Assembly: GCF_005885635.1 (NCBI RefSeq)
Contig: NZ_VATY01000002.1
Coordinates: 310,001-374,000, forward strand
DNA length: 64,000 bases
Direction of reading: 5' to 3'
From: Maribacter algarum (ex Zhang et al. 2020)
GTDB taxonomy: Bacteria; Bacteroidota; Bacteroidia; Flavobacteriales; Flavobacteriaceae
A model generated the notes under the pieces. The model did not search any database. It was not told the DNA's origin and saw only the letters and a list, made by a program, of their open reading frames with translations. The position numbers were made by a program, and so were the translations under genes. Each line of letters opens with the position of its first letter. Position 1 is the first letter of the stretch. Shown here in pieces: positions 1 through 64,000 of this stretch.

Positions 1-1426
1 CAGGCCATTTGACGACAAAGGTATTCGCTTTGTAGAAGTGCATCGGACCTTTCAATTTGGGCGAGCGATGCGATTTGAACCATAGTTGATTCCCTTCCAA
101 ATATATTTCAACTTTACCAAACCAAACATCTTCATAGATGCCTATATAGTTCTTTAAATCAAGATTCTCTGAATTTGCAGATTCTACCGTCTCCCATACC
201 TTTTTTACTACTTCTTCAGCTTCACCGCCCTTTTGTTGCATGCGTTCCGAATAAAACCTTACCCAATCAAAATCATCCAATTCCAAATAACGGTCTACTA
301 TGGTCTGGGATACCGCCGAGAAGACTCCTGCGCCATCCATCCAGGTATTGGTCAAAACGATAATTCCTAAATCTAAATCAGGAATCATTGTAGTTTTGGA
401 TAACATTCCGATTAAACCACCTGTATGAGAGACCGACATGTTTCCCTTAATATCAGTAAGTCTCCAACCTAAACCGTAACCGGCAAAATGAGAATTGTAA
501 CGAGGATTTCTATTCGGATTGAGCACGGTATGTATTTTCCACATCTCCTGTTGACTTTCTTCAGTAAAGAGTTGATGTTCAAGGTTTTTTCCATATTTCC
601 CTCTATTTAGATGTACGAGCATCCAATTGGCGATATCGTTTACATTGGAGTATATACTGCCAGCAGCTCCATTTATTTTTTTTGGGTCCCATTGCTCAGG
701 GTCTGTCAATGAAAGTTCTTTTCCTTCACTAATGTGTGGAGAGGCCACATTACTTTTATCATTAATATAAGTCAGTGAAGCATAGGAGTTGTCCATCCCT
801 AGCGGTTTAAAAATGCGTTCTTTTATGAATTGCTCCCAAGGCATGCCGCTAACCCTTGCTATAACTTCCCCCGCAACTAAATAAAGCAGATTGTCGTAAT
901 CAAACTTTGTTCGAAACGCAGATTCAGGTTGAAAATGTTGAAAACTAGCGATGATATCATCAATGGTAAAATCAGCTCCATCAGGGAAAAACATCAAATC
1001 TCCGATGCCTAAACCAAGACCACTTCGATGTGTAAGTAGGTCTTGGATATTGAAATTCTGCTGCACATAATCATTGTACATGGTGAATTCAGGAATATGT
1101 TCTACAACTTTATCCTTCCAAGAAAGCTTTCCTTCTTCCACCAGTATGGCCAACGCCGTGGTGGTGAATGCTTTGGAGTTTGAAGCAATACCAAAATTGG
1201 TATGTTCGTTGACCTTTCCATTACTGTCCACTGATTTTAGACCATAGCCTTTTTGATGGATTATTTTTCCATCTTTAACTACAGCAACAGCTACTCCTGC
1301 AACTGTAAAATCTTCCATAGCCTTTTTTACAATTGCGTCTATTTGTTTTGAGCTTACTTGAGCATGGATTTTTGGGCTAGCGAAAAGGGTTATACAGGCG
1401 AAAAGGATAATAACAAATCTCTTCAT
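1..1426 (-). CDS. Secreted serine hydrolase, beta-lactamase fold (S12/CubicO) with DUF3471 tail, partial
   Basis: The reading frame starts at the ATG on 1424-1426 and stays open to the window edge, so the C-terminus is missing; 475 residues are visible. The first 23 residues are a signal peptide ending in HAQ. The class C beta-lactamase/CubicO triad is present: SNSK (S82, K85), YDN in FDYDNLLY, and HTG in SVSHTGGLIGM. After about residue 390 the sequence matches a DUF3471-type C-terminal domain (motifs YIGIYED, GKVEIY). Family members are periplasmic esterases, peptidases or beta-lactam-related hydrolases; the substrate cannot be told. It is transcribed away from the signalling island that follows. 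The family is certain, the function is not. Confidence 0.9.
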   Translation of the reverse strand, partial: MKRFVIILFACITLFASPKIHAQVSSKQIDAIVKKAMEDFTVAGVAVAVVKDGKIIHQKGYGLKSVDSNGKVNEHTNFGIASNSKAFTTTALAILVEEGKLSWKDKVVEHIPEFTMYNDYVQQNFNIQDLLTHRSGLGLGIGDLMFFPDGADFTIDDIIASFQHFQPESAFRTKFDYDNLLYLVAGEVIARVSGMPWEQFIKERIFKPLGMDNSYASLTYINDKSNVASPHISEGKELSLTDPEQWDPKKINGAAGSIYSNVNDIANWMLVHLNRGKYGKNLEHQLFTEESQQEMWKIHTVLNPNRNPRYNSHFAGYGLGWRLTDIKGNMSVSHTGGLIGMLSKTTMIPDLDLGIIVLTNTWMDGAGVFSAVSQTIVDRYLELDDFDWVRFYSERMQQKGGEAEEVVKKVWETVESANSENLDLKNYIGIYEDVWFGKVEIYLEGNQLWFKSHRSPKLKGPMHFYKANTFVVKWP

Positions 1427-1561
1427 GGTCTAATTTTTATGGACAGATTATAGGGGGAATAAAGTCTATTTATTTCGTATGATGAAAAGTACTGATAATT
1501 ATTTTATTTCCTTCTTGAATGCATAGGAAAGAAGCGCTTGGATTTAATTCGCTAATTATTT

Positions 1562-1633
1562 TACAGTCCATCGCCAAAATTCTACAGTTCAGTCTTTCTT
1601 TTTTCATTTCAGGTGAAAATCTAATCAAATTTG
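1562..1633 (+). promoter_or_regulatory. LytTR-type direct repeat plus -7 element, promoter 1
   Basis: Two 10-mers lie exactly 21 bp apart: TACAGTCCAT (1562-1571) and TACAGTTCAG (1583-1592). The inner 9-mers match the published LytTR consensus [TA][AC][CA]GTTN[AG][TG] at 8/9 and 9/9, with a 12-bp spacer. AAATTTG follows at 1627-1633, 44 bp after the start of the right repeat, and resembles the Bacteroidetes -7 box TAnnTTTG. The same spacing recurs at 4199-4270 and 4603-4674. I infer an activator-dependent promoter for the DUF2141/TPR/kinase genes, bound by the LytTR regulator encoded at 6682. Confidence 0.7.
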
Positions 1634-1682
1634 CTACTTAATAAACCTGCCCGAATCCGGTTAGGGTTAAAAAAGAAAAATC

Positions 1683-2102
1683 ATGATTCACTTAGTTCGT
1701 ATTCTATTGCTTTTGTTGGCCACAACAGTTGTTCACGCCCAAGAAGAAACAACCACAATTGAAGTGGAAATTACACACATAGACAATGATGAAGGTCAAA
1801 TGCTCATCGGATTATATGATTCAGAGAGCAATTGGCTTAAAAAATTATATAAAGGAACCTTTGGTGTTATTGAGTACGGTAGTAGTTCAGCGATTTTTAA
1901 GGATGTTCCAAGTGGCACATATGCTATATCTGTTTTTCATGATGAAAATAACGACGGAAAACTAGATACCAATTTTTTCGGAATTCCCTCTGAAGATACT
2001 GGGAGTTCAAATGATGCTCCGGCCATGTTTGGTCCTCCAAAATGGGAAGATGCAAAATTTGAGGTAAAGGGAAGAACAGTAAAACAAGTCATTCAATTAT
2101 AA
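1683..2102 (+). CDS. DUF2141 exported protein
   Basis: 139 residues with a signal peptide of about 19 residues ending VVHAQ. The mature part fits DUF2141, a small beta-sandwich: VPSGTYAISVFHDENNDGKLDTN is the family's hallmark region (near residues 80-102), followed by the usual FGIPSED and a proline/glycine-rich end. DUF2141 proteins are exported or surface proteins of unknown role, common in Bacteroidetes and often beside membrane sensors. This gene is the first of a group with the TPR protein and the sensor kinase and sits about 50 bp downstream of a LytTR-type promoter, so it is probably part of that system's output. Confidence 0.85.
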   Translation: MIHLVRILLLLLATTVVHAQEETTTIEVEITHIDNDEGQMLIGLYDSESNWLKKLYKGTFGVIEYGSSSAIFKDVPSGTYAISVFHDENNDGKLDTNFFGIPSEDTGSSNDAPAMFGPPKWEDAKFEVKGRTVKQVIQL

Positions 2103-2174
2103 ATTAACAGATTCCTGCCTTTACTGAAATGAATTCAGCACGGGCACCGGAATGAAAATAAAAAACCATTCGTC

Positions 2175-2798
2175 ATGAAAAAAGTATTTACAACCGTATT
2201 GTTATTTGTAACAACAATCACTTTCGCCCAAGACCAATATACCAAAGGAATGCAAAAAGCATTTCAATTATGGGGTGAGGGAAAAGCAAGTGAAGCCTCG
2301 AATATGTTCGAGCGAATTTCGAATGCTGAAATGGACAATTGGCTGCCGTATTATTATGTCGCTCAGATAAACACCATTGCCTCTTTTGGAGAAAAAGACA
2401 AAGAAAAATTAACCCAGCAGTTGGAAAAAGCACAAGAGTTTATTGATTTGGCAAAAGCTATTTCTCCTGATAATCCAGAGATATTGGTTCAGCAAGCAAT
2501 GACGCATACGGCATGGATTGCCTTTGATGGTGCTACATACGGCATGACCCTTTCTGGAAAAGTAGTAGCCTTATATGCCAAAGCAGAAACCTTAGCGCCA
2601 GATAACCCTAGAGTTGTATTTTCTCAAGCCGAATGGAATATGGGTTCGGCAAAATACTTCGGACAAGACACCGCACCTTATTGCAAAGATGTTGAGCGTT
2701 CACTCGAACTTTTTGCTAACTTTAAACCGGAGTCCGATTTTCACCCGAATTGGGGAAAAGACAGGGCAGAAATGGTAGCTGAAAACTGTAACAAATAA
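2175..2798 (+). CDS. Exported TPR-like protein
   Basis: 207 residues with a cleavable signal peptide (MKKVFTTVLLFVTTITFAQ). The rest is helical and TPR-like: repeated helix pairs with WLPYYYVAQ, AISPDNPEILVQQA and TLAPDNPRVVFSQAEWN, where the P-D-N-P turns mark repeat boundaries. No enzymatic motif is visible. It is probably a periplasmic scaffold. Its stop codon overlaps the kinase start by one base (TAATG), so the two are translationally coupled and this protein may work with the sensor kinase. Confidence 0.8.
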   Translation: MKKVFTTVLLFVTTITFAQDQYTKGMQKAFQLWGEGKASEASNMFERISNAEMDNWLPYYYVAQINTIASFGEKDKEKLTQQLEKAQEFIDLAKAISPDNPEILVQQAMTHTAWIAFDGATYGMTLSGKVVALYAKAETLAPDNPRVVFSQAEWNMGSAKYFGQDTAPYCKDVERSLELFANFKPESDFHPNWGKDRAEMVAENCNK

Positions 2799-4141
2799 TG
2801 ACCACAAACTATTTTTTAAAAGAGCTGATTAGAGCGTTCCTCATAGGAACGCTAATCTTCTTGAGCTTTTTGTCGTATTACTACTTTGCCGATTATGTGA
2901 GATTTGAGAATATGTATGATGATTTCTGGAAAGAGTATTTCTCTAATCTAGTATTCTCGACGATACTATACATGGTCAATATGATTTGGTTTCGTTTTAT
3001 TCTAAAAAAATGGGATGGATTTCTATACACTTTCCAGCGTATGTCGATTGCGCTTATTGGAAACGTAGTGATAACCTGTATCGGTATTTTTGTGGCTACA
3101 TTTATTATTTTGATAGCTTTTCATGAGTATTCTTTTCAGCGAGCAATAGCATATCAATCACTAGAAAATTATCTTCAATCGGTAATCATCGCTATGGTTG
3201 TTGCTTGCATTTTCTACATTGTTTGGTATTATAAATACCGTCAAGAAAACAAGGTTAAAGAACAAAAAATAATTGCAGGTACGGCATCGGCGAAATTTGA
3301 TGCGTTAAAGAATCAATTAGATCCTCATTTTCTTTTCAATAGTTTGAATGTATTGACAAGTTTGATTGAAGAAGACCCTTATCAGGCGCAAAAGTTCACT
3401 ACTTCATTATCAAAGGTGTATCGTTATGTGCTTGAGCAAAAGAATAAAGATTTGATTTCAGTGGATGAGGAATTGAAATTTGCCAAAACTTATGTAAGGC
3501 TTTTGAAAATGCGATTTGAAGATAGCATTGTATTTGAGATTCCCGAGCAAAGTTCTAGTCCCGAAGCTAAGATTATTCCTTTGTCTCTTCAATTACTCCT
3601 TGAAAATGCTGTCAAGCATAATGTTGTTACTTCGGAGAAACCTCTACATATAAAAGTTTTAGAAAGGGACGGAATGTTAGAAGTTTCCAATAATCTACAG
3701 GAAAAACAGGTGGTGAAAAAGAGTAGCGGAGTAGGCCTAACCAATATTCAGCAACGTTATGCGATACTGACCGATAGAAGAGTACGCATTGAAAAAACAG
3801 CTTCAGATTTTAGTGTGCAACTACCCATGTTGACTAAGCAAGTTTCAAAAGTAGAAACCCAAGAAATCTATATAGAGGATAAAAGGTATGAGAAGGCCAA
3901 AGAGCAAGTAGAAAAAATAAAAGGGTTTTATGGCAATCTTACCTCTTATTTGATAGTTATTCCCATTTTAATTTTTATTAATTTTAGAACAACGAGCTTT
4001 CCTTGGGCGATATTTCCCGCCTTAGGGTGGGGCTTTGGCCTAACAGCTCATGGCCTGGAAGCTTTTGGGTATAACCCGCTGTATGGGAAAAAATGGGAGG
4101 AACGAAAGATGCGAGAGTTCATGGAGGATGAAAACTTCTGA
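2798..4141 (+). CDS. LytS-type sensor histidine kinase with C-terminal 2TM domain
   Basis: 447 residues. Four membrane segments (about 12-32, 47-67, 82-108, 128-146) lead into a His_kinase (PF06580) dimerisation/phosphoacceptor block with LDPHFLFNSLN, H177. The ATP-binding part shows an N box (LLENAVKHN, near 270) and a G box (SGVGLTNIQQRY). After about residue 360 a complete 2TM domain (PF13239-like) is fused on: IKGFYGNL, two hydrophobic segments, then WEERKMREFMED. This tail closely resembles the stand-alone protein encoded next (4317), which points to duplication. The likely partner is the LytTR regulator at 6682. The fused tail could anchor or hetero-oligomerise with the 2TM proteins; that is inference. 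Confidence 0.92.
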   Translation: MTTNYFLKELIRAFLIGTLIFLSFLSYYYFADYVRFENMYDDFWKEYFSNLVFSTILYMVNMIWFRFILKKWDGFLYTFQRMSIALIGNVVITCIGIFVATFIILIAFHEYSFQRAIAYQSLENYLQSVIIAMVVACIFYIVWYYKYRQENKVKEQKIIAGTASAKFDALKNQLDPHFLFNSLNVLTSLIEEDPYQAQKFTTSLSKVYRYVLEQKNKDLISVDEELKFAKTYVRLLKMRFEDSIVFEIPEQSSSPEAKIIPLSLQLLLENAVKHNVVTSEKPLHIKVLERDGMLEVSNNLQEKQVVKKSSGVGLTNIQQRYAILTDRRVRIEKTASDFSVQLPMLTKQVSKVETQEIYIEDKRYEKAKEQVEKIKGFYGNLTSYLIVIPILIFINFRTTSFPWAIFPALGWGFGLTAHGLEAFGYNPLYGKKWEERKMREFMEDENF

Positions 4142-4198
4142 CCTTAGCTACGCTTAGTCGTTAACAAAGCAAAATTGTAAGCAAAAGGTAGCCGAAAC

Positions 4199-4270
4199 TT
4201 CAATTCATCCCAAAGAAATTACAGTTCGGAAATTACTTATTTTAAAACCCCTAATTGTTTCTGAAATTTG
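4199..4270 (+). promoter_or_regulatory. LytTR-type direct repeat plus -7 element, promoter 2
   Basis: TTCAATTCAT (4199-4208) and TACAGTTCGG (4220-4229) are 21 bp apart; the inner 9-mers match the LytTR consensus at 8/9 and 9/9. AAATTTG at 4264-4270 begins 44 bp after the start of the right repeat, exactly as in promoters 1 and 3. A transcript would start near 4275, about 40 bp before the 2TM gene at 4317. The 175-bp gap between kinase and this gene is therefore a real promoter region. Confidence 0.72.
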
Positions 4271-4316
4271 ATTCGAATTAATCCTGAAACCAGTTCGGGA
4301 TAGAAAAACGAAAATC

Positions 4317-4601
4317 ATGAACTATTTAGAAAACAATGAAATTAGGTACAGAAGAGCAAAAGAACGCATAGAAGCCATCAAGGGCTTTTATATGAATCTA
4401 TTTGCGTATTGCATAGTAATACCCTTCCTCGCTTTTTTAAATTATAATACAACAACTTTTCCTTGGGTACTTTTTCCAATGTTAGGTTGGGGTATGGGAC
4501 TTTTAGGGCAAGGATTATCGGCCTTTGGTTTTAATCCTTTATGGAATAAAAACTGGGAGGAACGAAAAATTCAAGAGCTGATGAATGACAACAATTTCTA
4601 A
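4317..4601 (+). CDS. Stand-alone 2TM-domain membrane protein 1
   Basis: 94 residues, essentially only a 2TM domain: charged N-terminal helix (RAKERIEAIKGFY, about 14-26), first membrane segment about 27-43, second about 50-70, then the conserved FGFNPLWNKNWEERKIQELM tail. It is the closest sibling in this cluster of the domain fused to the kinase: both share FPW at the start of the second segment and end in an acidic (E/D)NF or DNNF. It has its own LytTR-type promoter. Both termini are predicted cytoplasmic. The molecular function of 2TM proteins is unknown. Confidence 0.88.
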   Translation: MNYLENNEIRYRRAKERIEAIKGFYMNLFAYCIVIPFLAFLNYNTTTFPWVLFPMLGWGMGLLGQGLSAFGFNPLWNKNWEERKIQELMNDNNF

Positions 4602-4602
4602 T

Positions 4603-4674
4603 CACAATTCATCAGTAAAAAACAACAATTCAGAAAGTAACATTTAGTAAAACGAGTCTATTTATAGAAATTTG
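4603..4674 (+). promoter_or_regulatory. LytTR-type direct repeat plus -7 element, promoter 3
   Basis: CACAATTCAT (4603-4612) and AACAATTCAG (4624-4633) are 21 bp apart; each inner 9-mer matches the LytTR consensus at 8/9. AAATTTG at 4668-4674 again begins 44 bp after the start of the right repeat. Because transcription should start near 4680, start codons at or before 4672 for the next gene are ruled out and the ATG at 4714 gives a leader of about 35 bases, close to those of promoters 1 and 2. Confidence 0.72.
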
Positions 4675-4713
4675 ATACGAGCAATCATGACAAACCTTAA
4701 AAAGAAAGATCAG

Positions 4714-5037
4714 ATGGAATATTTAGAGATAAAAGAATCAAGAAACATCAACGACGCAAAGTATCTAAGAGCTAAAGAGCGTATTGCAGAGATGAAGAAA
4801 TTTTATAGCAGTCTACTGTCATATGCAGTACTTATAGCATTCCTAGCTGCTTTAAACTATTATACCAACGGATGGAATTACATGTGGTTCTTGTGGGTTG
4901 CATTTGGTTGGGGAATCGGATTGGCTTTTAAAGCTGTGAAAGTTTTTGGAATGAACCCCTTTTTCGGAAGAGGTTGGGAAGAGCGTAAGATTAAAGAATT
5001 TATGGAGGAAGATGAACAACAAAACAGATGGAACTAA
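4714..5037 (+). CDS. Stand-alone 2TM-domain membrane protein 2
   Basis: 107 residues from the ATG at 4714. I prefer this start over the in-frame ATGs at 4672 and 4687 because the -7 element ends at 4674 and because MEYLE aligns with MNYLE of the previous 2TM protein. The domain shows RAKERIAEMKKFY, two hydrophobic segments (second one with FLWVAFGWGIGLAF), and FGMNPFFGRGWEERKIKEFM. The end is glutamate/glutamine-rich. Its TAA overlaps the next ATG by one base, so the next gene is coupled to it. Confidence 0.85.
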   Translation: MEYLEIKESRNINDAKYLRAKERIAEMKKFYSSLLSYAVLIAFLAALNYYTNGWNYMWFLWVAFGWGIGLAFKAVKVFGMNPFFGRGWEERKIKEFMEEDEQQNRWN

Positions 5038-5366
5038 TGGACTATAACAATTTTGAAAAGAAGGAACGTGCTAAAAAGCGAGTGGAAGAATTGAAAGGCT
5101 TTTATATACACTTTATGGTATATGTTCTGGTAAACATAATGATTAGCACGGTTATCATCGTAAGTCATATGCACAATGGAGATAGCTTTCTAGAATCCAT
5201 TTGGGATTTTGGAACCATATCAACCTGGATTTTCTGGGGAATAGGGATATTTTTTCATGGGATGAAAGTGTTTTCGTTTAATCCCTTTTTAGGAAGAGAC
5301 TGGGAAGAACGACAGCTTAAGAAATATATGGAGGAAGATAAAAAGCAAGCAGAAAAGTATAAATAA
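5037..5366 (+). CDS. Stand-alone 2TM-domain membrane protein 3
   Basis: 109 residues from the ATG at 5037, which shares its A with the upstream stop codon (TAATG). An in-frame ATG at 5028 is possible but less likely. Domain landmarks: RAKKRVEELKGFYIHF, first membrane segment about 30-47, a longer extracytoplasmic loop with HMHNGDSF, second segment WIFWGIGIFFHGMKVF, and NPFLGRDWEERQLKKYMEED. The longer loop and the K-rich end (KKQAEKYK) place it with the protein encoded at 6124, which ends in the same EKYK. Confidence 0.85.
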   Translation: MDYNNFEKKERAKKRVEELKGFYIHFMVYVLVNIMISTVIIVSHMHNGDSFLESIWDFGTISTWIFWGIGIFFHGMKVFSFNPFLGRDWEERQLKKYMEEDKKQAEKYK

Positions 5367-5385
5367 TCAATGCAAAACCATCATC

Positions 5386-5715
5386 ATGGAATCAAAAAAC
5401 ACACCTCATGTATCATCATATGAGAGAGCTCAAAAGAAGGTTAAAGATATCAAAGGGTTTTACGGTCACCTCGCAGTATATGTTATCGTAATTCTGGTGG
5501 TACTATCAACAAGAGGTAGATTTATGTCGATACATAATACGATATTTCAAGATTCTGAGTATTTAAATTGGATTGATTGGAATGTTTTCGGAACTCCCAT
5601 CATTTGGGGAATATTCCTCATCATGCACGGCATTCGAGTATTTGGAAAGAACCCTTTTCTGGGAAGAAAATGGGAAGACCGTCAGATTCAAAAATACATG
5701 GAGAAAAAAACTTGA
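5386..5715 (+). CDS. Stand-alone 2TM-domain membrane protein 4
   Basis: 109 residues. Landmarks: SYERAQKKVKDIKGFYGHL, first membrane segment about 25-42, a loop containing LNWIDWNVFGTP, second segment PIIWGIFLIMHGIRVF, then NPFLGRKWEDRQIQKYMEKK. The LNWIDWNVFGTP loop is shared almost exactly with the next protein (5752), so the two are a recent duplicate pair. The spacer from the previous gene is only 19 bp, which fits one transcript. Confidence 0.87.
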   Translation: MESKNTPHVSSYERAQKKVKDIKGFYGHLAVYVIVILVVLSTRGRFMSIHNTIFQDSEYLNWIDWNVFGTPIIWGIFLIMHGIRVFGKNPFLGRKWEDRQIQKYMEKKT

Positions 5716-5751
5716 GAATCAGAAAAATAGTAGTACTAAAATACCATCATC

Positions 5752-6090
5752 ATGCCATCAAAAAACAAAAAACCATCAACATCATATGAAAGAGCTCGTA
5801 AAAGAGTAGATGACATCAAAGGCTTTTACGGGCACCTAACAGCGTATATCATTGTAAATGCGGTATTGTTATTAGCCCGTGGAAAATTTCACTTTATGCT
5901 TTTAAGTGAGGGAGCTTTAGGAGATCCCGAATTTCTAAATTGGATTGATTGGAATGTCTTTGGGACACCGATTGTATGGGGCATTGGCCTCGGTATTCAC
6001 GCATTAAGTGTATTTGTTAGAAATCCGTTTTTAGGAAGGTCTTGGGAGGAGCGTCAGATAGAAAAGTATATGAAGAAAGGTGAAAAATAG
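5752..6090 (+). CDS. Stand-alone 2TM-domain membrane protein 5
   Basis: 112 residues. It has the same plan as its neighbour at 5386: SYERARKRVDDIKGFYGHL, membrane segment, LNWIDWNVFGTP loop, second segment WGIGLGIHALSVF, and NPFLGRSWEERQIEKYMKK. The nucleotide sequence before the start (CCATCATC-ATG) also resembles that before the 5386 gene, which supports a tandem duplication that included the ribosome-loading region. Confidence 0.87.
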   Translation: MPSKNKKPSTSYERARKRVDDIKGFYGHLTAYIIVNAVLLLARGKFHFMLLSEGALGDPEFLNWIDWNVFGTPIVWGIGLGIHALSVFVRNPFLGRSWEERQIEKYMKKGEK

Positions 6091-6123
6091 GTCTAGAAGT
6101 ACACAAAGCATAAATTATTGGTC

Positions 6124-6453
6124 ATGGATACAAGAAAAATTGACAAAAGCGCTAAAGCCAAAAAGAAAGTTGAAGCCCTAAAGGGTTTCTACATACATCT
6201 TACGCTGTATTTCTTGATAAATACGATGCTCTTGGTGGTCAAAATAATTGGCACCCCTTATTATGGTGAAAATTTTATGGGACCAATATGGCACTTTAGT
6301 ACCTTCGCTACATGGCTTATCTGGGGCTTAGGTTTGGCATTTCACGCCAGTAAAGTGTTTGGTTGGAATCCTTTTTTCAATAAAGAATGGGAGAAGCGTC
6401 AAATAAATAAGTACATGGAAAAAAACAAAAAAGAATCGGAAAAATACAAGTAA
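6124..6453 (+). CDS. Stand-alone 2TM-domain membrane protein 6
   Basis: 109 residues from the ATG at 6124 (a TTG at 6118 is in frame but unlikely). Landmarks: KAKKKVEALKGFYIHL, first membrane segment about 26-42, loop with PYYGENFMGPIWHF, second segment TWLIWGLGLAFHASKVF, then NPFFNKEWEKRQINKYMEK. It most resembles protein 3 of the cluster (5037), sharing the loop length and the EKYK end. It is the last intact 2TM gene; a decayed one follows before the response regulator. Confidence 0.87.
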   Translation: MDTRKIDKSAKAKKKVEALKGFYIHLTLYFLINTMLLVVKIIGTPYYGENFMGPIWHFSTFATWLIWGLGLAFHASKVFGWNPFFNKEWEKRQINKYMEKNKKESEKYK

Positions 6454-6474
6454 ATAGAAAATATAGGGCATAAG

Positions 6475-6680
6475 GAACTGAAAAGGGTAAAGCAAAGAGT
6501 TGAACGCATCTCTATAATCATGTAGTTATATTTGTTCTTATCAGTGTCGCTTTATTGCTTTTGAAAGACGAAATAACAATCGCTATTTTTGGAGAAGAAA
6601 GATTAGCAATTCCTAAATTCACAAGTACCTGGAACACGACAAATCTGAAACCTATAATTAATAGTATCACCAAAAGAACC
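6475..6680 (+). pseudogene. Decayed 2TM-domain gene
   Basis: The stretch between the last 2TM gene and the response regulator carries 2TM remains. In one frame, 6475-6510 reads ELKRVKQRVERI, matching the charged helix that precedes IKGFY in the siblings. In another frame, 6513 onward reads YNHVVIFVLISVALLLLKD, a first membrane segment, then continues open for about 40 residues without a recognisable second segment or the WEER tail. The frame change falls where IKGFY should be, as if about 7 bases were lost. There is no start codon of the usual kind. I read it as a broken extra paralogue; it might still supply the regulator's leader. Confidence 0.55.
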
Positions 6681-6681
6681 T

Positions 6682-7437
6682 ATGAACGTAATTATAATAG
6701 AAGACGAAAAACCTGCAGCCAGAAGACTTTCAAGGCTTTTGGAAGAATTGGAAGTAAAAGTATCGGTAATGCTACATTCCGTTGAGGAAGCTATCAACTG
6801 GTTTCAAAATAATGAGCATCCTGATTTGATTTTCTTGGACATTCAGCTTTCCGACGGACTCTCATTCGAGATTTTTGAAACGATAGAAGTCCGAAGTGCG
6901 ATTATATTTACGACAGCTTTCGATGAGTATGCATTACAAGCTTTTAAACTGAATAGTATCGATTATTTATTAAAACCGATTGACGATGAGGATCTAGAGG
7001 TGGCGGTAAAAAAATATAAGTCACTGAAACCTGAACCTCAAAAACTGGCATTGGATTTTGAGGATATAAAAAAGTTATTGGTGAATCCACTAGAGCGCGA
7101 ATACAAAAAACGATTTACAGTCAAAGTAGGGCAACACCTAAAAATTATAAATGCGGATGAGGTAGAATGTTTTTACAGTGAAAATAAAGGAACCTATGCC
7201 GCAACTTCCGATGGGAGAAATTATTTATTAGATACCACTTTAGAAAATTTGGAAGGTGAGTTGGAGCCTAAAATTTTCTTTAGAGTCAGTCGTAAATTTT
7301 ACGTTAACATCAATCATATAAAAGACATCATTTCGTATACGAATTCACGTCTTCAAATCAAAGTAAATCACTTTTCTGAGCAAGAAATCATAGTGAGTAG
7401 GGAAAGAGTACGAGATTTCAAGTTATGGTTAGAATAG
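6682..7437 (+). CDS. LytTR-family response regulator
   Basis: 251 residues. The receiver domain (1-118) has the acidic pair E7/D8, phosphoacceptor D53 in IFLDIQLSDG, T77/T78 and K98 in LLKPID. A linker leads to a LytTR DNA-binding domain (about 140-250) with FTVKVGQHLKII, a loop EVECFYSENKGTYA, FFRVSRKFYVNINHI and the closing VSRERVRDFKLWL. It is the natural partner of the LytS-type kinase at 2798, from which it is separated by the 2TM cluster. The LytTR-like direct repeats at 1562, 4199 and 4603 are its probable targets, which would make the island autoregulated. Confidence 0.93.
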   Translation: MNVIIIEDEKPAARRLSRLLEELEVKVSVMLHSVEEAINWFQNNEHPDLIFLDIQLSDGLSFEIFETIEVRSAIIFTTAFDEYALQAFKLNSIDYLLKPIDDEDLEVAVKKYKSLKPEPQKLALDFEDIKKLLVNPLEREYKKRFTVKVGQHLKIINADEVECFYSENKGTYAATSDGRNYLLDTTLENLEGELEPKIFFRVSRKFYVNINHIKDIISYTNSRLQIKVNHFSEQEIIVSRERVRDFKLWLE

Positions 7438-7439
7438 AT

Positions 7440-7474
7440 GAACTTAAATTTCTGATTGATAATATTTTAAGTTC
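7440..7474 (+). terminator. AT-rich stem-loop after the response regulator
   Basis: GAACTTAAA (7440-7448) pairs with TTTAAGTTC (7466-7474), a 9-bp stem with a 17-base loop just past the regulator's stop. A T-rich run follows about 12 bases later rather than directly, so intrinsic termination is plausible but weak. Confidence 0.4.
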
Positions 7475-7613
7475 AACTATAGATTTTTCTTATAATGGCT
7501 TTTAAGTAAGAAAATGTTGTGTTTTTTGGGGAATTGCACCTTAGTTATGAAGTTATTAAAAAGAATTTGGAATAGAAGTTTAAAGGGCTGTTATTTGAAA
7601 TGATTTTAAGCTA

Positions 7614-8798
7614 TTAATCTACCCTATTATCATCAAAAGAAGAAGGTAGTAATTTCGGAATTAGCTTGATGAAAATAGGTAGCAAAACTGCTCCACCTGG
7701 AAGCATAAAAATTGCCAATGAAGGAATGGTCTTAAAAATATCAATCAATTGATTCTGTACTTTCTTTTTCTCCTCAGTATTCAAATCTTGTAGGGTAGCT
7801 TTAGAGATAAGAGTTACCAATTCTTTACTTTCTAAAAGTTCTTTTTGTAAACGTTTGCTATTTCTGAGAATAAGTTTGTTTACGATTTTAGACATGCTGT
7901 CATAGAATTGTACGGCAAGGTTTTGATTCTTTAGAAATGGAACAATCTCTCCATTACGATCAAAAAAAGCGGTAATCTCTTCTAAAGCACGATTGATTTG
8001 CTTCTGTTCAAAGCCGAGGTCTTTGCCAATTCCGAAGATGAATTCCGATTCCTTGTATTCCAAGGATTTATCTTCCCAAACCGATAAACAGGCCATATCT
8101 AAGAAATACTGATTTTCCCAATGAGAAAAGCTGTCCAGTAGTTTTTCTCTATATGAACCATCGAAGCGCTCTTTTTCAGGGTCTATATAGGTCAGTGAAG
8201 CTTCAAATAGCTGTGCCAATCGTTTATCATTCTCGTTCTTCTCTTTTGAACTTAAAGCATGATAGGTTACGTTAATGGCTATATACTCTATGTTCTGAGC
8301 GTGCTTTTGAATACCCTCAGATTGTTGCAAATACCTTTTAAAGGTCAATACATCAATAAATAGTAACGAATTCGTTATAATGCTATTAAAGGTTTTGCTT
8401 ATCAGATTATCCGCTAAATATACCCTTGAATCAATAAGCTTTTCAAGCTGAGCCGATGTTTTGCTACCTGTCAGAATTTTATTGAAAAAAGAAATCTCAT
8501 CGAGTTCCAAATCTTTATAGAACTGAAAGATTTTATCTAAGAATGTTTTAAAACTTCCTTTCTTGTTATGTAGGGAGTAGGTTTTGTATAAAGCAGCAAG
8601 TAAATTGATTTTTGCTTTTTCGTCCTCCGAAAGCATATGTTCGGGGGATATGTATCTTGGAATTTTAATATTTACTCCATAGACGAAACCTATTTTTTTT
8701 AATTCCCCATAGATATCTTGAAAGCTTTCGTAGGTAGTGGTGTCACCACTTACTATCTCTCCAAATTTGTTAATCCAGCCTGATGCCGATGGGTTCAT
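7614..8798 (-). CDS. LETM1-related protein
   Basis: 394 residues, mostly helical, without a signal peptide. The C-terminal part has IFKTIPSLAIFMLPGGAVLLP followed by a hydrophobic stretch, which resembles the PF(M/L)xPGG core of LETM1 proteins; Bacteroidetes homologues are catalogued as LETM1-related, in some cases linked to biofilm formation. In mitochondria LETM1 is an inner-membrane ion-exchange protein, but the bacterial version is much larger on the N-terminal side and its job is not established. The gene stands alone, with a palindrome and a TAnnTTTG box before its start. Confidence 0.7.
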   Translation of the reverse strand: MNPSASGWINKFGEIVSGDTTTYESFQDIYGELKKIGFVYGVNIKIPRYISPEHMLSEDEKAKINLLAALYKTYSLHNKKGSFKTFLDKIFQFYKDLELDEISFFNKILTGSKTSAQLEKLIDSRVYLADNLISKTFNSIITNSLLFIDVLTFKRYLQQSEGIQKHAQNIEYIAINVTYHALSSKEKNENDKRLAQLFEASLTYIDPEKERFDGSYREKLLDSFSHWENQYFLDMACLSVWEDKSLEYKESEFIFGIGKDLGFEQKQINRALEEITAFFDRNGEIVPFLKNQNLAVQFYDSMSKIVNKLILRNSKRLQKELLESKELVTLISKATLQDLNTEEKKKVQNQLIDIFKTIPSLAIFMLPGGAVLLPIFIKLIPKLLPSSFDDNRVD

Positions 8799-9125
8799 AG
8801 GTTAGTTCTTAAGAACCTCAAAAATAGCGTAAAATGCCTTGTTGAGACCTATATTCTTCAATTTTTGTAAGATAGTTTTTGTTGTGAAAATCCTGCAAAA
8901 CAGGTAAAAACCTTTATTTTTTTGAGGTTGATATAGGCCTAAGGATGTAGTTCATCGGATATTTGCTGAGGTTTCCTATAAAAAAGCAATATATCCCATT
9001 TTTCTGTAGGAAATTCATAGTATGTTATGTATGTTTATAAGCTATTTTTAACATTCTGCAATGCCCCAAGTGTTACAGAGTACATATTTAGTTTAACCAA
9101 AATTGTCCCTAAAACCCCCGCGATT
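8799..9125. other. Intergenic region between divergent genes
   Basis: About 330 bases without a convincing gene. It contains the putative promoter and palindrome of the LETM1-related gene (8805-8826). An open frame could be extended upstream of 9126 to 9027, but its residues look random and I do not support it. No repeat or RNA structure stood out elsewhere. Confidence 0.5.
8805..8826 (-). promoter_or_regulatory. Palindrome and -7 box before the LETM1-related gene
   Basis: GTTCTTAAGAAC (8805-8816) is a perfect 12-bp palindrome seven bases before the start codon at 8798. Just upstream on the minus strand, 8826-8819 reads TATTTTTG, a full match to TAnnTTTG. No good -33 TTTG is seen at the expected distance. 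The palindrome lies in the 5' leader, where a dimeric repressor could act; this is inference. Confidence 0.35.
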
Positions 9126-9233
9126 ATGGAGTATTTTTTATTCTTCCTATGGATTTCAGTTATGCTATTTTTTTTCCTGAGAATTTTTATAGCAAAGAAA
9201 GAATTGCAAAGAAGTTTGAAATCTAAAAAATAG
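9126..9233 (+). CDS. Possible small single-span membrane protein
   Basis: A 35-residue frame from the ATG at 9126 with one hydrophobic segment (FLFFLWISVMLFFFLRIFIA) and a basic tail (KKELQRSLKSKK), a pattern typical of genuine small inner-membrane proteins. It is followed by a strong stem-loop. I do not recognise a family, and a chance frame in AT-rich DNA is possible. Confidence 0.35.
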   Translation: MEYFLFFLWISVMLFFFLRIFIAKKELQRSLKSKK

Positions 9234-9260
9234 GATTTTAATTATTTGAGTTGGCTATTT

Positions 9261-9294
9261 AATTCGGAAACTGCCTTAAAGTAGTTTCCGAATT
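9261..9294. terminator. Bidirectional stem-loop between convergent genes
   Basis: AATTCGGAAACT (9261-9272) pairs perfectly with AGTTTCCGAATT (9283-9294), a 12-bp stem with a 10-base loop that contains the stop codon of the exporter gene (9276-9278). It lies between convergent genes and probably ends both transcripts, although a clean T-run is lacking. Confidence 0.55.
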
Positions 9295-11516
9295 AATACC
9301 GGCAACAATAATAGGTCAAGAACTAAGGCCGCTAACAACGTAACACTTACCAATAGGCCGATAGTCATGCTTGGTGCATGAATAGAGAAGAGGAGCACCA
9401 TAAAACCAAAAAACAAAGACAGAGTTGTAATCACTAGAGCTCTTCCGGTTTCTGAAAATGTTATTTCTAATGCTTTTTCCTGGTCGTGACCGTTGTCACG
9501 ACTTACTTTATACCTTCCTAGGAAATGAATTGTGTCATCCACAGCAATTCCGAAGACTATAGCAAATACCACCGAAATGGTCGCTTCTAAAGGAATACCC
9601 AAGAAACCTAAAAGTCCGGCAGCAAAAAGTAGTGGTAATATGTTCGGCAAAAGGGAAATCAGTAAAAGCTTTAAATTTCGAAAAAGCAAAGCCATAATTA
9701 GTGCAACTAGTAAAGCACCCATTAATAAACCGTTTATCAAGCTTTCTCGCACATAAAACGAATTTTTATCTAATAGAATTCCTGTACCTGTTAATTTGAA
9801 CCTTACTTTAGTGGAATCTGTTCGAGTGGTAAAAAAGCCGTTTAAATCAGTATATACCCTTGTGATACTGTCCAGGCCAACATCAAGTACTTTTGATGTA
9901 ATACGTGATTTTGTCTCTTTAGCATTTACAAATTTTCCGAATTGTCTTCTGGCCAATTTCTTTACCTCTTTATTATATTTTTGAAATTCAGCTTCTGTTT
10001 CTGGAAGGACAAAATAAGCAGACTGGTTTAAATTATTGGCTTTGTGAAATCCTTTGTAAAAGGTATTGACAGACTGTACATTCCGTATTTCTGGAAATGA
10101 CTTCATTTTTTGTACTACCTTTTCTATTTCTTGCGCAACATGAAAATCCGTTATTCTATGGGTGCCTTCAGTGATGACGGCAACTTCTAAAGGTCTGAAA
10201 CCAGCATAATTCTGTTGGAAAAATTCAAAGTCATTGGCAATAGTACTATTGACGGGAAAGCTATTTTTAATCTGGTAATTCGTGTTTATTTTGTTCATTC
10301 CCAAAACGCAGAAAACCCCAAAAATCAAACTTCCAAGTAGAATTGGTCTGGGGAACTTTTTGGTAAACGAATTGATAGAAAGCAGTCTGCTAGTCCAACG
10401 GTTTGAATTCCTCTTTTTGGGAAGTAGGTACTTTTTATCAATTATCATAAGCAAAGCGCACGTAAAGAAAACTACGGTCACAAAAGCGGTCAGTACCCCT
10501 ATTGCAGAATTTAGACCGAATCCGCTTACACTGGTCGACTTCGAAGTTAATAGCGAGGCGAAGCCAATGGCAGTGGTTACCGAAGTCAATAATGTAGATA
10601 TTCCCACATGTTTCAAAGTCAGCTGCATGGCCTTTTCTTTTTCAATACCGTTTCCAATTTTCCCTAAGTAGTCATCCATAATGTGGATTACATCCGAGGT
10701 GCCCACAATAAGCAACAAAATAGGGTAGAAGGCGGCTAATACTGTAAGTTCAATTCCCAGTAGGGATAGAATACCCATGAAAATCAATAAGGCAAGAAAG
10801 ATAGAGGCTAGCGATAATGCAATGATGACTATTCGGCGATACACCAAAAACAAAATGAGAAAAATCAGCAAAGACGAGGCAATGGTGGTAACGATAAGCT
10901 CGCGCTTTTGCATGTCTATTAATGCTTCGTAGAAGAATGCGCGACCAAGAAGGTGATACTTTTTGAATCCTGCCCTTTCTAGACGATTTCTAACAGCTGA
11001 TAATAGTTCGGTGCTCTGTTTGTAATCGATACTATCTTCGGTCTGGAGTGCAAGGACTAATGAGGTCGCATTTTCATCAATAAGGGAGTTTATAAATAAA
11101 TCATCTTCTTGTATTTTCTTCCAGTTCTTAGCAAATTTGGTGCTGTCTTTTCTATTAATAATAGGAATTCTTGTATAGCCAACTGCGGACTTTAATGGAT
11201 AAAAAAGCGTGGTTATCGATTGATTTTCAGTCACATAAGGAAAGTCTTTAGAATCAATGGTGATTTGATGAAATTCGTTCAGAAAGTCTGTTTTAAAGAC
11301 CGAACCCTCACGTTCAACGGCAACCAAAAGGAAGTTGTCATCAGTGCCAAAGTCCTTGATGAAGTCCTGATAAAATTCTAAATCTTCATCTCCCTCCGGA
11401 AAAAACTGGCTAAAGTCAAAAGAGAATTTTAGGTTGAATAAAAGAAAACCTGAAGCAATACCCAAAATGATAAAGAAACCGATTATGGTTTTCTTAAGGG
11501 CAAAGAGTTTTAGCAT
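9276..11516 (-). CDS. RND/MMPL-family exporter
   Basis: 746 residues with the RND duplication: a first membrane helix near 10-30, a large extracytoplasmic loop, about five helices, then the whole arrangement again. The sterol-sensing-like helices contain the paired acidic motifs GTSDVIHIMDDYLGK and GIAVDDTIHFLGRYK that conduct protons in this superfamily. The length fits the compact MMPL/HAE3 predicted exporters rather than the 1000-residue AcrB type, and no membrane-fusion protein or outer-membrane channel gene adjoins it. Family members export lipids, hopanoids or other hydrophobic molecules; the cargo here is unknown. Confidence 0.88.
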   Translation of the reverse strand: MLKLFALKKTIIGFFIILGIASGFLLFNLKFSFDFSQFFPEGDEDLEFYQDFIKDFGTDDNFLLVAVEREGSVFKTDFLNEFHQITIDSKDFPYVTENQSITTLFYPLKSAVGYTRIPIINRKDSTKFAKNWKKIQEDDLFINSLIDENATSLVLALQTEDSIDYKQSTELLSAVRNRLERAGFKKYHLLGRAFFYEALIDMQKRELIVTTIASSLLIFLILFLVYRRIVIIALSLASIFLALLIFMGILSLLGIELTVLAAFYPILLLIVGTSDVIHIMDDYLGKIGNGIEKEKAMQLTLKHVGISTLLTSVTTAIGFASLLTSKSTSVSGFGLNSAIGVLTAFVTVVFFTCALLMIIDKKYLLPKKRNSNRWTSRLLSINSFTKKFPRPILLGSLIFGVFCVLGMNKINTNYQIKNSFPVNSTIANDFEFFQQNYAGFRPLEVAVITEGTHRITDFHVAQEIEKVVQKMKSFPEIRNVQSVNTFYKGFHKANNLNQSAYFVLPETEAEFQKYNKEVKKLARRQFGKFVNAKETKSRITSKVLDVGLDSITRVYTDLNGFFTTRTDSTKVRFKLTGTGILLDKNSFYVRESLINGLLMGALLVALIMALLFRNLKLLLISLLPNILPLLFAAGLLGFLGIPLEATISVVFAIVFGIAVDDTIHFLGRYKVSRDNGHDQEKALEITFSETGRALVITTLSLFFGFMVLLFSIHAPSMTIGLLVSVTLLAALVLDLLLLPVLIRKLL

Positions 11517-11593
11517 TTGATGGTGTTGGTGAGTGTATTGGTGTACAAATTTACCAATTGGGTCTGAGTTACGAATGGCTTAGGCCTTAAAAC

Positions 11594-12286
11594 TTAAATT
11601 TCCACAATTCCATTTGGGCACTTAATCACGGCCTTAATCGCAATCTTTTTGGATGGCTTTATGTCAAATGTGAATCCTAGTGATTTAAAAACAGATATGA
11701 AAGTGTCGGGTTTTGGATGTGTGGCATATAGTTCTAACAACTCGCAATCCATATTTGGCATCAGTTCCGAAGGATGTTTTTCGGTTTTGCTCCAGTCTAA
11801 CAAAAAAGGAACGACTTCCACTTCGGGTGACTTTAGGGGCATGCTTAATTCCCATTGCAACAAAGAGCCATCCGCGGAATTTCTTGAGCCATTTCTGATT
11901 TCCCCCATTTCTGGATTATACTTTTTTAAACTGGCGGCATCCGTTTCAAGAGAATCTGATTTGAGTGCCCAGCGAGTGATTTGGTTTTTAGTTAGGAAGT
12001 CGACTCCCATCCATCTAGGTGCTGTGATTTCCGGATTTGAATCATCAGTTGCTAATAATTCTAGATATATGTTATCGTTTAAATTGATGAGTGCGTTCTT
12101 TGTTCCGAATGTTTGGTGGTAACCGCCGAATATGGGTCGCACTCCGAATTTTTGTTCAAATTCGTTGATGGCTTGATTTAAGTCAGAAACGACATATACA
12201 ATATGATCTATTTTCTTGTTAATAACTCTATTTTTTAGATTTATAAAGATATGGAATTCACTTTCTTTAGTAAATTTTACCAACAT
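11594..12286 (-). CDS. VOC-family (glyoxalase-like) protein
   Basis: 230 residues. The fold starts at KKIDHIVYVVSDLNQAINEFEQKFGVRPIFGG, the usual first beta-alpha unit with a metal-binding-type histidine, and continues with NDNIYLELLA, the second typical ligand region. It fits the glyoxalase-like domain group (PF13468). The first 24 residues precede the domain and may not be translated, but no later ATG exists. It is divergent from the receiver protein at 12321 with about 34 bp between starts. Substrate unknown. Confidence 0.75.
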   Translation of the reverse strand: MLVKFTKESEFHIFINLKNRVINKKIDHIVYVVSDLNQAINEFEQKFGVRPIFGGYHQTFGTKNALINLNDNIYLELLATDDSNPEITAPRWMGVDFLTKNQITRWALKSDSLETDAASLKKYNPEMGEIRNGSRNSADGSLLQWELSMPLKSPEVEVVPFLLDWSKTEKHPSELMPNMDCELLELYATHPKPDTFISVFKSLGFTFDIKPSKKIAIKAVIKCPNGIVEI

Positions 12287-12320
12287 TCAGTACCTTGCCG
12301 ACCGGATTTTAACTAAAAAG

Positions 12321-12716
12321 ATGGCCCCAACCGTTTGGATAATAGACGACGACTTAGTGTCGCAATTTGCCACCGAATACTGTATTCGACAAGCAAATAG
12401 TTCGGCTATTGTCAAGAGTTTCGACAAAGCTCCGGAGAGCCTTCAAACTTTCCAGGAATGCATAAAACAAGGCAAAGGAATGCCACAGGTAATCTTGTTG
12501 GATTTGGTAATGCCCGAAATGGATGGCTGGGAATTTTTAGCTGAAATTGAAAAACTTGTAGGTTGGGAAGACAAAGTCAGCGTTTATATTATTTCAGCCT
12601 TTGCAAAAAGCAAAGACCGAGACCTTGCTAAAACGCATCCCCTTGTTCGCGGATATTTTGACAAACCCCTTTCTAAAGTCAGTGCAGATAAAATTTTCAG
12701 TTCTGTAAAGGTTTAA
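12321..12716 (+). CDS. Receiver-only response regulator (CheY-like)
   Basis: 131 residues, a single receiver domain with no output domain. The start at 12321 is chosen because MAPTVWIIDDD is the first strand and acidic triad. Phosphoacceptor D lies in VILLDLVMPEMDG, the conserved S/T in IISAFA and the lysine in YFDKPLSK. Such proteins pass phosphate between kinases or to other partners. No kinase gene is adjacent, so its partner is elsewhere. Its stop overlaps the end of the convergent DUF4345 gene. Confidence 0.85.
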   Translation: MAPTVWIIDDDLVSQFATEYCIRQANSSAIVKSFDKAPESLQTFQECIKQGKGMPQVILLDLVMPEMDGWEFLAEIEKLVGWEDKVSVYIISAFAKSKDRDLAKTHPLVRGYFDKPLSKVSADKIFSSVKV

Positions 12717-13124
12717 AGAGATTCGCTTTTTACTTCAGAGGAATACTTTTTGAGGTTATGTAATCCCCAAATCAAGAATAGGCCTTCCAGAAGCATACCG
12801 ATTGTATATTGGAATGAAACACCGTCAATTATAGTACTCACAAGTCTTCCGAAAGCCAAACCTCCCATAAATAGAATGTTGGATATGGTAGCGCCTCGCC
12901 AATATTTACGATTTCGTATGGCGATAATCCAATATATTCCGAAGGCAATATAAAGGCCCATTATAGCTCGGAAGATGTTTTTTTAATTCTAAGGCTTCAA
13001 CTTCAAACCCAAAGATGTATGGAAGGAATTTACTGGGGTTTCCCCCGTATACAAAACTTGCAATCAGAACTACTACAGCGGATATGCCGAGTTGAAGGTT
13101 TTTTAAAAGGTGGGTGTTTTTCAT
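12713..13124 (-). pseudogene. DUF4345 membrane protein, frameshifted
   Basis: The minus strand encodes a DUF4345 protein in two frames. 13124 downward gives an N-terminal membrane segment and FGFEVEALELKK; the continuation NIFRAIMGLYIAFGIYWIIA, with the family's N-x-x-RAI-GLY signature, is in another frame and runs to 12713 (DGVSFQYTIGMLLEGLFLIWGL). The break is at seven T on the plus strand (12978-12984); six would restore one frame of about 136 residues, the normal family length. It is either a real single-base insertion, slippage-prone expression, or a sequencing error. Confidence 0.75.
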
Positions 13125-13237
13125 GTTCCACTAAAATACCTTTTTTACTAATAGTGGGCCATAGTACACTGAAATGCCTTTCCGAAAACTACCATTCATT
13201 TTCTATTTATGACTACAATAAGATGGATGCCTAGAAA

Positions 13238-13245
13238 TACTTTTG
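13238..13245 (+). promoter_or_regulatory. Candidate -7 box for the SDR/amine oxidase genes
   Basis: TACTTTTG is a full match to the Bacteroidetes TAnnTTTG element, 25 bp before the start codon at 13271. No TTTG/TTG at the -33 position is evident. Confidence 0.3.
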
Positions 13246-13270
13246 TATTTCATATTAAAAAAATAGAATT

Positions 13271-14020
13271 ATGAGTAAAAGAGCATTGATAATAGGTGGA
13301 AGCAGTGGTATAGGAAAGGCAACGGCAGAGAATCTATTGAACCAAGGAGTAGAGGTGCACGTTGTAGGTACTAACGATGCAAAACTTGTTGCATTTAAAA
13401 ATTCAACCCCTGTAAACCTAAGTACACATAAGGTTGATATTACCAATAGCGATGAAATTCAGGCACTGAACAATATTATTAACGACTGGGATAATTTAGA
13501 CTATTTGGTAAATGCATCTGGTATTTTTGGGCCGAAACCCTTTTTGGACCATAGTGTAGCAGATTATGATTCATATATGAACTTGAACAGAGGTTTCTTT
13601 TTTATTACACAAACTGCTGCAAAGAAAATGGCTTCTACGAAAGGTGGAGCGATTGTAAATGTGGGTTCAATGTGGGCAAAACAAGCAGTAAAAGCTACAC
13701 CGTCATCAGCATATTCCATGCAGAAAGCAGGTTTGCATTCACTGACCCAACACCTCGCTATGGAATTAGCTGACTACAAAATTCGGGTAAATGCGGTTTC
13801 GCCTGCTGTAGTTGAAACTCCGGTTTATGATAGTGTTTTTGGTGGGAAAGAAGAAGCAAATAAAGCTTTGCAAGGTTTTCACGGATTTCATCCTATTGGT
13901 AGATATGGCAAACCTGAGGACGTTGCTAATACTATCGCCTTTCTACTTTCCGATGAGGCCTCATGGGTTACAGGAGCGATTTGGGATACCGATGGTGGTG
14001 TCATGGCGGGTAGAAACTAA
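13271..14020 (+). CDS. SDR-family oxidoreductase
   Basis: 249 residues, a classical short-chain dehydrogenase/reductase. The cofactor motif GGSSGIG is at 9-15, NASG at 81-84, the catalytic S133 in NVGSMW, and Y148/K152 in AYSMQKAG; the end has the usual [12 protein letters not shown]. The substrate cannot be predicted. It is followed 41 bp later by a flavin amine oxidase and then an AraC regulator, so the three may form one pathway unit. Confidence 0.9.
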
Positions 14021-14061
14021 TTCCGAGTTAGAATCGGTATTTTTACAGCTGTGTAGATTAT

Positions 14062-15105
14062 ATGAGTGAAATTTCTTCAAAATATATCATCGTTGGAGCG
14101 GGTTTATCAGGACTCACAACAGCCTATCAATTGGAAAAGACAGGTGAGACTGATTTCATAATTCTTGAATCTCGAAATCGAATAGGGGGTAGAATACATA
14201 CTTGTGATGGTATAGATTTGGGCGCTACTTGGTTTCAGCCACATCATCAAAATGTTTCGAATTTATTGGATGAATTAGAGCTGTCTAGATTTCATCAGTT
14301 CAGCAAGGGTAGGAGTGTCTTGGTGTACAGTACTATGGCTCCTGAACACTATTTTGAGAGTGATTCAAATACACCATCCGCTTTCCGTATAGCTGGAAGT
14401 TCTTCGAAGTTGATTCAGAAGTTGGCCGCCCCCTTTAGTAATAGGATTTATTTGGAAACGGCCGTTTCTGAGATTTCAGAAAGAGGAGATGCCTTATCAT
14501 TACAAACAAACAAAGGAATCTTTATCGCTGAAAAAGTCATAGTGACGGTCCCACCTAAAATTGCAACGCGAATAACATTTACTCCGGAATTGTCTGAGGT
14601 CGTAATGCGAGCCATGGACGGCACTCATACTTGGATGAGCAATGCTATGAAAGTGGGCATGACTTTTAAACGCCCTTTTTGGCGTAATAAAAACCTATCA
14701 GGAACTGTAATTGGTCAAGTTGGAGCGGTTACCGAACTTTACGACCATAGTAATTTCGAAGACAATACCTTTGCTCTTATGGGCTTTGTAAATGAAGGAC
14801 TCCGAGACTATTCTTCGGAAGAAAGAAAGGAACGTATTTTAGATTACTTGACAAAATATCTTGGTAAAGAAATCGGAGACTATTTAAGCTATGAAGAAAA
14901 AGACTGGTCACAAGATTGGAATACCTCTTGTGAAACCATAAAATCGGTATATATGAGTCCCGCATATGGGAACCCTATTTTTACAAAGGCTTACATGAAA
15001 GGTAGATTGTTGTTTTCAGGGGCGGAGACTTCCCCGTTGTATGGTGGTTATATGGATGGAGCAATTTATAGTGGAATTTTGGCAGCTCAGAAAGTTTGTG
15101 AGTAA
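14062..15105 (+). CDS. Flavin monoamine oxidase-family protein
   Basis: 347 residues. FAD-binding landmarks are present: VGAGLSGLTTAYQLE near the N-terminus, ESRNRIGGRIHT, the LGATWF substrate-domain entry, VIVTVPPKIA, and the C-terminal FAD loop LLFSGAETSPLYGGYMDGAIYSG. It is shorter than typical amine oxidases (about 430-460), with a reduced central substrate domain. No signal peptide is visible, so it is cytoplasmic. The neighbouring SDR and AraC genes suggest a small amine or aminoaldehyde catabolic unit, which is inference. Confidence 0.85.
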   Translation: MSEISSKYIIVGAGLSGLTTAYQLEKTGETDFIILESRNRIGGRIHTCDGIDLGATWFQPHHQNVSNLLDELELSRFHQFSKGRSVLVYSTMAPEHYFESDSNTPSAFRIAGSSSKLIQKLAAPFSNRIYLETAVSEISERGDALSLQTNKGIFIAEKVIVTVPPKIATRITFTPELSEVVMRAMDGTHTWMSNAMKVGMTFKRPFWRNKNLSGTVIGQVGAVTELYDHSNFEDNTFALMGFVNEGLRDYSSEERKERILDYLTKYLGKEIGDYLSYEEKDWSQDWNTSCETIKSVYMSPAYGNPIFTKAYMKGRLLFSGAETSPLYGGYMDGAIYSGILAAQKVCE

Positions 15106-15140
15106 GTCAAATAATTGCGACTAATCTTCCAGAATTTGTT

Positions 15141-16037
15141 ATGAGACATTCGAAGGAAAACATGGAGCAATATCATTTACATAAAGCAAACCCTGAGAAG
15201 TTGCAGTTCGAGGTTTATGACTTGAATACCTATCGAAAAAGCAGTGGCGACAAAGCTTCTGTACCACACTCGCACAGCTACTATCAAATTATTTGGTTTT
15301 TTGAAGGAGCTGGTACTCATACGGTTGATTTTGAGCAATTCGAAATCAAAGAAAGAACGGTGTTATTTATCAATAAGGACCAAGTACATGCATTCGATGA
15401 AAATCTCGAAATCAACGGATTGCTAATACACTTTAACGAAGGTTTTTTCATGCATTCCGATATTGATATATTCTTGAAGTATAACTTATTTAATTCGTAT
15501 AAAAGCCCTTGTTATTTTATAGATAAGAACATTTCAATACTAGGTTTTTCTTATGTAGATTTAATTCGGACCGAATTAGTAAAACGAGATCAATTTGGTA
15601 CGGAGGATGTTATTCGATATTTGCTAAAGTCTTTCTTGATTAACCTAGAGCGTGTCAATAGAAAGGATACAGAAAAGAATATAGAATTTACGAGTCAATA
15701 TGAGTTTCAATTCTACAAGTTCAAAGATTTATTGGAGGAAAATTATAGGAGAAATATATCCGTAAAAGGATTTGCAGACGCCTTAAATATATCTTCTAAA
15801 ACTCTCTCAACTATTACAAAGAGATTTGTAAATAAATCACCGAAACAGCTAATTACGGAACGGATTGTTTTGGAAGCAAAACGGTTAATACGATATTCGA
15901 GCTTACAAATTAGTGAAATCGCTTTTCAATTAGGATTTGATGACGCTTCTTATTTTGTAAAATATTTCAGACGACAAGTAGGTATTTCTCCAACTGAGTA
16001 CCGCGAAAAAGTCAAAATAAAAAAAGCCACTCATTGA
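15141..16037 (+). CDS. AraC-family transcriptional regulator
   Basis: 298 residues (a start at 15162 is also possible). The N-terminal cupin has VPHSHSYYQIIWFFEGAGTH, typical of the AraC ligand-binding sensor. The C-terminal 100 residues hold the two helix-turn-helices: NISVKGFADALNISSKTLST and LQISEIAFQLGFDDASYFVKYFRRQVGISPTEYR. It probably controls the SDR and amine oxidase genes upstream, 35 bp away in the same direction. The last codons overlap a terminator hairpin. Confidence 0.9.
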   Translation: MRHSKENMEQYHLHKANPEKLQFEVYDLNTYRKSSGDKASVPHSHSYYQIIWFFEGAGTHTVDFEQFEIKERTVLFINKDQVHAFDENLEINGLLIHFNEGFFMHSDIDIFLKYNLFNSYKSPCYFIDKNISILGFSYVDLIRTELVKRDQFGTEDVIRYLLKSFLINLERVNRKDTEKNIEFTSQYEFQFYKFKDLLEENYRRNISVKGFADALNISSKTLSTITKRFVNKSPKQLITERIVLEAKRLIRYSSLQISEIAFQLGFDDASYFVKYFRRQVGISPTEYREKVKIKKATH

Positions 16038-16046
16038 GCGGCTTTT
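16022..16046. terminator. Bidirectional terminator hairpin
   Basis: AAAAGCC (16022-16028) pairs with GGCTTTT (16040-16046), with a further CTCA/TGAG pairing inside, flanked by A and T runs on either side. It overlaps the AraC stop codon (16035-16037) and lies between convergent genes, so it can serve both. Confidence 0.7.
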
Positions 16047-16069
16047 ATTAATCAAAAATAATTTTCTTA

Positions 16070-16672
16070 TTACTGAATAATCCCGGTACAACTAACTCGA
16101 GCGCCAGCGGCACCACTGGGTTGAGATGTGAAATCATCTACACCCTGATGAACAATAACTCCTTTGCCAAGAATATTTTTTGTTTCATCATCGCATCCGA
16201 TGCACCATTCTTCGGTCGAGAATTCAACAGTAGCCAAGCCAGCTTCGTCTGCAGTAAAATTTCCAATGTCTCCTTTGTGATATCCTTCGGCAGCACCCCA
16301 TTTTCCATGTGGAGTATTTGTTGGATTCCAGTGGCCTCCAGTGGACTTGCCGTCTGCAGAAGAACAATCTGCCTTATCATGAATGTGAATGGCATGCTCT
16401 CCAGCAGAAAGACCTGATAACATTGCTATCATGCTAACTTTTCCGTCTGCTTCAGTAAATGTTACCGTACCCTTTACATTGCTATCACTTTTAGGTTCCA
16501 TCATAAACTTAACCGTGTTCACTTCTTCGGTAACCTCTTTAGCTGCTTCTTTCATTTCATCAGCTGCTTCCTCCATAGTGTCTGCGGCTTTGTCAGCTTC
16601 CTTTTTGACATCCTTACAGTTAAATGAAGTTATCATTAAAAACCCCATTACTGCTATTTTTATTTTTTTCAT
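16070..16672 (-). CDS. Cu/Zn superoxide dismutase-family protein
   Basis: 200 residues from the MKKIKI start at 16672; an upstream ATG at 16726 would put a non-signal stretch first. A signal sequence ends near SFNCKD, possibly a lipoprotein site. An unusual Ala/Glu/Lys-rich helix follows (about 22-50). The SOD fold has the copper ligands in HAIHIHDKADC, the zinc region GGHWNPTNTPHG and GDIGNF, and the late ligand VIVHQG. The enzyme would dismutate superoxide in the periplasm. The terminator between it and the AraC gene is shared. Confidence 0.88.
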   Translation of the reverse strand: MKKIKIAVMGFLMITSFNCKDVKKEADKAADTMEEAADEMKEAAKEVTEEVNTVKFMMEPKSDSNVKGTVTFTEADGKVSMIAMLSGLSAGEHAIHIHDKADCSSADGKSTGGHWNPTNTPHGKWGAAEGYHKGDIGNFTADEAGLATVEFSTEEWCIGCDDETKNILGKGVIVHQGVDDFTSQPSGAAGARVSCTGIIQ

Positions 16673-16744
16673 CTTTAATTTAAATTGGTTTCTTGCTAAT
16701 TTACTGAATATATAATCTAGTGTCAAGATTTTATGTAAGTGTTG

Positions 16745-19579
16745 CTATTTTGTCTCTGGCATTAAAATACCTAAGAAATAGTTTTCATCTAAGTACTTTT
16801 TCGCGACCTCTTGAAGGTCATTCGAGTTTAAGGAATTCACTTTGTCTTCAAAGGACAGAATACTATTCGAGTCTCTTTCTTCTTGGTGATTTGCTAATAA
16901 ATTACTAATCCAAAATTCATTGGTTTTCAGGTCTTCCTTTCGTTTTACGAGATAGGTTTCCTTAACCTTAGCTAAGTCTTCAGGTGTTACTCCCTCACTC
17001 TTAATCTTATTCACCTCTGCAAGCGCTGCATCGACTAATTTGTCCACATTTTCCGGACCACACGGGAAAGAGATGCTAAAAGTGATATTAGAAAAAGACA
17101 TCTTACTTAAGCTGCCGCGAGCACCCACACCATAAACCCCACCTTCTTGTTCACGTAGACGTTCGACTAGTTTAATGGTCAAAACTTCGCCTAAGGCGGC
17201 AATATTCAGGGCAATTTTACTGTCGTAAGGAATTTCTTCTTCCCAAGTTATGGAAACATTACTTTTGGGGTCTGTACCCCTGTTCACAATATGTTTCTGG
17301 AATTTGTCTTTTCTCCTAAATTTTGTTGGAACATATTTTTCGTTGCTGTTTTTACCAGGAAGCGAAGCCAAATAGGTTTTTGCCAACTCCCCAATTTTTT
17401 CTTCATCAATATTACCAACTAAAAAATAATGGAAGTCACCAGCATCGGCAAAACGCTCTTGATATTTTTGATAAGCCAAATTATAGTCTGAAGCGTCTAA
17501 CTTTTCAGTTGTTGGAAAGCCCGTATATCTTGGATTTCCTTCATTTTTGATTTTCCCAATTTGGTCTTGAAAGTAGAATTGCGGATTCGCCATCAGATTG
17601 CCCAAGAAGCTTTTTTGCTTTGTAATAAAGGAGCTGTAAGCTTCATCATCTTTATTTAAAGAAGTAAAATATAGATGTACCATTTGAAAAAGGGTTTCCA
17701 AATCCTTTGGAGCCGCGGAACCTCTAAAATTTTCACTGAACCCTCTTATTGACGGAGAAACATTCGCGATTTTGCCGCTCATGAATTTGTTTAAGTCCGT
17801 AAGTGATAAGCCTCCAATTCCGGCTTCCGTCAAACCTTGGTTTGCAAATGTAGTAGCAAGATAATCAGCATCTGAGTATAAACTAGTTCCCCCATGGCTA
17901 TAAGCTCTAAACAAGACTTCATCATTTTTAAAATCTGTTTTCTTATAGGTGAGTGTGGCACCATTACCAAGAGTTAAGGTCGTAGTACCCAATTTTGAGT
18001 TTGAACTTGTATTGCTTATTTCTCCAGCAACCGGCATTGTTTCAATTAGATTGCTACGCACCGCTTCATCTTCATATGCTTTGAGGTCTGCTGTTTGTAC
18101 TTCTTTCAACAATGCCTTGACTTCATCTTCAGTTGCTTGTGTCAACCCCTCTTTTTCGGGGCCAGTGAACACGATTACACGATTGTCATCGTGCAGGAAG
18201 TTCTTAATCAAAGCGCCAATTTCCTCCAATTTGACGGTTGGCAGGAATTTCTTGGTCATATCAAAGCTCCATTCTATACTCGGAATAGGACTATCTTCTA
18301 AATAATTTTGAATATATGCGTCAACGATTTGACCACTTTCCCGTTTATCACGATCGTTATATCTTTTTTCAAGTCCTGCCATGATGCTCTTCTTGGCACG
18401 ATCAAACTCAGCCTCCTTAAAACCAAAACGTTTTACACGTTCATTTTCTTCAAGGATTGCTTTGAGTCCCGCAAGTTGCCCCTCAGGACTAGTTACAGCA
18501 AAGGATTGGTAAGCATTTTTGGTGCGTGCATAAGTTCCCCCATAGTACGAAAACCCATACACGAATGGTGGTTCCGCACTATTTCTTAATTCATCTAGCC
18601 TATTGTTTATCAAGGTAGAAAATAAGTTTCTGACTATTGATTCGCGAAAATCAGCAACGGTTTTAACCTTCGGAGCAAGGTGGCTATCCTTATACATCAC
18701 CTGCACCTGGGTAAATGCAGCTTCTTTATCTGAAGCTATGGCAACAAGAGTTTCCTCATGGTTGGGTAGCTCATAGGCTTCTCTACCTGAAGGTTCTTTT
18801 GGTTTTTCTATACCTGAAAAGTGACTTTTTATTTTTTCCTCCATGACAGCAACATCCAAGTCCCCAACTGCAATAACGGCCATCAAATCAGGACGATACC
18901 ATTTTTTATAATAGTCTCGAACATCATCATACGTAAAGTTTTCAAGATTTTCTTTGGTTCCAATAGGTAAACGCTCGGCGTATTTTGAGCCGTACATTAT
19001 TTTCGGAAGCGTTACGCGCTGCATACGTTCATTAGCTCCTAAACGCAAGCGTAGCTCTTCTAAAACGACCCCTCTTTCATCATCAATGGCCTGTTCAGAT
19101 AGTGTTGTGTTATGGGCCCAATCTTCTATAATCTGAAAACCTTTTTCTAATTTTTCTGGGTCATCACTTGGGATAGGAAGAATATATACGGTTTCATCAA
19201 AACTAGTGTAGGCATTTAAATCAGCACCAAATTTCACACCAATACTTTGGAGATAATCTACAAGGTCATTTTTTTCAAAATTCTTAGTGCCATTGAAATT
19301 CATATGCTCCATAAAATGGGCTAATCCCAATTGGCGATCCGTCTCCATTATAGAACCTGCATTTACGGCTAATCGCAATTCCACCTTATCCTCAGGTTTT
19401 CCGTTATTTCGAATGTAGTAGGTCAACCCGTTTTCAAGTTTGCCAATCTTCACATTAGGGTCAACGGGGATATCACCTTCTGGAATGGTAATCGAATTGG
19501 ACATATCGGAGTCTGTTTGCGCTGCGGTACTTGAGATAATCAGCAATCCGATAGCGAAAGCTACAATTCTTTTTTTCAT
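16745..19579 (-). CDS. M16-family zinc protease
   Basis: 944 residues with a signal peptide (MKKRIVAFAIGLLIISSTAAQ). The zinc site is the inverted HxxEH motif, H88-x-x-E91-H92, followed by the distal glutamate in the DDERGVVLEELR region. A second M16 unit in the C-terminal half has the substrate-gripping arginine/tyrosine region EQEGGVYGVGARGS but no zinc site, as usual for the two-repeat pitrilysin type. It is an exported peptidase for short peptides. It begins a long minus-strand run of exported enzymes. Confidence 0.93.
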   Translation of the reverse strand: MKKRIVAFAIGLLIISSTAAQTDSDMSNSITIPEGDIPVDPNVKIGKLENGLTYYIRNNGKPEDKVELRLAVNAGSIMETDRQLGLAHFMEHMNFNGTKNFEKNDLVDYLQSIGVKFGADLNAYTSFDETVYILPIPSDDPEKLEKGFQIIEDWAHNTTLSEQAIDDERGVVLEELRLRLGANERMQRVTLPKIMYGSKYAERLPIGTKENLENFTYDDVRDYYKKWYRPDLMAVIAVGDLDVAVMEEKIKSHFSGIEKPKEPSGREAYELPNHEETLVAIASDKEAAFTQVQVMYKDSHLAPKVKTVADFRESIVRNLFSTLINNRLDELRNSAEPPFVYGFSYYGGTYARTKNAYQSFAVTSPEGQLAGLKAILEENERVKRFGFKEAEFDRAKKSIMAGLEKRYNDRDKRESGQIVDAYIQNYLEDSPIPSIEWSFDMTKKFLPTVKLEEIGALIKNFLHDDNRVIVFTGPEKEGLTQATEDEVKALLKEVQTADLKAYEDEAVRSNLIETMPVAGEISNTSSNSKLGTTTLTLGNGATLTYKKTDFKNDEVLFRAYSHGGTSLYSDADYLATTFANQGLTEAGIGGLSLTDLNKFMSGKIANVSPSIRGFSENFRGSAAPKDLETLFQMVHLYFTSLNKDDEAYSSFITKQKSFLGNLMANPQFYFQDQIGKIKNEGNPRYTGFPTTEKLDASDYNLAYQKYQERFADAGDFHYFLVGNIDEEKIGELAKTYLASLPGKNSNEKYVPTKFRRKDKFQKHIVNRGTDPKSNVSITWEEEIPYDSKIALNIAALGEVLTIKLVERLREQEGGVYGVGARGSLSKMSFSNITFSISFPCGPENVDKLVDAALAEVNKIKSEGVTPEDLAKVKETYLVKRKEDLKTNEFWISNLLANHQEERDSNSILSFEDKVNSLNSNDLQEVAKKYLDENYFLGILMPETK

Positions 19580-19651
19580 GTTTTAGTGTTTTGGTTTAAT
19601 TCCTAAATATAGCGTAAAGTTTGCTATACCTAAGGGTTGGAATATTTGAGT

Positions 19652-20146
19652 TCAGATTTTTTTAAGCAAGTCTGGACTATGACGAACGCCCCTTTTCAAA
19701 TTTTCACACATCAAAATGGACTTGTCAATGCGTGTTTGAGAGTTTTTGTAGCGAGAGATCATATAAATGATACCACGTTTTTTTCCCGCAGTAAAGGATT
19801 CAAAAATTTGAAATGCTTCATAGTCACTTAGTAAAACAGCATCAAGCTCTTCGGGCATTTCAACGCCATATTTGGAATCGTCCTCAAAGAATTGAAGTTG
19901 AAAATAATCGTTGGGAAAAACACCCAATTCCCTTTGATACCGCTTGCCAAACATCATATAATGAAGTCCTTTTCTCTTTTGAATAGCTCCGTGAAAGTCC
20001 AACGTTTTTCCGTCGAAACTTGCTTTTACTTTTACGCGTTTCAATTTTTTTTCCAGAAAAGGTTGAATAATATCTTCAGGAAGTAATAGAGAATAAAAAC
20101 TCCCGGTAACTGAAATTTCAAAAGGTTTGCTTTTTAGTTTTGGCAA
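19652..20146 (-). CDS. YdeI/OmpD-associated family protein (DUF1905 type)
   Basis: 164 residues. The N-terminal half (FEISVTGSFYSLLLPEDI, KVKASFDGKTLDFHGAI) fits DUF1905. The C-terminal half (VEMPEELDAVLLSDYEAFQIFESFTAGKKRGIIYMIS) is the OmdA/YdeI helical region. Function is unknown; YdeI relatives have been tied to antimicrobial peptide resistance. A second YdeI-type protein of a different subgroup is at 45672. Confidence 0.75.
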   Translation of the reverse strand: MPKLKSKPFEISVTGSFYSLLLPEDIIQPFLEKKLKRVKVKASFDGKTLDFHGAIQKRKGLHYMMFGKRYQRELGVFPNDYFQLQFFEDDSKYGVEMPEELDAVLLSDYEAFQIFESFTAGKKRGIIYMISRYKNSQTRIDKSILMCENLKRGVRHSPDLLKKI

Positions 20147-20178
20147 TGGTTTTAGTATTTAATTTCCGTCTTCCGTCT

Positions 20179-21393
20179 TCAATCAATCAACTCCGTAATC
20201 ACCTGCGTCTCGCTGTGCAAGGTTTTATGAACCGGACATTTATCCGCAATCTGTAAAATACGAGCGATTTGTTTTTCTTCCAAATTTCCAGTTAGTTTAA
20301 TCTCTCGATGAAAAGTGTCAATTTTGGCTGTATCGTCCTCACAATTTTCACAATCCACAGCATGTGATTTTCCATAGGAGGTATGTACTTCAATATTTTC
20401 TAAAGGCCATCCTTTCCTACGTACATACATTTGAACCGTCATCGCCGTACAAGCGGATAAACCCGCGGAAACAAATTCATAGGGTGATGGACCAAAATCA
20501 TTACCGCCAAAAGAAATAGGTTCATCGGCATTCATGTAATGATTACCTACTTTCATAGCGGTAGTAAATCCGTCTTCGGCATCAAGACTGGCAACTACCT
20601 GATGTTTTGTTTTTAAATTGGACTCATCAGGAATCTCAACATAGCGTTGCGCCCAACCGGCAATAACCTCTCCGGCATATATCGAATCTTTTTTATTCAT
20701 TAGCAGATGGTCTGCTCCATCCAAGGATACAAAACTTTTTGGATGCCGCGCAGCAATATAGATTTCCTCAGCATTTTTGATACCAACGGTACTGTCTTGA
20801 GGCGAATGCATTACCAATAAAGCTTTTCTAAGATTTTGTGCAGTTTCCGGAAGTGATTTAGATTCCAAATCATCTAAAAACTGTTTCTTGATGGTAAAAT
20901 CGCGTCCACTTAAATTCACAACTGCTTTTCCGGATGTCTTGATTTCTTCTATTCCACTTTTTAACAAATGTTGCACATGGCTTGGGTTTGATGGTGCCCC
21001 AATTGTTGCAACTGCTTTTACTGATTCAATTTCAGAGGCCGCAAAAATTACTGCTGCACCTCCTAAAGAATGACCAACTAAGAGGGTAGGGGCTTGGTAA
21101 TCTTTTTTGAGATATTCGGCTGCGGCAACTAGATCTTCTACATTTCCTGAAAAGTTAGTGTCTTCAAAGTCGCCTTCGCTTTCTCCAAGTCCTGTAAAAT
21201 CAAAGCGTAGGACTCCAAAACCCTTTGAAGTCAAAGCTTTTCCAATATTTTTTACAGCAGATAAATTCTTATTGCAGGTAAAGCAATGCGCGAAAATTGC
21301 ATAGTTATGAGGATGTTGATTTACTGGAAGCTCCAATCTTCCTACTAAATTTTGCCCTTCTTTATTCTGGAATGTTACTTTTTGCAAGTTCAT
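20179..21393 (-). CDS. Bifunctional alpha/beta hydrolase-OsmC protein
   Basis: 404 residues in two parts. Residues 1-255 are an alpha/beta hydrolase with nucleophile S109 in LLVGHSLGG, an HCFTCNKN oxyanion-side region, and acid/histidine in MHSPQDSTVG and LDGADHLL. Residues 270-404 are an OsmC/Ohr domain with the peroxidatic cysteine in GLSACTAMTVQMYV and the resolving one in DKCPVHKTL. Fusions of this sort are known in Bacteroidetes and proteobacteria and probably couple ester or thioester cleavage to organic peroxide reduction. Cytoplasmic. Confidence 0.92.
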   Translation of the reverse strand: MNLQKVTFQNKEGQNLVGRLELPVNQHPHNYAIFAHCFTCNKNLSAVKNIGKALTSKGFGVLRFDFTGLGESEGDFEDTNFSGNVEDLVAAAEYLKKDYQAPTLLVGHSLGGAAVIFAASEIESVKAVATIGAPSNPSHVQHLLKSGIEEIKTSGKAVVNLSGRDFTIKKQFLDDLESKSLPETAQNLRKALLVMHSPQDSTVGIKNAEEIYIAARHPKSFVSLDGADHLLMNKKDSIYAGEVIAGWAQRYVEIPDESNLKTKHQVVASLDAEDGFTTAMKVGNHYMNADEPISFGGNDFGPSPYEFVSAGLSACTAMTVQMYVRRKGWPLENIEVHTSYGKSHAVDCENCEDDTAKIDTFHREIKLTGNLEEKQIARILQIADKCPVHKTLHSETQVITELID

Positions 21394-21457
21394 ATTGTGT
21401 TGTATTTTTTGTAGAAACTTCTATTGGCACCACGGCAAACTGCAACTGCCTTCTGAA

Positions 21458-22168
21458 TTACTCCTTAACCTTTTTTCGTAAGTCGGGATTATAGAAGACT
21501 CCTATCTGCAATCGGTCAAAATTTGCGCTGGGGAAGTGATTCTTCAAATACCCAATTTGAACACTTGTATTCTTAAAAACATTCGCGCCTATTGCTCCAT
21601 ACAATCGATTTTGACCATAAACAGCATCCTGTAAATTCAAAAAAATTTCGTCATAGAAATTCAAAAAGAATACTTTACTTAAAGGATAAGTTACTTGAAG
21701 ACGATAACGTGCGCGATGCTGGGTATCTTTTCCACTGAAATCTTTATCATTTATGAAACGTTGTTCTAAACGATAACGATGTTCAAATTTGAACTGACCT
21801 ACTGTATTTTTTAATATAAATTGTTCAAATATTCGATGTTCGATGATGTTGCTGTCAGCTACTTCGGCATCGATTCCTAATATTCTGAAATCCTCAAAAG
21901 TCGGGTCAGTTGCGATATAGCCGTATCCAAAGGTGGCTATGGCATTTTCATTTATGTGGTAGTTCAGTCCAGTTCGCAACAGCAGCTGATTGAAATTTTT
22001 GCCATTTTCATAATATCGTAATTGCGCCTCTGTATGAATGCTTAGTTTCTCAGACACTTTGTTTGTGCCAAAATACATATGCCATGAGCCGAGTGTATCA
22101 TCTCCAATTTGTTGGGCTAAGGTTGAAATTGTAAAAAATAGGGCAAGTAGTAATACTGTTTTTTTCAT
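21458..22168 (-). CDS. DUF2490 outer-membrane-like protein
   Basis: 236 residues with a signal peptide ending LAQ. The rest alternates hydrophobic and polar residues in beta strands, with the DUF2490 landmarks LGSWHMYFG near the start, RYYENGKNFNQLLLRTG, and EHRYRLEQRF in the middle. DUF2490 proteins are thought to be small outer-membrane barrels of unknown role. The next upstream gene (S9 peptidase) is separated by an interspersed repeat. Confidence 0.85.
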   Translation of the reverse strand: MKKTVLLLALFFTISTLAQQIGDDTLGSWHMYFGTNKVSEKLSIHTEAQLRYYENGKNFNQLLLRTGLNYHINENAIATFGYGYIATDPTFEDFRILGIDAEVADSNIIEHRIFEQFILKNTVGQFKFEHRYRLEQRFINDKDFSGKDTQHRARYRLQVTYPLSKVFFLNFYDEIFLNLQDAVYGQNRLYGAIGANVFKNTSVQIGYLKNHFPSANFDRLQIGVFYNPDLRKKVKE

Positions 22169-22194
22169 AAATAATTAATAAGTCTTTATTCTGT

Positions 22195-22251
22195 GAGGTC
22201 GGACGGAGTCGCAACCGGTGTCCTAGGTTCTCGACTCCGCTCGAAGTGACA
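22195..22251. repeat. Interspersed intergenic repeat with hairpin
   Basis: Between the S9 peptidase and the DUF2490 gene, CGGAGTCG (22204-22211) pairs with CGACTCCG (22232-22239). The unit, including TTCTCGACTCCGCTCGAAGTGAC, is GC-rich relative to its surroundings and resembles short palindromic repeats that I recall as widespread between genes in Flavobacteriia. It may act as an RNA 3' end. Confidence 0.5.
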
Positions 22252-22258
22252 GATTTGT

Positions 22259-24201
22259 TTAAATGTCTGTTTCTTTTGTCATGGACTCTCCATCTTCAAT
22301 AGGAACTCCTTTATCACCCTTAAGATGAACATCTAAAAACTTCAAGGCTTCACTATAGGCCTTGATTTGATTTTCCTTTTTAACGAACCCATGGCCTTCG
22401 TCTTCGAACAATACATATTCAACTGGAACGCCATTTTTACGAACGCCAGCAACAATTTCGTCAGACTCTACTTGAAGGACTCTAGGGTCCTTTGCACCTT
22501 GTAGTACGATTAAAGGTTTAGTGACTTTATCCGTGTGGAATAAAGGAGAGATTTCACGCAATCTAACGGAATCGGCGCTATTAGGGTCGCCTAATTCTAA
22601 GTACAAAGCTTCTTTTTGTGCTTCCCACCATGGCGGTATGCTACGTAGGGTACGAATCCAGTTGGTTACGCCAAACAAGTTCACTCCAACATCGAATTCT
22701 TCGGGAGTAAAAGTCAAGGCGGCCATGGTCATATAACCCCCATAAGAACCGCCAACGATTCCTATTTTTTCACCATCGATTTCAGGTTGCTGGGCCAGCC
22801 AATCTTTGCCAGCAATACAGTCTTTTAAATCTTTGTCTCCGTGGTTGAGGTCATCCATTTTATAGAAAGTTTTTCCATAGCCGCTGCTTCCTCTATTATT
22901 AACGGCCAACACCGCATAACCGTGATTAACCATGTATTGTAAAAATGAATTAAATCCTTGACGCGATTGCCCTCCTGGACCACCATGCACCCAAACCATT
23001 GCGGGCACTTTGGTTTCTGCTGATGCTTGATGTGGTAGGTAATAGATAGCAGGTATCTCTAAACCATCAAAAGACTTGTAACGTACTACTTCTGCACGTA
23101 CCATATCTTGACCCTGAATTTCATCATTTAAAACGTCAGTTAATTTGATTTGCTCTTTAGATTCCAAGTTATATACGTATAGGTTGGAAGGGGTATGAGA
23201 GCCTCCAGCATAGAATCGCATCCATTTTCATCATCTGAAAAACCAACGTTGGTAATTGCCATACCATCAAAAGAAGGCAAGTCTATATTTTCACCGGAAG
23301 CGACATCCATAACCTCAATGGTATTTTTGGCATCTTCGTTAATATAGGTGACTTGATACGTTCCATTTTCAGTGAAATAAGACCCCATGATATCCCAACT
23401 TTTCGTCATGACCTTTTCGCTAGTTTTATTAGTAATATCGTATTTCATCAGCTGCGAAAATTCATTGCCGTCATCAGAAGTGTAATACAATGATTTTCCG
23501 TCAGGAGAAAAATCTTCGGGACTATTACCACTCTGATTTGTATTGATTTTGGTAAATGATTTGTCTTCCATACCATAAAGGAACAAATCTGCATCGTTAG
23601 TGTTTATAGGCTTTATGAGCGGAAGATACTTTTTGTCATCCGACAATCCGCCTAAAAAATAGCCATCATTGTTTTGATATAGCATTTTCGGAGTGAATGT
23701 TTCCAAATCCATTTCATAGAGGTCAGTGAAACGTTCATCTCTTTTGTTGGATGTATAATAGAATCCCTTCTTATCATCAGTCCATCCATAAAAACTGGCT
23801 CGTTTTCCTTCATCGGGAGTCAAATCTTTATGAGTCCCATCAACATCTCTTAGATAAATGTGATAGATTTCATCGCCATTACCATCCATACGGAAAAGCA
23901 TACGCTCATCTTTTGGAAAATAGGATATACCAAAAACTGACGCACTATCGGATTGGGTGACAGGCATCATTTCTCCTCCAGAAGTGGGCACGGTGTACAT
24001 ATTGTAAATTCCAGAGCGATTGCTAGAAATCAACATTTTTGATTTATCAGGTGAAAAACTACCGCCACCGATAGCTTCGTTATCCATCATCTGTTCGATG
24101 GTGTAGGTTTTCATCGTTTCCGCTATGCTCGGCTCGACGGGCTTTTCTTCTTTACAACCCCAAATTAGGACGATTGCACATAATACTACTAGTTGTTTCA
24201 T
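22259..24201 (-). pseudogene. S9 prolyl oligopeptidase-family peptidase, frameshifted
   Basis: Two frames together give one S9 peptidase of about 647 residues. The first (24201 to about 23222) holds a lipoprotein signal (IVLIWGCK) and the PD40/TolB-like propeller; the second (23221-22259) has the alpha/beta hydrolase domain with HGGPGGQ, catalytic S in GGSYGG, D in GAKDPRV and H in EDEGHGF. At 23219-23224 the sequence reads GAAAAT-GG-ATGCGA and one base appears to be missing. All catalytic residues survive, but the catalytic half alone would lack the export signal. It is a true recent mutation or a sequencing error. Confidence 0.85.
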
Positions 24202-24242
24202 GATGTTTGTTTTTTGTTAATGATTGTTATTAAAAGGGTGTC

Positions 24243-24292
24243 AGATGCTCGATGCACGATGAAAGATAACATCGGGCTTCGTGCATCCAACA
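24243..24292. repeat. Intergenic inverted repeat
   Basis: GATGCACGA (24251-24259) pairs with TCGTGCATC (24279-24287), with related CATC/GATG steps around it. It occupies the gap between the end of the propeller protein gene and the start of the S9 peptidase. It looks like another flavobacterial interspersed hairpin repeat of a different family from that at 22195. Confidence 0.45.
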
Positions 24293-24303
24293 TCCAAACT
24301 TTT

Positions 24304-27300
24304 CTAATTCATACTAAAACTCTTAGTTTCTTTAAAGGGAGAAACTTCCAATGCTTCAATTGATTCCCGATAACCTTTCCAGCGGTCTGAGAAGAAGCTA
24401 TTGGTTTTGTTCAAGGCATCTTTCAAATCATCCTCGGCGTATTTTATTAAGTTCTTTTCGGTTTCGGTCAAGCCTGTTTTTCTAGTTTCCGTGTAATAAC
24501 CAGCATTTCCGATACGTTGCATAACGTTGATTTCCGGGTTCCTGGTAATCCCCTGGCGTTTGTCTTCTTTTCCAATATACAATGCTACAACTGAGTCAAT
24601 CGCTTTTACGATATCCGTAGAAGCTTTTATTTGGTCTTTGTACTTCTTCTTATCCATTTCCTTCAACTCTTTCGCGTACTTGTTAGCAACACTTTTGCTC
24701 TCGTTCAACTGTTTAACGGCATCTGAAGCGGTTTGTGTCATAGCCATGATTTTGTTTGAGGCCTCATATATCTCATTTACGGAATTCATATCAACATTTA
24801 ATCGTGGGTCTGTTTTGATCGTTATCATAGTTTCATCCGTTACATCTCCGTAACTCATTCTGACCTTATAGATTCCTGGTTTGACGCTTCTTCCACCGCG
24901 CTCGTTCTTACGTTTGCTTATTTTTCGAGAAGGTCTGTCCGGTCCTTTCTCATCCATACCCCAGTAAATCCTATGGAAACCTGCTTTTTCCGGAGTTTTG
25001 AATTTTAGTGTTCGGATAACTTTATCACCACTTAGTAATTCGAATTGAACGGAATCTTTTTTCTGTACTCCTGTTAACTCTTCTTTTTCAGAACTTGACG
25101 GTGCTGAACTCGTTTCAGCATCTTTTTCATCTTTATCAGAATCCTTCTCCGGTTTGTCTGCTTTCTTCTTTCCTTCTTTGAGATAATAGGTAATCATCGC
25201 ACCTAATTTACGGTTCTCCGCATTGTATAAAGCATCACCTCCAAAACGACTTCCGGTGGGTTGTTGAATGGCAGCCTGATAAGCTGTTGGAGGAGTAAAC
25301 AATTTGGCATCGGCATTCAAAATGGCCTTGTTCGAAGCAATTTCACGAAGAGGGCGAATATCATCAAGCACCCAAGCGGCACGTCCGAAAGTACCGATTA
25401 CCAAATCATGTTCTCTAGGATGGATAACCATATCCTTTGTAGAAACTGTTGGGAAACCTTCGGTCCATTTTTGCCAGTTTGCTCCGGCATTGAAGGAAAT
25501 ATATAATCCGTCATCCGTTCCTAAGAACAATAGGTTTGCATTTTCAGGGTCTTCAACGATTGACAAAGTGTAACTCTGAACGTCATTTACGTCTACGATT
25601 CGCTCCCACGTTTTTCCGTAGTTTCTAGTGCGATAAGCGTAGGGGGTATAGTTGAATCTTCTGTAATCATTCGCAATTAATAGCGCTTCCCCTTTGTTTT
25701 TATTGGAAGCCTTGATTTGAGGAATCCAACTTCCTGCGGGTAAACCTTTAATGTTTTGAGTAACATCAGTCCATGTTTCTCCACCATTTTGGGTATAATG
25801 AACACGTCCGTCATCTGAACCTGTCCAGAGCATATCTTTTTCCAAAGGAGAAGGCTCAATCACTAAAATCGTCGTGTGATTTTCTGCTCCAGTAGCATCC
25901 ATACTTAAACCACCGCTTTCACTTTGCTTTTGTTTTTCAGGGTCGTTGGTAGTCAAATCTGGAGAAATGACTTCCCAAGTCAGTCCTTTGTTTGTGCTCT
26001 TATGTACAAACTGACTTCCGAAGTATACAGTACTTATATCGAAAGGGTCTTGGCCGATGGCTGCATTCCAGTTAAAACGAAGTTTGGTTTTCGCATCTGG
26101 TGGAGTAGGGCGGACGATATAGTTGTTCCCCGTAATATGGTCATAACGCTGCACAAAACCTTGCTGGCTCATGGTATACCCATACTGGGAATTCTCTAAA
26201 TCAGGAACGACATCAAAACCATCACCGAAACTAATTTCTTGCCAGTAGCTGTTACGAATACCTTGTCGTTTCCAAACGTAGGCAGGGCCCCGCCAAGAAC
26301 CGTTGTCTTGCATACCTCCATAAACATTGTATGGAAATTCATTATCCGTGGCAATATGATAGAACTGCGCTACAGGAATGTTTCCAATAAAACGCCATGA
26401 CTTACCACCGTCTTTTGAAATGTTGAATCCACCGTCATTACCGTTTAAAATGAATTGTCCATTGTCCGGGTGTATCCAAAAAGCATGGTGGTCAGGGTGT
26501 ACGCCGTTGGTGACATCATTACCATAGGCATTCATGAGCTGCTTAAAGTTTTTACCGCCATCTTCGGAAACATTGATAAAGGTAAATACCGAATAGACCC
26601 GATTTTCATTCTGAGGATCTACATAAATCTCAGAATAATAAAAGGGACGATTACCGATATCGGACTTGTCATTTATCTTTTTCCATTTAAAACCACCATC
26701 TTCTGATTTGTAAAGCGCATTCTTTTTGGCCTCAATTAAAGCATAAACAATATTGGGTTTTCCAGGAGCAATCGCGATTCCAATTCTTCCCAAATCTCCT
26801 TTAGGGAGTCCGTCTTCTTCGGTTAATTTCTTCCAATTTTTTCCACCATCATGAGTCATATAAAGTCCGCTACCTTTTCCTCCAGATTTAAAAAACCATG
26901 GGTCACGTTTGTGCTCCCACATAGCGGCTATCAGTTTATTCGGATTCGTTGGATCCATCACTAAATCAGCTACGCCTGTTTTATTATTCACAAACAAGAC
27001 CTTCTCCCAGGTCTCACCGCCGTCAGTGGTTTTATAAACGCCACGCTCAGGATGTTCACCCCATGGTGAACCAATAGCACCAACGTAAACCGTATTCGGG
27101 TCTGAAGGGTCGATTTTTATTCTATGGATGTGCCTTGTTTTTGTGAGTCCCATCGCCTTCCAACTTTTACCACCGTCTAAAGACTTATAGACACCAAAAC
27201 CACCATTTAAACTATTACGAGGATTTCCTTCTCCTGTTCCAACCCAAATCACGGAGGGGTTCGATTGCTGAATGGCTAGCGCACCAACAGAAGCGGTTAA

Positions 27301-27549
27301 CTCTTCATCGAAAATGGGTTCCCATTTGATACCGCCTGAGGTAGATTTCCAAATACCACCAGAGGCAGTACCGACATACATAATATCAGGATTGGAATGT
27401 ACAGCATCAATGGCTGTAACACGTCCGCTCATACCCCCAGGACCAATGTTTCTTGGTTTGAGGTCTTGGACGAGTTCCATGTCAAAATCTTGTGCAAAAG
27501 CAGCTGTTGCGACAAAAAAGAATACTATTGATTTAAGTAAATACTTCAT
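24304..27549 (-). CDS. Exported VPS10/BNR-type beta-propeller protein
   Basis: 1081 residues with a signal peptide ending AFAQ. Residues 25 to about 750 carry many Asp-box repeats (forms such as SLDGGKSWKAMG, THDGGKNWKKLT, SEDGGFKWKKIN, SKDGGKSWRFIG, TQNGGETWTDV), which build sortilin/VPS10-like or sialidase-like propellers. A highly charged linker (Lys/Asp/Glu/Ser) near 810-840 leads to a C-terminal part with an immunoglobulin-like strand region and a helical end. Such genes are often called glycosyl hydrolases, but no catalytic motif is seen. It lies 30 bp after the TolB-amidohydrolase gene, probably co-transcribed. Confidence 0.85.
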   Translation of the reverse strand: MKYLLKSIVFFFVATAAFAQDFDMELVQDLKPRNIGPGGMSGRVTAIDAVHSNPDIMYVGTASGGIWKSTSGGIKWEPIFDEELTASVGALAIQQSNPSVIWVGTGEGNPRNSLNGGFGVYKSLDGGKSWKAMGLTKTRHIHRIKIDPSDPNTVYVGAIGSPWGEHPERGVYKTTDGGETWEKVLFVNNKTGVADLVMDPTNPNKLIAAMWEHKRDPWFFKSGGKGSGLYMTHDGGKNWKKLTEEDGLPKGDLGRIGIAIAPGKPNIVYALIEAKKNALYKSEDGGFKWKKINDKSDIGNRPFYYSEIYVDPQNENRVYSVFTFINVSEDGGKNFKQLMNAYGNDVTNGVHPDHHAFWIHPDNGQFILNGNDGGFNISKDGGKSWRFIGNIPVAQFYHIATDNEFPYNVYGGMQDNGSWRGPAYVWKRQGIRNSYWQEISFGDGFDVVPDLENSQYGYTMSQQGFVQRYDHITGNNYIVRPTPPDAKTKLRFNWNAAIGQDPFDISTVYFGSQFVHKSTNKGLTWEVISPDLTTNDPEKQKQSESGGLSMDATGAENHTTILVIEPSPLEKDMLWTGSDDGRVHYTQNGGETWTDVTQNIKGLPAGSWIPQIKASNKNKGEALLIANDYRRFNYTPYAYRTRNYGKTWERIVDVNDVQSYTLSIVEDPENANLLFLGTDDGLYISFNAGANWQKWTEGFPTVSTKDMVIHPREHDLVIGTFGRAAWVLDDIRPLREIASNKAILNADAKLFTPPTAYQAAIQQPTGSRFGGDALYNAENRKLGAMITYYLKEGKKKADKPEKDSDKDEKDAETSSAPSSSEKEELTGVQKKDSVQFELLSGDKVIRTLKFKTPEKAGFHRIYWGMDEKGPDRPSRKISKRKNERGGRSVKPGIYKVRMSYGDVTDETMITIKTDPRLNVDMNSVNEIYEASNKIMAMTQTASDAVKQLNESKSVANKYAKELKEMDKKKYKDQIKASTDIVKAIDSVVALYIGKEDKRQGITRNPEINVMQRIGNAGYYTETRKTGLTETEKNLIKYAEDDLKDALNKTNSFFSDRWKGYRESIEALEVSPFKETKSFSMN

Positions 27550-27579
27550 TTTTAATTTTTGAATTAGTTGGTTATAATT

Positions 27580-30500
27580 TTATTGATGACCTAAATGGCA
27601 GCCGCATCCGGGTCTTGTGAAACTTTGTGCTTCTTCATGCCAAGGAAAGGCTTCGCTGTATTTGTTATTCTCCCACCAGAAATTACTTCGACTTGTATCC
27701 ATATTGCCAATTTCATTCATGGTTGCTGTATCATATAATCTGCCATTCACCATAGTATAGGTAACCGTTTCGGTGTTTCTGATATCTTCCAAAGGGTTCT
27801 TCTCTAAGACGATTAAATCCGCTAATTTTCCTTCTTTCAAAGATCCGATTTCATTCCCAGCACCGATATAATTGGCACCGTTAATAGTGGCCGCTTGTAA
27901 TGCTTCCATATTGGTCATACCTCCTTGGTGTAGCATCCAAAGTTCCCAATGGGCACCTAAACCTTGTAATTGTCCATGTGCACCCAAATTAACTTTAACA
28001 CCTTGGTCTGTTAGCGCTTTTGCGGTTTTGGACACTAAAATATGTCCGTTTTCATACTCTTCATCAGGAATCATAGTCCGGTAACGCGAACGTGCATCTA
28101 CCAAGGCTCTAGGCGTATATTTCAATAGTTTTTCATTTTCCCAAACCTTATCTTTTTGGTAAAAATAGTATTCCCCATTCATACCTCCGTAATTTACAAT
28201 TAGCGTAGGGGTATAGCCCGATTCACTGGTTTTCCAAAGTTCTAGAACATCTTTATAAACAGGGGCTACGGGTATATTATGTTCAATACCCGTATGGCCA
28301 TCCATTAGCATGGTCATATTGGTATAAAATGTAGAACCTCCTTCAGGAACGACATTGATTCCCAATTCCCTAGCAGCCTGCATTACTTGCTGTCTTTGTT
28401 CGCGACGTGGTTGATTGTAGCTTTTAACGGATTGCGCACCATAGGCTTTTGTTCTTCGAATTGATGAACGTGCATCTTCCAAACTATTAATAGGAGCTTT
28501 GAAATCCCCATCAGCCCCGTACAGAATGATTCCTGTGGAATAAATTCGAGGGCCCACCATCTCGCCACTTTTAATGAGTTCAGCCATGGCAAAAATGGAT
28601 TCTGAATTTGCGGATGGGTCATGCGCCGTGGTTACCCCGAAAGCCAAATTCGCATAGAGTTGCCAATGTTTTTGCGTGGTTAGTCCATAACGGAAGCCAC
28701 CTATATGGGCATGTGCATCAACAATTCCTGGCATAATAGTCTTACCGGCAACATCGAATATTTTCGAATTGGCGGGAATAGAAACTTCAGCGCTACTTCC
28801 AATAGCTTCTATAACATTTTGGTTGACAATAATAGTCCCATTTTCTATTACCTCACCTTCCTCCATAGTAATGATTCGCGCATTTACAAAAGCCACCCTT
28901 CCTTTTGGTCTGTACATTTTTGCTAATAAACCTATCGGACTTCCCACAGAATCCATTTTGGCAACTTTTTCAGGAGAACCGGGTAGAAAAGTATACCGGT
29001 TTTTGATGTCGTTTGAAAAATAAGCATCTCCTAAGGTCCAATGAATCGTTTTGCTATCCGCCGACCAATGCAAATTGATACCCGCATCTTTTGCGATTTG
29101 AGATACGGGAACTACCGTCGATTTATTGTCTAAATCAACTTCTTTTCCGTTCAACAACAAAGGTGCTATGTAGGCTTTATGCAAGTTGGTAAAAGCAATC
29201 CATTTGTTATCGGGACTCGGCACTAATCGATTCGCATACTTCGATTTGATATGCGTCTTTTCATCATCTCCATTAAGGTTAACGGACTTCAACTTTTTGG
29301 TAAGCTCGCCAAAGTAAGTACCACCCGTTTGGTAAAAAACACGATTTCCATCAGTGGAATACTGTGGATATTCTCCCTCTTTGGTCAAACGTTTTAAGTT
29401 GTCTCCAGTTCTGGAGATGGTATATATACCTGCATTTTTGCCAAAAGCCAATCCCTGGTCCCCATTTCCGGATTCCTTGTGGAATACAATTGATTGTCCT
29501 GAAGGGCTAAAAGCAGGATTCCTAAAAATTCCATTTTTCTTGGTCAGTTTTGTTGCCGTACCACCTTGAACTGAAATTCTATGTACCGCACCTAAATTGG
29601 TATCGTTCCAAGTTACATAAACCAATTCTTTTCCATCAGGGGAGAAGGAAGGCTCAGCCTCGAAGTCCGTTGCCTTAGTCAACCGCTTCGGTTTTCCGTT
29701 GGGCAGTTTTTTTGTCCATAGATGTCCTAAGGCATTAAAAGCCATTGTTTTTCCATCGGGAGAAGTAACGGCATGCCGAATCACCTTTGCATCAAATTCA
29801 TCGGTATCAACAGGATTGTTGAAGTGCACTCTTTCTGCAATCTTAATGTCTGCATCAACACTAAAAGGAATGTTTGTCACTGTAAGTGTGCTCACATTTA
29901 TTTTGTGCAACTGCCCTTTATTCCAAAAAACAATTTCTTTGTCATCGGGAGTCCAGCTGTAGTTCGGGTAAATTCCAAAAATTGCCCAAGCCTCTTGCTG
30001 GTCTTTGTTTAAATCATCGAACAGCGGCCATTCTTCGCCTGTTTCCAAATCGTGTAAGTACAATACGGTTTTGGTGCGGACACGTTTTACAAAAGCCATT
30101 TTCTTCCCATCTCTTGAGAGCTGTGGGCGCGCAGCTCCACCAGGTCCTCGGGTTACGGTAGCGGTTTCACCAGTTTCAAATTCGTAACGTTTTATGGTAT
30201 AAATCTGTTTGTTCGGGTCTTTGTTGTATTGGAAAAACCCGCCCGGATAGACATCTTCACTATAATACAAATATTTTCCGTCAGGAGAGATACAGGGTTC
30301 ATTGACGTCTTGTTGGTCATTTTTTCGTTTGGTCAATTGAATTCCCGAACCTCCTGAATGATGGTATTGCCAAATTTCCCCTGCCCCTAATGAACGCTGG
30401 GAAGTGAAATGCTTTCGCGCCACAATATAGTTGCCGTCAGGAGTCCAATAGGGATTGTTCAACAGGCGAAATTTTTCTTTGGTAACTGCTTTGGCGTTAG

Positions 30501-30870
30501 AACCATCAGCGTTCATGACCCAAATATTATCCCCGCCACCAGCATCACTAGTAAAAGCGATTCTTTTGCCATCGGGACTAAAACGAGGTTGTACTTCAAA
30601 AGGAATTCCGCTGCGCAATACTTTGGCTTTTCCGCCTGTAATGGGCATCGAATAAATATCACCTAGCAAATCAAAAACTAGTGTTTTCCCATCAGGACTC
30701 ACATCAAGGTTCATCCAAGTACCTTCATCAGTAGAAAATTGATGGTTTTTGTAGTTGAAGTCTTTTCCCGGGTTGGTAACATCCCATTTGTTTTTATCCT
30801 CTTTTTTCTCTTGTGCAGTAAGAAAAATAGTAGCACTAAGCAGTGCTAAGAGCAAAAGCCTTTTGGTCAT
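27580..30870 (-). CDS. Exported TolB-propeller amidohydrolase
   Basis: 1096 residues with a signal peptide (about 1-19). Residues 45-640 form PD40/TolB-type propeller repeats, each with an SPDGK-like turn (DVSPDGKTLVF, RFSPDGKRIAF, SFSPDGKELVY). Residues 660-1050 are an amidohydrolase domain with the metal HxH in IVDAHAHIGG, further histidines in GHTGIEHNIPV, and a late HGQLQGLG region, followed by the closing ADLIVLEKNPLEDI. The end has CGCHLGHQ. It is probably a periplasmic metal-dependent hydrolase whose propeller admits small peptides or amides; the substrate is unknown. Confidence 0.9.
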   Translation of the reverse strand: MTKRLLLLALLSATIFLTAQEKKEDKNKWDVTNPGKDFNYKNHQFSTDEGTWMNLDVSPDGKTLVFDLLGDIYSMPITGGKAKVLRSGIPFEVQPRFSPDGKRIAFTSDAGGGDNIWVMNADGSNAKAVTKEKFRLLNNPYWTPDGNYIVARKHFTSQRSLGAGEIWQYHHSGGSGIQLTKRKNDQQDVNEPCISPDGKYLYYSEDVYPGGFFQYNKDPNKQIYTIKRYEFETGETATVTRGPGGAARPQLSRDGKKMAFVKRVRTKTVLYLHDLETGEEWPLFDDLNKDQQEAWAIFGIYPNYSWTPDDKEIVFWNKGQLHKINVSTLTVTNIPFSVDADIKIAERVHFNNPVDTDEFDAKVIRHAVTSPDGKTMAFNALGHLWTKKLPNGKPKRLTKATDFEAEPSFSPDGKELVYVTWNDTNLGAVHRISVQGGTATKLTKKNGIFRNPAFSPSGQSIVFHKESGNGDQGLAFGKNAGIYTISRTGDNLKRLTKEGEYPQYSTDGNRVFYQTGGTYFGELTKKLKSVNLNGDDEKTHIKSKYANRLVPSPDNKWIAFTNLHKAYIAPLLLNGKEVDLDNKSTVVPVSQIAKDAGINLHWSADSKTIHWTLGDAYFSNDIKNRYTFLPGSPEKVAKMDSVGSPIGLLAKMYRPKGRVAFVNARIITMEEGEVIENGTIIVNQNVIEAIGSSAEVSIPANSKIFDVAGKTIMPGIVDAHAHIGGFRYGLTTQKHWQLYANLAFGVTTAHDPSANSESIFAMAELIKSGEMVGPRIYSTGIILYGADGDFKAPINSLEDARSSIRRTKAYGAQSVKSYNQPRREQRQQVMQAARELGINVVPEGGSTFYTNMTMLMDGHTGIEHNIPVAPVYKDVLELWKTSESGYTPTLIVNYGGMNGEYYFYQKDKVWENEKLLKYTPRALVDARSRYRTMIPDEEYENGHILVSKTAKALTDQGVKVNLGAHGQLQGLGAHWELWMLHQGGMTNMEALQAATINGANYIGAGNEIGSLKEGKLADLIVLEKNPLEDIRNTETVTYTMVNGRLYDTATMNEIGNMDTSRSNFWWENNKYSEAFPWHEEAQSFTRPGCGCHLGHQ

Positions 30871-31001
30871 TTTAGATTGAATTAATTAGTCGGATTAAAT
30901 ATAGGGAAAAGATTCAGGGGATTTCTTAATGCGGTGTTAAGAACCTGATGGTATTTATCTTGCTAAGAAATAGCATAAATGTATTGTTATCTCCCAATTT
31001 G

Positions 31002-31044
31002 GTTGTACAACACTTATATTTATGATGTTATAAACGAGTTAGGT
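31002..31044. other. Palindrome and core-like sequence before the HNH gene
   Basis: GTTGTACAAC (31002-31011) is a perfect 10-bp palindrome; GTTATAAACGAGTTAGGT follows (31027-31044), ending in GTTAGGT, which formally fits the integron core form GTTRRRY. No matching left-hand site is present, so I do not call an attC. It may be an operator or the border of an acquired segment. A weak -7-like TATATTTA overlaps it. Confidence 0.3.
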
Positions 31045-31091
31045 GTTTATTGAAGACATGCTATAGACTAAATTGAAAATAGATAATTAAA

Positions 31092-32906
31092 ATGCTAAAT
31101 AAGTTTGGATTATCACGACATATTCCTGAGGCAATCAAAAGAGAAGTTAGACAGTCATGTGGTTATGGATGTGTTATATGTGGTAATGCTATTTACGAAT
31201 ATGAACATATTGACCCTGAGTTTCATAAAGCTAAAACACATAGTCCAGATAAAATCGCTCTACTTTGTCCTACCTGTCACTCATATATTACAAGAAAAAT
31301 ATGGTCGAAAGACAAAATTTTGAGTGCAAGAATTAATCCCATTTGCAACACCTCAGGTTTTTCAAAATTTGAAATTGATATTGACCCAAATAAAGAATTT
31401 GTTGTAACCGTTTGTGGAAATACGTTTATTCAAACATCAAATATTATAGAAATAGATGATAAAACTATTTTGTCAATACTACCTTCTGAAGATATTCACA
31501 ACTCAACACCAAGAATTTCAGCGTCCTTTTTTGATTCAAACAATAACGAATTAGCTTGGATTTCAGATAATGAATGGTTCGGTTCTGCAAATGCATTTGA
31601 CATTCAGACTATTGGAAATAAAATATCTATACGCGAGAAACTTGGAAAGTTAAGTCTAGAGATAAAATTTTTACCACCAAATAATATTGTTATCTCTAAA
31701 ATCAATTTAACGTATAACGGAATTAGTTTAGTAGGTAATAATGAAAAATCTTTTAGAATAATAACATCCAATTCAGAACTTGAGGTTCCAAAAGGCGAAC
31801 CCACCCCAAAAAAGGTTCCGTTTTGGGTCTCTGTTAAGGGAGTCAAAATATTTATTGGTGCCACGAATGTAATTAAATATGAAAACTTAAAAGGACAAAA
31901 ATTTAGCTTACCTGGCTATTATGAGATTACTGAATCAAAATTAGAAATTAAAAAGAAAATAGGGCAAGTACAACCGACTCTAACAAATACTGGAAGTAAA
32001 GAAGGTAGTGGAATAGGTATTCATTATGACCTTCCAGATAATGAAAAAATAATTAAACCTATCAGTCTTACTAAAAGGCAAAATGATAATGAATCCTGCC
32101 TATGTGCCAGTAATAAATTATTTAAAAATTGTTGTAAACAGTATCATGTTAAGCTAGAACAAATTTTGAATTCGTCTTATGAATTACAACAGTACAATTT
32201 TGAGATTCAAAAGCTCTACAAAAAACAAATTAGGTATACGTTTGACGAAAATTTACAAGGTCACATTTCATTTGGACTAAGTAAAGAAGCTATAGAAATT
32301 AAGTTAAGACGTGAAACAGGCTTAAACCTATCACAATTGGCTTTTGCATTCATTGGAGCTAAATACTATCATCTTGGATACTTTTCTGCTCCAACTATTT
32401 ACAATGATATAAGACAAAAGGTAATTAGTGAATTAAGCCATAATTTATTTCACATACCAATTGTTGCAGAAATGTCAAGAAAAGGCTTTTCAAGCCAAGA
32501 TTTTTTATCACCATTTTTGTCAAAACTAAAGGAAGTATTAGCACAAAGAAGCGAAAAACATATAGAAGAATTGCAATTAACAAGAATACATTATGAGGCA
32601 ATTACTTTATTAAGAATCAATTACGAAGGGTTTCATCTTTCTAGAACCCGGAAACACCAAATAGAAGAACTGTTTCAGTTGAAATCTCCAATTTCATTAA
32701 AATTAAGTAAAGAGCTAATTAATATTATCAATAAACTCAATCCATATGAAAAAGAAGGTAATTACATAGCTAATCTTGAATGTATTTCTTACCTCAATGA
32801 GAACGAAGAAAACAAAAAAGCACATGATTACACACCAAATATTTATGATTCCTATATTGAAAAGTTAAAAAACACACCTAACAAAACTTCCCATGAAGAA
32901 CCCTAG
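31092..32906 (+). CDS. HNH endonuclease-SEC-C fusion protein, candidate defence gene
   Basis: 604 residues. Residues 20-70 are an HNH domain: zinc pairs C27/C30 and C59/C62, catalytic-type H39 in YEHIDP, and H63 in LLCPTCH; the middle Asn position appears to be K54. Residues 90-300 are beta-rich and unrecognised. C336-x-C338...C347-C348 has the exact CxC-x8-CC spacing of a SEC-C zinc motif. Residues 355-604 are helical, charged and unrecognised. No signal or membrane segment. The gene is visibly AT-richer than its neighbours, which points to transfer. I infer a nucleic-acid-cutting protein, possibly anti-phage, but no known system matches. Confidence 0.75.
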   Translation: MLNKFGLSRHIPEAIKREVRQSCGYGCVICGNAIYEYEHIDPEFHKAKTHSPDKIALLCPTCHSYITRKIWSKDKILSARINPICNTSGFSKFEIDIDPNKEFVVTVCGNTFIQTSNIIEIDDKTILSILPSEDIHNSTPRISASFFDSNNNELAWISDNEWFGSANAFDIQTIGNKISIREKLGKLSLEIKFLPPNNIVISKINLTYNGISLVGNNEKSFRIITSNSELEVPKGEPTPKKVPFWVSVKGVKIFIGATNVIKYENLKGQKFSLPGYYEITESKLEIKKKIGQVQPTLTNTGSKEGSGIGIHYDLPDNEKIIKPISLTKRQNDNESCLCASNKLFKNCCKQYHVKLEQILNSSYELQQYNFEIQKLYKKQIRYTFDENLQGHISFGLSKEAIEIKLRRETGLNLSQLAFAFIGAKYYHLGYFSAPTIYNDIRQKVISELSHNLFHIPIVAEMSRKGFSSQDFLSPFLSKLKEVLAQRSEKHIEELQLTRIHYEAITLLRINYEGFHLSRTRKHQIEELFQLKSPISLKLSKELINIINKLNPYEKEGNYIANLECISYLNENEENKKAHDYTPNIYDSYIEKLKNTPNKTSHEEP

Positions 32907-32932
32907 TCCAGTTCTCTAAATAAAAAACAACC

Positions 32933-33865
32933 ATGCACACCATCCTTGGCGCAAACGGCATCATTGGTGAAGAACTCGCCAAAGAGCTAAGAGCCAATTA
33001 CACCGACGAAATCAAATTAGTAGGGCGTAACCCGAAAAAGGTACACCCAGATGATGTTTTATGCAAAGCTGATTTATTCAATATCGAAGATGTCCATAAG
33101 GCTTTAGAAAATACGGAGATTGCTTATATGACGGTTGGTTTGCCTTATACCTCCGAAGTTTGGCTTCGTGATTGGGTCCGTATTATGGAGAATGTCATTG
33201 AGGGCTGTAAAAAGCAAAATTGCAAGCTGGTCTATTTTGATAATACCTATATGTATCCTCAAGATGCGGCTGTTCAGACAGAAGATACTCCGATGAGTTC
33301 TTCAGTTAAAAAGGGTATGGGCAAGAAATTAGCGGCTGAAATGCTCTTAAAAGCAATGGCAAACAAGGAGATAGAAGCGCTCATTTGCCGAGCACCCGAA
33401 TTCTATGGTCCCGGGAAAACAAAAGGTTTTACCAATGCCCTGGTTTTTGGAGCTTTACTAGAGGGCAAAAAACCAAAGGTGTTTCTTAATGATAAAGTAC
33501 TTCGAACTTTGATATACACTCCAGATGCGAGTAGGGGAATGGCATTACTGGCGAATACTCCAGATACCTACGGGCAAACTTGGCATTTACCCTGTGATGA
33601 TAATCGATTGACGTATAAACAGTTTATGGCTGAGATTTCTCGTCAGTTAGGAAGGGAAATAAAGTATACGGTATTGCATTCTTTTGTGCTTAAAATTATG
33701 TCCTTTTTCCACCCGATGATAAAAGAGATAAAAGAATTATTCCCTAGATATCAAATCGATAATATTTTTGATTCTTCAAAGTTTAAGGCACGATTTCCTG
33801 ATTTTGAGGTTACTAGCTACACAGAAGGAATTCGAAGTATTCTTCAGGATTATAAGATAAAATAG
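32933..33865 (+). CDS. NAD-dependent epimerase/dehydratase-like SDR
   Basis: 310 residues, extended SDR type. The N-terminal nucleotide-binding motif is GANGIIGEEL, the strand LVGRNPKKV follows, and YFDNTYMYP replaces the usual YxxxK neighbourhood; the C-terminal half has the typical ICRAPEFYGPG and the TYKQFMAEIS region. Homologues act on sugars or act as NmrA-like reductases; the substrate is unknown. It begins 26 bp after the HNH gene but its base composition fits the chromosome, so it is probably not functionally tied to it. Confidence 0.85.
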   Translation: MHTILGANGIIGEELAKELRANYTDEIKLVGRNPKKVHPDDVLCKADLFNIEDVHKALENTEIAYMTVGLPYTSEVWLRDWVRIMENVIEGCKKQNCKLVYFDNTYMYPQDAAVQTEDTPMSSSVKKGMGKKLAAEMLLKAMANKEIEALICRAPEFYGPGKTKGFTNALVFGALLEGKKPKVFLNDKVLRTLIYTPDASRGMALLANTPDTYGQTWHLPCDDNRLTYKQFMAEISRQLGREIKYTVLHSFVLKIMSFFHPMIKEIKELFPRYQIDNIFDSSKFKARFPDFEVTSYTEGIRSILQDYKIK

Positions 33866-33875
33866 TGCTTTACCT

Positions 33876-33934
33876 GTTCCTTCCCCAGAAAGGGGAAGGT
33901 GGCTTGCAGTGCGGCGAGCAAGACGGAAGGGGTT
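33876..33934 (+). repeat. Left copy of an inverted interspersed repeat
   Basis: This GC-rich unit starts GTTCCTTCCCC, holds its own small hairpin (CCTTCCCC/GGGGAAGG) and ends GGAAGGGGTT. It recurs in inverted orientation at 34036-34092. It resembles short interspersed repeats I recall between genes in Flavobacteriia. Confidence 0.65.
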
Positions 33935-34035
33935 AAACTCGTGAGGTTTTGGGATTTGGTGTATTTTAAATTTGGTTGAAGACTTAGTAGGGGTCTTTTA
34001 CTTAAGGTCTATGATATGTTTAAAGGCTTGGTCTC

Positions 34036-34092
34036 AACCCCTTCCGAGCTTTGCCTTCGGCTCGCCCACCTTCCCCTGCTAGGGGAAGGAAC
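34036..34092 (-). repeat. Right copy of the inverted interspersed repeat
   Basis: Reverse complement of the unit at 33876-33934, with matching ends (AACCCCTTCC and GGGGAAGGAAC) and a diverged centre that still has GCGAGC. The two copies enclose about 100 bp without a gene. The pair fills most of the 360-base gap between 33866 and 34229; I see no gene in that gap. Confidence 0.65.
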
Positions 34093-34229
34093 TTTTGACG
34101 AGTAATTGTAACAAATTACAACTCCTTACGTCTCACTAATATTCCCTAAAAAAGGGAATAGCATTTTTCCGTAGGCAACTATGAAGGAAATTCTTGCGTC
34201 TTATAATCATCAATCAAAAATTAATCATC

Positions 34230-34766
34230 ATGAAACTACGACTTAGTCTACGTGTCGGCATTACCGCTGTTGTCACTCTTTTAATTTGGGGCCATATTAC
34301 ATGGGACCTTTTTCACGGCGGAATTCCCACACACTATCTCTTGCATGACAATAATTTACCGGGGATCCCCAATTGGTTGGGCGGTTTGGTCCTTCCTTTT
34401 TTTACTTGGTTTTTGCTTTATCGTATACATAAGCGTATAGATGGCCCAGCAATACCGGTGGCATCGGAGAGTTTGAGAAGGGTAATTATGAGATTCTTAT
34501 TAGCCATGGCAATAGCCATAACTATTTCTTTTTTCTTCACTTTTGAAATTGATGTGATAGAGTACATTATGCTAGGCATATTCCTCCTTGCCTTTATATT
34601 CCCGCTATACAAATCAGAATATCTTTTGGGTTGGGTGATAGGTTCTGCCTTTACTTTTGGGGCAATCATCCCAATAGGCTTTGGAAGTATTATTGCTTTG
34701 ATGTGTTTTGTTTTCTATAAAATATCAAGAGCTGTTTTAGGTTTGTTTCGCTCAAAAATCAAGTAG
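34230..34766 (+). CDS. Integral membrane protein of unknown function
   Basis: 178 residues from the ATG at 34230; an earlier in-frame ATG at 34194 would add an unlikely stretch. About five hydrophobic segments: near 10-25, 45-62, 85-105, 112-128 and 135-165. It has LIWGHITWDLFHGGIPTHYLL near the start, a motif I have no family name for. No enzymatic motif is visible. It stands alone between the inverted repeats and the ricin lipoprotein. Confidence 0.7.
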   Translation: MKLRLSLRVGITAVVTLLIWGHITWDLFHGGIPTHYLLHDNNLPGIPNWLGGLVLPFFTWFLLYRIHKRIDGPAIPVASESLRRVIMRFLLAMAIAITISFFFTFEIDVIEYIMLGIFLLAFIFPLYKSEYLLGWVIGSAFTFGAIIPIGFGSIIALMCFVFYKISRAVLGLFRSKIK

Positions 34767-34999
34767 AACTTCAGGGCCTTTTGAACAGAAATACGGAACC
34801 ACCCATTTCTTGTACTCCGATTAATTCAGCTATGGTGTCTTTTTAAACTTATAAATTAGGTTTGGTATTTAAAAAAAACCTCCTTACTACTGTATTTTAT
34901 TAGACATGCTCTTTATCGAAAGGTGGTATTATCCTACAATAAAATCAGAATTAAACAGTTTTCTATGCAGCCAAATTCGATTTTTAAACCTATTCCCCC

Positions 35000-36658
35000 A
35001 TGAAAAAAATATACCTAATAATTCTTTCTGCACTGGTCTTTGTTGCCAGCTGTACAGATGAAACAACCTATATTGACCAACAAAGTCTAGGTAGAGAACT
35101 GGTATTGGAAGAAAGCAATACTGTGCTCTCAAACGGAATTGGCAACAGCAGTAACGGTATTTTAGATATTTATTTTGAACATGAAATATCTAGTAAAAAT
35201 GGAGGTATGTCGTTAAGTACCACGAGTGATTTCCATCTTAATTTGGTAGGTCAAGTGTCAAGTCCCGCTTTTGAAGGAAGTTCAAATCTTGCCGCTACCC
35301 ATGTAGATTACCAAGATGAATATGCCTATGTTTCCTATAATACTATCGGTGAGACTTTTGCAGGTGCGGTTGATGTTATTGATTTAACCGATCCGTTGTC
35401 ACCAGTTTTAGTTTCAAGAATGTACATGTTTAATAGAGATGCCAACGTTATTTTATATGACAATGGGTATGTATATGTGTTAGGAAGTGTAGATACTGAA
35501 AAAGTTTTGGAGGCTACGGGTGAATCTTTTATAGCAAAAATTGCTGTTCAGAATGGTAGTATCGATTTAAATAGTGTGGAATATTTCTACCAACAAGGTA
35601 ATACGGCAACTGGTATTACTAAAATACAAAACTCCTATTATGTAACTAGTGGGGTAGCAGGGTCTATCGCTAAATATGATGGCAATGCATTCTTAAAGTC
35701 TAGTGAAGTCACTTTTGATGACTTGCGGTCGGTAACTTCCGCAAACGGAAAATTAGCTGTATTGGATGGTAGTACAGGAGTTACAATAATGGATGGTGAA
35801 TTAAATGTCCTTTCACAAATAAACATGAGTTCTAGTTTTGTTGAAGACGCAAAGCGAACTATATCTATGACAGCTGATCAAGTCATTGTGGCAGAAGGTG
35901 CCCAAGGAGCTGGAGTATATAATCTTACTACCGGTGCACTTGAAGAGCGTTTACCAATTCTTTTAGACCCTGAAAATATTATTCCTTCAGATAAGGTTAC
36001 AAATGCGGTATCAGTCAATGGCAATGCTACACTTTTGGCAAATGGAGGTGCTGGTTTGGCTATCAAAGTAAAGAATGAATTGTTAGATTTAATGGGCGTA
36101 GTAGAACTAAATGGTTCTATTAATTATGTTGTTTCTGATGGAAACTACATATTCGCTGCCTCCGGAAATTCAGGTTTGCAAATCATACACAAAATACGAA
36201 CTCAAGAAAGTCTGATTATACCTGAGGGTGATTATCTTATTAGAGCTCGGCATAGCGGTCGTGTTTTAGGACTGTCTAGTTTATCTTCAGATAATGGCAT
36301 AAATATTTCACAAGAGAGCACAACAGGACAAGCTGAAAGTGAAGAATGGAATCTAGAGATTCTCGATTCTGGTGCGTATGTGATTAGATCAACGTATTCA
36401 AACAAGGCCGCTCAAATGGAACCGGTATCGGGGCAACGCTATAATAATGTTCAGCAATGGGAATATGAAGGCCAAACAAGTCAACAATGGGCAATAGAAC
36501 CTGCCGCAGAAGAAGGTTATTTTTATATCAGAAACCTTTCAGATAATCAATATATGGATGTTTTTGGACGAAGGACTTCAGCTGGTACGAATCTTATTAC
36601 ATGGCCATTTCATGGAAGAGGTAATCAGCAATGGGAATTTGAGCGAATAGATCAATAA
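35000..36658 (+). CDS. Lipoprotein with LVIVD-like propeller and ricin-type lectin domain
   Basis: 552 residues. The signal ends in a lipobox, FVASC (Cys near 18). Residues 90-400 contain LVIVD-type propeller repeats, for example AYVSYN...GAVDVIDLTDPLSPVLVS and YIFAASGNSGLQII. Residues 415-552 form a ricin B-type beta-trefoil with three subdomains and QxW motifs (QQWAIEP, QQWEFER and a SEEWNLE variant). The propeller plus carbohydrate-binding tail suggest a surface-exposed protein that binds glycans. No catalytic domain. Confidence 0.82.
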   Translation: MKKIYLIILSALVFVASCTDETTYIDQQSLGRELVLEESNTVLSNGIGNSSNGILDIYFEHEISSKNGGMSLSTTSDFHLNLVGQVSSPAFEGSSNLAATHVDYQDEYAYVSYNTIGETFAGAVDVIDLTDPLSPVLVSRMYMFNRDANVILYDNGYVYVLGSVDTEKVLEATGESFIAKIAVQNGSIDLNSVEYFYQQGNTATGITKIQNSYYVTSGVAGSIAKYDGNAFLKSSEVTFDDLRSVTSANGKLAVLDGSTGVTIMDGELNVLSQINMSSSFVEDAKRTISMTADQVIVAEGAQGAGVYNLTTGALEERLPILLDPENIIPSDKVTNAVSVNGNATLLANGGAGLAIKVKNELLDLMGVVELNGSINYVVSDGNYIFAASGNSGLQIIHKIRTQESLIIPEGDYLIRARHSGRVLGLSSLSSDNGINISQESTTGQAESEEWNLEILDSGAYVIRSTYSNKAAQMEPVSGQRYNNVQQWEYEGQTSQQWAIEPAAEEGYFYIRNLSDNQYMDVFGRRTSAGTNLITWPFHGRGNQQWEFERIDQ

Positions 36659-36671
36659 AAGCTTTGTCGGT

Positions 36672-37274
36672 TTAAATACGCTTTTTAAATATCCCGAACA
36701 GTTCATTGCCAATTCTAGGTGGAATAGAGTTATGGCATCTTTCAAAAGTAATGGTTTCGAAATAGGGCTGTAAATAACTTAAATACAAATCTTTATCGCC
36801 GCCAAAAGGTCGTTTTTCCATATCACCAGTCAAGGGAATATCAAACCAAACTCCGACAAGTTTTCCGTTTGATTTCAACAAAGAAGCCATTTGTTTTGCG
36901 TACCGATTTCTATTAGCATCCGTAGGAACAAAAGAGCAGAAAAACGTCTGTTCAAAGATGAGGTCGTATTGGTTTTCATGCTGAAAGAAATCGGCTAACA
37001 GCAATTGCTCCCCTGGAAAATCAGGATTCCGTTTTTGAAATTGTATTAGAGGAAATTCAGAAATATCCATCACAAATACATTTTGAAAACCTTGCTTCCA
37101 TAGATATTCCGCTTCGTAGGCATTTCCGGCTCCTGGAATTAAAATTGAAATACCCTTATTATCAAGTTGGTCGATATATTCTTTTATAGGTCGGGAAGGA
37201 TAGCCAATATCCCATCCTGTCCGTTCTTCTTTGTAGCGAAGAGTCCAATAATTTTGTTCATCGGAATTATTCAT
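36672..37274 (-). CDS. TPMT-family SAM-dependent methyltransferase
   Basis: 200 residues, class I methyltransferase of the thiopurine S-methyltransferase type. The start has YWTLRYKEERTGWDIGYPSRP, the family's opening; SAM-binding motif I is ISILIPGAGNAYEA, and motif II/III lie in FVMDISEFPL and LLLADFF. In related bacteria such enzymes methylate thiols, selenium or halides. Cytoplasmic. It is divergent from the S41 protease gene with about 100 bp between starts. Confidence 0.85.
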   Translation of the reverse strand: MNNSDEQNYWTLRYKEERTGWDIGYPSRPIKEYIDQLDNKGISILIPGAGNAYEAEYLWKQGFQNVFVMDISEFPLIQFQKRNPDFPGEQLLLADFFQHENQYDLIFEQTFFCSFVPTDANRNRYAKQMASLLKSNGKLVGVWFDIPLTGDMEKRPFGGDKDLYLSYLQPYFETITFERCHNSIPPRIGNELFGIFKKRI

Positions 37275-37375
37275 AAGTGAAAGATAGCATCATTATGAAA
37301 ACTACGTTAAAAAAGGAGCTAGATTTTATCCCTTTTCCTATCTTTCGCGACAACTTTCAATTATATCTTTAATTT

Positions 37376-40300
37376 ATGAAAACCAAACCCATTGTTATTC
37401 TCGCCTTATTTTGTTCTCTTCTAAGTTTTTCGCAAATCGAACCACAATGGGCAAGATATCCATCAATTTCTCCTGACGGAAATACCATTGCATTTACGTA
37501 TAAAGGTGACTTGTATAGGGTTGCTGCACAAGGAGGCGACGCCACTCAACTAACCTTTCATGACGCCCATGATTACCGTGTAAAATGGAGTAAAGATGGT
37601 AAAACCCTGGCTTTTGCATCTGACCGTTATGGTAATTTTGATGTGTATACTATGGATGCCATGGGAGGCCCTGCCACGCGGCTTACGTTTCATAGTGCTG
37701 ACGAGAAACCATATTCTTTTTCGTCTGATGATACTGCAGTTCTTTTTGGGGCTATGCGCCAAGATGATGTCAAGCATCGACAGTATCCTACGAGCAGGCA
37801 ACCTGAGCTGTACAGTGTTCCAGCAAAAGGCGGTCGGGTACAACAGGTATTGACGGTTCCGGCAGAAGATGTGCAAGTGAATGCCGACGGAACTCAAATG
37901 GTTTATCATGATTTAAAAGGGTATGAAGATGAGTTTAGAAAGCACCATACTTCTGCTATTACCCGTGATTTATGGACTTATGATACGACTGCAGATACTC
38001 ATAAAATGGTTACGTCTTTTAAGGGTGAGGACCGCAATCCAGTGTATTCAAAGGACGGGACCGCCCTTTTCTATTTAAGCGAAGAAAGTGGCACTTTCAA
38101 TGTGCATCGAATGACATTGGATAATCCATCCGAAAAGGTGCAGGTGACCGAATTCAAAACGCATCCTATTCGCTTCTTGAGTAATGGAAATGGAATATTA
38201 TCCTTTTCTTATGATGGAGAGATATACACCATGGCAGAAGGAGGAGAGCCTAAGAAAGTGAAAATCAATATCCGTACACAGGCGGGTTCGAATGCTGATA
38301 AATATGTTTCGGTAAATGGAGGTGTTCGTGAAATGGATATTTCTCCGGATGGAAAAGAAATTGCTTTTATCTCACGGGGAGAAGTATTTGTAACGTCCGT
38401 TGATGGTTCCTTAACAAAAAGATTGACCAATACTCCTGAACAAGAACGTTTTGTAAAATTTACACATGACGGAAAGGCGGTAAGTTATTCAAGTGAACGC
38501 AACGGAAAATGGGATATCTATCAAACCAAGAAAGTGCGAAAAGAGGAAAAGTATTTTTTCGCGGCAACGCTGGTAAAAGAAGACACGCTGATTAGTAATG
38601 ACAAAGATAATTACCTACCAGAGTTTTCGCCCGATGGAAAGTCCGTCGCATTTATAGAAGGTCGTAGAACACTTAAAGTAATGAATCTAAAGACGAAACA
38701 GACGGTTACTTTGCTAACCCCTGAAGAACTGTATCACTTTTCAGATGGGGACAAATATTTTAAGTGGAGTCCGGATAGTAAATGGCTTTTGGTCGATTGG
38801 GGACAAACGTTGAGCAATAGCGAGGTGTTATTACTTTCTGTTGATGGAAAAAAACGTAAGAACCTTACGAAGAGCGGTTACTATGATATGTCGCCCAAGT
38901 GGGTCAATGAAGGAAAGCAAATGCTTTGGTTCAGCAATAGAAACGGATTAAAAAGTTATGCTACCAGCGGAAATAGTGAATTTGATGTCTATAGCATGTT
39001 TTTTACTAAAGATGCTTATGACAAGTTTAATCTGACCAAAGAGGAATATGACTTGATGAAGGAACTCGAAGAAGGTGATAAAAAGGATAAAGATGATTCG
39101 AAGGATGATGAAAAAGATAAAAAAGGGAAGAAGAAAAAAGGCGAGGACAAAAAGGAAAAACCGGTAACGCCCCTTAAGTTTGATTGGGAAGATATGGAAC
39201 TACGAAAAAGTAGATTAACTATTCATTCTTCGCGATTGAGTGATGCCGTATTGTCAAAAGACGGTGAAAAACTCTACTATCTCGCTCGTTTTGAGAAAGA
39301 TTTAAACCTTTGGGAAACAGAAATTCGTACAAAAGAAACCAAGATGTTGATTTCTTTAGGAGCTAAATCGGGCAGTTTACAATGGGATTCGAAGCAAGAA
39401 AACCTTTTTCTGTTAAGTGATGGTAAAATTGCAAAGGTCGATTTAAAGGGTTCGAAAACAAAACCGGTCAAAATCAAATCAGAAATGAAACTTGATGCTG
39501 ACGCTGAACGCAGATATATGTTCGACCATGTTTGGCTTAGGACTAATGCTATTTTTTACCATTCCAACTTTCATGGCATCGATTGGAAAGCCATGCGAGC
39601 GGAATATGAAAAATATTTGCCGCATATTGGAAATTCCACTGAATTTGCGGAGTTGCTTTCTGAACTCTTGGGCGAATTGAATGTTTCGCATGCAGGGGGG
39701 CGCTATAACGACAATATAGCGAACGGAGACGCCACTGCTTCATTAGGTATTTTTATGGATTACGAACATGAAGGAAACGGAATTAAGATTGCTGAGGTAA
39801 TCAAAGGAGGTCCACTTGACAAGGCCGATTTCAAATTAGGCCCTGGAATGCTTATCGACAAAATAGATGGGGAAACCATAACACCCAATCGAGATATTGC
39901 ACGTTATTTGAACCGAAAAGCAGGCAACTTTACGCTGCTCGACATTGTAAATTCTTCAGGTAATCGAAAGCAAATTACGGTAAAGCCCATATCATTGCGC
40001 GAAGAATCATCGCTACTTTACAGAAGGTGGGTTAAGAAAAATGAGAAAGAGGTATTGGAAAAAAGTAACGGTGCTTTAGGTTATGTTCATATTCCCGGAA
40101 TGAGCGACGAGCCATACCGTTCAATCTATGAGCAAATGATGGGTAAGTTTTCAGATAAAAAGGCAGTAATTGTTGATACGCGCTTTAATGGTGGAGGCGA
40201 CTTGGTGGCCGATTTGGCCATGTTCTTTACGGGAATTCCTTTTTTATCTTATGAAACCGAGTCTAAAGTAGTAGGGGGAGAGCCAACTTCGCGATGGACA

Positions 40301-40621
40301 AAACCAACCTTGGCCATGTTCAATGAGTCCATGTATAGTGACGGTTCTTGTTTTGCTAGTGGTTATCGCGATTTAAAAATAGGAAAGACTGTAGGAATGC
40401 CGGTTCCTGGAACCTGTAGTTTTGCTGGATGGGAACGCCTTCCAAACGGTGGTGTTTGGGGTGTAGTGCCCGTAAGTGCAAAAAACAAGGCAGGCGAGTG
40501 GTTAGAGAACAATGAGACCGACCCTGAGATTCAGGTTAAGAATAATCCTGATGTTATTGGAAAAGGCCGCGATGAGCAGTTAGAACGCTCTATCGAAGAA
40601 TTGATGAAGGAAGTAAAATAA
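37376..40621 (+). CDS. Tricorn-type S41 protease
   Basis: 1081 residues with a signal peptide (MKTKPIVILALFCSLLSFSQ). Residues 25-560 carry TolB/PD40 propeller repeats (SISPDGNTIAF, KWSKDGKTLAF, EFSPDGKSVAF). A 35-residue Lys/Asp/Glu linker follows near 565-600, then a second propeller part, a PDZ domain (about 790-860; GIFMDYEHEGNGIKIAEVI) and an S41 catalytic domain with VDTRFNGGGDL and MYSDGSCFASGY, where the nucleophile serine is expected. Homologues degrade peptides outside the cytoplasm. A strong terminator follows. Confidence 0.92.
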   Translation: MKTKPIVILALFCSLLSFSQIEPQWARYPSISPDGNTIAFTYKGDLYRVAAQGGDATQLTFHDAHDYRVKWSKDGKTLAFASDRYGNFDVYTMDAMGGPATRLTFHSADEKPYSFSSDDTAVLFGAMRQDDVKHRQYPTSRQPELYSVPAKGGRVQQVLTVPAEDVQVNADGTQMVYHDLKGYEDEFRKHHTSAITRDLWTYDTTADTHKMVTSFKGEDRNPVYSKDGTALFYLSEESGTFNVHRMTLDNPSEKVQVTEFKTHPIRFLSNGNGILSFSYDGEIYTMAEGGEPKKVKINIRTQAGSNADKYVSVNGGVREMDISPDGKEIAFISRGEVFVTSVDGSLTKRLTNTPEQERFVKFTHDGKAVSYSSERNGKWDIYQTKKVRKEEKYFFAATLVKEDTLISNDKDNYLPEFSPDGKSVAFIEGRRTLKVMNLKTKQTVTLLTPEELYHFSDGDKYFKWSPDSKWLLVDWGQTLSNSEVLLLSVDGKKRKNLTKSGYYDMSPKWVNEGKQMLWFSNRNGLKSYATSGNSEFDVYSMFFTKDAYDKFNLTKEEYDLMKELEEGDKKDKDDSKDDEKDKKGKKKKGEDKKEKPVTPLKFDWEDMELRKSRLTIHSSRLSDAVLSKDGEKLYYLARFEKDLNLWETEIRTKETKMLISLGAKSGSLQWDSKQENLFLLSDGKIAKVDLKGSKTKPVKIKSEMKLDADAERRYMFDHVWLRTNAIFYHSNFHGIDWKAMRAEYEKYLPHIGNSTEFAELLSELLGELNVSHAGGRYNDNIANGDATASLGIFMDYEHEGNGIKIAEVIKGGPLDKADFKLGPGMLIDKIDGETITPNRDIARYLNRKAGNFTLLDIVNSSGNRKQITVKPISLREESSLLYRRWVKKNEKEVLEKSNGALGYVHIPGMSDEPYRSIYEQMMGKFSDKKAVIVDTRFNGGGDLVADLAMFFTGIPFLSYETESKVVGGEPTSRWTKPTLAMFNESMYSDGSCFASGYRDLKIGKTVGMPVPGTCSFAGWERLPNGGVWGVVPVSAKNKAGEWLENNETDPEIQVKNNPDVIGKGRDEQLERSIEELMKEVK

Positions 40622-40631
40622 TTAGAGAAAG

Positions 40632-40665
40632 CGGACCAGGAATCTACATACCTGGTCCGTTTTTT
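40632..40665. terminator. Rho-independent terminator
   Basis: CGGACCAGG (40632-40640) pairs with CCTGGTCCG (40651-40659), followed by six T. It ends the S41 protease transcript; the T-run touches the stop codon of the convergent amidohydrolase (40664-40666). Confidence 0.9.
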
Positions 40666-42040
40666 AGTTCTGAGCGGCATGTTTGGCTACAATGGCAAGT
40701 TTTTCCTCGATTTCTTCTTTTGGGATCCATCTCCCTTGTAACATGACACCTGAGATTTCTTTTAGGGCATTCAAATTTTCTAACGGATTAGAATCCAATA
40801 AAACCATATCGGCATCCAAGCCTTCTTTGATTTCGCCGAAAGTATCTTCCATATCAAAGTATTTTGCTGGATTGATAGTGCCGGATTGAATGATTTCCAA
40901 GGGAGCCATCCCAGCACCTAGCATGCCATTTAATTCATGATGAATTGAAAACCCGGGAACATTAAATAGTTGTGGGGCATCAGAGCCTAATAACATTCCG
41001 TGTCCATTCTTACTTAAAGCCTTGATGAGTAGTTTTCGAATACTATCAAACATTTGCCATTGCGGTGCATTGAATCCCGTCTCTGAATCGGTGGATGCTT
41101 CTTTACGCTCTTTCCAATTTTTCAATGTAGCTCCTGGCATATATTTCATTTCAGGTTGTTTGAGCAGTTCATCAGCTGAAATAGGAGCGAACCATCTTTC
41201 AAAAAGACTTTGGGTGGATACAATCCATACCTCATTTTCCTTTGCCATTTGAACCAACTCATCAACTTTAGAAGTATCGGCTAGGGGAGTAAAAGCAAAA
41301 CCGAAGAAACCATTTTTAGTTGGATCTACATTTTCTGATTCTGGAACGAGTCCTTCCAAAAATCCATCAACATGATCAATAGAGGCGTATTTACTTTCTA
41401 GGGCATGACGAATGCCGACATCAACTGGTACATGACCGGCAAAAGGGATTCCAACTTCGTTCGCCGTTTTTACAACTTGGTTAAAAACATCTCTTTGAAT
41501 CCCCGGATGAATCTTTAAAAAGTCATATCCTGCTTTTTGATATGCTGTTACTTTTTCAGTGGCTTCTTCAATTGTTTTAACTGAGTTTCCATTTAAAGAA
41601 GGACTCGAAGTGAAAATACGTGGACTGATAATTTTACCTTCCTTGGCCGTAGCGCGTAAGCTTAAATGAGCCGGATGCCCCAACATACCCCGAATCGTAG
41701 TAATACCATTAGCGACATAAAGAAAAAGAACTTCTTCAATACGTTCAGAATTGGTTGATGGCGACGGAATATGAGCGTGCATTTCCGCTAGTCCAGGCAT
41801 AAGGTATTTCTCGCTACCATCTATAACAGTGGTGAATATTTTTCCATTCGCATTGGATTCGGAGATACTTTTTATTTTTCCTGAGTCGATAGCGACATCA
41901 CGATTTTTAAGAATTTCACCTGAACGAACATCAACAATATTCGTATTGGAAATCAAGGTTTCTGTTGGACTTGCTTTTTCCTGTGCTTGGTTACAAGCAC
42001 ATAGAAGTATGATGGTTAGGATAAATACTGTTTTTTTCAT
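40664..42040 (-). CDS. Exported amidohydrolase (imidazolonepropionase-like)
   Basis: 458 residues with a lipoprotein-type signal (ILLCACNQ). Metal-site motifs of the amidohydrolase superfamily: HAH in LAEMHAHIP, K in YDFLKIHPG, H in PFAGHVPV, H in SIDHVDGF, D in LLGSDAPQ. The closing ADMVLLDSNPLENL is usual. Relatives are prolidase-like or Xaa-Arg dipeptidases and other amide hydrolases. It follows its paralogue (42047-43492) by 6 bp and the two form an operon. Confidence 0.9.
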   Translation of the reverse strand: MKKTVFILTIILLCACNQAQEKASPTETLISNTNIVDVRSGEILKNRDVAIDSGKIKSISESNANGKIFTTVIDGSEKYLMPGLAEMHAHIPSPSTNSERIEEVLFLYVANGITTIRGMLGHPAHLSLRATAKEGKIISPRIFTSSPSLNGNSVKTIEEATEKVTAYQKAGYDFLKIHPGIQRDVFNQVVKTANEVGIPFAGHVPVDVGIRHALESKYASIDHVDGFLEGLVPESENVDPTKNGFFGFAFTPLADTSKVDELVQMAKENEVWIVSTQSLFERWFAPISADELLKQPEMKYMPGATLKNWKERKEASTDSETGFNAPQWQMFDSIRKLLIKALSKNGHGMLLGSDAPQLFNVPGFSIHHELNGMLGAGMAPLEIIQSGTINPAKYFDMEDTFGEIKEGLDADMVLLDSNPLENLNALKEISGVMLQGRWIPKEEIEEKLAIVAKHAAQN

Positions 42041-42046
42041 GATTTT

Positions 42047-43492
42047 TTATCTTATGAATATAGATTCCTCCTTCAAAGGGGGAATTGTTTTGGCAGCCTC
42101 TAAAAGCCCCCTTAATTGTTCTTTCGAATGAGTTTTTCCACTTTTAATTACAGTATGAATCTTCTGAGTGTTTTCTATGTTATCCAAGGGATTAGCATCC
42201 AAAATCACCAAATCGGCTACTTTTCCTGGGGAGATATTACCATAATCTGCTTCTTTTTTTAGAAACTTAGAACCGTTGTATGCTGATGTTTTTAAGGCAT
42301 TCAATGGCGATATTCCGTTTGCGACCATAGCTTGTAATTCATTGTGCAACGAAATTCCGGGATAGGTATATGAGTTGTAGGCTCCGCTATCGGAGCCGGC
42401 TAACAATCCGACACCAGCCTCATTAAGTGAATTTGCAAGCTTTCCAAAGAACCTATCCAATTCTTTTCTATCGGCAATCGCTTTTTGGGTAGATTTTTTT
42501 ACGCGATTGATGCGGCCCTCATAGGTTTTGATAATACCCGTACTCATGTACTTCAAGTATTTATCATTACTGTGGTCAACTTCATCTAGATAGCTCAATG
42601 TTTTTCCAATATGCAATGTAGGGACCACATAAACATTATTTCCCTTTAAATGGAAGAACATTTTTTGTGCAGTGGAATCTTCATAGTTTTCCATAAGCAA
42701 GGGCATGGCATCCCAAAAACCGATTTCATTATTTTTTAATTGTTGGGTGATTTCTTTTTCGTTGGAAGCACAGCCTTTCATTACGTAATACAAATGTTCG
42801 ATAGCATCAATTCCGGAATCTACTGCTTGATTAAGTTCCACAGTGAAAGGCATGTGTCCGGAAACAATCAGGTCTCGCTTTTCTGCTTCAACGATTGTTT
42901 TTAGGTACATTTCTCCAGAAATTTTACTGTCGTAGAGTTTTACGTAATCGCTAGGTATTCTTTGTAATATATCTAAAGCGTTTCTAACGTCAATTTCATT
43001 TTCTACCTCTAAAGAACCTTCCCAAGTACCCGCTACGCCATCTATTTTTGGACCTGAAGTAAATATCGTAGGTCCGACTAGACTTCCCTCTGCAATTTGT
43101 TTTCTCCAATCTAAAATGGCAGTGGTTAAATCGCCGCCAGCATCGCGGACAGTAGTTATTCCATTGGCAATAAAAAGATTTAGGAAATTCTTGTTGGCAT
43201 CAATTAAGCTATCCCCTCCTCGAAAATGCACATGATTGTCCCAGAATCCTGGTAAAATAAACTTCCCGGATGCATCAATGATTTTTTTGACTTCAAAGGA
43301 GTTTGTTTCTTCTATGTCATTGACCTTTATAATCCTTCCCTCTGAAATAAATATACTTTGTTTGGTAATGTTTCCCGTCTCTAAATCTATGCTATTTCCG
43401 TTTTGGATAACTAGGTCAAATTGCTCTTTTTCTTCCAAAGAACAGTTTAAATTCAAGGCAGCACAAAAAACAATAAGGAGTAAGATTCGCAT
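42047..43492 (-). CDS. Exported amidohydrolase, paralogue
   Basis: 481 residues, same family as the next gene downstream. The signal has a lipobox-like end (ALNLNCSL). Motifs: HVH in WDNHVHFRGG, K in YVKLYDS, H in VSGHMPF, H in AIEHLYY, D in LAGSDSGAY, and ADLVILDANPLDNI at the end. All metal ligands are kept in both copies, so they probably differ in substrate. A CDP-alcohol phosphatidyltransferase gene lies 19 bp upstream in the same direction. Confidence 0.9.
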   Translation of the reverse strand: MRILLLIVFCAALNLNCSLEEKEQFDLVIQNGNSIDLETGNITKQSIFISEGRIIKVNDIEETNSFEVKKIIDASGKFILPGFWDNHVHFRGGDSLIDANKNFLNLFIANGITTVRDAGGDLTTAILDWRKQIAEGSLVGPTIFTSGPKIDGVAGTWEGSLEVENEIDVRNALDILQRIPSDYVKLYDSKISGEMYLKTIVEAEKRDLIVSGHMPFTVELNQAVDSGIDAIEHLYYVMKGCASNEKEITQQLKNNEIGFWDAMPLLMENYEDSTAQKMFFHLKGNNVYVVPTLHIGKTLSYLDEVDHSNDKYLKYMSTGIIKTYEGRINRVKKSTQKAIADRKELDRFFGKLANSLNEAGVGLLAGSDSGAYNSYTYPGISLHNELQAMVANGISPLNALKTSAYNGSKFLKKEADYGNISPGKVADLVILDANPLDNIENTQKIHTVIKSGKTHSKEQLRGLLEAAKTIPPLKEESIFIR

Positions 43493-43511
43493 ACCTGAAA
43501 AATATGGAAAA

Positions 43512-44279
43512 TTACCGATTTATTAATCTGCGAATTGCAATAAATACCAGAATAAAAATAGAATATCCGATAAAAAACGGAATGATATATTGCTTTAAAT
43601 CGAGAGCTAACATGATACCAATAAGCAATAATTGAAATCCCAATCCGAATGTAGAAACCGCTGTCATAAACCAATTTGGTAGCTTTTGAGCTTCTACCGC
43701 TTTGGCATCCATTTTATAAATGATTTTATCAAAAACCCCATAAGATAGGGTGTAGAGCCTGAAAAGAATGTTGACGTTGCTTTGCTTTTCTCCCTTCAAG
43801 GCTTTAGGTGTTTTATTTTCAAAAACCCTACTGGTGGTATCTCCGTTATGCTTATTTCTGAGAATAACGTAGTAGTAATTGTAGAGCGTGCCCTGCAGCT
43901 GAATTCCAAAAAAGGCCAGAATAGTGAGTGCCAATGACTCATCTGTAACATACCAAATGGTCATCAAAATCAGAAGGTTCAAAATGATATCGGAGACGGA
44001 ATCTAAATACCGGCCTGTATAAGACGGCGTGTTCTTAATTCTAGCTAATTCACCATCTGCGGCATCTAGAATGGACTTTAAAACCAAAAAGAATGCAGTT
44101 GCCCAGTAATAATGATTTAGAATACAGGCGATTGCTATTAAGCCCGAAATGACAAATGCAATGGTGACATGGATAGGAGTGAAGGAAGTGTCTTTAAGCG
44201 ATTGCGCGATAACTTTTGCAAAAGGTCTTCCATAATCAGATAAATCCAAGAACTGATTTTCCTTGGGTAACTTTGACAT
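43512..44279 (-). CDS. CDP-alcohol phosphatidyltransferase-family protein
   Basis: 255 residues from the ATG at 44279 (MSKLPKENQ); the longer start at 44333 is less likely. The signature DG-x2-AR-x8-G-x3-D-x3-D is complete in DGELARIKNTPSYTGRYLDS followed by VSD. About six membrane segments. The enzyme would transfer a phosphatidyl or similar group from a CDP-alcohol to an alcohol in the inner membrane; the product is unknown. It is the first gene of a minus-strand set with the two amidohydrolases. Confidence 0.9.
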   Translation of the reverse strand: MSKLPKENQFLDLSDYGRPFAKVIAQSLKDTSFTPIHVTIAFVISGLIAIACILNHYYWATAFFLVLKSILDAADGELARIKNTPSYTGRYLDSVSDIILNLLILMTIWYVTDESLALTILAFFGIQLQGTLYNYYYVILRNKHNGDTTSRVFENKTPKALKGEKQSNVNILFRLYTLSYGVFDKIIYKMDAKAVEAQKLPNWFMTAVSTFGLGFQLLLIGIMLALDLKQYIIPFFIGYSIFILVFIAIRRLINR

Positions 44280-44412
44280 AGCGTTCAAGTTCTTGAAGAA
44301 AACCAGTAACGGAAACACGTTAGCCTGGTACACTCCGCAGAACTTAAGACAAAGGTAAGATTTAATTTACATTTTGTAAAAGGTTCAATAGGTTCTTAGT
44401 ATCTTCCCATTA

Positions 44413-45675
44413 ATGGAAAAAAAAGCCCCTTGGTATTATCTTATACTTTTAATTTTAGCAGGGGAAGCTGTATTTATACTACCCTTTGTCTTGCCCCGTA
44501 TTTTTAGACCGACCATATTAGACCTTTTTCAACTTGATAATACCCAACTCGGACTCTGTTTTTCAGTATATGGTATAGTTGCGGTCTTTTCGTATTTATT
44601 TGGTGGTCCCTTGGCCGACAAGTTCCCGCCTCGAAAGCTAATGGCTATCGCCCTTTGGTTGACTGCCTTAGGTGGATTGGTTTTTGTTACCTTCCCTGAT
44701 TTTACAACGCTACAATTTTTGTATGGTTATTGGGGATTCACTACGATTTTTCTTTTTTGGGCACCTATGATTAAATCAGCCCGTCTTTGGGGAGGTTTAA
44801 ATTCTCAAGGGAAAGCCTTTGGCTTGCTCGATGGTGGACGCGGACTCACAGGAGCACTTTTTGGTTTATTAGGCGTTGTGGTCTTTGCAATGTTTATTTC
44901 AGAACATGTTGTGACCGCCCAATTGCAGGAAAGAGAAGAAGCATTTCAATATGTCATATATTTTTCGGTAGCTATCATTGGTCTCATTGGGGTACTAACG
45001 TGGTTTTTTATGAAATCGGGTGTCGACGAAAAGGAGATTCTTTTGGAGCGAATTTCCGTTCATCAGATAATTTCCGTGCTTAAACTTCCTGCGGTTCAGC
45101 TACTAATGGTTATCATTCTTTGTGCCTATGTAGGATATAAAATTACCGATGTACTCTCTTTATATGCAAAAGAAGTTATGCAATACAATGAAGTGAAATC
45201 GGCTCAGGTAGGCACTTTTTTACAGTTTTTAAGACCTACCACTGGAATTTTATTGGGTTTGTTGGTTGACCGTTTTCGAATTAGTTTGGTACTGGTATTT
45301 AGTTTTTTAGCCTGTATTATTGGCGGTGTTCTTTTTGCTTCCGGACTCATTGCACCCTCAACGACAGCCTTATTTTTTATCTCAGTTGTGGTTATTGCTG
45401 TTGGTGTTTACTCGGCAAGGGCTTTGTATTTTGCTGTAATGCAGGAGGGAAAGATTCCTTTAGTTCTCACAGGAACGGCCGTAGGTTTGATTTCTTTAGT
45501 TGGATATACACCTGATATCTTCGCTGGACCCGCTTATGGATATTTATTGGATGCACACCCGGGGGAAGAAATCGGACACCAAAATGTTTTTTGGATGCTC
45601 ACTGCTTTCTCATCTGTAGGATTTGTAGCTGCAGTACTATACTATCGCTTGTTTGGAAGAAAAGAAACCACTTAA
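44413..45675 (+). CDS. MFS transporter
   Basis: 420 residues with about 12 membrane segments. The MFS loop 2-3 motif is seen as GGPLADKFPPRKLMA (about 75-90), and a second-half copy as LGLLVDRFRISLV. It has a short N-terminus and a large hydrophobic core. The substrate is unknown; the general form resembles sugar or organic-acid porters. Its stop region overlaps the end of the convergent YdeI gene by four bases. Confidence 0.9.
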   Translation: MEKKAPWYYLILLILAGEAVFILPFVLPRIFRPTILDLFQLDNTQLGLCFSVYGIVAVFSYLFGGPLADKFPPRKLMAIALWLTALGGLVFVTFPDFTTLQFLYGYWGFTTIFLFWAPMIKSARLWGGLNSQGKAFGLLDGGRGLTGALFGLLGVVVFAMFISEHVVTAQLQEREEAFQYVIYFSVAIIGLIGVLTWFFMKSGVDEKEILLERISVHQIISVLKLPAVQLLMVIILCAYVGYKITDVLSLYAKEVMQYNEVKSAQVGTFLQFLRPTTGILLGLLVDRFRISLVLVFSFLACIIGGVLFASGLIAPSTTALFFISVVVIAVGVYSARALYFAVMQEGKIPLVLTGTAVGLISLVGYTPDIFAGPAYGYLLDAHPGEEIGHQNVFWMLTAFSSVGFVAAVLYYRLFGRKETT

Positions 45676-46253
45676 CTTCCCCAGCCACCACGAGCTTTGA
45701 TGTTTTTTGCACAAAGACTGACGATTTCAGTAATCCGTTTTTGACGGGTTTCTTCCCGCTTGGCTTGATTTAGATAGTATAAATAACTCTTACGCTGTCC
45801 TCTGGTAAAGTTTTGGAAGTTGGCAAAGGCTGTTGGGTTTTTATCAAAAGCATCTTTTAATTCCTTTGGAATGATTCCATTTTCAACATCATCTAAAGAA
45901 GTCCAAGAACCATTCTTTTTGGCCACTTTTATGGATTCCAATCCGCTTTGGTGCATCAGTCCACTTTTCTTAAGCACTTTGATATGGTCTTTGTTGACTC
46001 TGCTCCAAACACTTTTGGGCTTTCTTGGGCAGAAGTATTGACGTCGTTTTCCTGGCCCGATATTTTTGACAGTACTATCAATCCATCCGTAGCATAGTGC
46101 TACCCGAACCGCTTCTTCCCAGCGCATGCTTTCATTTTTGTGGGAAACTGCATAAAATATCAAATAAATACCTTTTTCGACGGCATAATTTTCATGGAGC
46201 CACGCCCTCCATTTGGTATCGTTCTCAAAATAATATTCTTGAATTTTTTTCAT
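45672..46253 (-). CDS. YdeI/OmpD-associated family protein
   Basis: 193 residues of the classic YdeI subgroup: KWRAWLHENYAVEKGIYLIFY, RWEEAVRVALCYGWIDSTV, the long FCPRKPKSVWSRVNK, and the C-terminal YLYYLNQAKREETRQKRI. Relatives have been linked to antimicrobial peptide resistance in other bacteria. It differs in type from the protein at 19652. Confidence 0.85.
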   Translation of the reverse strand: MKKIQEYYFENDTKWRAWLHENYAVEKGIYLIFYAVSHKNESMRWEEAVRVALCYGWIDSTVKNIGPGKRRQYFCPRKPKSVWSRVNKDHIKVLKKSGLMHQSGLESIKVAKKNGSWTSLDDVENGIIPKELKDAFDKNPTAFANFQNFTRGQRKSYLYYLNQAKREETRQKRITEIVSLCAKNIKARGGWGS

Positions 46254-46371
46254 TCTAAACTGTGAATTGGCTCAAATTCTTTAAAAATACGGTTTTCTAA
46301 TAGATGTTCTATGGGCGTTTAAAGCCTAATGTGTATTTTAGAGACTTCACTTAACTCAAACAACAATTTAA

Positions 46372-49300
46372 ATGAAAAAGTTAGCTATTGCTATAGTGGT
46401 AATCTTCGGATTAGTCCTTGGAAGTTGTACTAATAAAAGAGAAGGAAAACCTAAAGTTTTGGTCTTCTCGAAAACCATGGGATTTAAACATGCCTCAATT
46501 CCCGTAGGAATCGCAGCTATTGAAAAGCTTGGTGCCGAAAATGGTTTTGAAGTTGACACTACCAAAAATGGGGAGTTGTTCAACGAAGACAATTTGAAAC
46601 AATACTCTGCTATAATTTTCTTAAGCACCACTATGAATGTGCTCGACCATACTCAAGAAGCGGCTTTTGAACGCTATATTCAAGCAGGTGGGGGTTATGT
46701 GGGTGTGCATGCAGCAACTGATACGGAGTATGACTGGGGCTGGTACAACAAATTGGTGGGGGCACAATTTCTGAGTCATCCAGCGGGTACTCCAGAAGCT
46801 GATTTTATTATCAAGGATAACGGTTTTATTGCAACAAAACATTTTACCGATTCTGTTTGGCACCGCTCCGATGAAATTTATAATTATAAGAACATCAATC
46901 CCGATGTCAATGTTTTGATGACCATTGACGAATCGACTTATGAAGGTGGAAAAAACGGTGATTATCATCCTTTTGCATGGTATCACGAATTTGACGGCGG
47001 ACGTTCCTTTTATACAGGCGCGGGCCATACTGATGAAAGTTATGCAGAAGACCCTTTCCTAAAACATTTATTGGGTGGCATTCAGTATGCCATCGGGGAG
47101 AATTTAGAGTTGGATTATTCAAAAGCCACTTCGCAAATACCACCAGAAATTGACCGTTTTTCCAAAGTTGTTTTATCAGAAGGTGAATTTTTCGAACCTA
47201 CAGAAATGACCATTTTGCCAAATAACGATGTGCTCATTGGACAACGTCATGGTGAGATTTTACGCTATAACGCGGCAACAAAAGAATTGACCGAGATAGC
47301 AAAATTTGATGTGTATGATAAAACATTGAATACACCTGGAGTAAACGCTGAAGAAGGTTTGATGGGAGTCCAGAAAGACCCGGACTATGCCACTAATAAT
47401 TGGATTTATGTGTATTATGCCCCAACTGGTGATGAGGAAGTCAATCGCTTATCAAGGTTCAAATATTCAGATGGAAATTTTGATATGGCTTCCGAGCAAA
47501 AAATTATCGATGTGTATTCACAACGTGAAATTTGTTGCCATACTGGAGGTTCAATCGCTTTTGGCGGTGATGGACTCTTATACCTATCGACAGGGGATAA
47601 TTCAACTCCCTTTGACGAGAAAGGTGCAAAATACGTGAATAACGGTTTTGCTCCCTTGAATGACCTTCCAGGAAAACAGCAATATGATGCGCGTCGTTCT
47701 TCTGGAAATACCAACGACCTTCGTGGAAAAATACTCCGTATTAAAGTTAATGAAGACGGGAGTTATGATATTCCGGATGGTAACCTATTCCCTGTAGGAA
47801 CGGATAAAACCCGTCCTGAGATTTACACCATGGGACATCGTAATCCCTATCGTATTTCGGTAGATTCTAAAAGGGGCTATGTATACTGGGGTGACGTCGG
47901 ACCCGATGCCCGTGAAGATCAATTGGGCACGCGTGGTCCAAGAGGTCATGATGAAATGAATCAAGCTCGCGAGGCTGGAAACTTTGGATGGCCTTTATTT
48001 ATAGCGGATAACAAGCCGTATATCGACTACGATTATGCTACTGGAGAAAGTGGAATAACTTTCGACCCTGAAAAGCCAATCAACGATTCTAAAAACAATA
48101 CAGGTTTGACCGAACTTCCACCGGCACAGCCAGCTTATGTCTATTATCCGTATGCTGAAACTTCCGAATTTCCGCAGGTTGCCACCGGAGGTAGAAATGC
48201 AATGGCTGGGCCAACCTATTATTCCGATGAATATGCGAACGGTGGTGGATTGCCCGCCTATTATGATGGAAAAGTAATTATCTATGATTGGATGCGTGGC
48301 TGGATGATGGCCGTACATTTGTTTGAAGACGGTAGTGTCAACAAAATGGAACCTTTTGCTTCGGATATCAAAGTTAACAATTTGATTGATGTGGAAATGG
48401 GCCCAGACGGAAGAATGTACCTTTTAGAATACGGTAGTGGCTGGTTCTCGGCGAATAAGGATTCCGGATTAAGTTATGTAGAGTTTAATGGCGGTAATCG
48501 TCCACCTGTTATTGATAACATGATAGTGGACAACACTTCAGGAAAACTTCCTTTGACAATTAATGCAAGGGTCGAAGCAAGGGATCGCGAAAAAGATGCG
48601 ATTAGTTATGTTTGGGATTTAGGGAATGGTGAAACTAAGGAAACCAGTGAGCCAAAAATATCACATACTTACGCGGAAGCTGGAGAATATAATATCTCAG
48701 TAGAAGTAAAGGATACCGGAGGTGAATCGGCAATTAGCGCGAGTACCGCTGTAGTGGCTGGAAATTCGAGACCTGAAGTGAATATTGCTATTACGGGTGG
48801 AAATAGCTCCTTCTATGTGCCAGGGCAACCTGTTAATTATGAAGTATCCGTAACAGATGCTGAGAGCAGTGACATTGACCCAGAGAATATTTTTGTTTCT
48901 GTGGACTATTTAGAGGGAATGGATAAAGTGGCAATGTCTTTAGGACACCAACAAGTTTCTGCATCGGTTACCGGTAAGGCCTTGACCCAAGCGATGGATT
49001 GTAAAACCTGTCACAAGGAAACAGAGGTCTCAATCGGACCAAATTACAGGGATATTGCTGCAAAATACAAGGATGATAAAAATGCCAAATCCTATCTTCA
49101 AAGGAAAATAAAAGAAGGTGGTTCTGGTGTTTGGGGTGAGGTGATGATGGCTGCGCACCCAAATATCACCTCAAATGAGACAAGTCAAATAGCGACCTAT
49201 ATCATGTCATTGAATGGAGATGGAAGTATGAAACCATCATTACCTCCAAAAGGTTCTGTAAAAGCAGAGGCCACAACTCCCGGAAACTTAATGGTATTGA

Positions 49301-49764
49301 CAGCTAGTTATACGGATGGAGGTGCTGAAGGTGCTGTTCCATTGACAGGTTCTAAGTCCGTCGCCTTGGCTAGCAACACTGTTGGTTTTTCGGAAGCGAC
49401 TAAGACCAAAGATATGATGGCCGTTACGTTTGGAGGACAAGATTTATTGGTGCTCCAAGGAGCCAAAGGATGGTTTGAATTGGATGATATTGACCTTACA
49501 GGAGTAAGCGCTGTAGTTTTGACGGTAGGCTGGCAGGAACCTCCCAAAGTTGCGTATAATTTTGATATTCGTTTAGATTCGGCAGAAGGGGAAATTATTG
49601 GTAAAGGTAATTTGGCCGTTCAACCTCCAGGAACGCCTGGTAGCGCAATAGTGATGCCCTTAACGAAGAAACCTAGTGGAAAGAATAAACTGGTTATTAC
49701 TGGTGCCGTAGAAAAGGGTAAGACACCGGCCTTGGTAGCAGTAGTAAATGCTATGTTCAATTAA
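46372..49764 (+). CDS. ThuA, sugar dehydrogenase, PKD and cytochrome c fusion protein
   Basis: 1130 residues with a lipoprotein signal (LVLGSC). Order of domains: ThuA (about 27-240; VLVFSKTMGFKHASI, GGGYVGVHAATDTEYDW), a PQQ-dependent glucose/sorbosone dehydrogenase propeller (about 255-700; VEMGPDGRMYLLEYGSGW), a PKD domain (about 715-800; YVWDLGNGETKETSEP), a class I cytochrome c with haem site C877KTCH881, and a C-terminal carbohydrate-binding-like domain (about 980-1130). It is predicted to oxidise a sugar in the periplasm or at the surface and pass electrons to its own haem. A terminator follows. Confidence 0.92.
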   Translation: MKKLAIAIVVIFGLVLGSCTNKREGKPKVLVFSKTMGFKHASIPVGIAAIEKLGAENGFEVDTTKNGELFNEDNLKQYSAIIFLSTTMNVLDHTQEAAFERYIQAGGGYVGVHAATDTEYDWGWYNKLVGAQFLSHPAGTPEADFIIKDNGFIATKHFTDSVWHRSDEIYNYKNINPDVNVLMTIDESTYEGGKNGDYHPFAWYHEFDGGRSFYTGAGHTDESYAEDPFLKHLLGGIQYAIGENLELDYSKATSQIPPEIDRFSKVVLSEGEFFEPTEMTILPNNDVLIGQRHGEILRYNAATKELTEIAKFDVYDKTLNTPGVNAEEGLMGVQKDPDYATNNWIYVYYAPTGDEEVNRLSRFKYSDGNFDMASEQKIIDVYSQREICCHTGGSIAFGGDGLLYLSTGDNSTPFDEKGAKYVNNGFAPLNDLPGKQQYDARRSSGNTNDLRGKILRIKVNEDGSYDIPDGNLFPVGTDKTRPEIYTMGHRNPYRISVDSKRGYVYWGDVGPDAREDQLGTRGPRGHDEMNQAREAGNFGWPLFIADNKPYIDYDYATGESGITFDPEKPINDSKNNTGLTELPPAQPAYVYYPYAETSEFPQVATGGRNAMAGPTYYSDEYANGGGLPAYYDGKVIIYDWMRGWMMAVHLFEDGSVNKMEPFASDIKVNNLIDVEMGPDGRMYLLEYGSGWFSANKDSGLSYVEFNGGNRPPVIDNMIVDNTSGKLPLTINARVEARDREKDAISYVWDLGNGETKETSEPKISHTYAEAGEYNISVEVKDTGGESAISASTAVVAGNSRPEVNIAITGGNSSFYVPGQPVNYEVSVTDAESSDIDPENIFVSVDYLEGMDKVAMSLGHQQVSASVTGKALTQAMDCKTCHKETEVSIGPNYRDIAAKYKDDKNAKSYLQRKIKEGGSGVWGEVMMAAHPNITSNETSQIATYIMSLNGDGSMKPSLPPKGSVKAEATTPGNLMVLTASYTDGGAEGAVPLTGSKSVALASNTVGFSEATKTKDMMAVTFGGQDLLVLQGAKGWFELDDIDLTGVSAVVLTVGWQEPPKVAYNFDIRLDSAEGEIIGKGNLAVQPPGTPGSAIVMPLTKKPSGKNKLVITGAVEKGKTPALVAVVNAMFN

Positions 49765-49785
49765 ATTGTAAAAATCGAACAAATG

Positions 49786-49815
49786 AAAGCATCCGATAAA
49801 ATCGGATGCTTTTTT
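49786..49815 (+). terminator. Rho-independent terminator
   Basis: AGCATCCGAT (49788-49797) pairs with ATCGGATGCT (49801-49810) around an AAA loop, followed by a T-run. It ends the ThuA fusion transcript. Confidence 0.92.
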
Positions 49816-49828
49816 ATATTCCGTTTTA

Positions 49829-50407
49829 ATGATAACCAACACCACAAGAAGATTTTGGTACGCCTTTTTAATGTCAATGGCATTTTTAGTGCGTAACCGA
49901 AGTATGCGTAAGTGGTTTTGGGTGCCCATTGTGATTATAGGTATTGGTTTTCTACTCCCGCAAAATATGATTATACCTGTAAAGGACGCAACTACTAGTA
50001 GCTGGGATGACGAATCATTCTGGGCTTACCCATGGGGGACTTCAATTACACATAAAGGAATAGATATTTTTGCAGATAAAGGTACTGACATTGTCTCCGC
50101 AACAAACGGAATTGTAATTTATACATATGAAGGAGGCAAAGGAGGGAAGTCCGTTATGGTTCTAGGTCCCAAATGGCGCTTTCACTATTATGCGCACATG
50201 GATGAAATTAAAACCTTTGTTTTCAAACCCCTAAAAAGAGGAACCGTTATTGGTACCGTCGGTAATACGGGAAATGCCATAAATACACCGCCGCATTTGC
50301 ATTATGCGATTACGACACCTTTTCCCTATCCGAACTTATATGATGATGAATCCGTTCAGGGCTGGAAGCGTATGTTTTATTTAGATCCTGATATTTGGTT
50401 GAGGTAA
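49829..50407 (+). CDS. M23-family metallopeptidase
   Basis: 192 residues. A membrane anchor is at about 30-45 (WFWVPIVIIGIGFLLP). The zinc ligands of the LytM/M23 fold are in HKGIDIF (H and D) and PPHLHY (HxH), with a further H in HYYAHMDEI. It would cleave peptidoglycan cross-bridges or act as a regulator of such enzymes. The start may be further in (49871 or 49904), because 49829 is only 14 bases after the terminator's T-run. Confidence 0.88.
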   Translation: MITNTTRRFWYAFLMSMAFLVRNRSMRKWFWVPIVIIGIGFLLPQNMIIPVKDATTSSWDDESFWAYPWGTSITHKGIDIFADKGTDIVSATNGIVIYTYEGGKGGKSVMVLGPKWRFHYYAHMDEIKTFVFKPLKRGTVIGTVGNTGNAINTPPHLHYAITTPFPYPNLYDDESVQGWKRMFYLDPDIWLR

Positions 50408-50421
50408 TATACTTTTATTCT

Positions 50422-50712
50422 ATGAACTATCAAGAATTCAAAAAATTGCTAACTGAAGAGTTGCCACCTAAAAATTGGGCAGGACCCCTAAAGGCTCTTT
50501 GGTATGATGCAAAAGGGGATTGGGACACTGCTCATAAGATTGTAGACGGAATGAACAATACAACCGCGAAATGGATTCATGCATATCTACACCGCAAAGA
50601 AGGAGATGATTGGAATGCCGGTTATTGGTATCGGCAAGCTGGAAAAAAAATTCCAAAAAGCAGTCTAGAAGAGGAACATCGCGAACTGGTGGAGTACATT
50701 CTCAATAATTAA
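50422..50712 (+). CDS. Small conserved-looking protein of unknown function
   Basis: 96 residues from the ATG at 50422, 14 bp after the M23 gene. It has a tryptophan-rich helical pattern: NWAGPLKALWYDAKGDWDTAH, WIHAYLHRKEGDDWNAGYW and a final EHRELVEYI. The D-W-x2-A/G repeats suggest a TPR-like helical unit. I do not recognise a named family. It is soluble and without a signal. Confidence 0.7.
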   Translation: MNYQEFKKLLTEELPPKNWAGPLKALWYDAKGDWDTAHKIVDGMNNTTAKWIHAYLHRKEGDDWNAGYWYRQAGKKIPKSSLEEEHRELVEYILNN

Positions 50713-50942
50713 GAGGTTTTCTTGAACTTTTTCCTGGGTTTTAAAGAAAGCATCAATACCAGTAAAATTGGAGTCCATAAGGCAAAAGCCCAACCAATCA
50801 AAAATAACATCGAAATGCCTATTACCGCAAAAAGAGCAAAAGCTGCTATATACAACAATCCTTTTTTAGTATCATTCTCATGATACGCATCTACCAAATA
50901 AAAAAGCACAGGAACTATTGTTAATAAAGGTAGAATACTCAT
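50709..50942 (-). CDS. Small membrane protein of unknown function
   Basis: 77 residues from the ATG at 50942 (an earlier ATG at 50969 is possible). Three hydrophobic stretches (about 2-18, 28-48, 50-65) and a basic end KPRKKFKKTS. Its stop overlaps that of the preceding convergent gene by four bases. No family recognised. Confidence 0.6.
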   Translation of the reverse strand: MSILPLLTIVPVLFYLVDAYHENDTKKGLLYIAAFALFAVIGISMLFLIGWAFALWTPILLVLMLSLKPRKKFKKTS

Positions 50943-51017
50943 AAAAAAGGTCGGAGTTTTAATTACCAAACGACCATTTGCTTCATATGTTATTTAGTTC
51001 TGAGACCAATTTGAATA

Positions 51018-51791
51018 TTAATAATCTGAATACTCCGTAGGATACAAAAATAGTGTAACATTTTTCGAAACAGTGTTTTGATACTTCGGCATTACCTTAA
51101 GTTTTGACCATTCAGGCGAATCGACAAATGCCTTCCAGTTCGCATCCCTGCTTTCTTGATTAGCGTGGGTAGTCATGTACATGAGATTAGGCATCGTTGG
51201 GCCAGATAAAACTTCTGCATAGAAAACAGCATTAAAGCCTAGTCTATCAAACAGTTTTACTTCACCACCGGCGTTGAACATATCCACTTTGCTTTTATAA
51301 AGGGCTTCGGTGGCCGCTTCATAGCTTCGGAGCTCATAGATTCGGTCTTTACGCGCACCATCTAATTTTGATGCTTCCATTTTTGGCATATCAATAAAGG
51401 CTTTCATCAATACGGATTCAATGCGCTGATAGGGCGGATTGTCATGAGATGCTTCTAAATACGCCTTTCCATTTTCTTGATAGGAGGTATTGGCTGCCAA
51501 AGCATCATCCAATAGTCGGAACTGTACTAGGGAAGAGAAGGGAATCAATACATACGTTTTTTTAGGCGTAACAGAATCCATTGGCTTTGGTTTGAAAACT
51601 CCGACATTCTGAATATCGAACTGCTTTAATGCTGGTAGGAAAGCATTTTTCAGGAAATCATCGGTTGTCTTTTCTTGTGCCTCCGTATCAAACGAATAGG
51701 TTTTAAGCTGATAGTATTCTTGGGTCTGTGCGGTTGCAATAAATATTCCAAATAGGCATAAAATTACTAGAAGGTTTCCTAATGTTCTCAT
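51018..51791 (-). CDS. Exported NIPSNAP-family protein
   Basis: 257 residues from the ATG at 51791, chosen because it opens a clean signal peptide (MRTLGNLLVILCLFGIFIATAQ). The mature protein has two ferredoxin-like NIPSNAP units: EYYQLKTYSFDTEAQEK in the first and RIYELRSYEAATEALYKSK in the second, each followed by the usual GVFKP/NAVFYAE strands. Function unknown. It is 16 bp downstream of the GNAT gene and shares its direction. Confidence 0.85.
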   Translation of the reverse strand: MRTLGNLLVILCLFGIFIATAQTQEYYQLKTYSFDTEAQEKTTDDFLKNAFLPALKQFDIQNVGVFKPKPMDSVTPKKTYVLIPFSSLVQFRLLDDALAANTSYQENGKAYLEASHDNPPYQRIESVLMKAFIDMPKMEASKLDGARKDRIYELRSYEAATEALYKSKVDMFNAGGEVKLFDRLGFNAVFYAEVLSGPTMPNLMYMTTHANQESRDANWKAFVDSPEWSKLKVMPKYQNTVSKNVTLFLYPTEYSDY

Positions 51792-51807
51792 AATAAACGG
51801 ATTTAGC

Positions 51808-52263
51808 TTATGAAGATACATTTTTTTCGAAGCAGACGCTATTTTCAATGCCTTGATATTGACCATAATTGGATATTCGCCGATAGCCGTTCTTTTCATA
51901 AAGCGCAATGGCTTCCGGCTGTCTTTTTCCAGTTTCCAAAATGCAATGTGTATTTCCTAACTCTTTGGTCCAAAGTTCCAATTCCTTTAGCACCTTGGTT
52001 GCGTATCCTTTTCCTCTTTCCTCAGAAGGAACAAACATTCGTTTAACTTCCATAGAGCTGTCGTCAAATTTCTTTATCGCCCCGCATGCAACAGCTTTTT
52101 TATCCTTATACAAAACCACAGTGTGATTCAAATTAGAAATACTATTGAATTGATTGTAAAAAGCATGGTCTTCTCCATCCCGTTCCGCTAGATTGGCATC
52201 GAGCTGTTCAACAAGCTTAATAAAATCTGGATTTTTAGAATTTGTTCGTTTTAAAGTAAACAT
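51808..52263 (-). CDS. GNAT-family N-acetyltransferase
   Basis: 151 residues. The acetyl-CoA-binding motif A is VPSEERGKGYATKVLKELE (R-G-K-G-Y-A core), preceded by MEVKRMFV. The C-terminal LETGKRQPEAIALYEKNGY is typical of the family's last helix-strand. The substrate is unknown. Confidence 0.9.
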   Translation of the reverse strand: MFTLKRTNSKNPDFIKLVEQLDANLAERDGEDHAFYNQFNSISNLNHTVVLYKDKKAVACGAIKKFDDSSMEVKRMFVPSEERGKGYATKVLKELELWTKELGNTHCILETGKRQPEAIALYEKNGYRRISNYGQYQGIENSVCFEKNVSS

Positions 52264-52275
52264 GGTAATTGAATA

Positions 52276-53187
52276 TCAAACGGTTATCGAAACCCCTTTT
52301 GTTCTATTATTTTTTGAACTGTCAAAATAGAAATCAATTCGGCCTAAGTTGATTCCAAAACAGCCTACTTGATTTACGAGCACCTCTTTGCCTTTATTAT
52401 TTCTAACAATTGTAGGCTTGTCTAAAAATGTATGGGTATGTCCACCAATAATAAGGTTGGTATAATCTGTTTTTGAGGCAAGTGTAAGGTCGTCGGGCCT
52501 CTTCTCCCAAGCCTCATAGGCATATCCCAAATGTGATAAACAGATAACGAGGTCACATTGTTCTTCTTCTTTCAATTTACGTTCCGTGTCGAGGGCGATT
52601 TCATAAGGGTCTAAATAAACGGTTTCCCTATATAGCTTCTTGCTTACCAGTCCTTCAAGTCCGATGCCGATTCCGTAAACTCCAATTTTTATACCATCAC
52701 GATTATAGGTTTTATAGGGTTTGGTATGCCCGTTCATCAAAGTATTGCTGAAATCATAATTTGCACTTAGCAATTCAAATTTGGCATTTGGTAGTTGCGC
52801 GTAGAGTCCGTTTAATCCATTGTCAAAATCGTGGTTTCCAATGGTAGCAGCATCATACTTGAGCATGCTCATGAGTTTAAATTCCAGTTCTCCGCCGTAA
52901 AAATTAAAATAAGGAGTTCCTTGGAAAATATCCCCTGCATCAAAAAGTAAAGTATTCTTGTTTTCTATTCGAATTGATTCGACTAAGGCGGCTCTTCGTG
53001 CTAGACCTCCAAGATTTGGGAATTCAGAATGGTCTTTGGGAAAAGTGTCAATGTGGCTATGGACATCATTCGTATGTAAGATAGTGATATGCTTTTTAGA
53101 ATCTCCAATACAAGAGTTCAATGAAAATCCGCTTAAGCCTGCTATTGCTGCTGTCGAGGTGTTTTTTAAAAATTTTCTCCTTTTCAT
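52276..53187 (-). CDS. Metallophosphatase half of a split 5'-nucleotidase
   Basis: 303 residues with a Tat-like start (RRKFLKN) and a cysteine (LNSC) that may be lipidated. The calcineurin-type two-metal motifs are complete: TNDVHSH, LFDAGDIFQG, GNHDFDNG, and GGHTHTF. This is the UshA/5'-nucleotidase N-terminal domain without the substrate-specificity domain, which is encoded separately 3 bp upstream (53191). The pair is probably a periplasmic nucleotidase complex. Confidence 0.92.
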   Translation of the reverse strand: MKRRKFLKNTSTAAIAGLSGFSLNSCIGDSKKHITILHTNDVHSHIDTFPKDHSEFPNLGGLARRAALVESIRIENKNTLLFDAGDIFQGTPYFNFYGGELEFKLMSMLKYDAATIGNHDFDNGLNGLYAQLPNAKFELLSANYDFSNTLMNGHTKPYKTYNRDGIKIGVYGIGIGLEGLVSKKLYRETVYLDPYEIALDTERKLKEEEQCDLVICLSHLGYAYEAWEKRPDDLTLASKTDYTNLIIGGHTHTFLDKPTIVRNNKGKEVLVNQVGCFGINLGRIDFYFDSSKNNRTKGVSITV

Positions 53188-53190
53188 TTT

Positions 53191-53955
53191 TTACTGCTGT
53201 TTGTAGAATCTATCATCTACCGGCGAGTTAATGGTATCGACCTTTGCAAAATAATCAATCATGGCATTTCGTATCAAATAGTCTGTATCGGTTGTTCCAA
53301 TTAATTCTTTAAAGAACCCCATATTATCACCTCCAGTTACTAGATAATTCGAAGTAGCCACGAAGTAATTTTTGTTCACATCAAAAGTTTCTCCTTGAAT
53401 TTTTAAGGAGGCTAAGCTGTTGTTAGCGTCTAGAACTATCTGCATTCCTGCAATCGGATGTGCTCGTTTCGAATGCACTAAAAAATCTATCATTTCCAAA
53501 ACAGATTTTCCGGTTAATTCAACTACGACAATGGAATTTTCAAATGGCATAACTTCATAAGCTGTTCGTGCGGAGACCTTTCCCTTGGAGATAGTAGAGC
53601 GAATTCCTCCGTGGTTCATCAGCACAAAATCAATATCTTTTCCTGTACGGGATTTGAAAATTGGGCTCGCTTCTTCAAGAATAATATCAGCCATAAGATT
53701 ACCCGCTGAGGTATTGTATTCTCCATCCGTTTTTGTGAGTGTAGTAGGGGCATAGGCCAAAGTGCTATCCAATGTTTGGTTAACCCTTTCGCGATATGGA
53801 GCTACAAAGATTTCAATGGAATCGATACCGACAAAAGTACTATCAATAACCAAGTGTTTGGCATCGATTTGGGACAGGATAGTAGGGGTATCTCTACAGG
53901 AGGCAAAAAGTAATGAAGTTATAATTATAACAAATTGTTGTATTTTTAAATTCAT
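53191..53955 (-). CDS. 5'-nucleotidase C-terminal domain lipoprotein
   Basis: 254 residues with a lipobox (LLFASC). It is the 5'-nucleotidase C-terminal domain on its own: NLMADIILEEA, DFVLMNHGGIRSTI, MPFENSIVVVELTG and VATSNYLVTGGDNM are all hallmark segments that bind the base and ribose. It comes before its catalytic partner in the operon, the reverse of the domain order in the fused enzymes, and 3 bp separate the genes. Confidence 0.9.
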   Translation of the reverse strand: MNLKIQQFVIIITSLLFASCRDTPTILSQIDAKHLVIDSTFVGIDSIEIFVAPYRERVNQTLDSTLAYAPTTLTKTDGEYNTSAGNLMADIILEEASPIFKSRTGKDIDFVLMNHGGIRSTISKGKVSARTAYEVMPFENSIVVVELTGKSVLEMIDFLVHSKRAHPIAGMQIVLDANNSLASLKIQGETFDVNKNYFVATSNYLVTGGDNMGFFKELIGTTDTDYLIRNAMIDYFAKVDTINSPVDDRFYKQQ

Positions 53956-54035
53956 AATCCTTTTTATCTTGCGCCCGAAATATGTATCGATATTCTTTAC
54001 ATTTGTCTAAAGACAAGTTCCAAAGGTAAAAATAC

Positions 54036-54569
54036 ATGTTTAAGGGAATAAAAGATAAATTCAAGTATAAATCAGGCGTTAAATTTTTAAAAGAAGAGCT
54101 TAAAAAGCCATTCAATCCTGTGCACCGTAAAAAGGGTATTACCTCGGTGGCTTGCTTGGTCGATTTGGATGCCTTTGAAAATGCGAATTTATTTTATGAG
54201 TTTGTCGAGGATTATGGATTACGACCTAATGCAGTTAAAATAATAGGATATAAAAGTTATTATGATAAAAACTCCCCTTATTCTACTCCGGTTTTCTCGG
54301 ATAAGGATTTGGGTTGGAATGGAAACATCGAAAATAGTTATGTACTAGAATTTTTAAGTCGCGAGTATGATATGCTGGTCAATTACTATACGCAGGAAAA
54401 TCTGCTTTTACAGATTATGAGTGTAAAGACTAGAGCTAGGGTTCGTGTTGGATTTAAAGAGGTCGATTCGAAGTACAATGATTTGATTTTAGATACTCCG
54501 ATTAATGATTTTAAAGTATTTAAAAAGGAATTAAAGAAATACCTGAAGGTTCTTAACGAAATAAAATAA
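54036..54569 (+). CDS. DUF6913-type protein
   Basis: 177 residues, soluble, basic N-terminus ([22 protein letters not shown]). It has [15 protein letters not shown] and [11 protein letters not shown] but no enzymatic motif. The family is flavobacterial and is typically just before dapA, as here: its stop TAA overlaps the dapA ATG by one base. Function unknown. Confidence 0.75.
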
Positions 54570-55459
54570 TGAAGCAGATAGTAGGTACAGGTGTGGCGTT
54601 GGTAACTCCGTTCAAAAAAGATTTTTCTATAGATACGGATGCTTTAGGACGCATTGTGAACTATTGTATAGACGGTGGAGTTGACTATCTTGTGGTTCTA
54701 GGTACTACAGGTGAATCAGTTACCTTGAATAAGGCAGAAAAAATGCTTGTCATGGACACGATTGTCAAAGCCAATAGGGGACGATTACCTTTGGTTTTGG
54801 GAATTGGCGGCAACAGTACCCATCGCATCGTACACGAGGTTCAGGCATTTCAATCAGATGATTTTGATGCTATTCTTTCCGTTGTGCCATATTACAACAG
54901 ACCTACCCAGGAGGGAATTTACCAACATTTTAAGGCTATATCAGAAGTTGCCAAAAAACCAATAATTCTTTATAATGTTCCTGCCAGAACAGGTAGTAAT
55001 ATGCTACCGGCTACGGTACTTCGACTTGCCGCCGATTTTGATAATATTATAGGGATTAAGGAAGCTGTTGGAGAAATGAATCAAGTTAAAGAACTTGTTG
55101 CTGGTAAACCTGAAGGGTTCCATATTATTTCAGGAGATGACCCTACGGCATTAGATACTGTTTTGGCCGGTGGTTCCGGAGTTATTTCTGTCCTAGGGCA
55201 GGGACTTCCAGAAGAATTTTCAAGTATGATTCGATTGGGATTGGATGGTAATCGAGAAGAAGCTGTAAAACTTCATGAAGCATTGTCGGAAGGGATGAAT
55301 CTTATTTTTGAGGAAGGAAATCCTGCAGGTATTAAATCAGTTTTTGAAACTTTTCAACTTTGTGATGCTACTGTAAGACTTCCATTGGTTGAAGCGACAT
55401 CTGGCTTGAAAGCTAGAATCTCAACCTTCGTAAAATCCTTTGGAAAAATTACTGCTTAG
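54569..55459 (+). CDS. dapA: 4-hydroxy-tetrahydrodipicolinate synthase
   Basis: 296 residues, full length. It makes 4-hydroxy-tetrahydrodipicolinate from pyruvate and aspartate semialdehyde in lysine/diaminopimelate synthesis. Catalytic residues are visible: T46-T47 in GTTGES, Y135 in LYNVPARTG, and the Schiff-base K164 in IGIKEAVG. The pyruvate-site arginine lies in the PAR motif. It is translationally coupled to the DUF6913 gene. Confidence 0.96.
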
Positions 55460-55570
55460 GAAAATATTTAAGTCGCCAACAGTTAAATCTTCGCTAAAAC
55501 TATTGTCTATGGCCTGCCAACAGTCTATTTTCGTAGGGTAAAAATGTTTTTTATATCCGCTGATAATCCG

Positions 55571-55578
55571 TAATTTTG
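55571..55578 (+). promoter_or_regulatory. Candidate -7 box for bamD
   Basis: TAATTTTG matches TAnnTTTG fully. Transcription would begin near 55583, which favours 55595 over the in-frame ATG at 55583 as the bamD start. Confidence 0.4.
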
Positions 55579-55594
55579 CAAAATGTTTTTGAAA

Positions 55595-56419
55595 ATGAAG
55601 CACATCCTGCCTTTTTTAATAGTTATTCTATTTCTTACATCCTGCAGTGAGTACCAAAAGGTGCTTAAAGAAGTTGATGTGAAGCCAAAGTATGATTTGG
55701 CGCAGAAACTTTATGATGAGGGAGATTATAAAAGGTCACTCAGACTTTTTGAGCAAATTGCTCCGAAATATGTGGGAAAACCTCAAGGGGAAAGGGTCAT
55801 GTTTTTTTTGGCGGACAGTTATTTTAAGCGGGAGGACTTTAATATGGCCGGTTATCAATTTGAGCGTTTCATCAAGTCGTACCCAAAAAGTGACAAAGTA
55901 CCAGAGGCCGCATTTTCAGGTGCTAAAAGTTATTTTGAACTTTCACCCAGCCATTCTTTGGACCAAACTGATACCGACAAGGCTTTGGTAAAACTCCAGG
56001 GTTTTATTAATACATATCCTGATTCTGAGTTTTTTGCTGAGGCCAATGATATGGCGAAGGAGTTAACGACCAAAAAAGAACGGAAGGCATTTGAGATAGG
56101 AAAACAGTTTAACAAGTTAGGTGAATTTAATTATGATGTACTAAGGTCTGCCGTAGCTTCGTTAGATAACTTTGTTTCTGATTATCCGGGTTCTATTTAT
56201 CGAGAAGAGGCGCTATATTTAAAACTAGAGGCTAGCACTGGTATGGCTTTGAACAGTTTTGAATCTTTGAAACAAGAGCGTTTAGAAAATGCGAAGGAGG
56301 CTTACCGGGTTCTTAAAAAACAGTATCCAGAAACAAAGTTTACCAAAAAGGCCGATAATTTACTAGAGAAAATAGAGAAAGAATTACGAAATTCTTCAGA
56401 TATAACCGCAACAAAATAA
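55595..56419 (+). CDS. bamD: Outer membrane assembly lipoprotein BamD
   Basis: 274 residues from the ATG at 55595, which opens the lipoprotein signal MKHILPFLIVILFLTSC. Five TPR-like repeats follow: YDLAQKLYDEGDYKRSLRLFE, FFLADSYFKREDFNMAGYQFE and so on. BamD is the essential periplasmic partner of BamA in folding outer-membrane proteins. It is followed 12 bp later by the RNA polymerase omega gene. Confidence 0.93.
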   Translation: MKHILPFLIVILFLTSCSEYQKVLKEVDVKPKYDLAQKLYDEGDYKRSLRLFEQIAPKYVGKPQGERVMFFLADSYFKREDFNMAGYQFERFIKSYPKSDKVPEAAFSGAKSYFELSPSHSLDQTDTDKALVKLQGFINTYPDSEFFAEANDMAKELTTKKERKAFEIGKQFNKLGEFNYDVLRSAVASLDNFVSDYPGSIYREEALYLKLEASTGMALNSFESLKQERLENAKEAYRVLKKQYPETKFTKKADNLLEKIEKELRNSSDITATK

Positions 56420-56431
56420 ATAGCTATCATT

Positions 56432-56764
56432 ATGAACATGAATGATTTAAAAAACTCGAAAGCTCCTGTTTCTACGACAACGATTAACAAGAATGAGTTT
56501 GATGCACCAACCGATAATATCTATGAAGCAATTTCAATTGCTTCGAAAAGAGCAATTCAAATTAATTCTGACATTAAGAAAGAGCTGCTTGAAAAATTAG
56601 AAGAGTTTGCTACATACAGCGACAGTCTTGAAGAGGTTTTTGAAAACAAAGAACAGATTGAAGTTTCTAAATTCTACGAAAAATTACCAAAACCACATGC
56701 TTTAGCTGTTGAAGAGTGGTTGACCGATAAGATCTACTACAGAAATACTGAGAAAGACGCATAA
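56432..56764 (+). CDS. rpoZ: RNA polymerase omega subunit, Bacteroidetes type
   Basis: 110 residues. TDNIYEAISIASKRAIQIN is the omega-family segment (compare the RPB6/omega NRY...AARRA region), followed by the longer acidic tail typical of Bacteroidetes. It supports assembly of the beta-prime subunit. Its place between bamD and coaBC is the usual one in Flavobacteriia (omega before coaBC is also seen in other phyla). Confidence 0.88.
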   Translation: MNMNDLKNSKAPVSTTTINKNEFDAPTDNIYEAISIASKRAIQINSDIKKELLEKLEEFATYSDSLEEVFENKEQIEVSKFYEKLPKPHALAVEEWLTDKIYYRNTEKDA

Positions 56765-56767
56765 ATT

Positions 56768-57973
56768 ATGCTGGGTGGCAAAAATATCCTATTAGGGATT
56801 ACTGGAGGAATAGCCGCTTACAAAACTACCTTTCTCATTCGTTTACTTATTAAAGCTGGTGCAAATGTCAAGATAATCTTGACAGATAGTGCCAGCTCTT
56901 TTGTTTCCCCCTTAACGCTAGCGACACTTTCTAAGAACCCGGTGCTTTCTTCTTTTGTAAAAGAGGAAAATAATACTGTGGACTGGAATAACCATGTAGA
57001 ATTAGGGCTTTGGGCTGATTTGATGCTAATAGCTCCTGCCACCGCAAATACTTTGTCAAAAATGGCAAATGGTACCTGCGATAATTTGCTTTTGGCTACT
57101 TATCTCTCGGCAAAATGTCCTGTTTTCTTTGCTCCAGCGATGGACTTGGATATGTACAAACATCCATCTACTAAAGCCTCTTTTGAAAAACTTGAATCTT
57201 TTGGCAATATTATGATTCCTGCGACCTCTGGAGAGTTAGCGAGTGGTTTACATGGAGAAGGACGCATGGCTGAACCAGAAGATATCGTACATTTTATAAA
57301 ACAAATTTTATCCGAAGGGCTTGCGCTGAGTGCTAAAAAGGTACTCATTACCGCAGGACCAACATATGAAGCTATTGACCCGGTTCGTTTTGTAGGAAAT
57401 CATTCGTCAGGATTAATGGGTTACGAGTTAGCGGAGGAAGCTGCAAGGTTAGGTGCAGAAGTTATTTTAATTTCAGGCCCCTCGAGTCTCAATGTTAAAA
57501 ATGATTTCATCAACTTAATACGTGTGGTGTCTGCAGATGAGATGTACGATGCGGTGCATGCTCATTATTCGAATACGGATATTGCCATATGTGCTGCTGC
57601 TGTGGCTGATTATCGCCCCAAAATAGTAGCAAATCAAAAGATTAAGAAAGCCTCTGAAGACTTGTCTATTGAATTGACCAAGAACAAGGATATTCTTTTA
57701 TCCCTTGGGAAAGAGAAGAAAAATCAATTTTTAGTAGGGTTTGCCCTTGAGACGGAAAACGAACTAGAAAACGCCAAAGGAAAACTTAAAAAGAAGAATC
57801 TAGACGCCATTGTTCTAAACTCTCTTAACGATTCGGGAGCTGGTTTTGGAAAGCAAACGAATAAAATCACATTTATAGATAAGAATTCAGTTATTAAAAC
57901 GTTTGCTTTAAAAAGCAAGGCAGCGGTCGCTGTGGATATTTTTGAAGAAATCACAAGTAGAATCAATGCGTAA
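56768..57973 (+). CDS. coaBC: Phosphopantothenoylcysteine decarboxylase/phosphopantothenate-cysteine ligase
   Basis: 401 residues, bifunctional. The N-terminal CoaC part binds FMN: GITGGIAAYKT, the active histidine in WNNHVELG, and PAMDLDM in place of PAMNxxM. The CoaB part starts about 190 with VLITAGPTYEAIDPVRFVGN and has CAAAVADYRP. It carries out two successive steps of coenzyme A synthesis. It is 3 bp after the omega gene and overlaps porD by 8 bp. Confidence 0.95.
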   Translation: MLGGKNILLGITGGIAAYKTTFLIRLLIKAGANVKIILTDSASSFVSPLTLATLSKNPVLSSFVKEENNTVDWNNHVELGLWADLMLIAPATANTLSKMANGTCDNLLLATYLSAKCPVFFAPAMDLDMYKHPSTKASFEKLESFGNIMIPATSGELASGLHGEGRMAEPEDIVHFIKQILSEGLALSAKKVLITAGPTYEAIDPVRFVGNHSSGLMGYELAEEAARLGAEVILISGPSSLNVKNDFINLIRVVSADEMYDAVHAHYSNTDIAICAAAVADYRPKIVANQKIKKASEDLSIELTKNKDILLSLGKEKKNQFLVGFALETENELENAKGKLKKKNLDAIVLNSLNDSGAGFGKQTNKITFIDKNSVIKTFALKSKAAVAVDIFEEITSRINA

Positions 57974-58856
57974 TTTTTTAATTCCTATTTTTTGCATCCT
58001 TTTTTCATTAGCCACGAACGCTCAAGAGTTGAATGCCACTGTAACGGTAAACTCTAGTGAACTTCCCCAAGGTGACTTACCGGTTTTTAGGACTTTGGAA
58101 AGGTCATTGAATGATTTTGTCAATAAAAACAAATGGACCAATAGGGTTTACAAGGAAAATGAACGCGTCAATGCTCAGATGATTATTACTCTTTCTAAAT
58201 ACGAATCCAATCGATTTGAGGGAAATATAGTAATTCAATCTTCGCGACCCGTTTTCAACACTTCGTATGAAACGCCCATTTTTAATTATAAGGATGGCCA
58301 ATTTTCATTTCAATATATCGAATTTGAGCCTTTGGTCTATAATGAAAATAATTACAGTTCAAATTTAGTTGGTGTAATGGCATACTACGTGTACGTAATT
58401 TTAGGTATGGATGCTGATACTTTTTCCTTAGAGGGAGGAAGTGAATACTTTAAAGAAGCCCAAAAGGTTGTTACGCAAGCCCAAGGTACTAATTTTAAAG
58501 GATGGAGCAATACTGGCAAAGACCGTAATCGTTTTGAATTGGTTGATGACCTATTGTCAAATACCTATCGTGAATTTCATGTGGCGATGTATAATTACCA
58601 CAGAAAGGGTCTAGATATTTTGGGCGATAATAACAGTACTGGCAAGCAAGTGATTGCAGGTACTATGAAATTGTTCGAAGCTATTCAGAAGCGTAGACCT
58701 AACGCTTTTTTGATTCAAACCTTTTTTGACGCGAAGTCAGAAGAGATTAAAAGTGTCTTCTCTGATGGACCAAAGGTTGATGTTGTAAAGTTAAAAGAAA
58801 CTTTGAACAATGTAGCCCCTTTATTTCGTTCAGCTTGGGACGATATTAAATACTGA
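57966..58856 (+). CDS. porD: PorD-like DUF4835 protein, type IX secretion/gliding
   Basis: 296 residues from the ATG at 57966, which gives the signal peptide MRNFLIPIFCILFSLATNAQ. The mature part fits DUF4835: ELNATVTVNSSELP near its start, YYVYVILGMDADTFSLEGGS in the middle, and a final APLFRSAWDDIKY. PorD is a periplasmic protein needed for gliding or secretion by the type IX system in related bacteria. The start overlaps the coaBC end. Confidence 0.88.
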   Translation: MRNFLIPIFCILFSLATNAQELNATVTVNSSELPQGDLPVFRTLERSLNDFVNKNKWTNRVYKENERVNAQMIITLSKYESNRFEGNIVIQSSRPVFNTSYETPIFNYKDGQFSFQYIEFEPLVYNENNYSSNLVGVMAYYVYVILGMDADTFSLEGGSEYFKEAQKVVTQAQGTNFKGWSNTGKDRNRFELVDDLLSNTYREFHVAMYNYHRKGLDILGDNNSTGKQVIAGTMKLFEAIQKRRPNAFLIQTFFDAKSEEIKSVFSDGPKVDVVKLKETLNNVAPLFRSAWDDIKY

Positions 58857-58911
58857 TTTCTTCTATTATTTAAAATATCAATTATCTTTACTGCACTAAT
58901 ATTTTTCAATA

Positions 58912-60564
58912 GTGCTATCAAACCTATCCATTAAAAATTACGCCTTAATAGATTTTTTAAACGTTTCATTTTCTGATGGTTTTACCATTATAACAGGTGA
59001 AACAGGGGCAGGTAAATCGATTCTTTTAGGGGGGCTCTCCCTTGTATTAGGAAAACGGGCTGATTTAAGTGCGCTTCGTGACAAAGACAAGAAATGCATT
59101 ATTGAAGCTGAGTTTGAAATTAAAAAGTATAAGCTTAAATCTTTTTTTAAAGGGAATGATTTAGACTACGAGGATACAACTATTGTTCGACGAGAGATAC
59201 TCCCTAGTGGAAAATCGAGAGCTTTTATTAATGATACCCCAATTACACTAGACATACTTTCGCAATTAGGAAATCAGCTAATCGATGTGCATTCACAGCA
59301 TCAAACTTTACAACTAGGAGATATTGATTATCAGATGAAAGTTATAGATGCTTTAGCAGATAATACATCTACTCTGCATAATTATTCCGAGAAGTTGGAG
59401 CACTACAAGAATACTTCAAAAGAACTGGGTCAACTTGTTGATTTTCAAAATAATGCGGATAAAGAATATGAATACAATAGCTTCTTGTTGAAGGAGTTGG
59501 AAGAGGCTTCGTTAAAAGTTGGAATGCAGCAGGAACTTGAAAAGCAGTACGAGCAGTTGAACAATGTAGAGGCCATTACAGAACAATTGTCTATAAGTGG
59601 GCAATTGATGAATGGTGAGCAAATTGGTATATTAAGTATGTTAAGTGAACTGAAACAGGCTTCTAACAAATTATCTGAATTCGGAAGTCAATATTCAGAT
59701 TTAAACGAGCGCATACAATCCGTTTTTATAGAGCTTAATGATATCGCTGGTGAGATATATTCGTTACAAGAGCAAACGGAAGCAAATCCTCAATTGTTAG
59801 AAGAATTGAGTGGTAAACTACAGCTGCTATTCAACTTACAAAAGAAACATTCTGCCTTAGATATTGCTGAGCTACTAAAAGTAAAAGAAGAACTCACCGA
59901 GAGTGTTGGAGCAACGGAAAATATTGAATCTAATATTGATAGGCTACAAGAAGAACTATTAGAAAGTGAGAAAGATTTAAAAACAGTAGCTGAAACACTT
60001 ACAAAACGGAGATTATCCGTTTTGTCAAATTTAAAACAACAACTTGAGGATAGTTTGGCCTTGTTGGGAATGCCAAGTGCAGAATTTCAAATAGAGATGC
60101 ATCTCTCTTCAGAATTTAAATCAAATGGTTGTGATAATCTTACTTTTTTGTTCTCTGCGAATAAGGGTAGTGGTTTTGGTGAGTTAAAGAAAGTAGCCTC
60201 AGGAGGTGAGCTTTCAAGAATTATGCTTACGATTAAAGCGATTTTGGCCAAATATGACCATTTACCAACAATGATGTTTGATGAAATTGATACAGGAGTT
60301 TCAGGTGAGATTTCGAATAAAATGGGAGATATTATGGCGGCCATGAGCAAGAATATGCAAGTGTTTTCAATTACACACTTACCTCAGGTTGCTTCAAAAG
60401 GCAACGAACACTTTAAGGTCTATAAAACCGAAGAGGGTAAAACTACAAACACCAAAATGAAAAAGCTTTCCCAAGATGAAAGAGTGGTGGAATTGGCCGA
60501 AATGCTTGGAGGTGCTGATCTTTCTGATTCCGCAATTGCACATGCAAGACAGCTTTTGAATTAG
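58912..60564 (+). CDS. recN: DNA repair protein RecN
   Basis: 550 residues from a GTG start. It is an SMC-like ATPase: Walker A in ITGETGAGKSILLGG, a long coiled coil (about 150-375), the ABC signature ASGGELSRIML, and Walker B in MMFDEIDTGVSG. RecN gathers broken DNA ends in recombination repair. Cytoplasmic, full length for the family. Confidence 0.95.
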   Translation: MLSNLSIKNYALIDFLNVSFSDGFTIITGETGAGKSILLGGLSLVLGKRADLSALRDKDKKCIIEAEFEIKKYKLKSFFKGNDLDYEDTTIVRREILPSGKSRAFINDTPITLDILSQLGNQLIDVHSQHQTLQLGDIDYQMKVIDALADNTSTLHNYSEKLEHYKNTSKELGQLVDFQNNADKEYEYNSFLLKELEEASLKVGMQQELEKQYEQLNNVEAITEQLSISGQLMNGEQIGILSMLSELKQASNKLSEFGSQYSDLNERIQSVFIELNDIAGEIYSLQEQTEANPQLLEELSGKLQLLFNLQKKHSALDIAELLKVKEELTESVGATENIESNIDRLQEELLESEKDLKTVAETLTKRRLSVLSNLKQQLEDSLALLGMPSAEFQIEMHLSSEFKSNGCDNLTFLFSANKGSGFGELKKVASGGELSRIMLTIKAILAKYDHLPTMMFDEIDTGVSGEISNKMGDIMAAMSKNMQVFSITHLPQVASKGNEHFKVYKTEEGKTTNTKMKKLSQDERVVELAEMLGGADLSDSAIAHARQLLN

Positions 60565-60591
60565 TTAAGGACTTCTGCCAACTTTTTTGAA

Positions 60592-60599
60592 TATCTTTG
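60592..60599 (+). promoter_or_regulatory. Candidate -7 box for fabI
   Basis: TATCTTTG matches TAnnTTTG fully, 33 bp before the start codon at 60633. A -33 element is not clear. Confidence 0.35.
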
Positions 60600-60632
60600 A
60601 CAACTTTAAAGAACAATTGAAAACGAAAATAC

Positions 60633-61442
60633 ATGTCTTACGATTTATTAAAGGGTAAAAGAGGAATCATTTTTGGTGCTCTTGATGAAAATTCCATTGC
60701 TTGGAAAACCGCTGAAAGGGTTCATTCCGAAGGAGGAACTTTTGTACTGACAAATGCTCCGGTTGCAATGCGTATGGGGCAAATCAAAACTTTGGCTGAG
60801 CAAACGGGATCTGAAGTAATTCCTGCTGATGCTACCAATCAAGAGGATTTGGAAAATTTGGTAAGTAGGTCGGTGGAGATTCTTGGCGGTAAGTTGGATT
60901 TTGTTTTGCACTCTATTGGAATGTCAATTAATGTTCGAAAAGGAAGGCATTATACCGATGAAAAATATGATTTCACTGCTAAAGGATGGGACATTTCGGC
61001 ACTTTCATTTCACAGAGTTATGCAAACTTTATATAAGGCTGATGCAATGAATGAATGGGGAAGTATTGTTGCCCTAACTTATATGGCTGCACAACGAACT
61101 TTTCCAGATTATAATGATATGGCTGACAATAAAGCTTATTTGGAATCGGTAGCACGTAGTTTCGGCTATTTCTTCGGAAAAGAAAAGAAGGTACGCGTGA
61201 ATACCATTTCTCAGTCGCCGACAGCAACAACAGCAGGTTCAGGAGTAAAAGGATTTGACGGATTTATCAGTTATGCGGAAAAAATGTCTCCTTTAGGAAA
61301 CGCTTCTGCCCAAGATTGTGCTGATTTTACGGTTTCCTTGTTTTCAGACCTTACTAGAAAAGTTACTATGCAAAACCTATTTCACGATGGAGGTTTTTCA
61401 AATACAGGAGTGAGTCAAGAAGTGATTGAAAAGTTCGAGTAG
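60633..61442 (+). CDS. fabI: Enoyl-ACP reductase FabI
   Basis: 269 residues. FabI-type SDR that reduces enoyl-ACP in each cycle of fatty-acid elongation. The altered cofactor motif is GALDENSIAW, and the catalytic stretch YMAAQRTFPDYNDMADNKAYLE has both tyrosines and the lysine. HSIGMS is at its expected place near residue 92. The C-terminus is longer than that of the E. coli enzyme. Confidence 0.95.
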   Translation: MSYDLLKGKRGIIFGALDENSIAWKTAERVHSEGGTFVLTNAPVAMRMGQIKTLAEQTGSEVIPADATNQEDLENLVSRSVEILGGKLDFVLHSIGMSINVRKGRHYTDEKYDFTAKGWDISALSFHRVMQTLYKADAMNEWGSIVALTYMAAQRTFPDYNDMADNKAYLESVARSFGYFFGKEKKVRVNTISQSPTATTAGSGVKGFDGFISYAEKMSPLGNASAQDCADFTVSLFSDLTRKVTMQNLFHDGGFSNTGVSQEVIEKFE

Positions 61443-61490
61443 GAAACCACTCAAGTCCTTACTTTTTATCGGTTTATCAAATTCAAACAA

Positions 61491-62489
61491 ATGGAGCTAT
61501 CCTTTTCCTTTATTATTCCTGTATATAATAGGCCTAATGAGATTGAGGAATTGCTTGAGAGTATAGAGGCACAAACTTTTCATAACCCTTTTGAGGTGGT
61601 TATTATTGAGGATGGTTCGACTGAAACATCCGAGGAAATTGTCAGGAAGTTTCAGAACGAAATCTCCATTTCCTATTACAAAAAAGATAATACAGGTCCG
61701 GGTGATTCACGTAACTACGGTATGCAAAAGGCCCTGGGCAACTACTTTATTGTGCTTGACTCAGACTGCATCCTTCCTGTGCAATACCTAGAAGTTGTTT
61801 ATCAATCCCTAAAAGAAAGCTATGTACATTGTTTTGGAGGTCCTGATAATGCTCATGAGTCCTTTAGTTTGGTACAGAAAGCCATAAATTATGCAATGAC
61901 CTCGGTCTTAAGCACAGGAGGAATTCGGGGAGGTAAAAATTCCGTAGATAAATTTCAACCACGGAGTTTCAATATGGGTATTTCAAAAGAAGCTTTTGAA
62001 GCTACAAACGGTTTTGGAAAAATCCATCCTGGAGAAGACCCAGATTTGACCTTTCGTTTATGGAACAAAGGATATGAAACCCGTTTGATTCCGGAAGCTT
62101 ATGTCTATCACAAGCGCCGAATTGATTGGGGCAAATTTTATACTCAAGTGAATAAGTTCGGGATCGTACGCCCAATATTGAACAAGTGGCACCCCCAAAC
62201 GGCTAAAGTTACCTATTGGTTTCCAATTCTTTTTTGCCTTGGTTTCGTTGTCGCATTGATTTTGACAACAGTGGGTATATTAGTTCCTTTATTCCTTTAT
62301 GGGGTCTATTTTCTAGTTGTTTTTATCGATGCACTATTTAAGACAAAAAGTATAGCAATTGCTTTGTGGGCGGTGCTTGCTGTACAAATACAGTTTGTGG
62401 GCTATGGATTAGGTTTTTTAAAATCAACAGTTCTTCTTAACTTCACAAGTAAGAAGCCTCAAGAGATTTTCCCAAAATTATTCTTTTAA
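61491..62489 (+). CDS. GT2-family glycosyltransferase
   Basis: 332 residues. Opening strand SFIIPVYNRPNEI, the metal-binding DxD in VLDSDCILP, and GEDPDLTFRLWNKGYE, the GT2 acceptor/base region. Two or three hydrophobic segments at about 240-310 anchor it in the inner membrane. The sugar and acceptor are unknown. Confidence 0.9.
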   Translation: MELSFSFIIPVYNRPNEIEELLESIEAQTFHNPFEVVIIEDGSTETSEEIVRKFQNEISISYYKKDNTGPGDSRNYGMQKALGNYFIVLDSDCILPVQYLEVVYQSLKESYVHCFGGPDNAHESFSLVQKAINYAMTSVLSTGGIRGGKNSVDKFQPRSFNMGISKEAFEATNGFGKIHPGEDPDLTFRLWNKGYETRLIPEAYVYHKRRIDWGKFYTQVNKFGIVRPILNKWHPQTAKVTYWFPILFCLGFVVALILTTVGILVPLFLYGVYFLVVFIDALFKTKSIAIALWAVLAVQIQFVGYGLGFLKSTVLLNFTSKKPQEIFPKLFF

Positions 62490-62500
62490 AATGCCTACAC

Positions 62501-63457
62501 GTGATACAAAAAATCAGAAACAGCTTAAAAAAGCGAAAAGTTAAAGTCTTTTTGGTGTTCTTATTTTGCTCAACTTCAGCTTGGTTCATTAGCAATTTAT
62601 CGGAATCTTATATTAGCAATACAACTTTCGAACTGGAATATGCAAATGCCAAGGAAGATCTTATGCTGGTCAACTCTTCCCAAGATAAAATTAATGTGAA
62701 ATTGGAGGCCGTAGGTTTTCAATTCTTAGGATTCAATTTCAAAAAGAAAAATATTGCTATTGATTTATCCGCCGTTGCAAAAGAAGGGCGTCAATATTAC
62801 TTGTCCTATCAAAATTATAGGGCCCAAATAGAAAAACAACTTCCAAGTTCAATGCGGCTGATAGACATCGAAAAAGATACCTTGTTTTTTGATTTTCAAG
62901 AAGTTATTTCTAAGGAAGTTCCGGTTAAGCCCCAATTAAATTTAAGTTTGGAGCAAAATTATTTGTTGGATGGAAAATTAAAAGTTACTCCTGCCACAGT
63001 TATTATTAAAGGCCCAAGGAACGAGATTGATACCATTGCAAATGTGAAGTCATCTAAAATAAACCTTATCGATTTGACTTCTGATTTTACTCGTAAAGCC
63101 ACTGTCATAGTTCCTGTTGGATTACGCTTTAGCACCTTCTCTGAAACATCGATTACGGTTTCTGGAAAGGTTTCAAGATTTTCTGAAAAAATGATTACCA
63201 TTAAGGTTAAAGTGTTGAACCTTCCAACAGGAACATCGGTCAAAATGTTTCCTGATAAAGTTAATGTTTTATGTAAAGGTACAATTGGTGCTCTAAAAGA
63301 CCTGGAACCTTCTGATTTTACTGTAATTGCAGACTTCGACAAAAAGAAGAACAGCAAATCGAAAAGAATTGCTTTGAGACTGAACAAAATACCAGAGCAA
63401 CTATCTAGTGCTATACTGCAAGAAATGGAAGTAGAATACATTCTAAAACGAGAATAA
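62501..63457 (+). CDS. YbbR-domain protein
   Basis: 318 residues from a GTG start; the ATG at 62491 is in another frame and stops soon. One N-terminal membrane segment (VFLVFLFCSTSAWFIS) and several YbbR repeats outside: VPVKPQLNLSLEQNYLLDG, TPATVIIKGPRNEID, TITVSGKVSRF. In Firmicutes YbbR (CdaR) controls diadenylate cyclase; here no cyclase gene is adjacent. The stop overlaps the coaE start by one base. Confidence 0.85.
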   Translation: MIQKIRNSLKKRKVKVFLVFLFCSTSAWFISNLSESYISNTTFELEYANAKEDLMLVNSSQDKINVKLEAVGFQFLGFNFKKKNIAIDLSAVAKEGRQYYLSYQNYRAQIEKQLPSSMRLIDIEKDTLFFDFQEVISKEVPVKPQLNLSLEQNYLLDGKLKVTPATVIIKGPRNEIDTIANVKSSKINLIDLTSDFTRKATVIVPVGLRFSTFSETSITVSGKVSRFSEKMITIKVKVLNLPTGTSVKMFPDKVNVLCKGTIGALKDLEPSDFTVIADFDKKKNSKSKRIALRLNKIPEQLSSAILQEMEVEYILKRE

Positions 63458-64000
63458 TGATTGTAGGTTTAACCGGAGGAATAGGTAGTGGTAAAACCAC
63501 GGTTGCTAACTTTTTCAAAGAATTAGGTGTCCCAATTTACAATTCTGATAAGGAGGCACGTAAATTAATGAGGACTTCGAAAAAGGTAAAAAATGCTATA
63601 ATTGAACTACTTGGCGAAGAAGCCTTTACAGGTAAAAAGTTAAACAAAACGTTGATTTCTGATAAAATTTTCAATAACAAAAAGCTGCTACAAAAGTTAA
63701 ATTCAATTGTGCACCCAGCTGTTAGAGCTCATTTTGTAAAGTGGGAAAAGAAGCAGGATGCTCCTTACGTAATACAAGAAACCGCACTTATTTTTGAAAA
63801 TAAATCCCAAGATTTTTATGATAAGATTATTTTAGTTGTGGCCCTAGAAGCTCAAAGAATACAAAGAGTTTCGGAACGAGACGGTATTTCTGAGGAGCAA
63901 GTTCAAAATCGATTAATGAACCAGTTGGAAGATGTAGAAAAAATACCATTTGCCGACTATGTTATCGAGAACACCAACTTATCGAAAACCAAAAAAGAAG
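63457..64000 (+). CDS. coaE: Dephospho-CoA kinase, partial
   Basis: Starts with the ATG at 63457 (TAATG overlap with the YbbR gene) and is cut by the window edge after 181 codons, so roughly the last 15-20 residues are missing. P-loop GLTGGIGSGKTTV, the CoaE-specific SDKEARKL, and NSIVHPAVR are present. It phosphorylates dephospho-CoA in the last step of coenzyme A synthesis; coaBC lies a few genes upstream. Confidence 0.95.
   Translation, partial: MIVGLTGGIGSGKTTVANFFKELGVPIYNSDKEARKLMRTSKKVKNAIIELLGEEAFTGKKLNKTLISDKIFNNKKLLQKLNSIVHPAVRAHFVKWEKKQDAPYVIQETALIFENKSQDFYDKIILVVALEAQRIQRVSERDGISEEQVQNRLMNQLEDVEKIPFADYVIENTNLSKTKKE

Follow-up and report, generated by a model that had tools for sequence, protein, structure and literature searches.

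The locus described here raises the question of which protein reads three promoters that share one paired repeat, and whether these promoters serve a local island of genes or a wider gene set. The window (the whole 64,000-nucleotide stretch of DNA that was analysed) holds a gene cluster on the + strand that starts with a DUF2141 protein of 139 aa at 1683–2102 (PF09912, 1.2e-32). It is followed by a TPR-like protein of 207 aa at 2175–2798, which belongs to no Pfam family and matches LcrH_SycD of NCBIfam only below the cut-off (26.9 against 104.8 bits). A histidine kinase of 447 aa with a C-terminal 2TM domain is located at 2798–4141 (PF06580 at 165–243 and PF13239 at 365–443 of the protein). 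Its N-terminus is a multi-helix membrane part, no Pfam sensor domain was detected in the kinase, and its AlphaFold model (mean pLDDT 77, pTM 0.42) leaves domain placement too uncertain for the 2TM packing to be read. Six 2TM proteins follow, all with PF13239, at 4317–4601 (94 aa), 4687–5037, 5028–5366, 5386–5715, 5752–6090 and 6124–6453, and finally a response regulator of 251 aa at 6682–7437, which combines a receiver domain (PF00072) with a LytTR DNA-binding domain (PF04397). These genes form a conserved operon, often made up of DUF2141, TPR-like, kinase with C-terminal 2TM, 2TM and REC-LytTR genes. In the family sample, the best of the matches listed for the regulator are 86–93% identical to it and most others 59–83%. 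Concerning its DNA-binding domain, the best match among solved structures was 3d6w (E = 0.006), which was rejected as a close structure.

Two repeats 21 bp apart are present at 1562, 4199 and 4603, as the original prediction held, and in its register AAATTTG begins 44 bp after the start of the right repeat at all three promoters. The agreement it claimed with the LytTR consensus, [TA][AC][CA]GTTN[AG][TG], at 8 or 9 of 9 positions holds one base to the right, while in the register first given the agreement is 4–6 of 9. Measured against this consensus, the shifted 9-mers at 1563/1584, 4200/4221 and 4604/4625 score 8, 9, 8, 9, 8 and 8 of 9, and TTTG starts 46 bp past the right 9-mer, counted from its first base. 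Promoter 1 has its left half-site at 1563–1571 (+, ACAGTCCAT), its right half-site at 1584–1592 (+, ACAGTTCAG) and its -7 box at 1626–1633 (+, CAAATTTG); a conserved TTT at 1602–1604 (+) lies where a -33 element is expected and would presumably act as one. The corresponding elements of promoter 2 are located at 4200–4208 (+, TCAATTCAT), 4221–4229 (+, ACAGTTCGG) and 4263–4270 (+, GAAATTTG), and those of promoter 3 at 4604–4612 (+, ACAATTCAT), 4625–4633 (+, ACAATTCAG) and 4667–4674 (+, again GAAATTTG). Direct 9-bp repeats with a gap of about 12 bp, whose half-sites fit the consensus at 8–9 of 9 positions in the shifted register, are the arrangement of a LytTR operator. A 9-mer class derived post hoc from the six half-sites matches 20 times per strand in the 64-kb window, but its only pairs with 21-bp spacing are these three on the + strand, and the - strand has none.

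The spacing was then counted in related loci. In a training set of 32 oriented loci (336,373 bases: part of the window, the 30 loci L052–L081, and L032), with at most one mismatch allowed per half-site, 47 sense pairs were found at spacing 21 and no more than two at any of the other spacings up to 60; a single antisense pair was found at spacing 21, and 20 first-order Markov resamplings gave 0–2 pairs at that spacing. The held-out set comprised 76 loci (80 minus four duplicates of training loci), picked non-randomly via the kinase from the same family as the training loci and scanned with up to three mismatches. It contained 145 sense and 17 antisense pairs at spacing 21, whereas the remaining spacings between 12 and 32 gave 6–19 sense pairs apiece, and 119 of the 145 sense pairs had TTTG at exactly +46. 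One or more such canonical sites are present in 70 of the 76 loci, the exceptions being L275, L294, L297, L305, L310 and L327. The genes 3' of the 119 canonical sites encode 2TM proteins (37), TPR proteins (29), TonB receptors (17), kinases (15) and DUF2141 proteins (13), and eight are unlabelled. A sequence-only model, R1, built from 48 sites, gave 143 matches over the 80 loci, 141 of them on the strand of the operon. The 2TM genes are tandem duplicates, and promoters 2 and 3 could therefore be copies of each other; still, the notion that the repeats arose by chance, or by duplication of a single promoter without any regulatory meaning, has a negligible probability, as the geometry stays constant while the linkers differ, ahead of unrelated genes and across many genera, and the antisense strand and other spacings show background level only. 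The training and held-out counts rule out a chance origin and bear out the earlier argument that three identical spacings were unlikely to be accidental.

At most sites the putative core promoter reads [GC]AnnTTTG rather than TAnnTTTG, and the AAATTTG box that had been predicted, though present at all three promoters, is only one form of it. The first -7 position is G or C in 44 of the 48 training and 108 of the 119 held-out sites, compared with 957 of 2283 AnnTTTG words in general in the same held-out loci. The box keeps the A and the TTTG (the latter being part of the site definition) of TAnnTTTG, which PMC9723704 gives as the sigma-A -7 box of Bacteroidota. Within the T-rich -33 region, model position 41 is T in 48/48 training and 116/119 held-out sites. 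We consider it likely, judging from sequence, that the sites belong to an autoactivated envelope regulon, as activator-dependent promoters read by the REC-LytTR regulator at 6682. The direct 9-bp half-sites stand two helical turns apart, and the phosphorylated regulator would bind both of them from the same side of the helix and contact RNA polymerase, making up for the weak core. The operon would therefore boost the sensor, 2TM proteins and regulator that it encodes, together with a distal envelope set of TonB receptor, DUF2141 protein, head-GIN lipoprotein and microproteins. The free 2TM proteins share these promoters and probably tune the kinase by docking to it. The opposite sign, with the regulator repressing these promoters in a negative loop, seems quite improbable to us: some LytTR proteins do repress, such as CoxC, but the CoxC operator, as described in PMC11347149, overlaps the -35 box, whereas the repeats here end 9–10 bp 5' of the T-rich -33 region. 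The off-consensus core and the position of the repeats also correspond to the layout of LytTR activators set out in PMC6193735. In agreement with the predicted autoregulation by a shared LytTR operator-promoter, the operator precedes the regulator's own operon in most Flavobacteriaceae loci examined. In other families it was found before a DUF2141-HK-LytTR operon whose kinase has no 2TM domain (L175), and a weaker site precedes such an operon in L176.

The original prediction had also confined the promoters to an island, and this part fails. A genome-wide scan with R1 recovered the three sites of the window and seven others elsewhere in the genome, so that a purely local island is ruled out; all ten matches have E < 1e-3 and the next one E = 0.2, although these E-values are rough and R1 was trained on operon sites, which makes operon matches in relatives of the training genomes partly a matter of construction. 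Among the genes 3' of the distal sites are a TonB receptor gene, another DUF2141 gene (DUF2141b), the gene of a head-GIN lipoprotein next to pspC, and arrays of microproteins. The TonB receptor and DUF2141b share a divergent pair of sites, and one site is located between a PspC-LiaI-LiaF-TM-Toastrack gene and the head-GIN (DUF2807) gene. Of the seven, L115 and L116 end in TTTTAC instead of TTTG, L114 is poor in its left half-site (three mismatches over the whole site), and L117 matches R1 partially. The microproteins are cationic, of about 37 residues, arranged in tandem and without Pfam or NCBIfam family; outside the genus, R1 matches were found at 4 of 19 microprotein loci, where the link is weak. 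No Rfam RNA reached the gathering score at the four microprotein and receptor loci searched.

Because this genome encodes 24 LytTR domains, we can only infer that the regulator at 6682 is the reader. Across 149 genomes, sites are present in 114 of 125 that carry an orthologue of the regulator and in 1 of 24 that do not (Fisher p = 1e-17), an association that is partly by construction, because operon sites go with the operon, and whose 2x2 count was completed by subtraction across the known genome set. In the remaining 11 of the 125, no R1 match was found at E <= 1e-6. A canonical site within 333 bp upstream of the head-GIN gene was found in six of nine genomes with the regulator and one of nine without it (p = 0.050), and the regulator-less G165 has a decayed head-GIN site with four mismatches and TTTG still at +46. 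Another regulator-less genome, G008, has one R1 match (2.4e-9) without TTTG at +46. That a different LytTR regulator, or more than one acting side by side, reads the same promoters appears rather unlikely. One candidate is RR2, which in this genome, together with its TPR-kinase, follows the DUF2141b gene that such a site is predicted to drive; another is the paralogue at C1:1048125, with 43% identity and a similar FFRxxRKF stretch (among the LytTR loci parsed, some of the 24). Besides the number of LytTR domains, this reading is favoured by G019, where the best homologue of the regulator has 30% identity and sites with TTTG at +46 are nevertheless retained before DUF2141 and head-GIN genes. 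On the other hand, the divergent TonB-receptor/DUF2141b pair recurs in L179, L180, L181, L182 and L189, whose listed matches include no strong one to RR2 (one weak match, 1e-8, in L179), and RR2 was rejected as the main reader on this ground. Moreover, site presence tracks the window's regulator across the 149 genomes, and G020, G035, G048 and G058, with best homologues of 40–46% identity, have no R1 match at E <= 0.01 among those listed, although G047 (best homologue 45%) has one before its own DUF2141-HK-LytTR operon. The regulator at 6682 is thus retained here as the likely reader, and the switch, near-universal in cluster-bearing Flavobacteriaceae genomes, probably marks a self-activating cell-envelope gene set.

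Bacteroidota promoters are unlike those of E. coli, and to our knowledge few regulatory DNA codes have been described in this phylum. The one presented here combines a strict geometry, a likely reader and a distinctive core variant with target genes listed from many genera, and is therefore directly testable. If it is true, widespread unnamed families (2TM, DUF2141, head-GIN) gain functions within one response, and the way in which LytTR activators cooperate with a sigma factor of the Bacteroidota type becomes accessible to a concrete experiment. As a broader and tentative proposal, to which we give somewhat less than even chances, the regulon could be a family-wide, self-amplifying system of envelope homeostasis, in which a kinase with membrane anchors at its two ends and a swarm of paralogous 2TM proteins sense the state of the membrane, and the LytTR partner drives [GC]AnnTTTG promoters that are crippled by design and govern outer-membrane uptake, Psp/Lia-like envelope proteins and arrays of cationic microproteins. 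No prior description of the operator or the regulon was found in the literature searched, subscription journals and preprints lying outside the search.

Among known systems, the window pair resembles the LytS/LytTR-type two-component systems (BtsSR, YpdAB), as a PF06580 kinase and a REC-LytTR regulator lie in one operon; the regulator matches NCBIfam BtsR at 7.6e-31, below the cut-off. Unlike BtsSR and YpdAB, it has a 2TM domain fused behind the kinase core and tandem 2TM genes, as well as TPR-like and DUF2141 genes. The half-site ACAGTT.AG is near-identical to that of AgrA. As PMC4227749 describes for AgrA of Staphylococcus aureus, direct repeats lie upstream of suboptimal promoters activated by a LytTR response regulator (activation being predicted here), although the DNA-contact stretch is FFRVSRK in the window regulator and FFRCHNS in AgrA, and no peptide signal gene is labelled in the window operon. 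Kinase or LytTR mutations were reported in 5/5 lines of Flavobacterium johnsoniae coevolved with Burkholderia (PMC10197871), but the mutated pair, with adjacent locus tags, may not be the orthologue of the window pair; PMC10057207 mentions a LytTR protein without linking it to the window locus. The PspC/Toastrack (Lia/Psp) envelope-stress operons treated in PMC11237479 share the genes that flank one distal site, which, unlike in those operons, seems to drive the GIN gene only. The closest promoter architecture is that of the LytTR Regulatory Systems (HdrRM, BrsRM and others), in which PMC6193735 reports 9-bp repeats separated by 12 bp and lying, in most cases, 10 bp 5' of the -35 element, as well as positive autoregulation and a membrane protein in the same operon, which is matched here by a predicted autoactivation. 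According to the same source, such a system is a LytTR regulator with one membrane inhibitor, apart from two-component systems, and the related operons of Bacteroides have 11-bp repeats and membrane-bound regulators. The present locus differs in its receiver domain (PF00072), its operon-encoded histidine kinase, its several 2TM proteins, its Bacteroidota-type core and its distal regulon.

The two LytTR-type 9-mers lie exactly 21 bp apart at all three sites of the window (starts 1563, 4200 and 4604), each followed at +46 from the right 9-mer by the TTTG of a -7 box. The spacings of the original prediction therefore held, while its register did not, the best one lying one base further right. Half-site pairs at 21 bp numbered 47 in the training loci against at most two at any other spacing, and 145 against 6–19 in the held-out loci. 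R1, a sequence-only model of the site, gave 143 matches at E ≤ 0.01 on 80 loci (four of them duplicates of training loci), with 141 in the direction of the operon. The half-site consensus is ACARTTCRK. A22, C2, C23, T27 and G30 were present in 48/48 training sites (ungapped set), as were T at position 41 and A at position 65, and the box reads S-A-W-W-TTTG; C2 and C23 are invariant in this set and TTTG is fixed by the way it was selected. C2, C23, T27 and A65 were again invariant among the 119 held-out sites, with T41 in 116. Position 64 was G or C in 108 of these, T in five and A in six, so that the cores deviate systematically at the first base from TAnnTTTG, the sigma-A -7 consensus of a flavobacterium (PMC9723704). 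This deviation would keep the promoters weak without an activator. In two genomes of another family (L076:5728 and L077:5861), the TTTG of a 2TM promoter is located at +47 and the half-sites tend to ACCGTTCRG.

Gene order at the window locus is DUF2141 (1683..2102), a 207-aa TPR-like protein (2175..2798), a 447-aa histidine kinase with a C-terminal 2TM domain (2798..4141), six 2TM proteins (4317..6453) and the REC-LytTR regulator (6682..7437). Fetched loci spanning the cluster keep this order; their 2TM genes number from one to six, and some of these loci include DUF2141. The kinase with its 2TM part was matched at E ≤ 4e-100 in 31 of the 59 genomes searched, the window's own counted. For the 2TM proteins, a role as partners or tuners of the kinase is most likely, given that the domain is also fused to it and that nearly all copies (7/8 of the 2TM domains of the genome) sit within the operon cluster. 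Positions 6480–6673, which separate the regulator from the sixth 2TM gene, resemble, by eye, a decayed 2TM copy with stops or frameshifts.

Across the 5.1 Mb genome containing the window, R1 found ten matches below 1e-3, the next appearing only at 0.2. Three are the window's and seven lie elsewhere; the regulon under fixed-geometry LytTR sites is thus broader than the local, three-promoter island originally proposed. Two distal sites (L112) precede a TonB receptor and a divergent DUF2141 gene. At L113 the site precedes 37-aa microprotein genes arranged in tandem; at L114, a 220-aa membrane-type protein that has no Pfam match and is labeled here DUF2306-like; at L115, a head-GIN (DUF2807) gene that directly follows a PspC-LiaI-LiaF-TM-Toastrack gene; at L116, further short ORFs forming a second set; and at L117, a 555-aa protein carrying TPR and a match to peptidase S41. 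The +46 TTTG is present in five of the seven, with TTTTAC instead in L115 and L116. A second LytTR two-component pair, a 660-aa TPR-rich kinase and the regulator RR2, is located at L112:3407-6795 behind a DUF2141 gene with the same operator. The short ORFs at L116:4993-5510 and L211 form a second array type of 38, 27–28 and 34 codons, the middle ORFs ending in WNNRRRYR-like motifs; it follows a site whose core is CAACAATTTTAC and was found in two genomes of the genus.

The tandem cationic 37-residue microproteins at L113:7280-7975 (G000:C14:687280-687974) and similar loci follow the pattern MKASxxRTATESKTGQYF...RNFNR, and a Pfam and NCBIfam search with two of the sequences matched no family. 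Differences among 21 full copies from seven genomes of the genus are mostly synonymous (pS 0.47, pN 0.08, ratio 0.17), and therefore these are real genes under purifying selection. A site with +46 TTTG is situated between copies one and two in 7/7 genus loci. Of the 149 family genomes, 19 contain relatives, and all 19 have a regulator orthologue, but R1 matched only 4/19 of these loci (one per genome). Control by the operator therefore appears clear within the genus and doubtful beyond it.

Gene types recurring at R1 matches in relatives are head-GIN, TonB receptor, DUF2141, microproteins, DUF2306-like and a beta-lactamase-like protein. A few of the weaker matches followed up in relatives (G039:C1, G024:C25 and G037:C1:1625061), with 4–6 mismatches, look like noise. 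The regulator is strongly conserved in the genomes compared. Among 149 family genomes at least 95% complete, one per genus except one pair, sites (E ≤ 1e-6) and the regulator orthologue (E ≤ 1e-60) occurred together in 114, the orthologue alone in 11, a site alone in one (G019) and neither in 23. Operon sites vanish with the operon, and the distal head-GIN promoter was therefore checked. Ten genomes with and 20 without the regulator yielded nine each with a head-GIN match better than 1e-30; a canonical site within 333 bp upstream was found in 6/9 with the regulator versus 1/9 without. G165, which lacks the regulator, has a decayed site before head-GIN, and G060, which has it, bears an R1 match about 550 bp upstream, beyond the counted stretch. 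G019 keeps two sites with +46 TTTG, before head-GIN and DUF2141 (L173:8591 and L174:10529). The site is also borne, in other families, by an operon that combines DUF2141, (DUF2306-like), a kinase without 2TM and a LytTR regulator (L175, with +46 TTTG; L176, four mismatches), which suggests that the operator may predate the 2TM fusion.

To the observed geometry, conservation, gene content and co-occurrence we add a proposed mechanism. The kinase would phosphorylate the regulator, which would bind both half-sites on one DNA face and rescue the weak core promoter; kinase, 2TM proteins and regulator would be raised by their own promoters in a positive feedback. As to the signal, the targets, which include an outer-membrane receptor and a GIN gene beside PspC/Toastrack, point to the envelope. 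In known LytTR systems, repeats upstream of the -35 region indicate activation and repeats overlapping it repression (PMC6193735, PMC4227749, PMC11347149); by analogy, activation from the upstream repeats is likely here. The element is real, conserved and regulatory; its general kind is known, its setting is new and its core promoter is distinctive.
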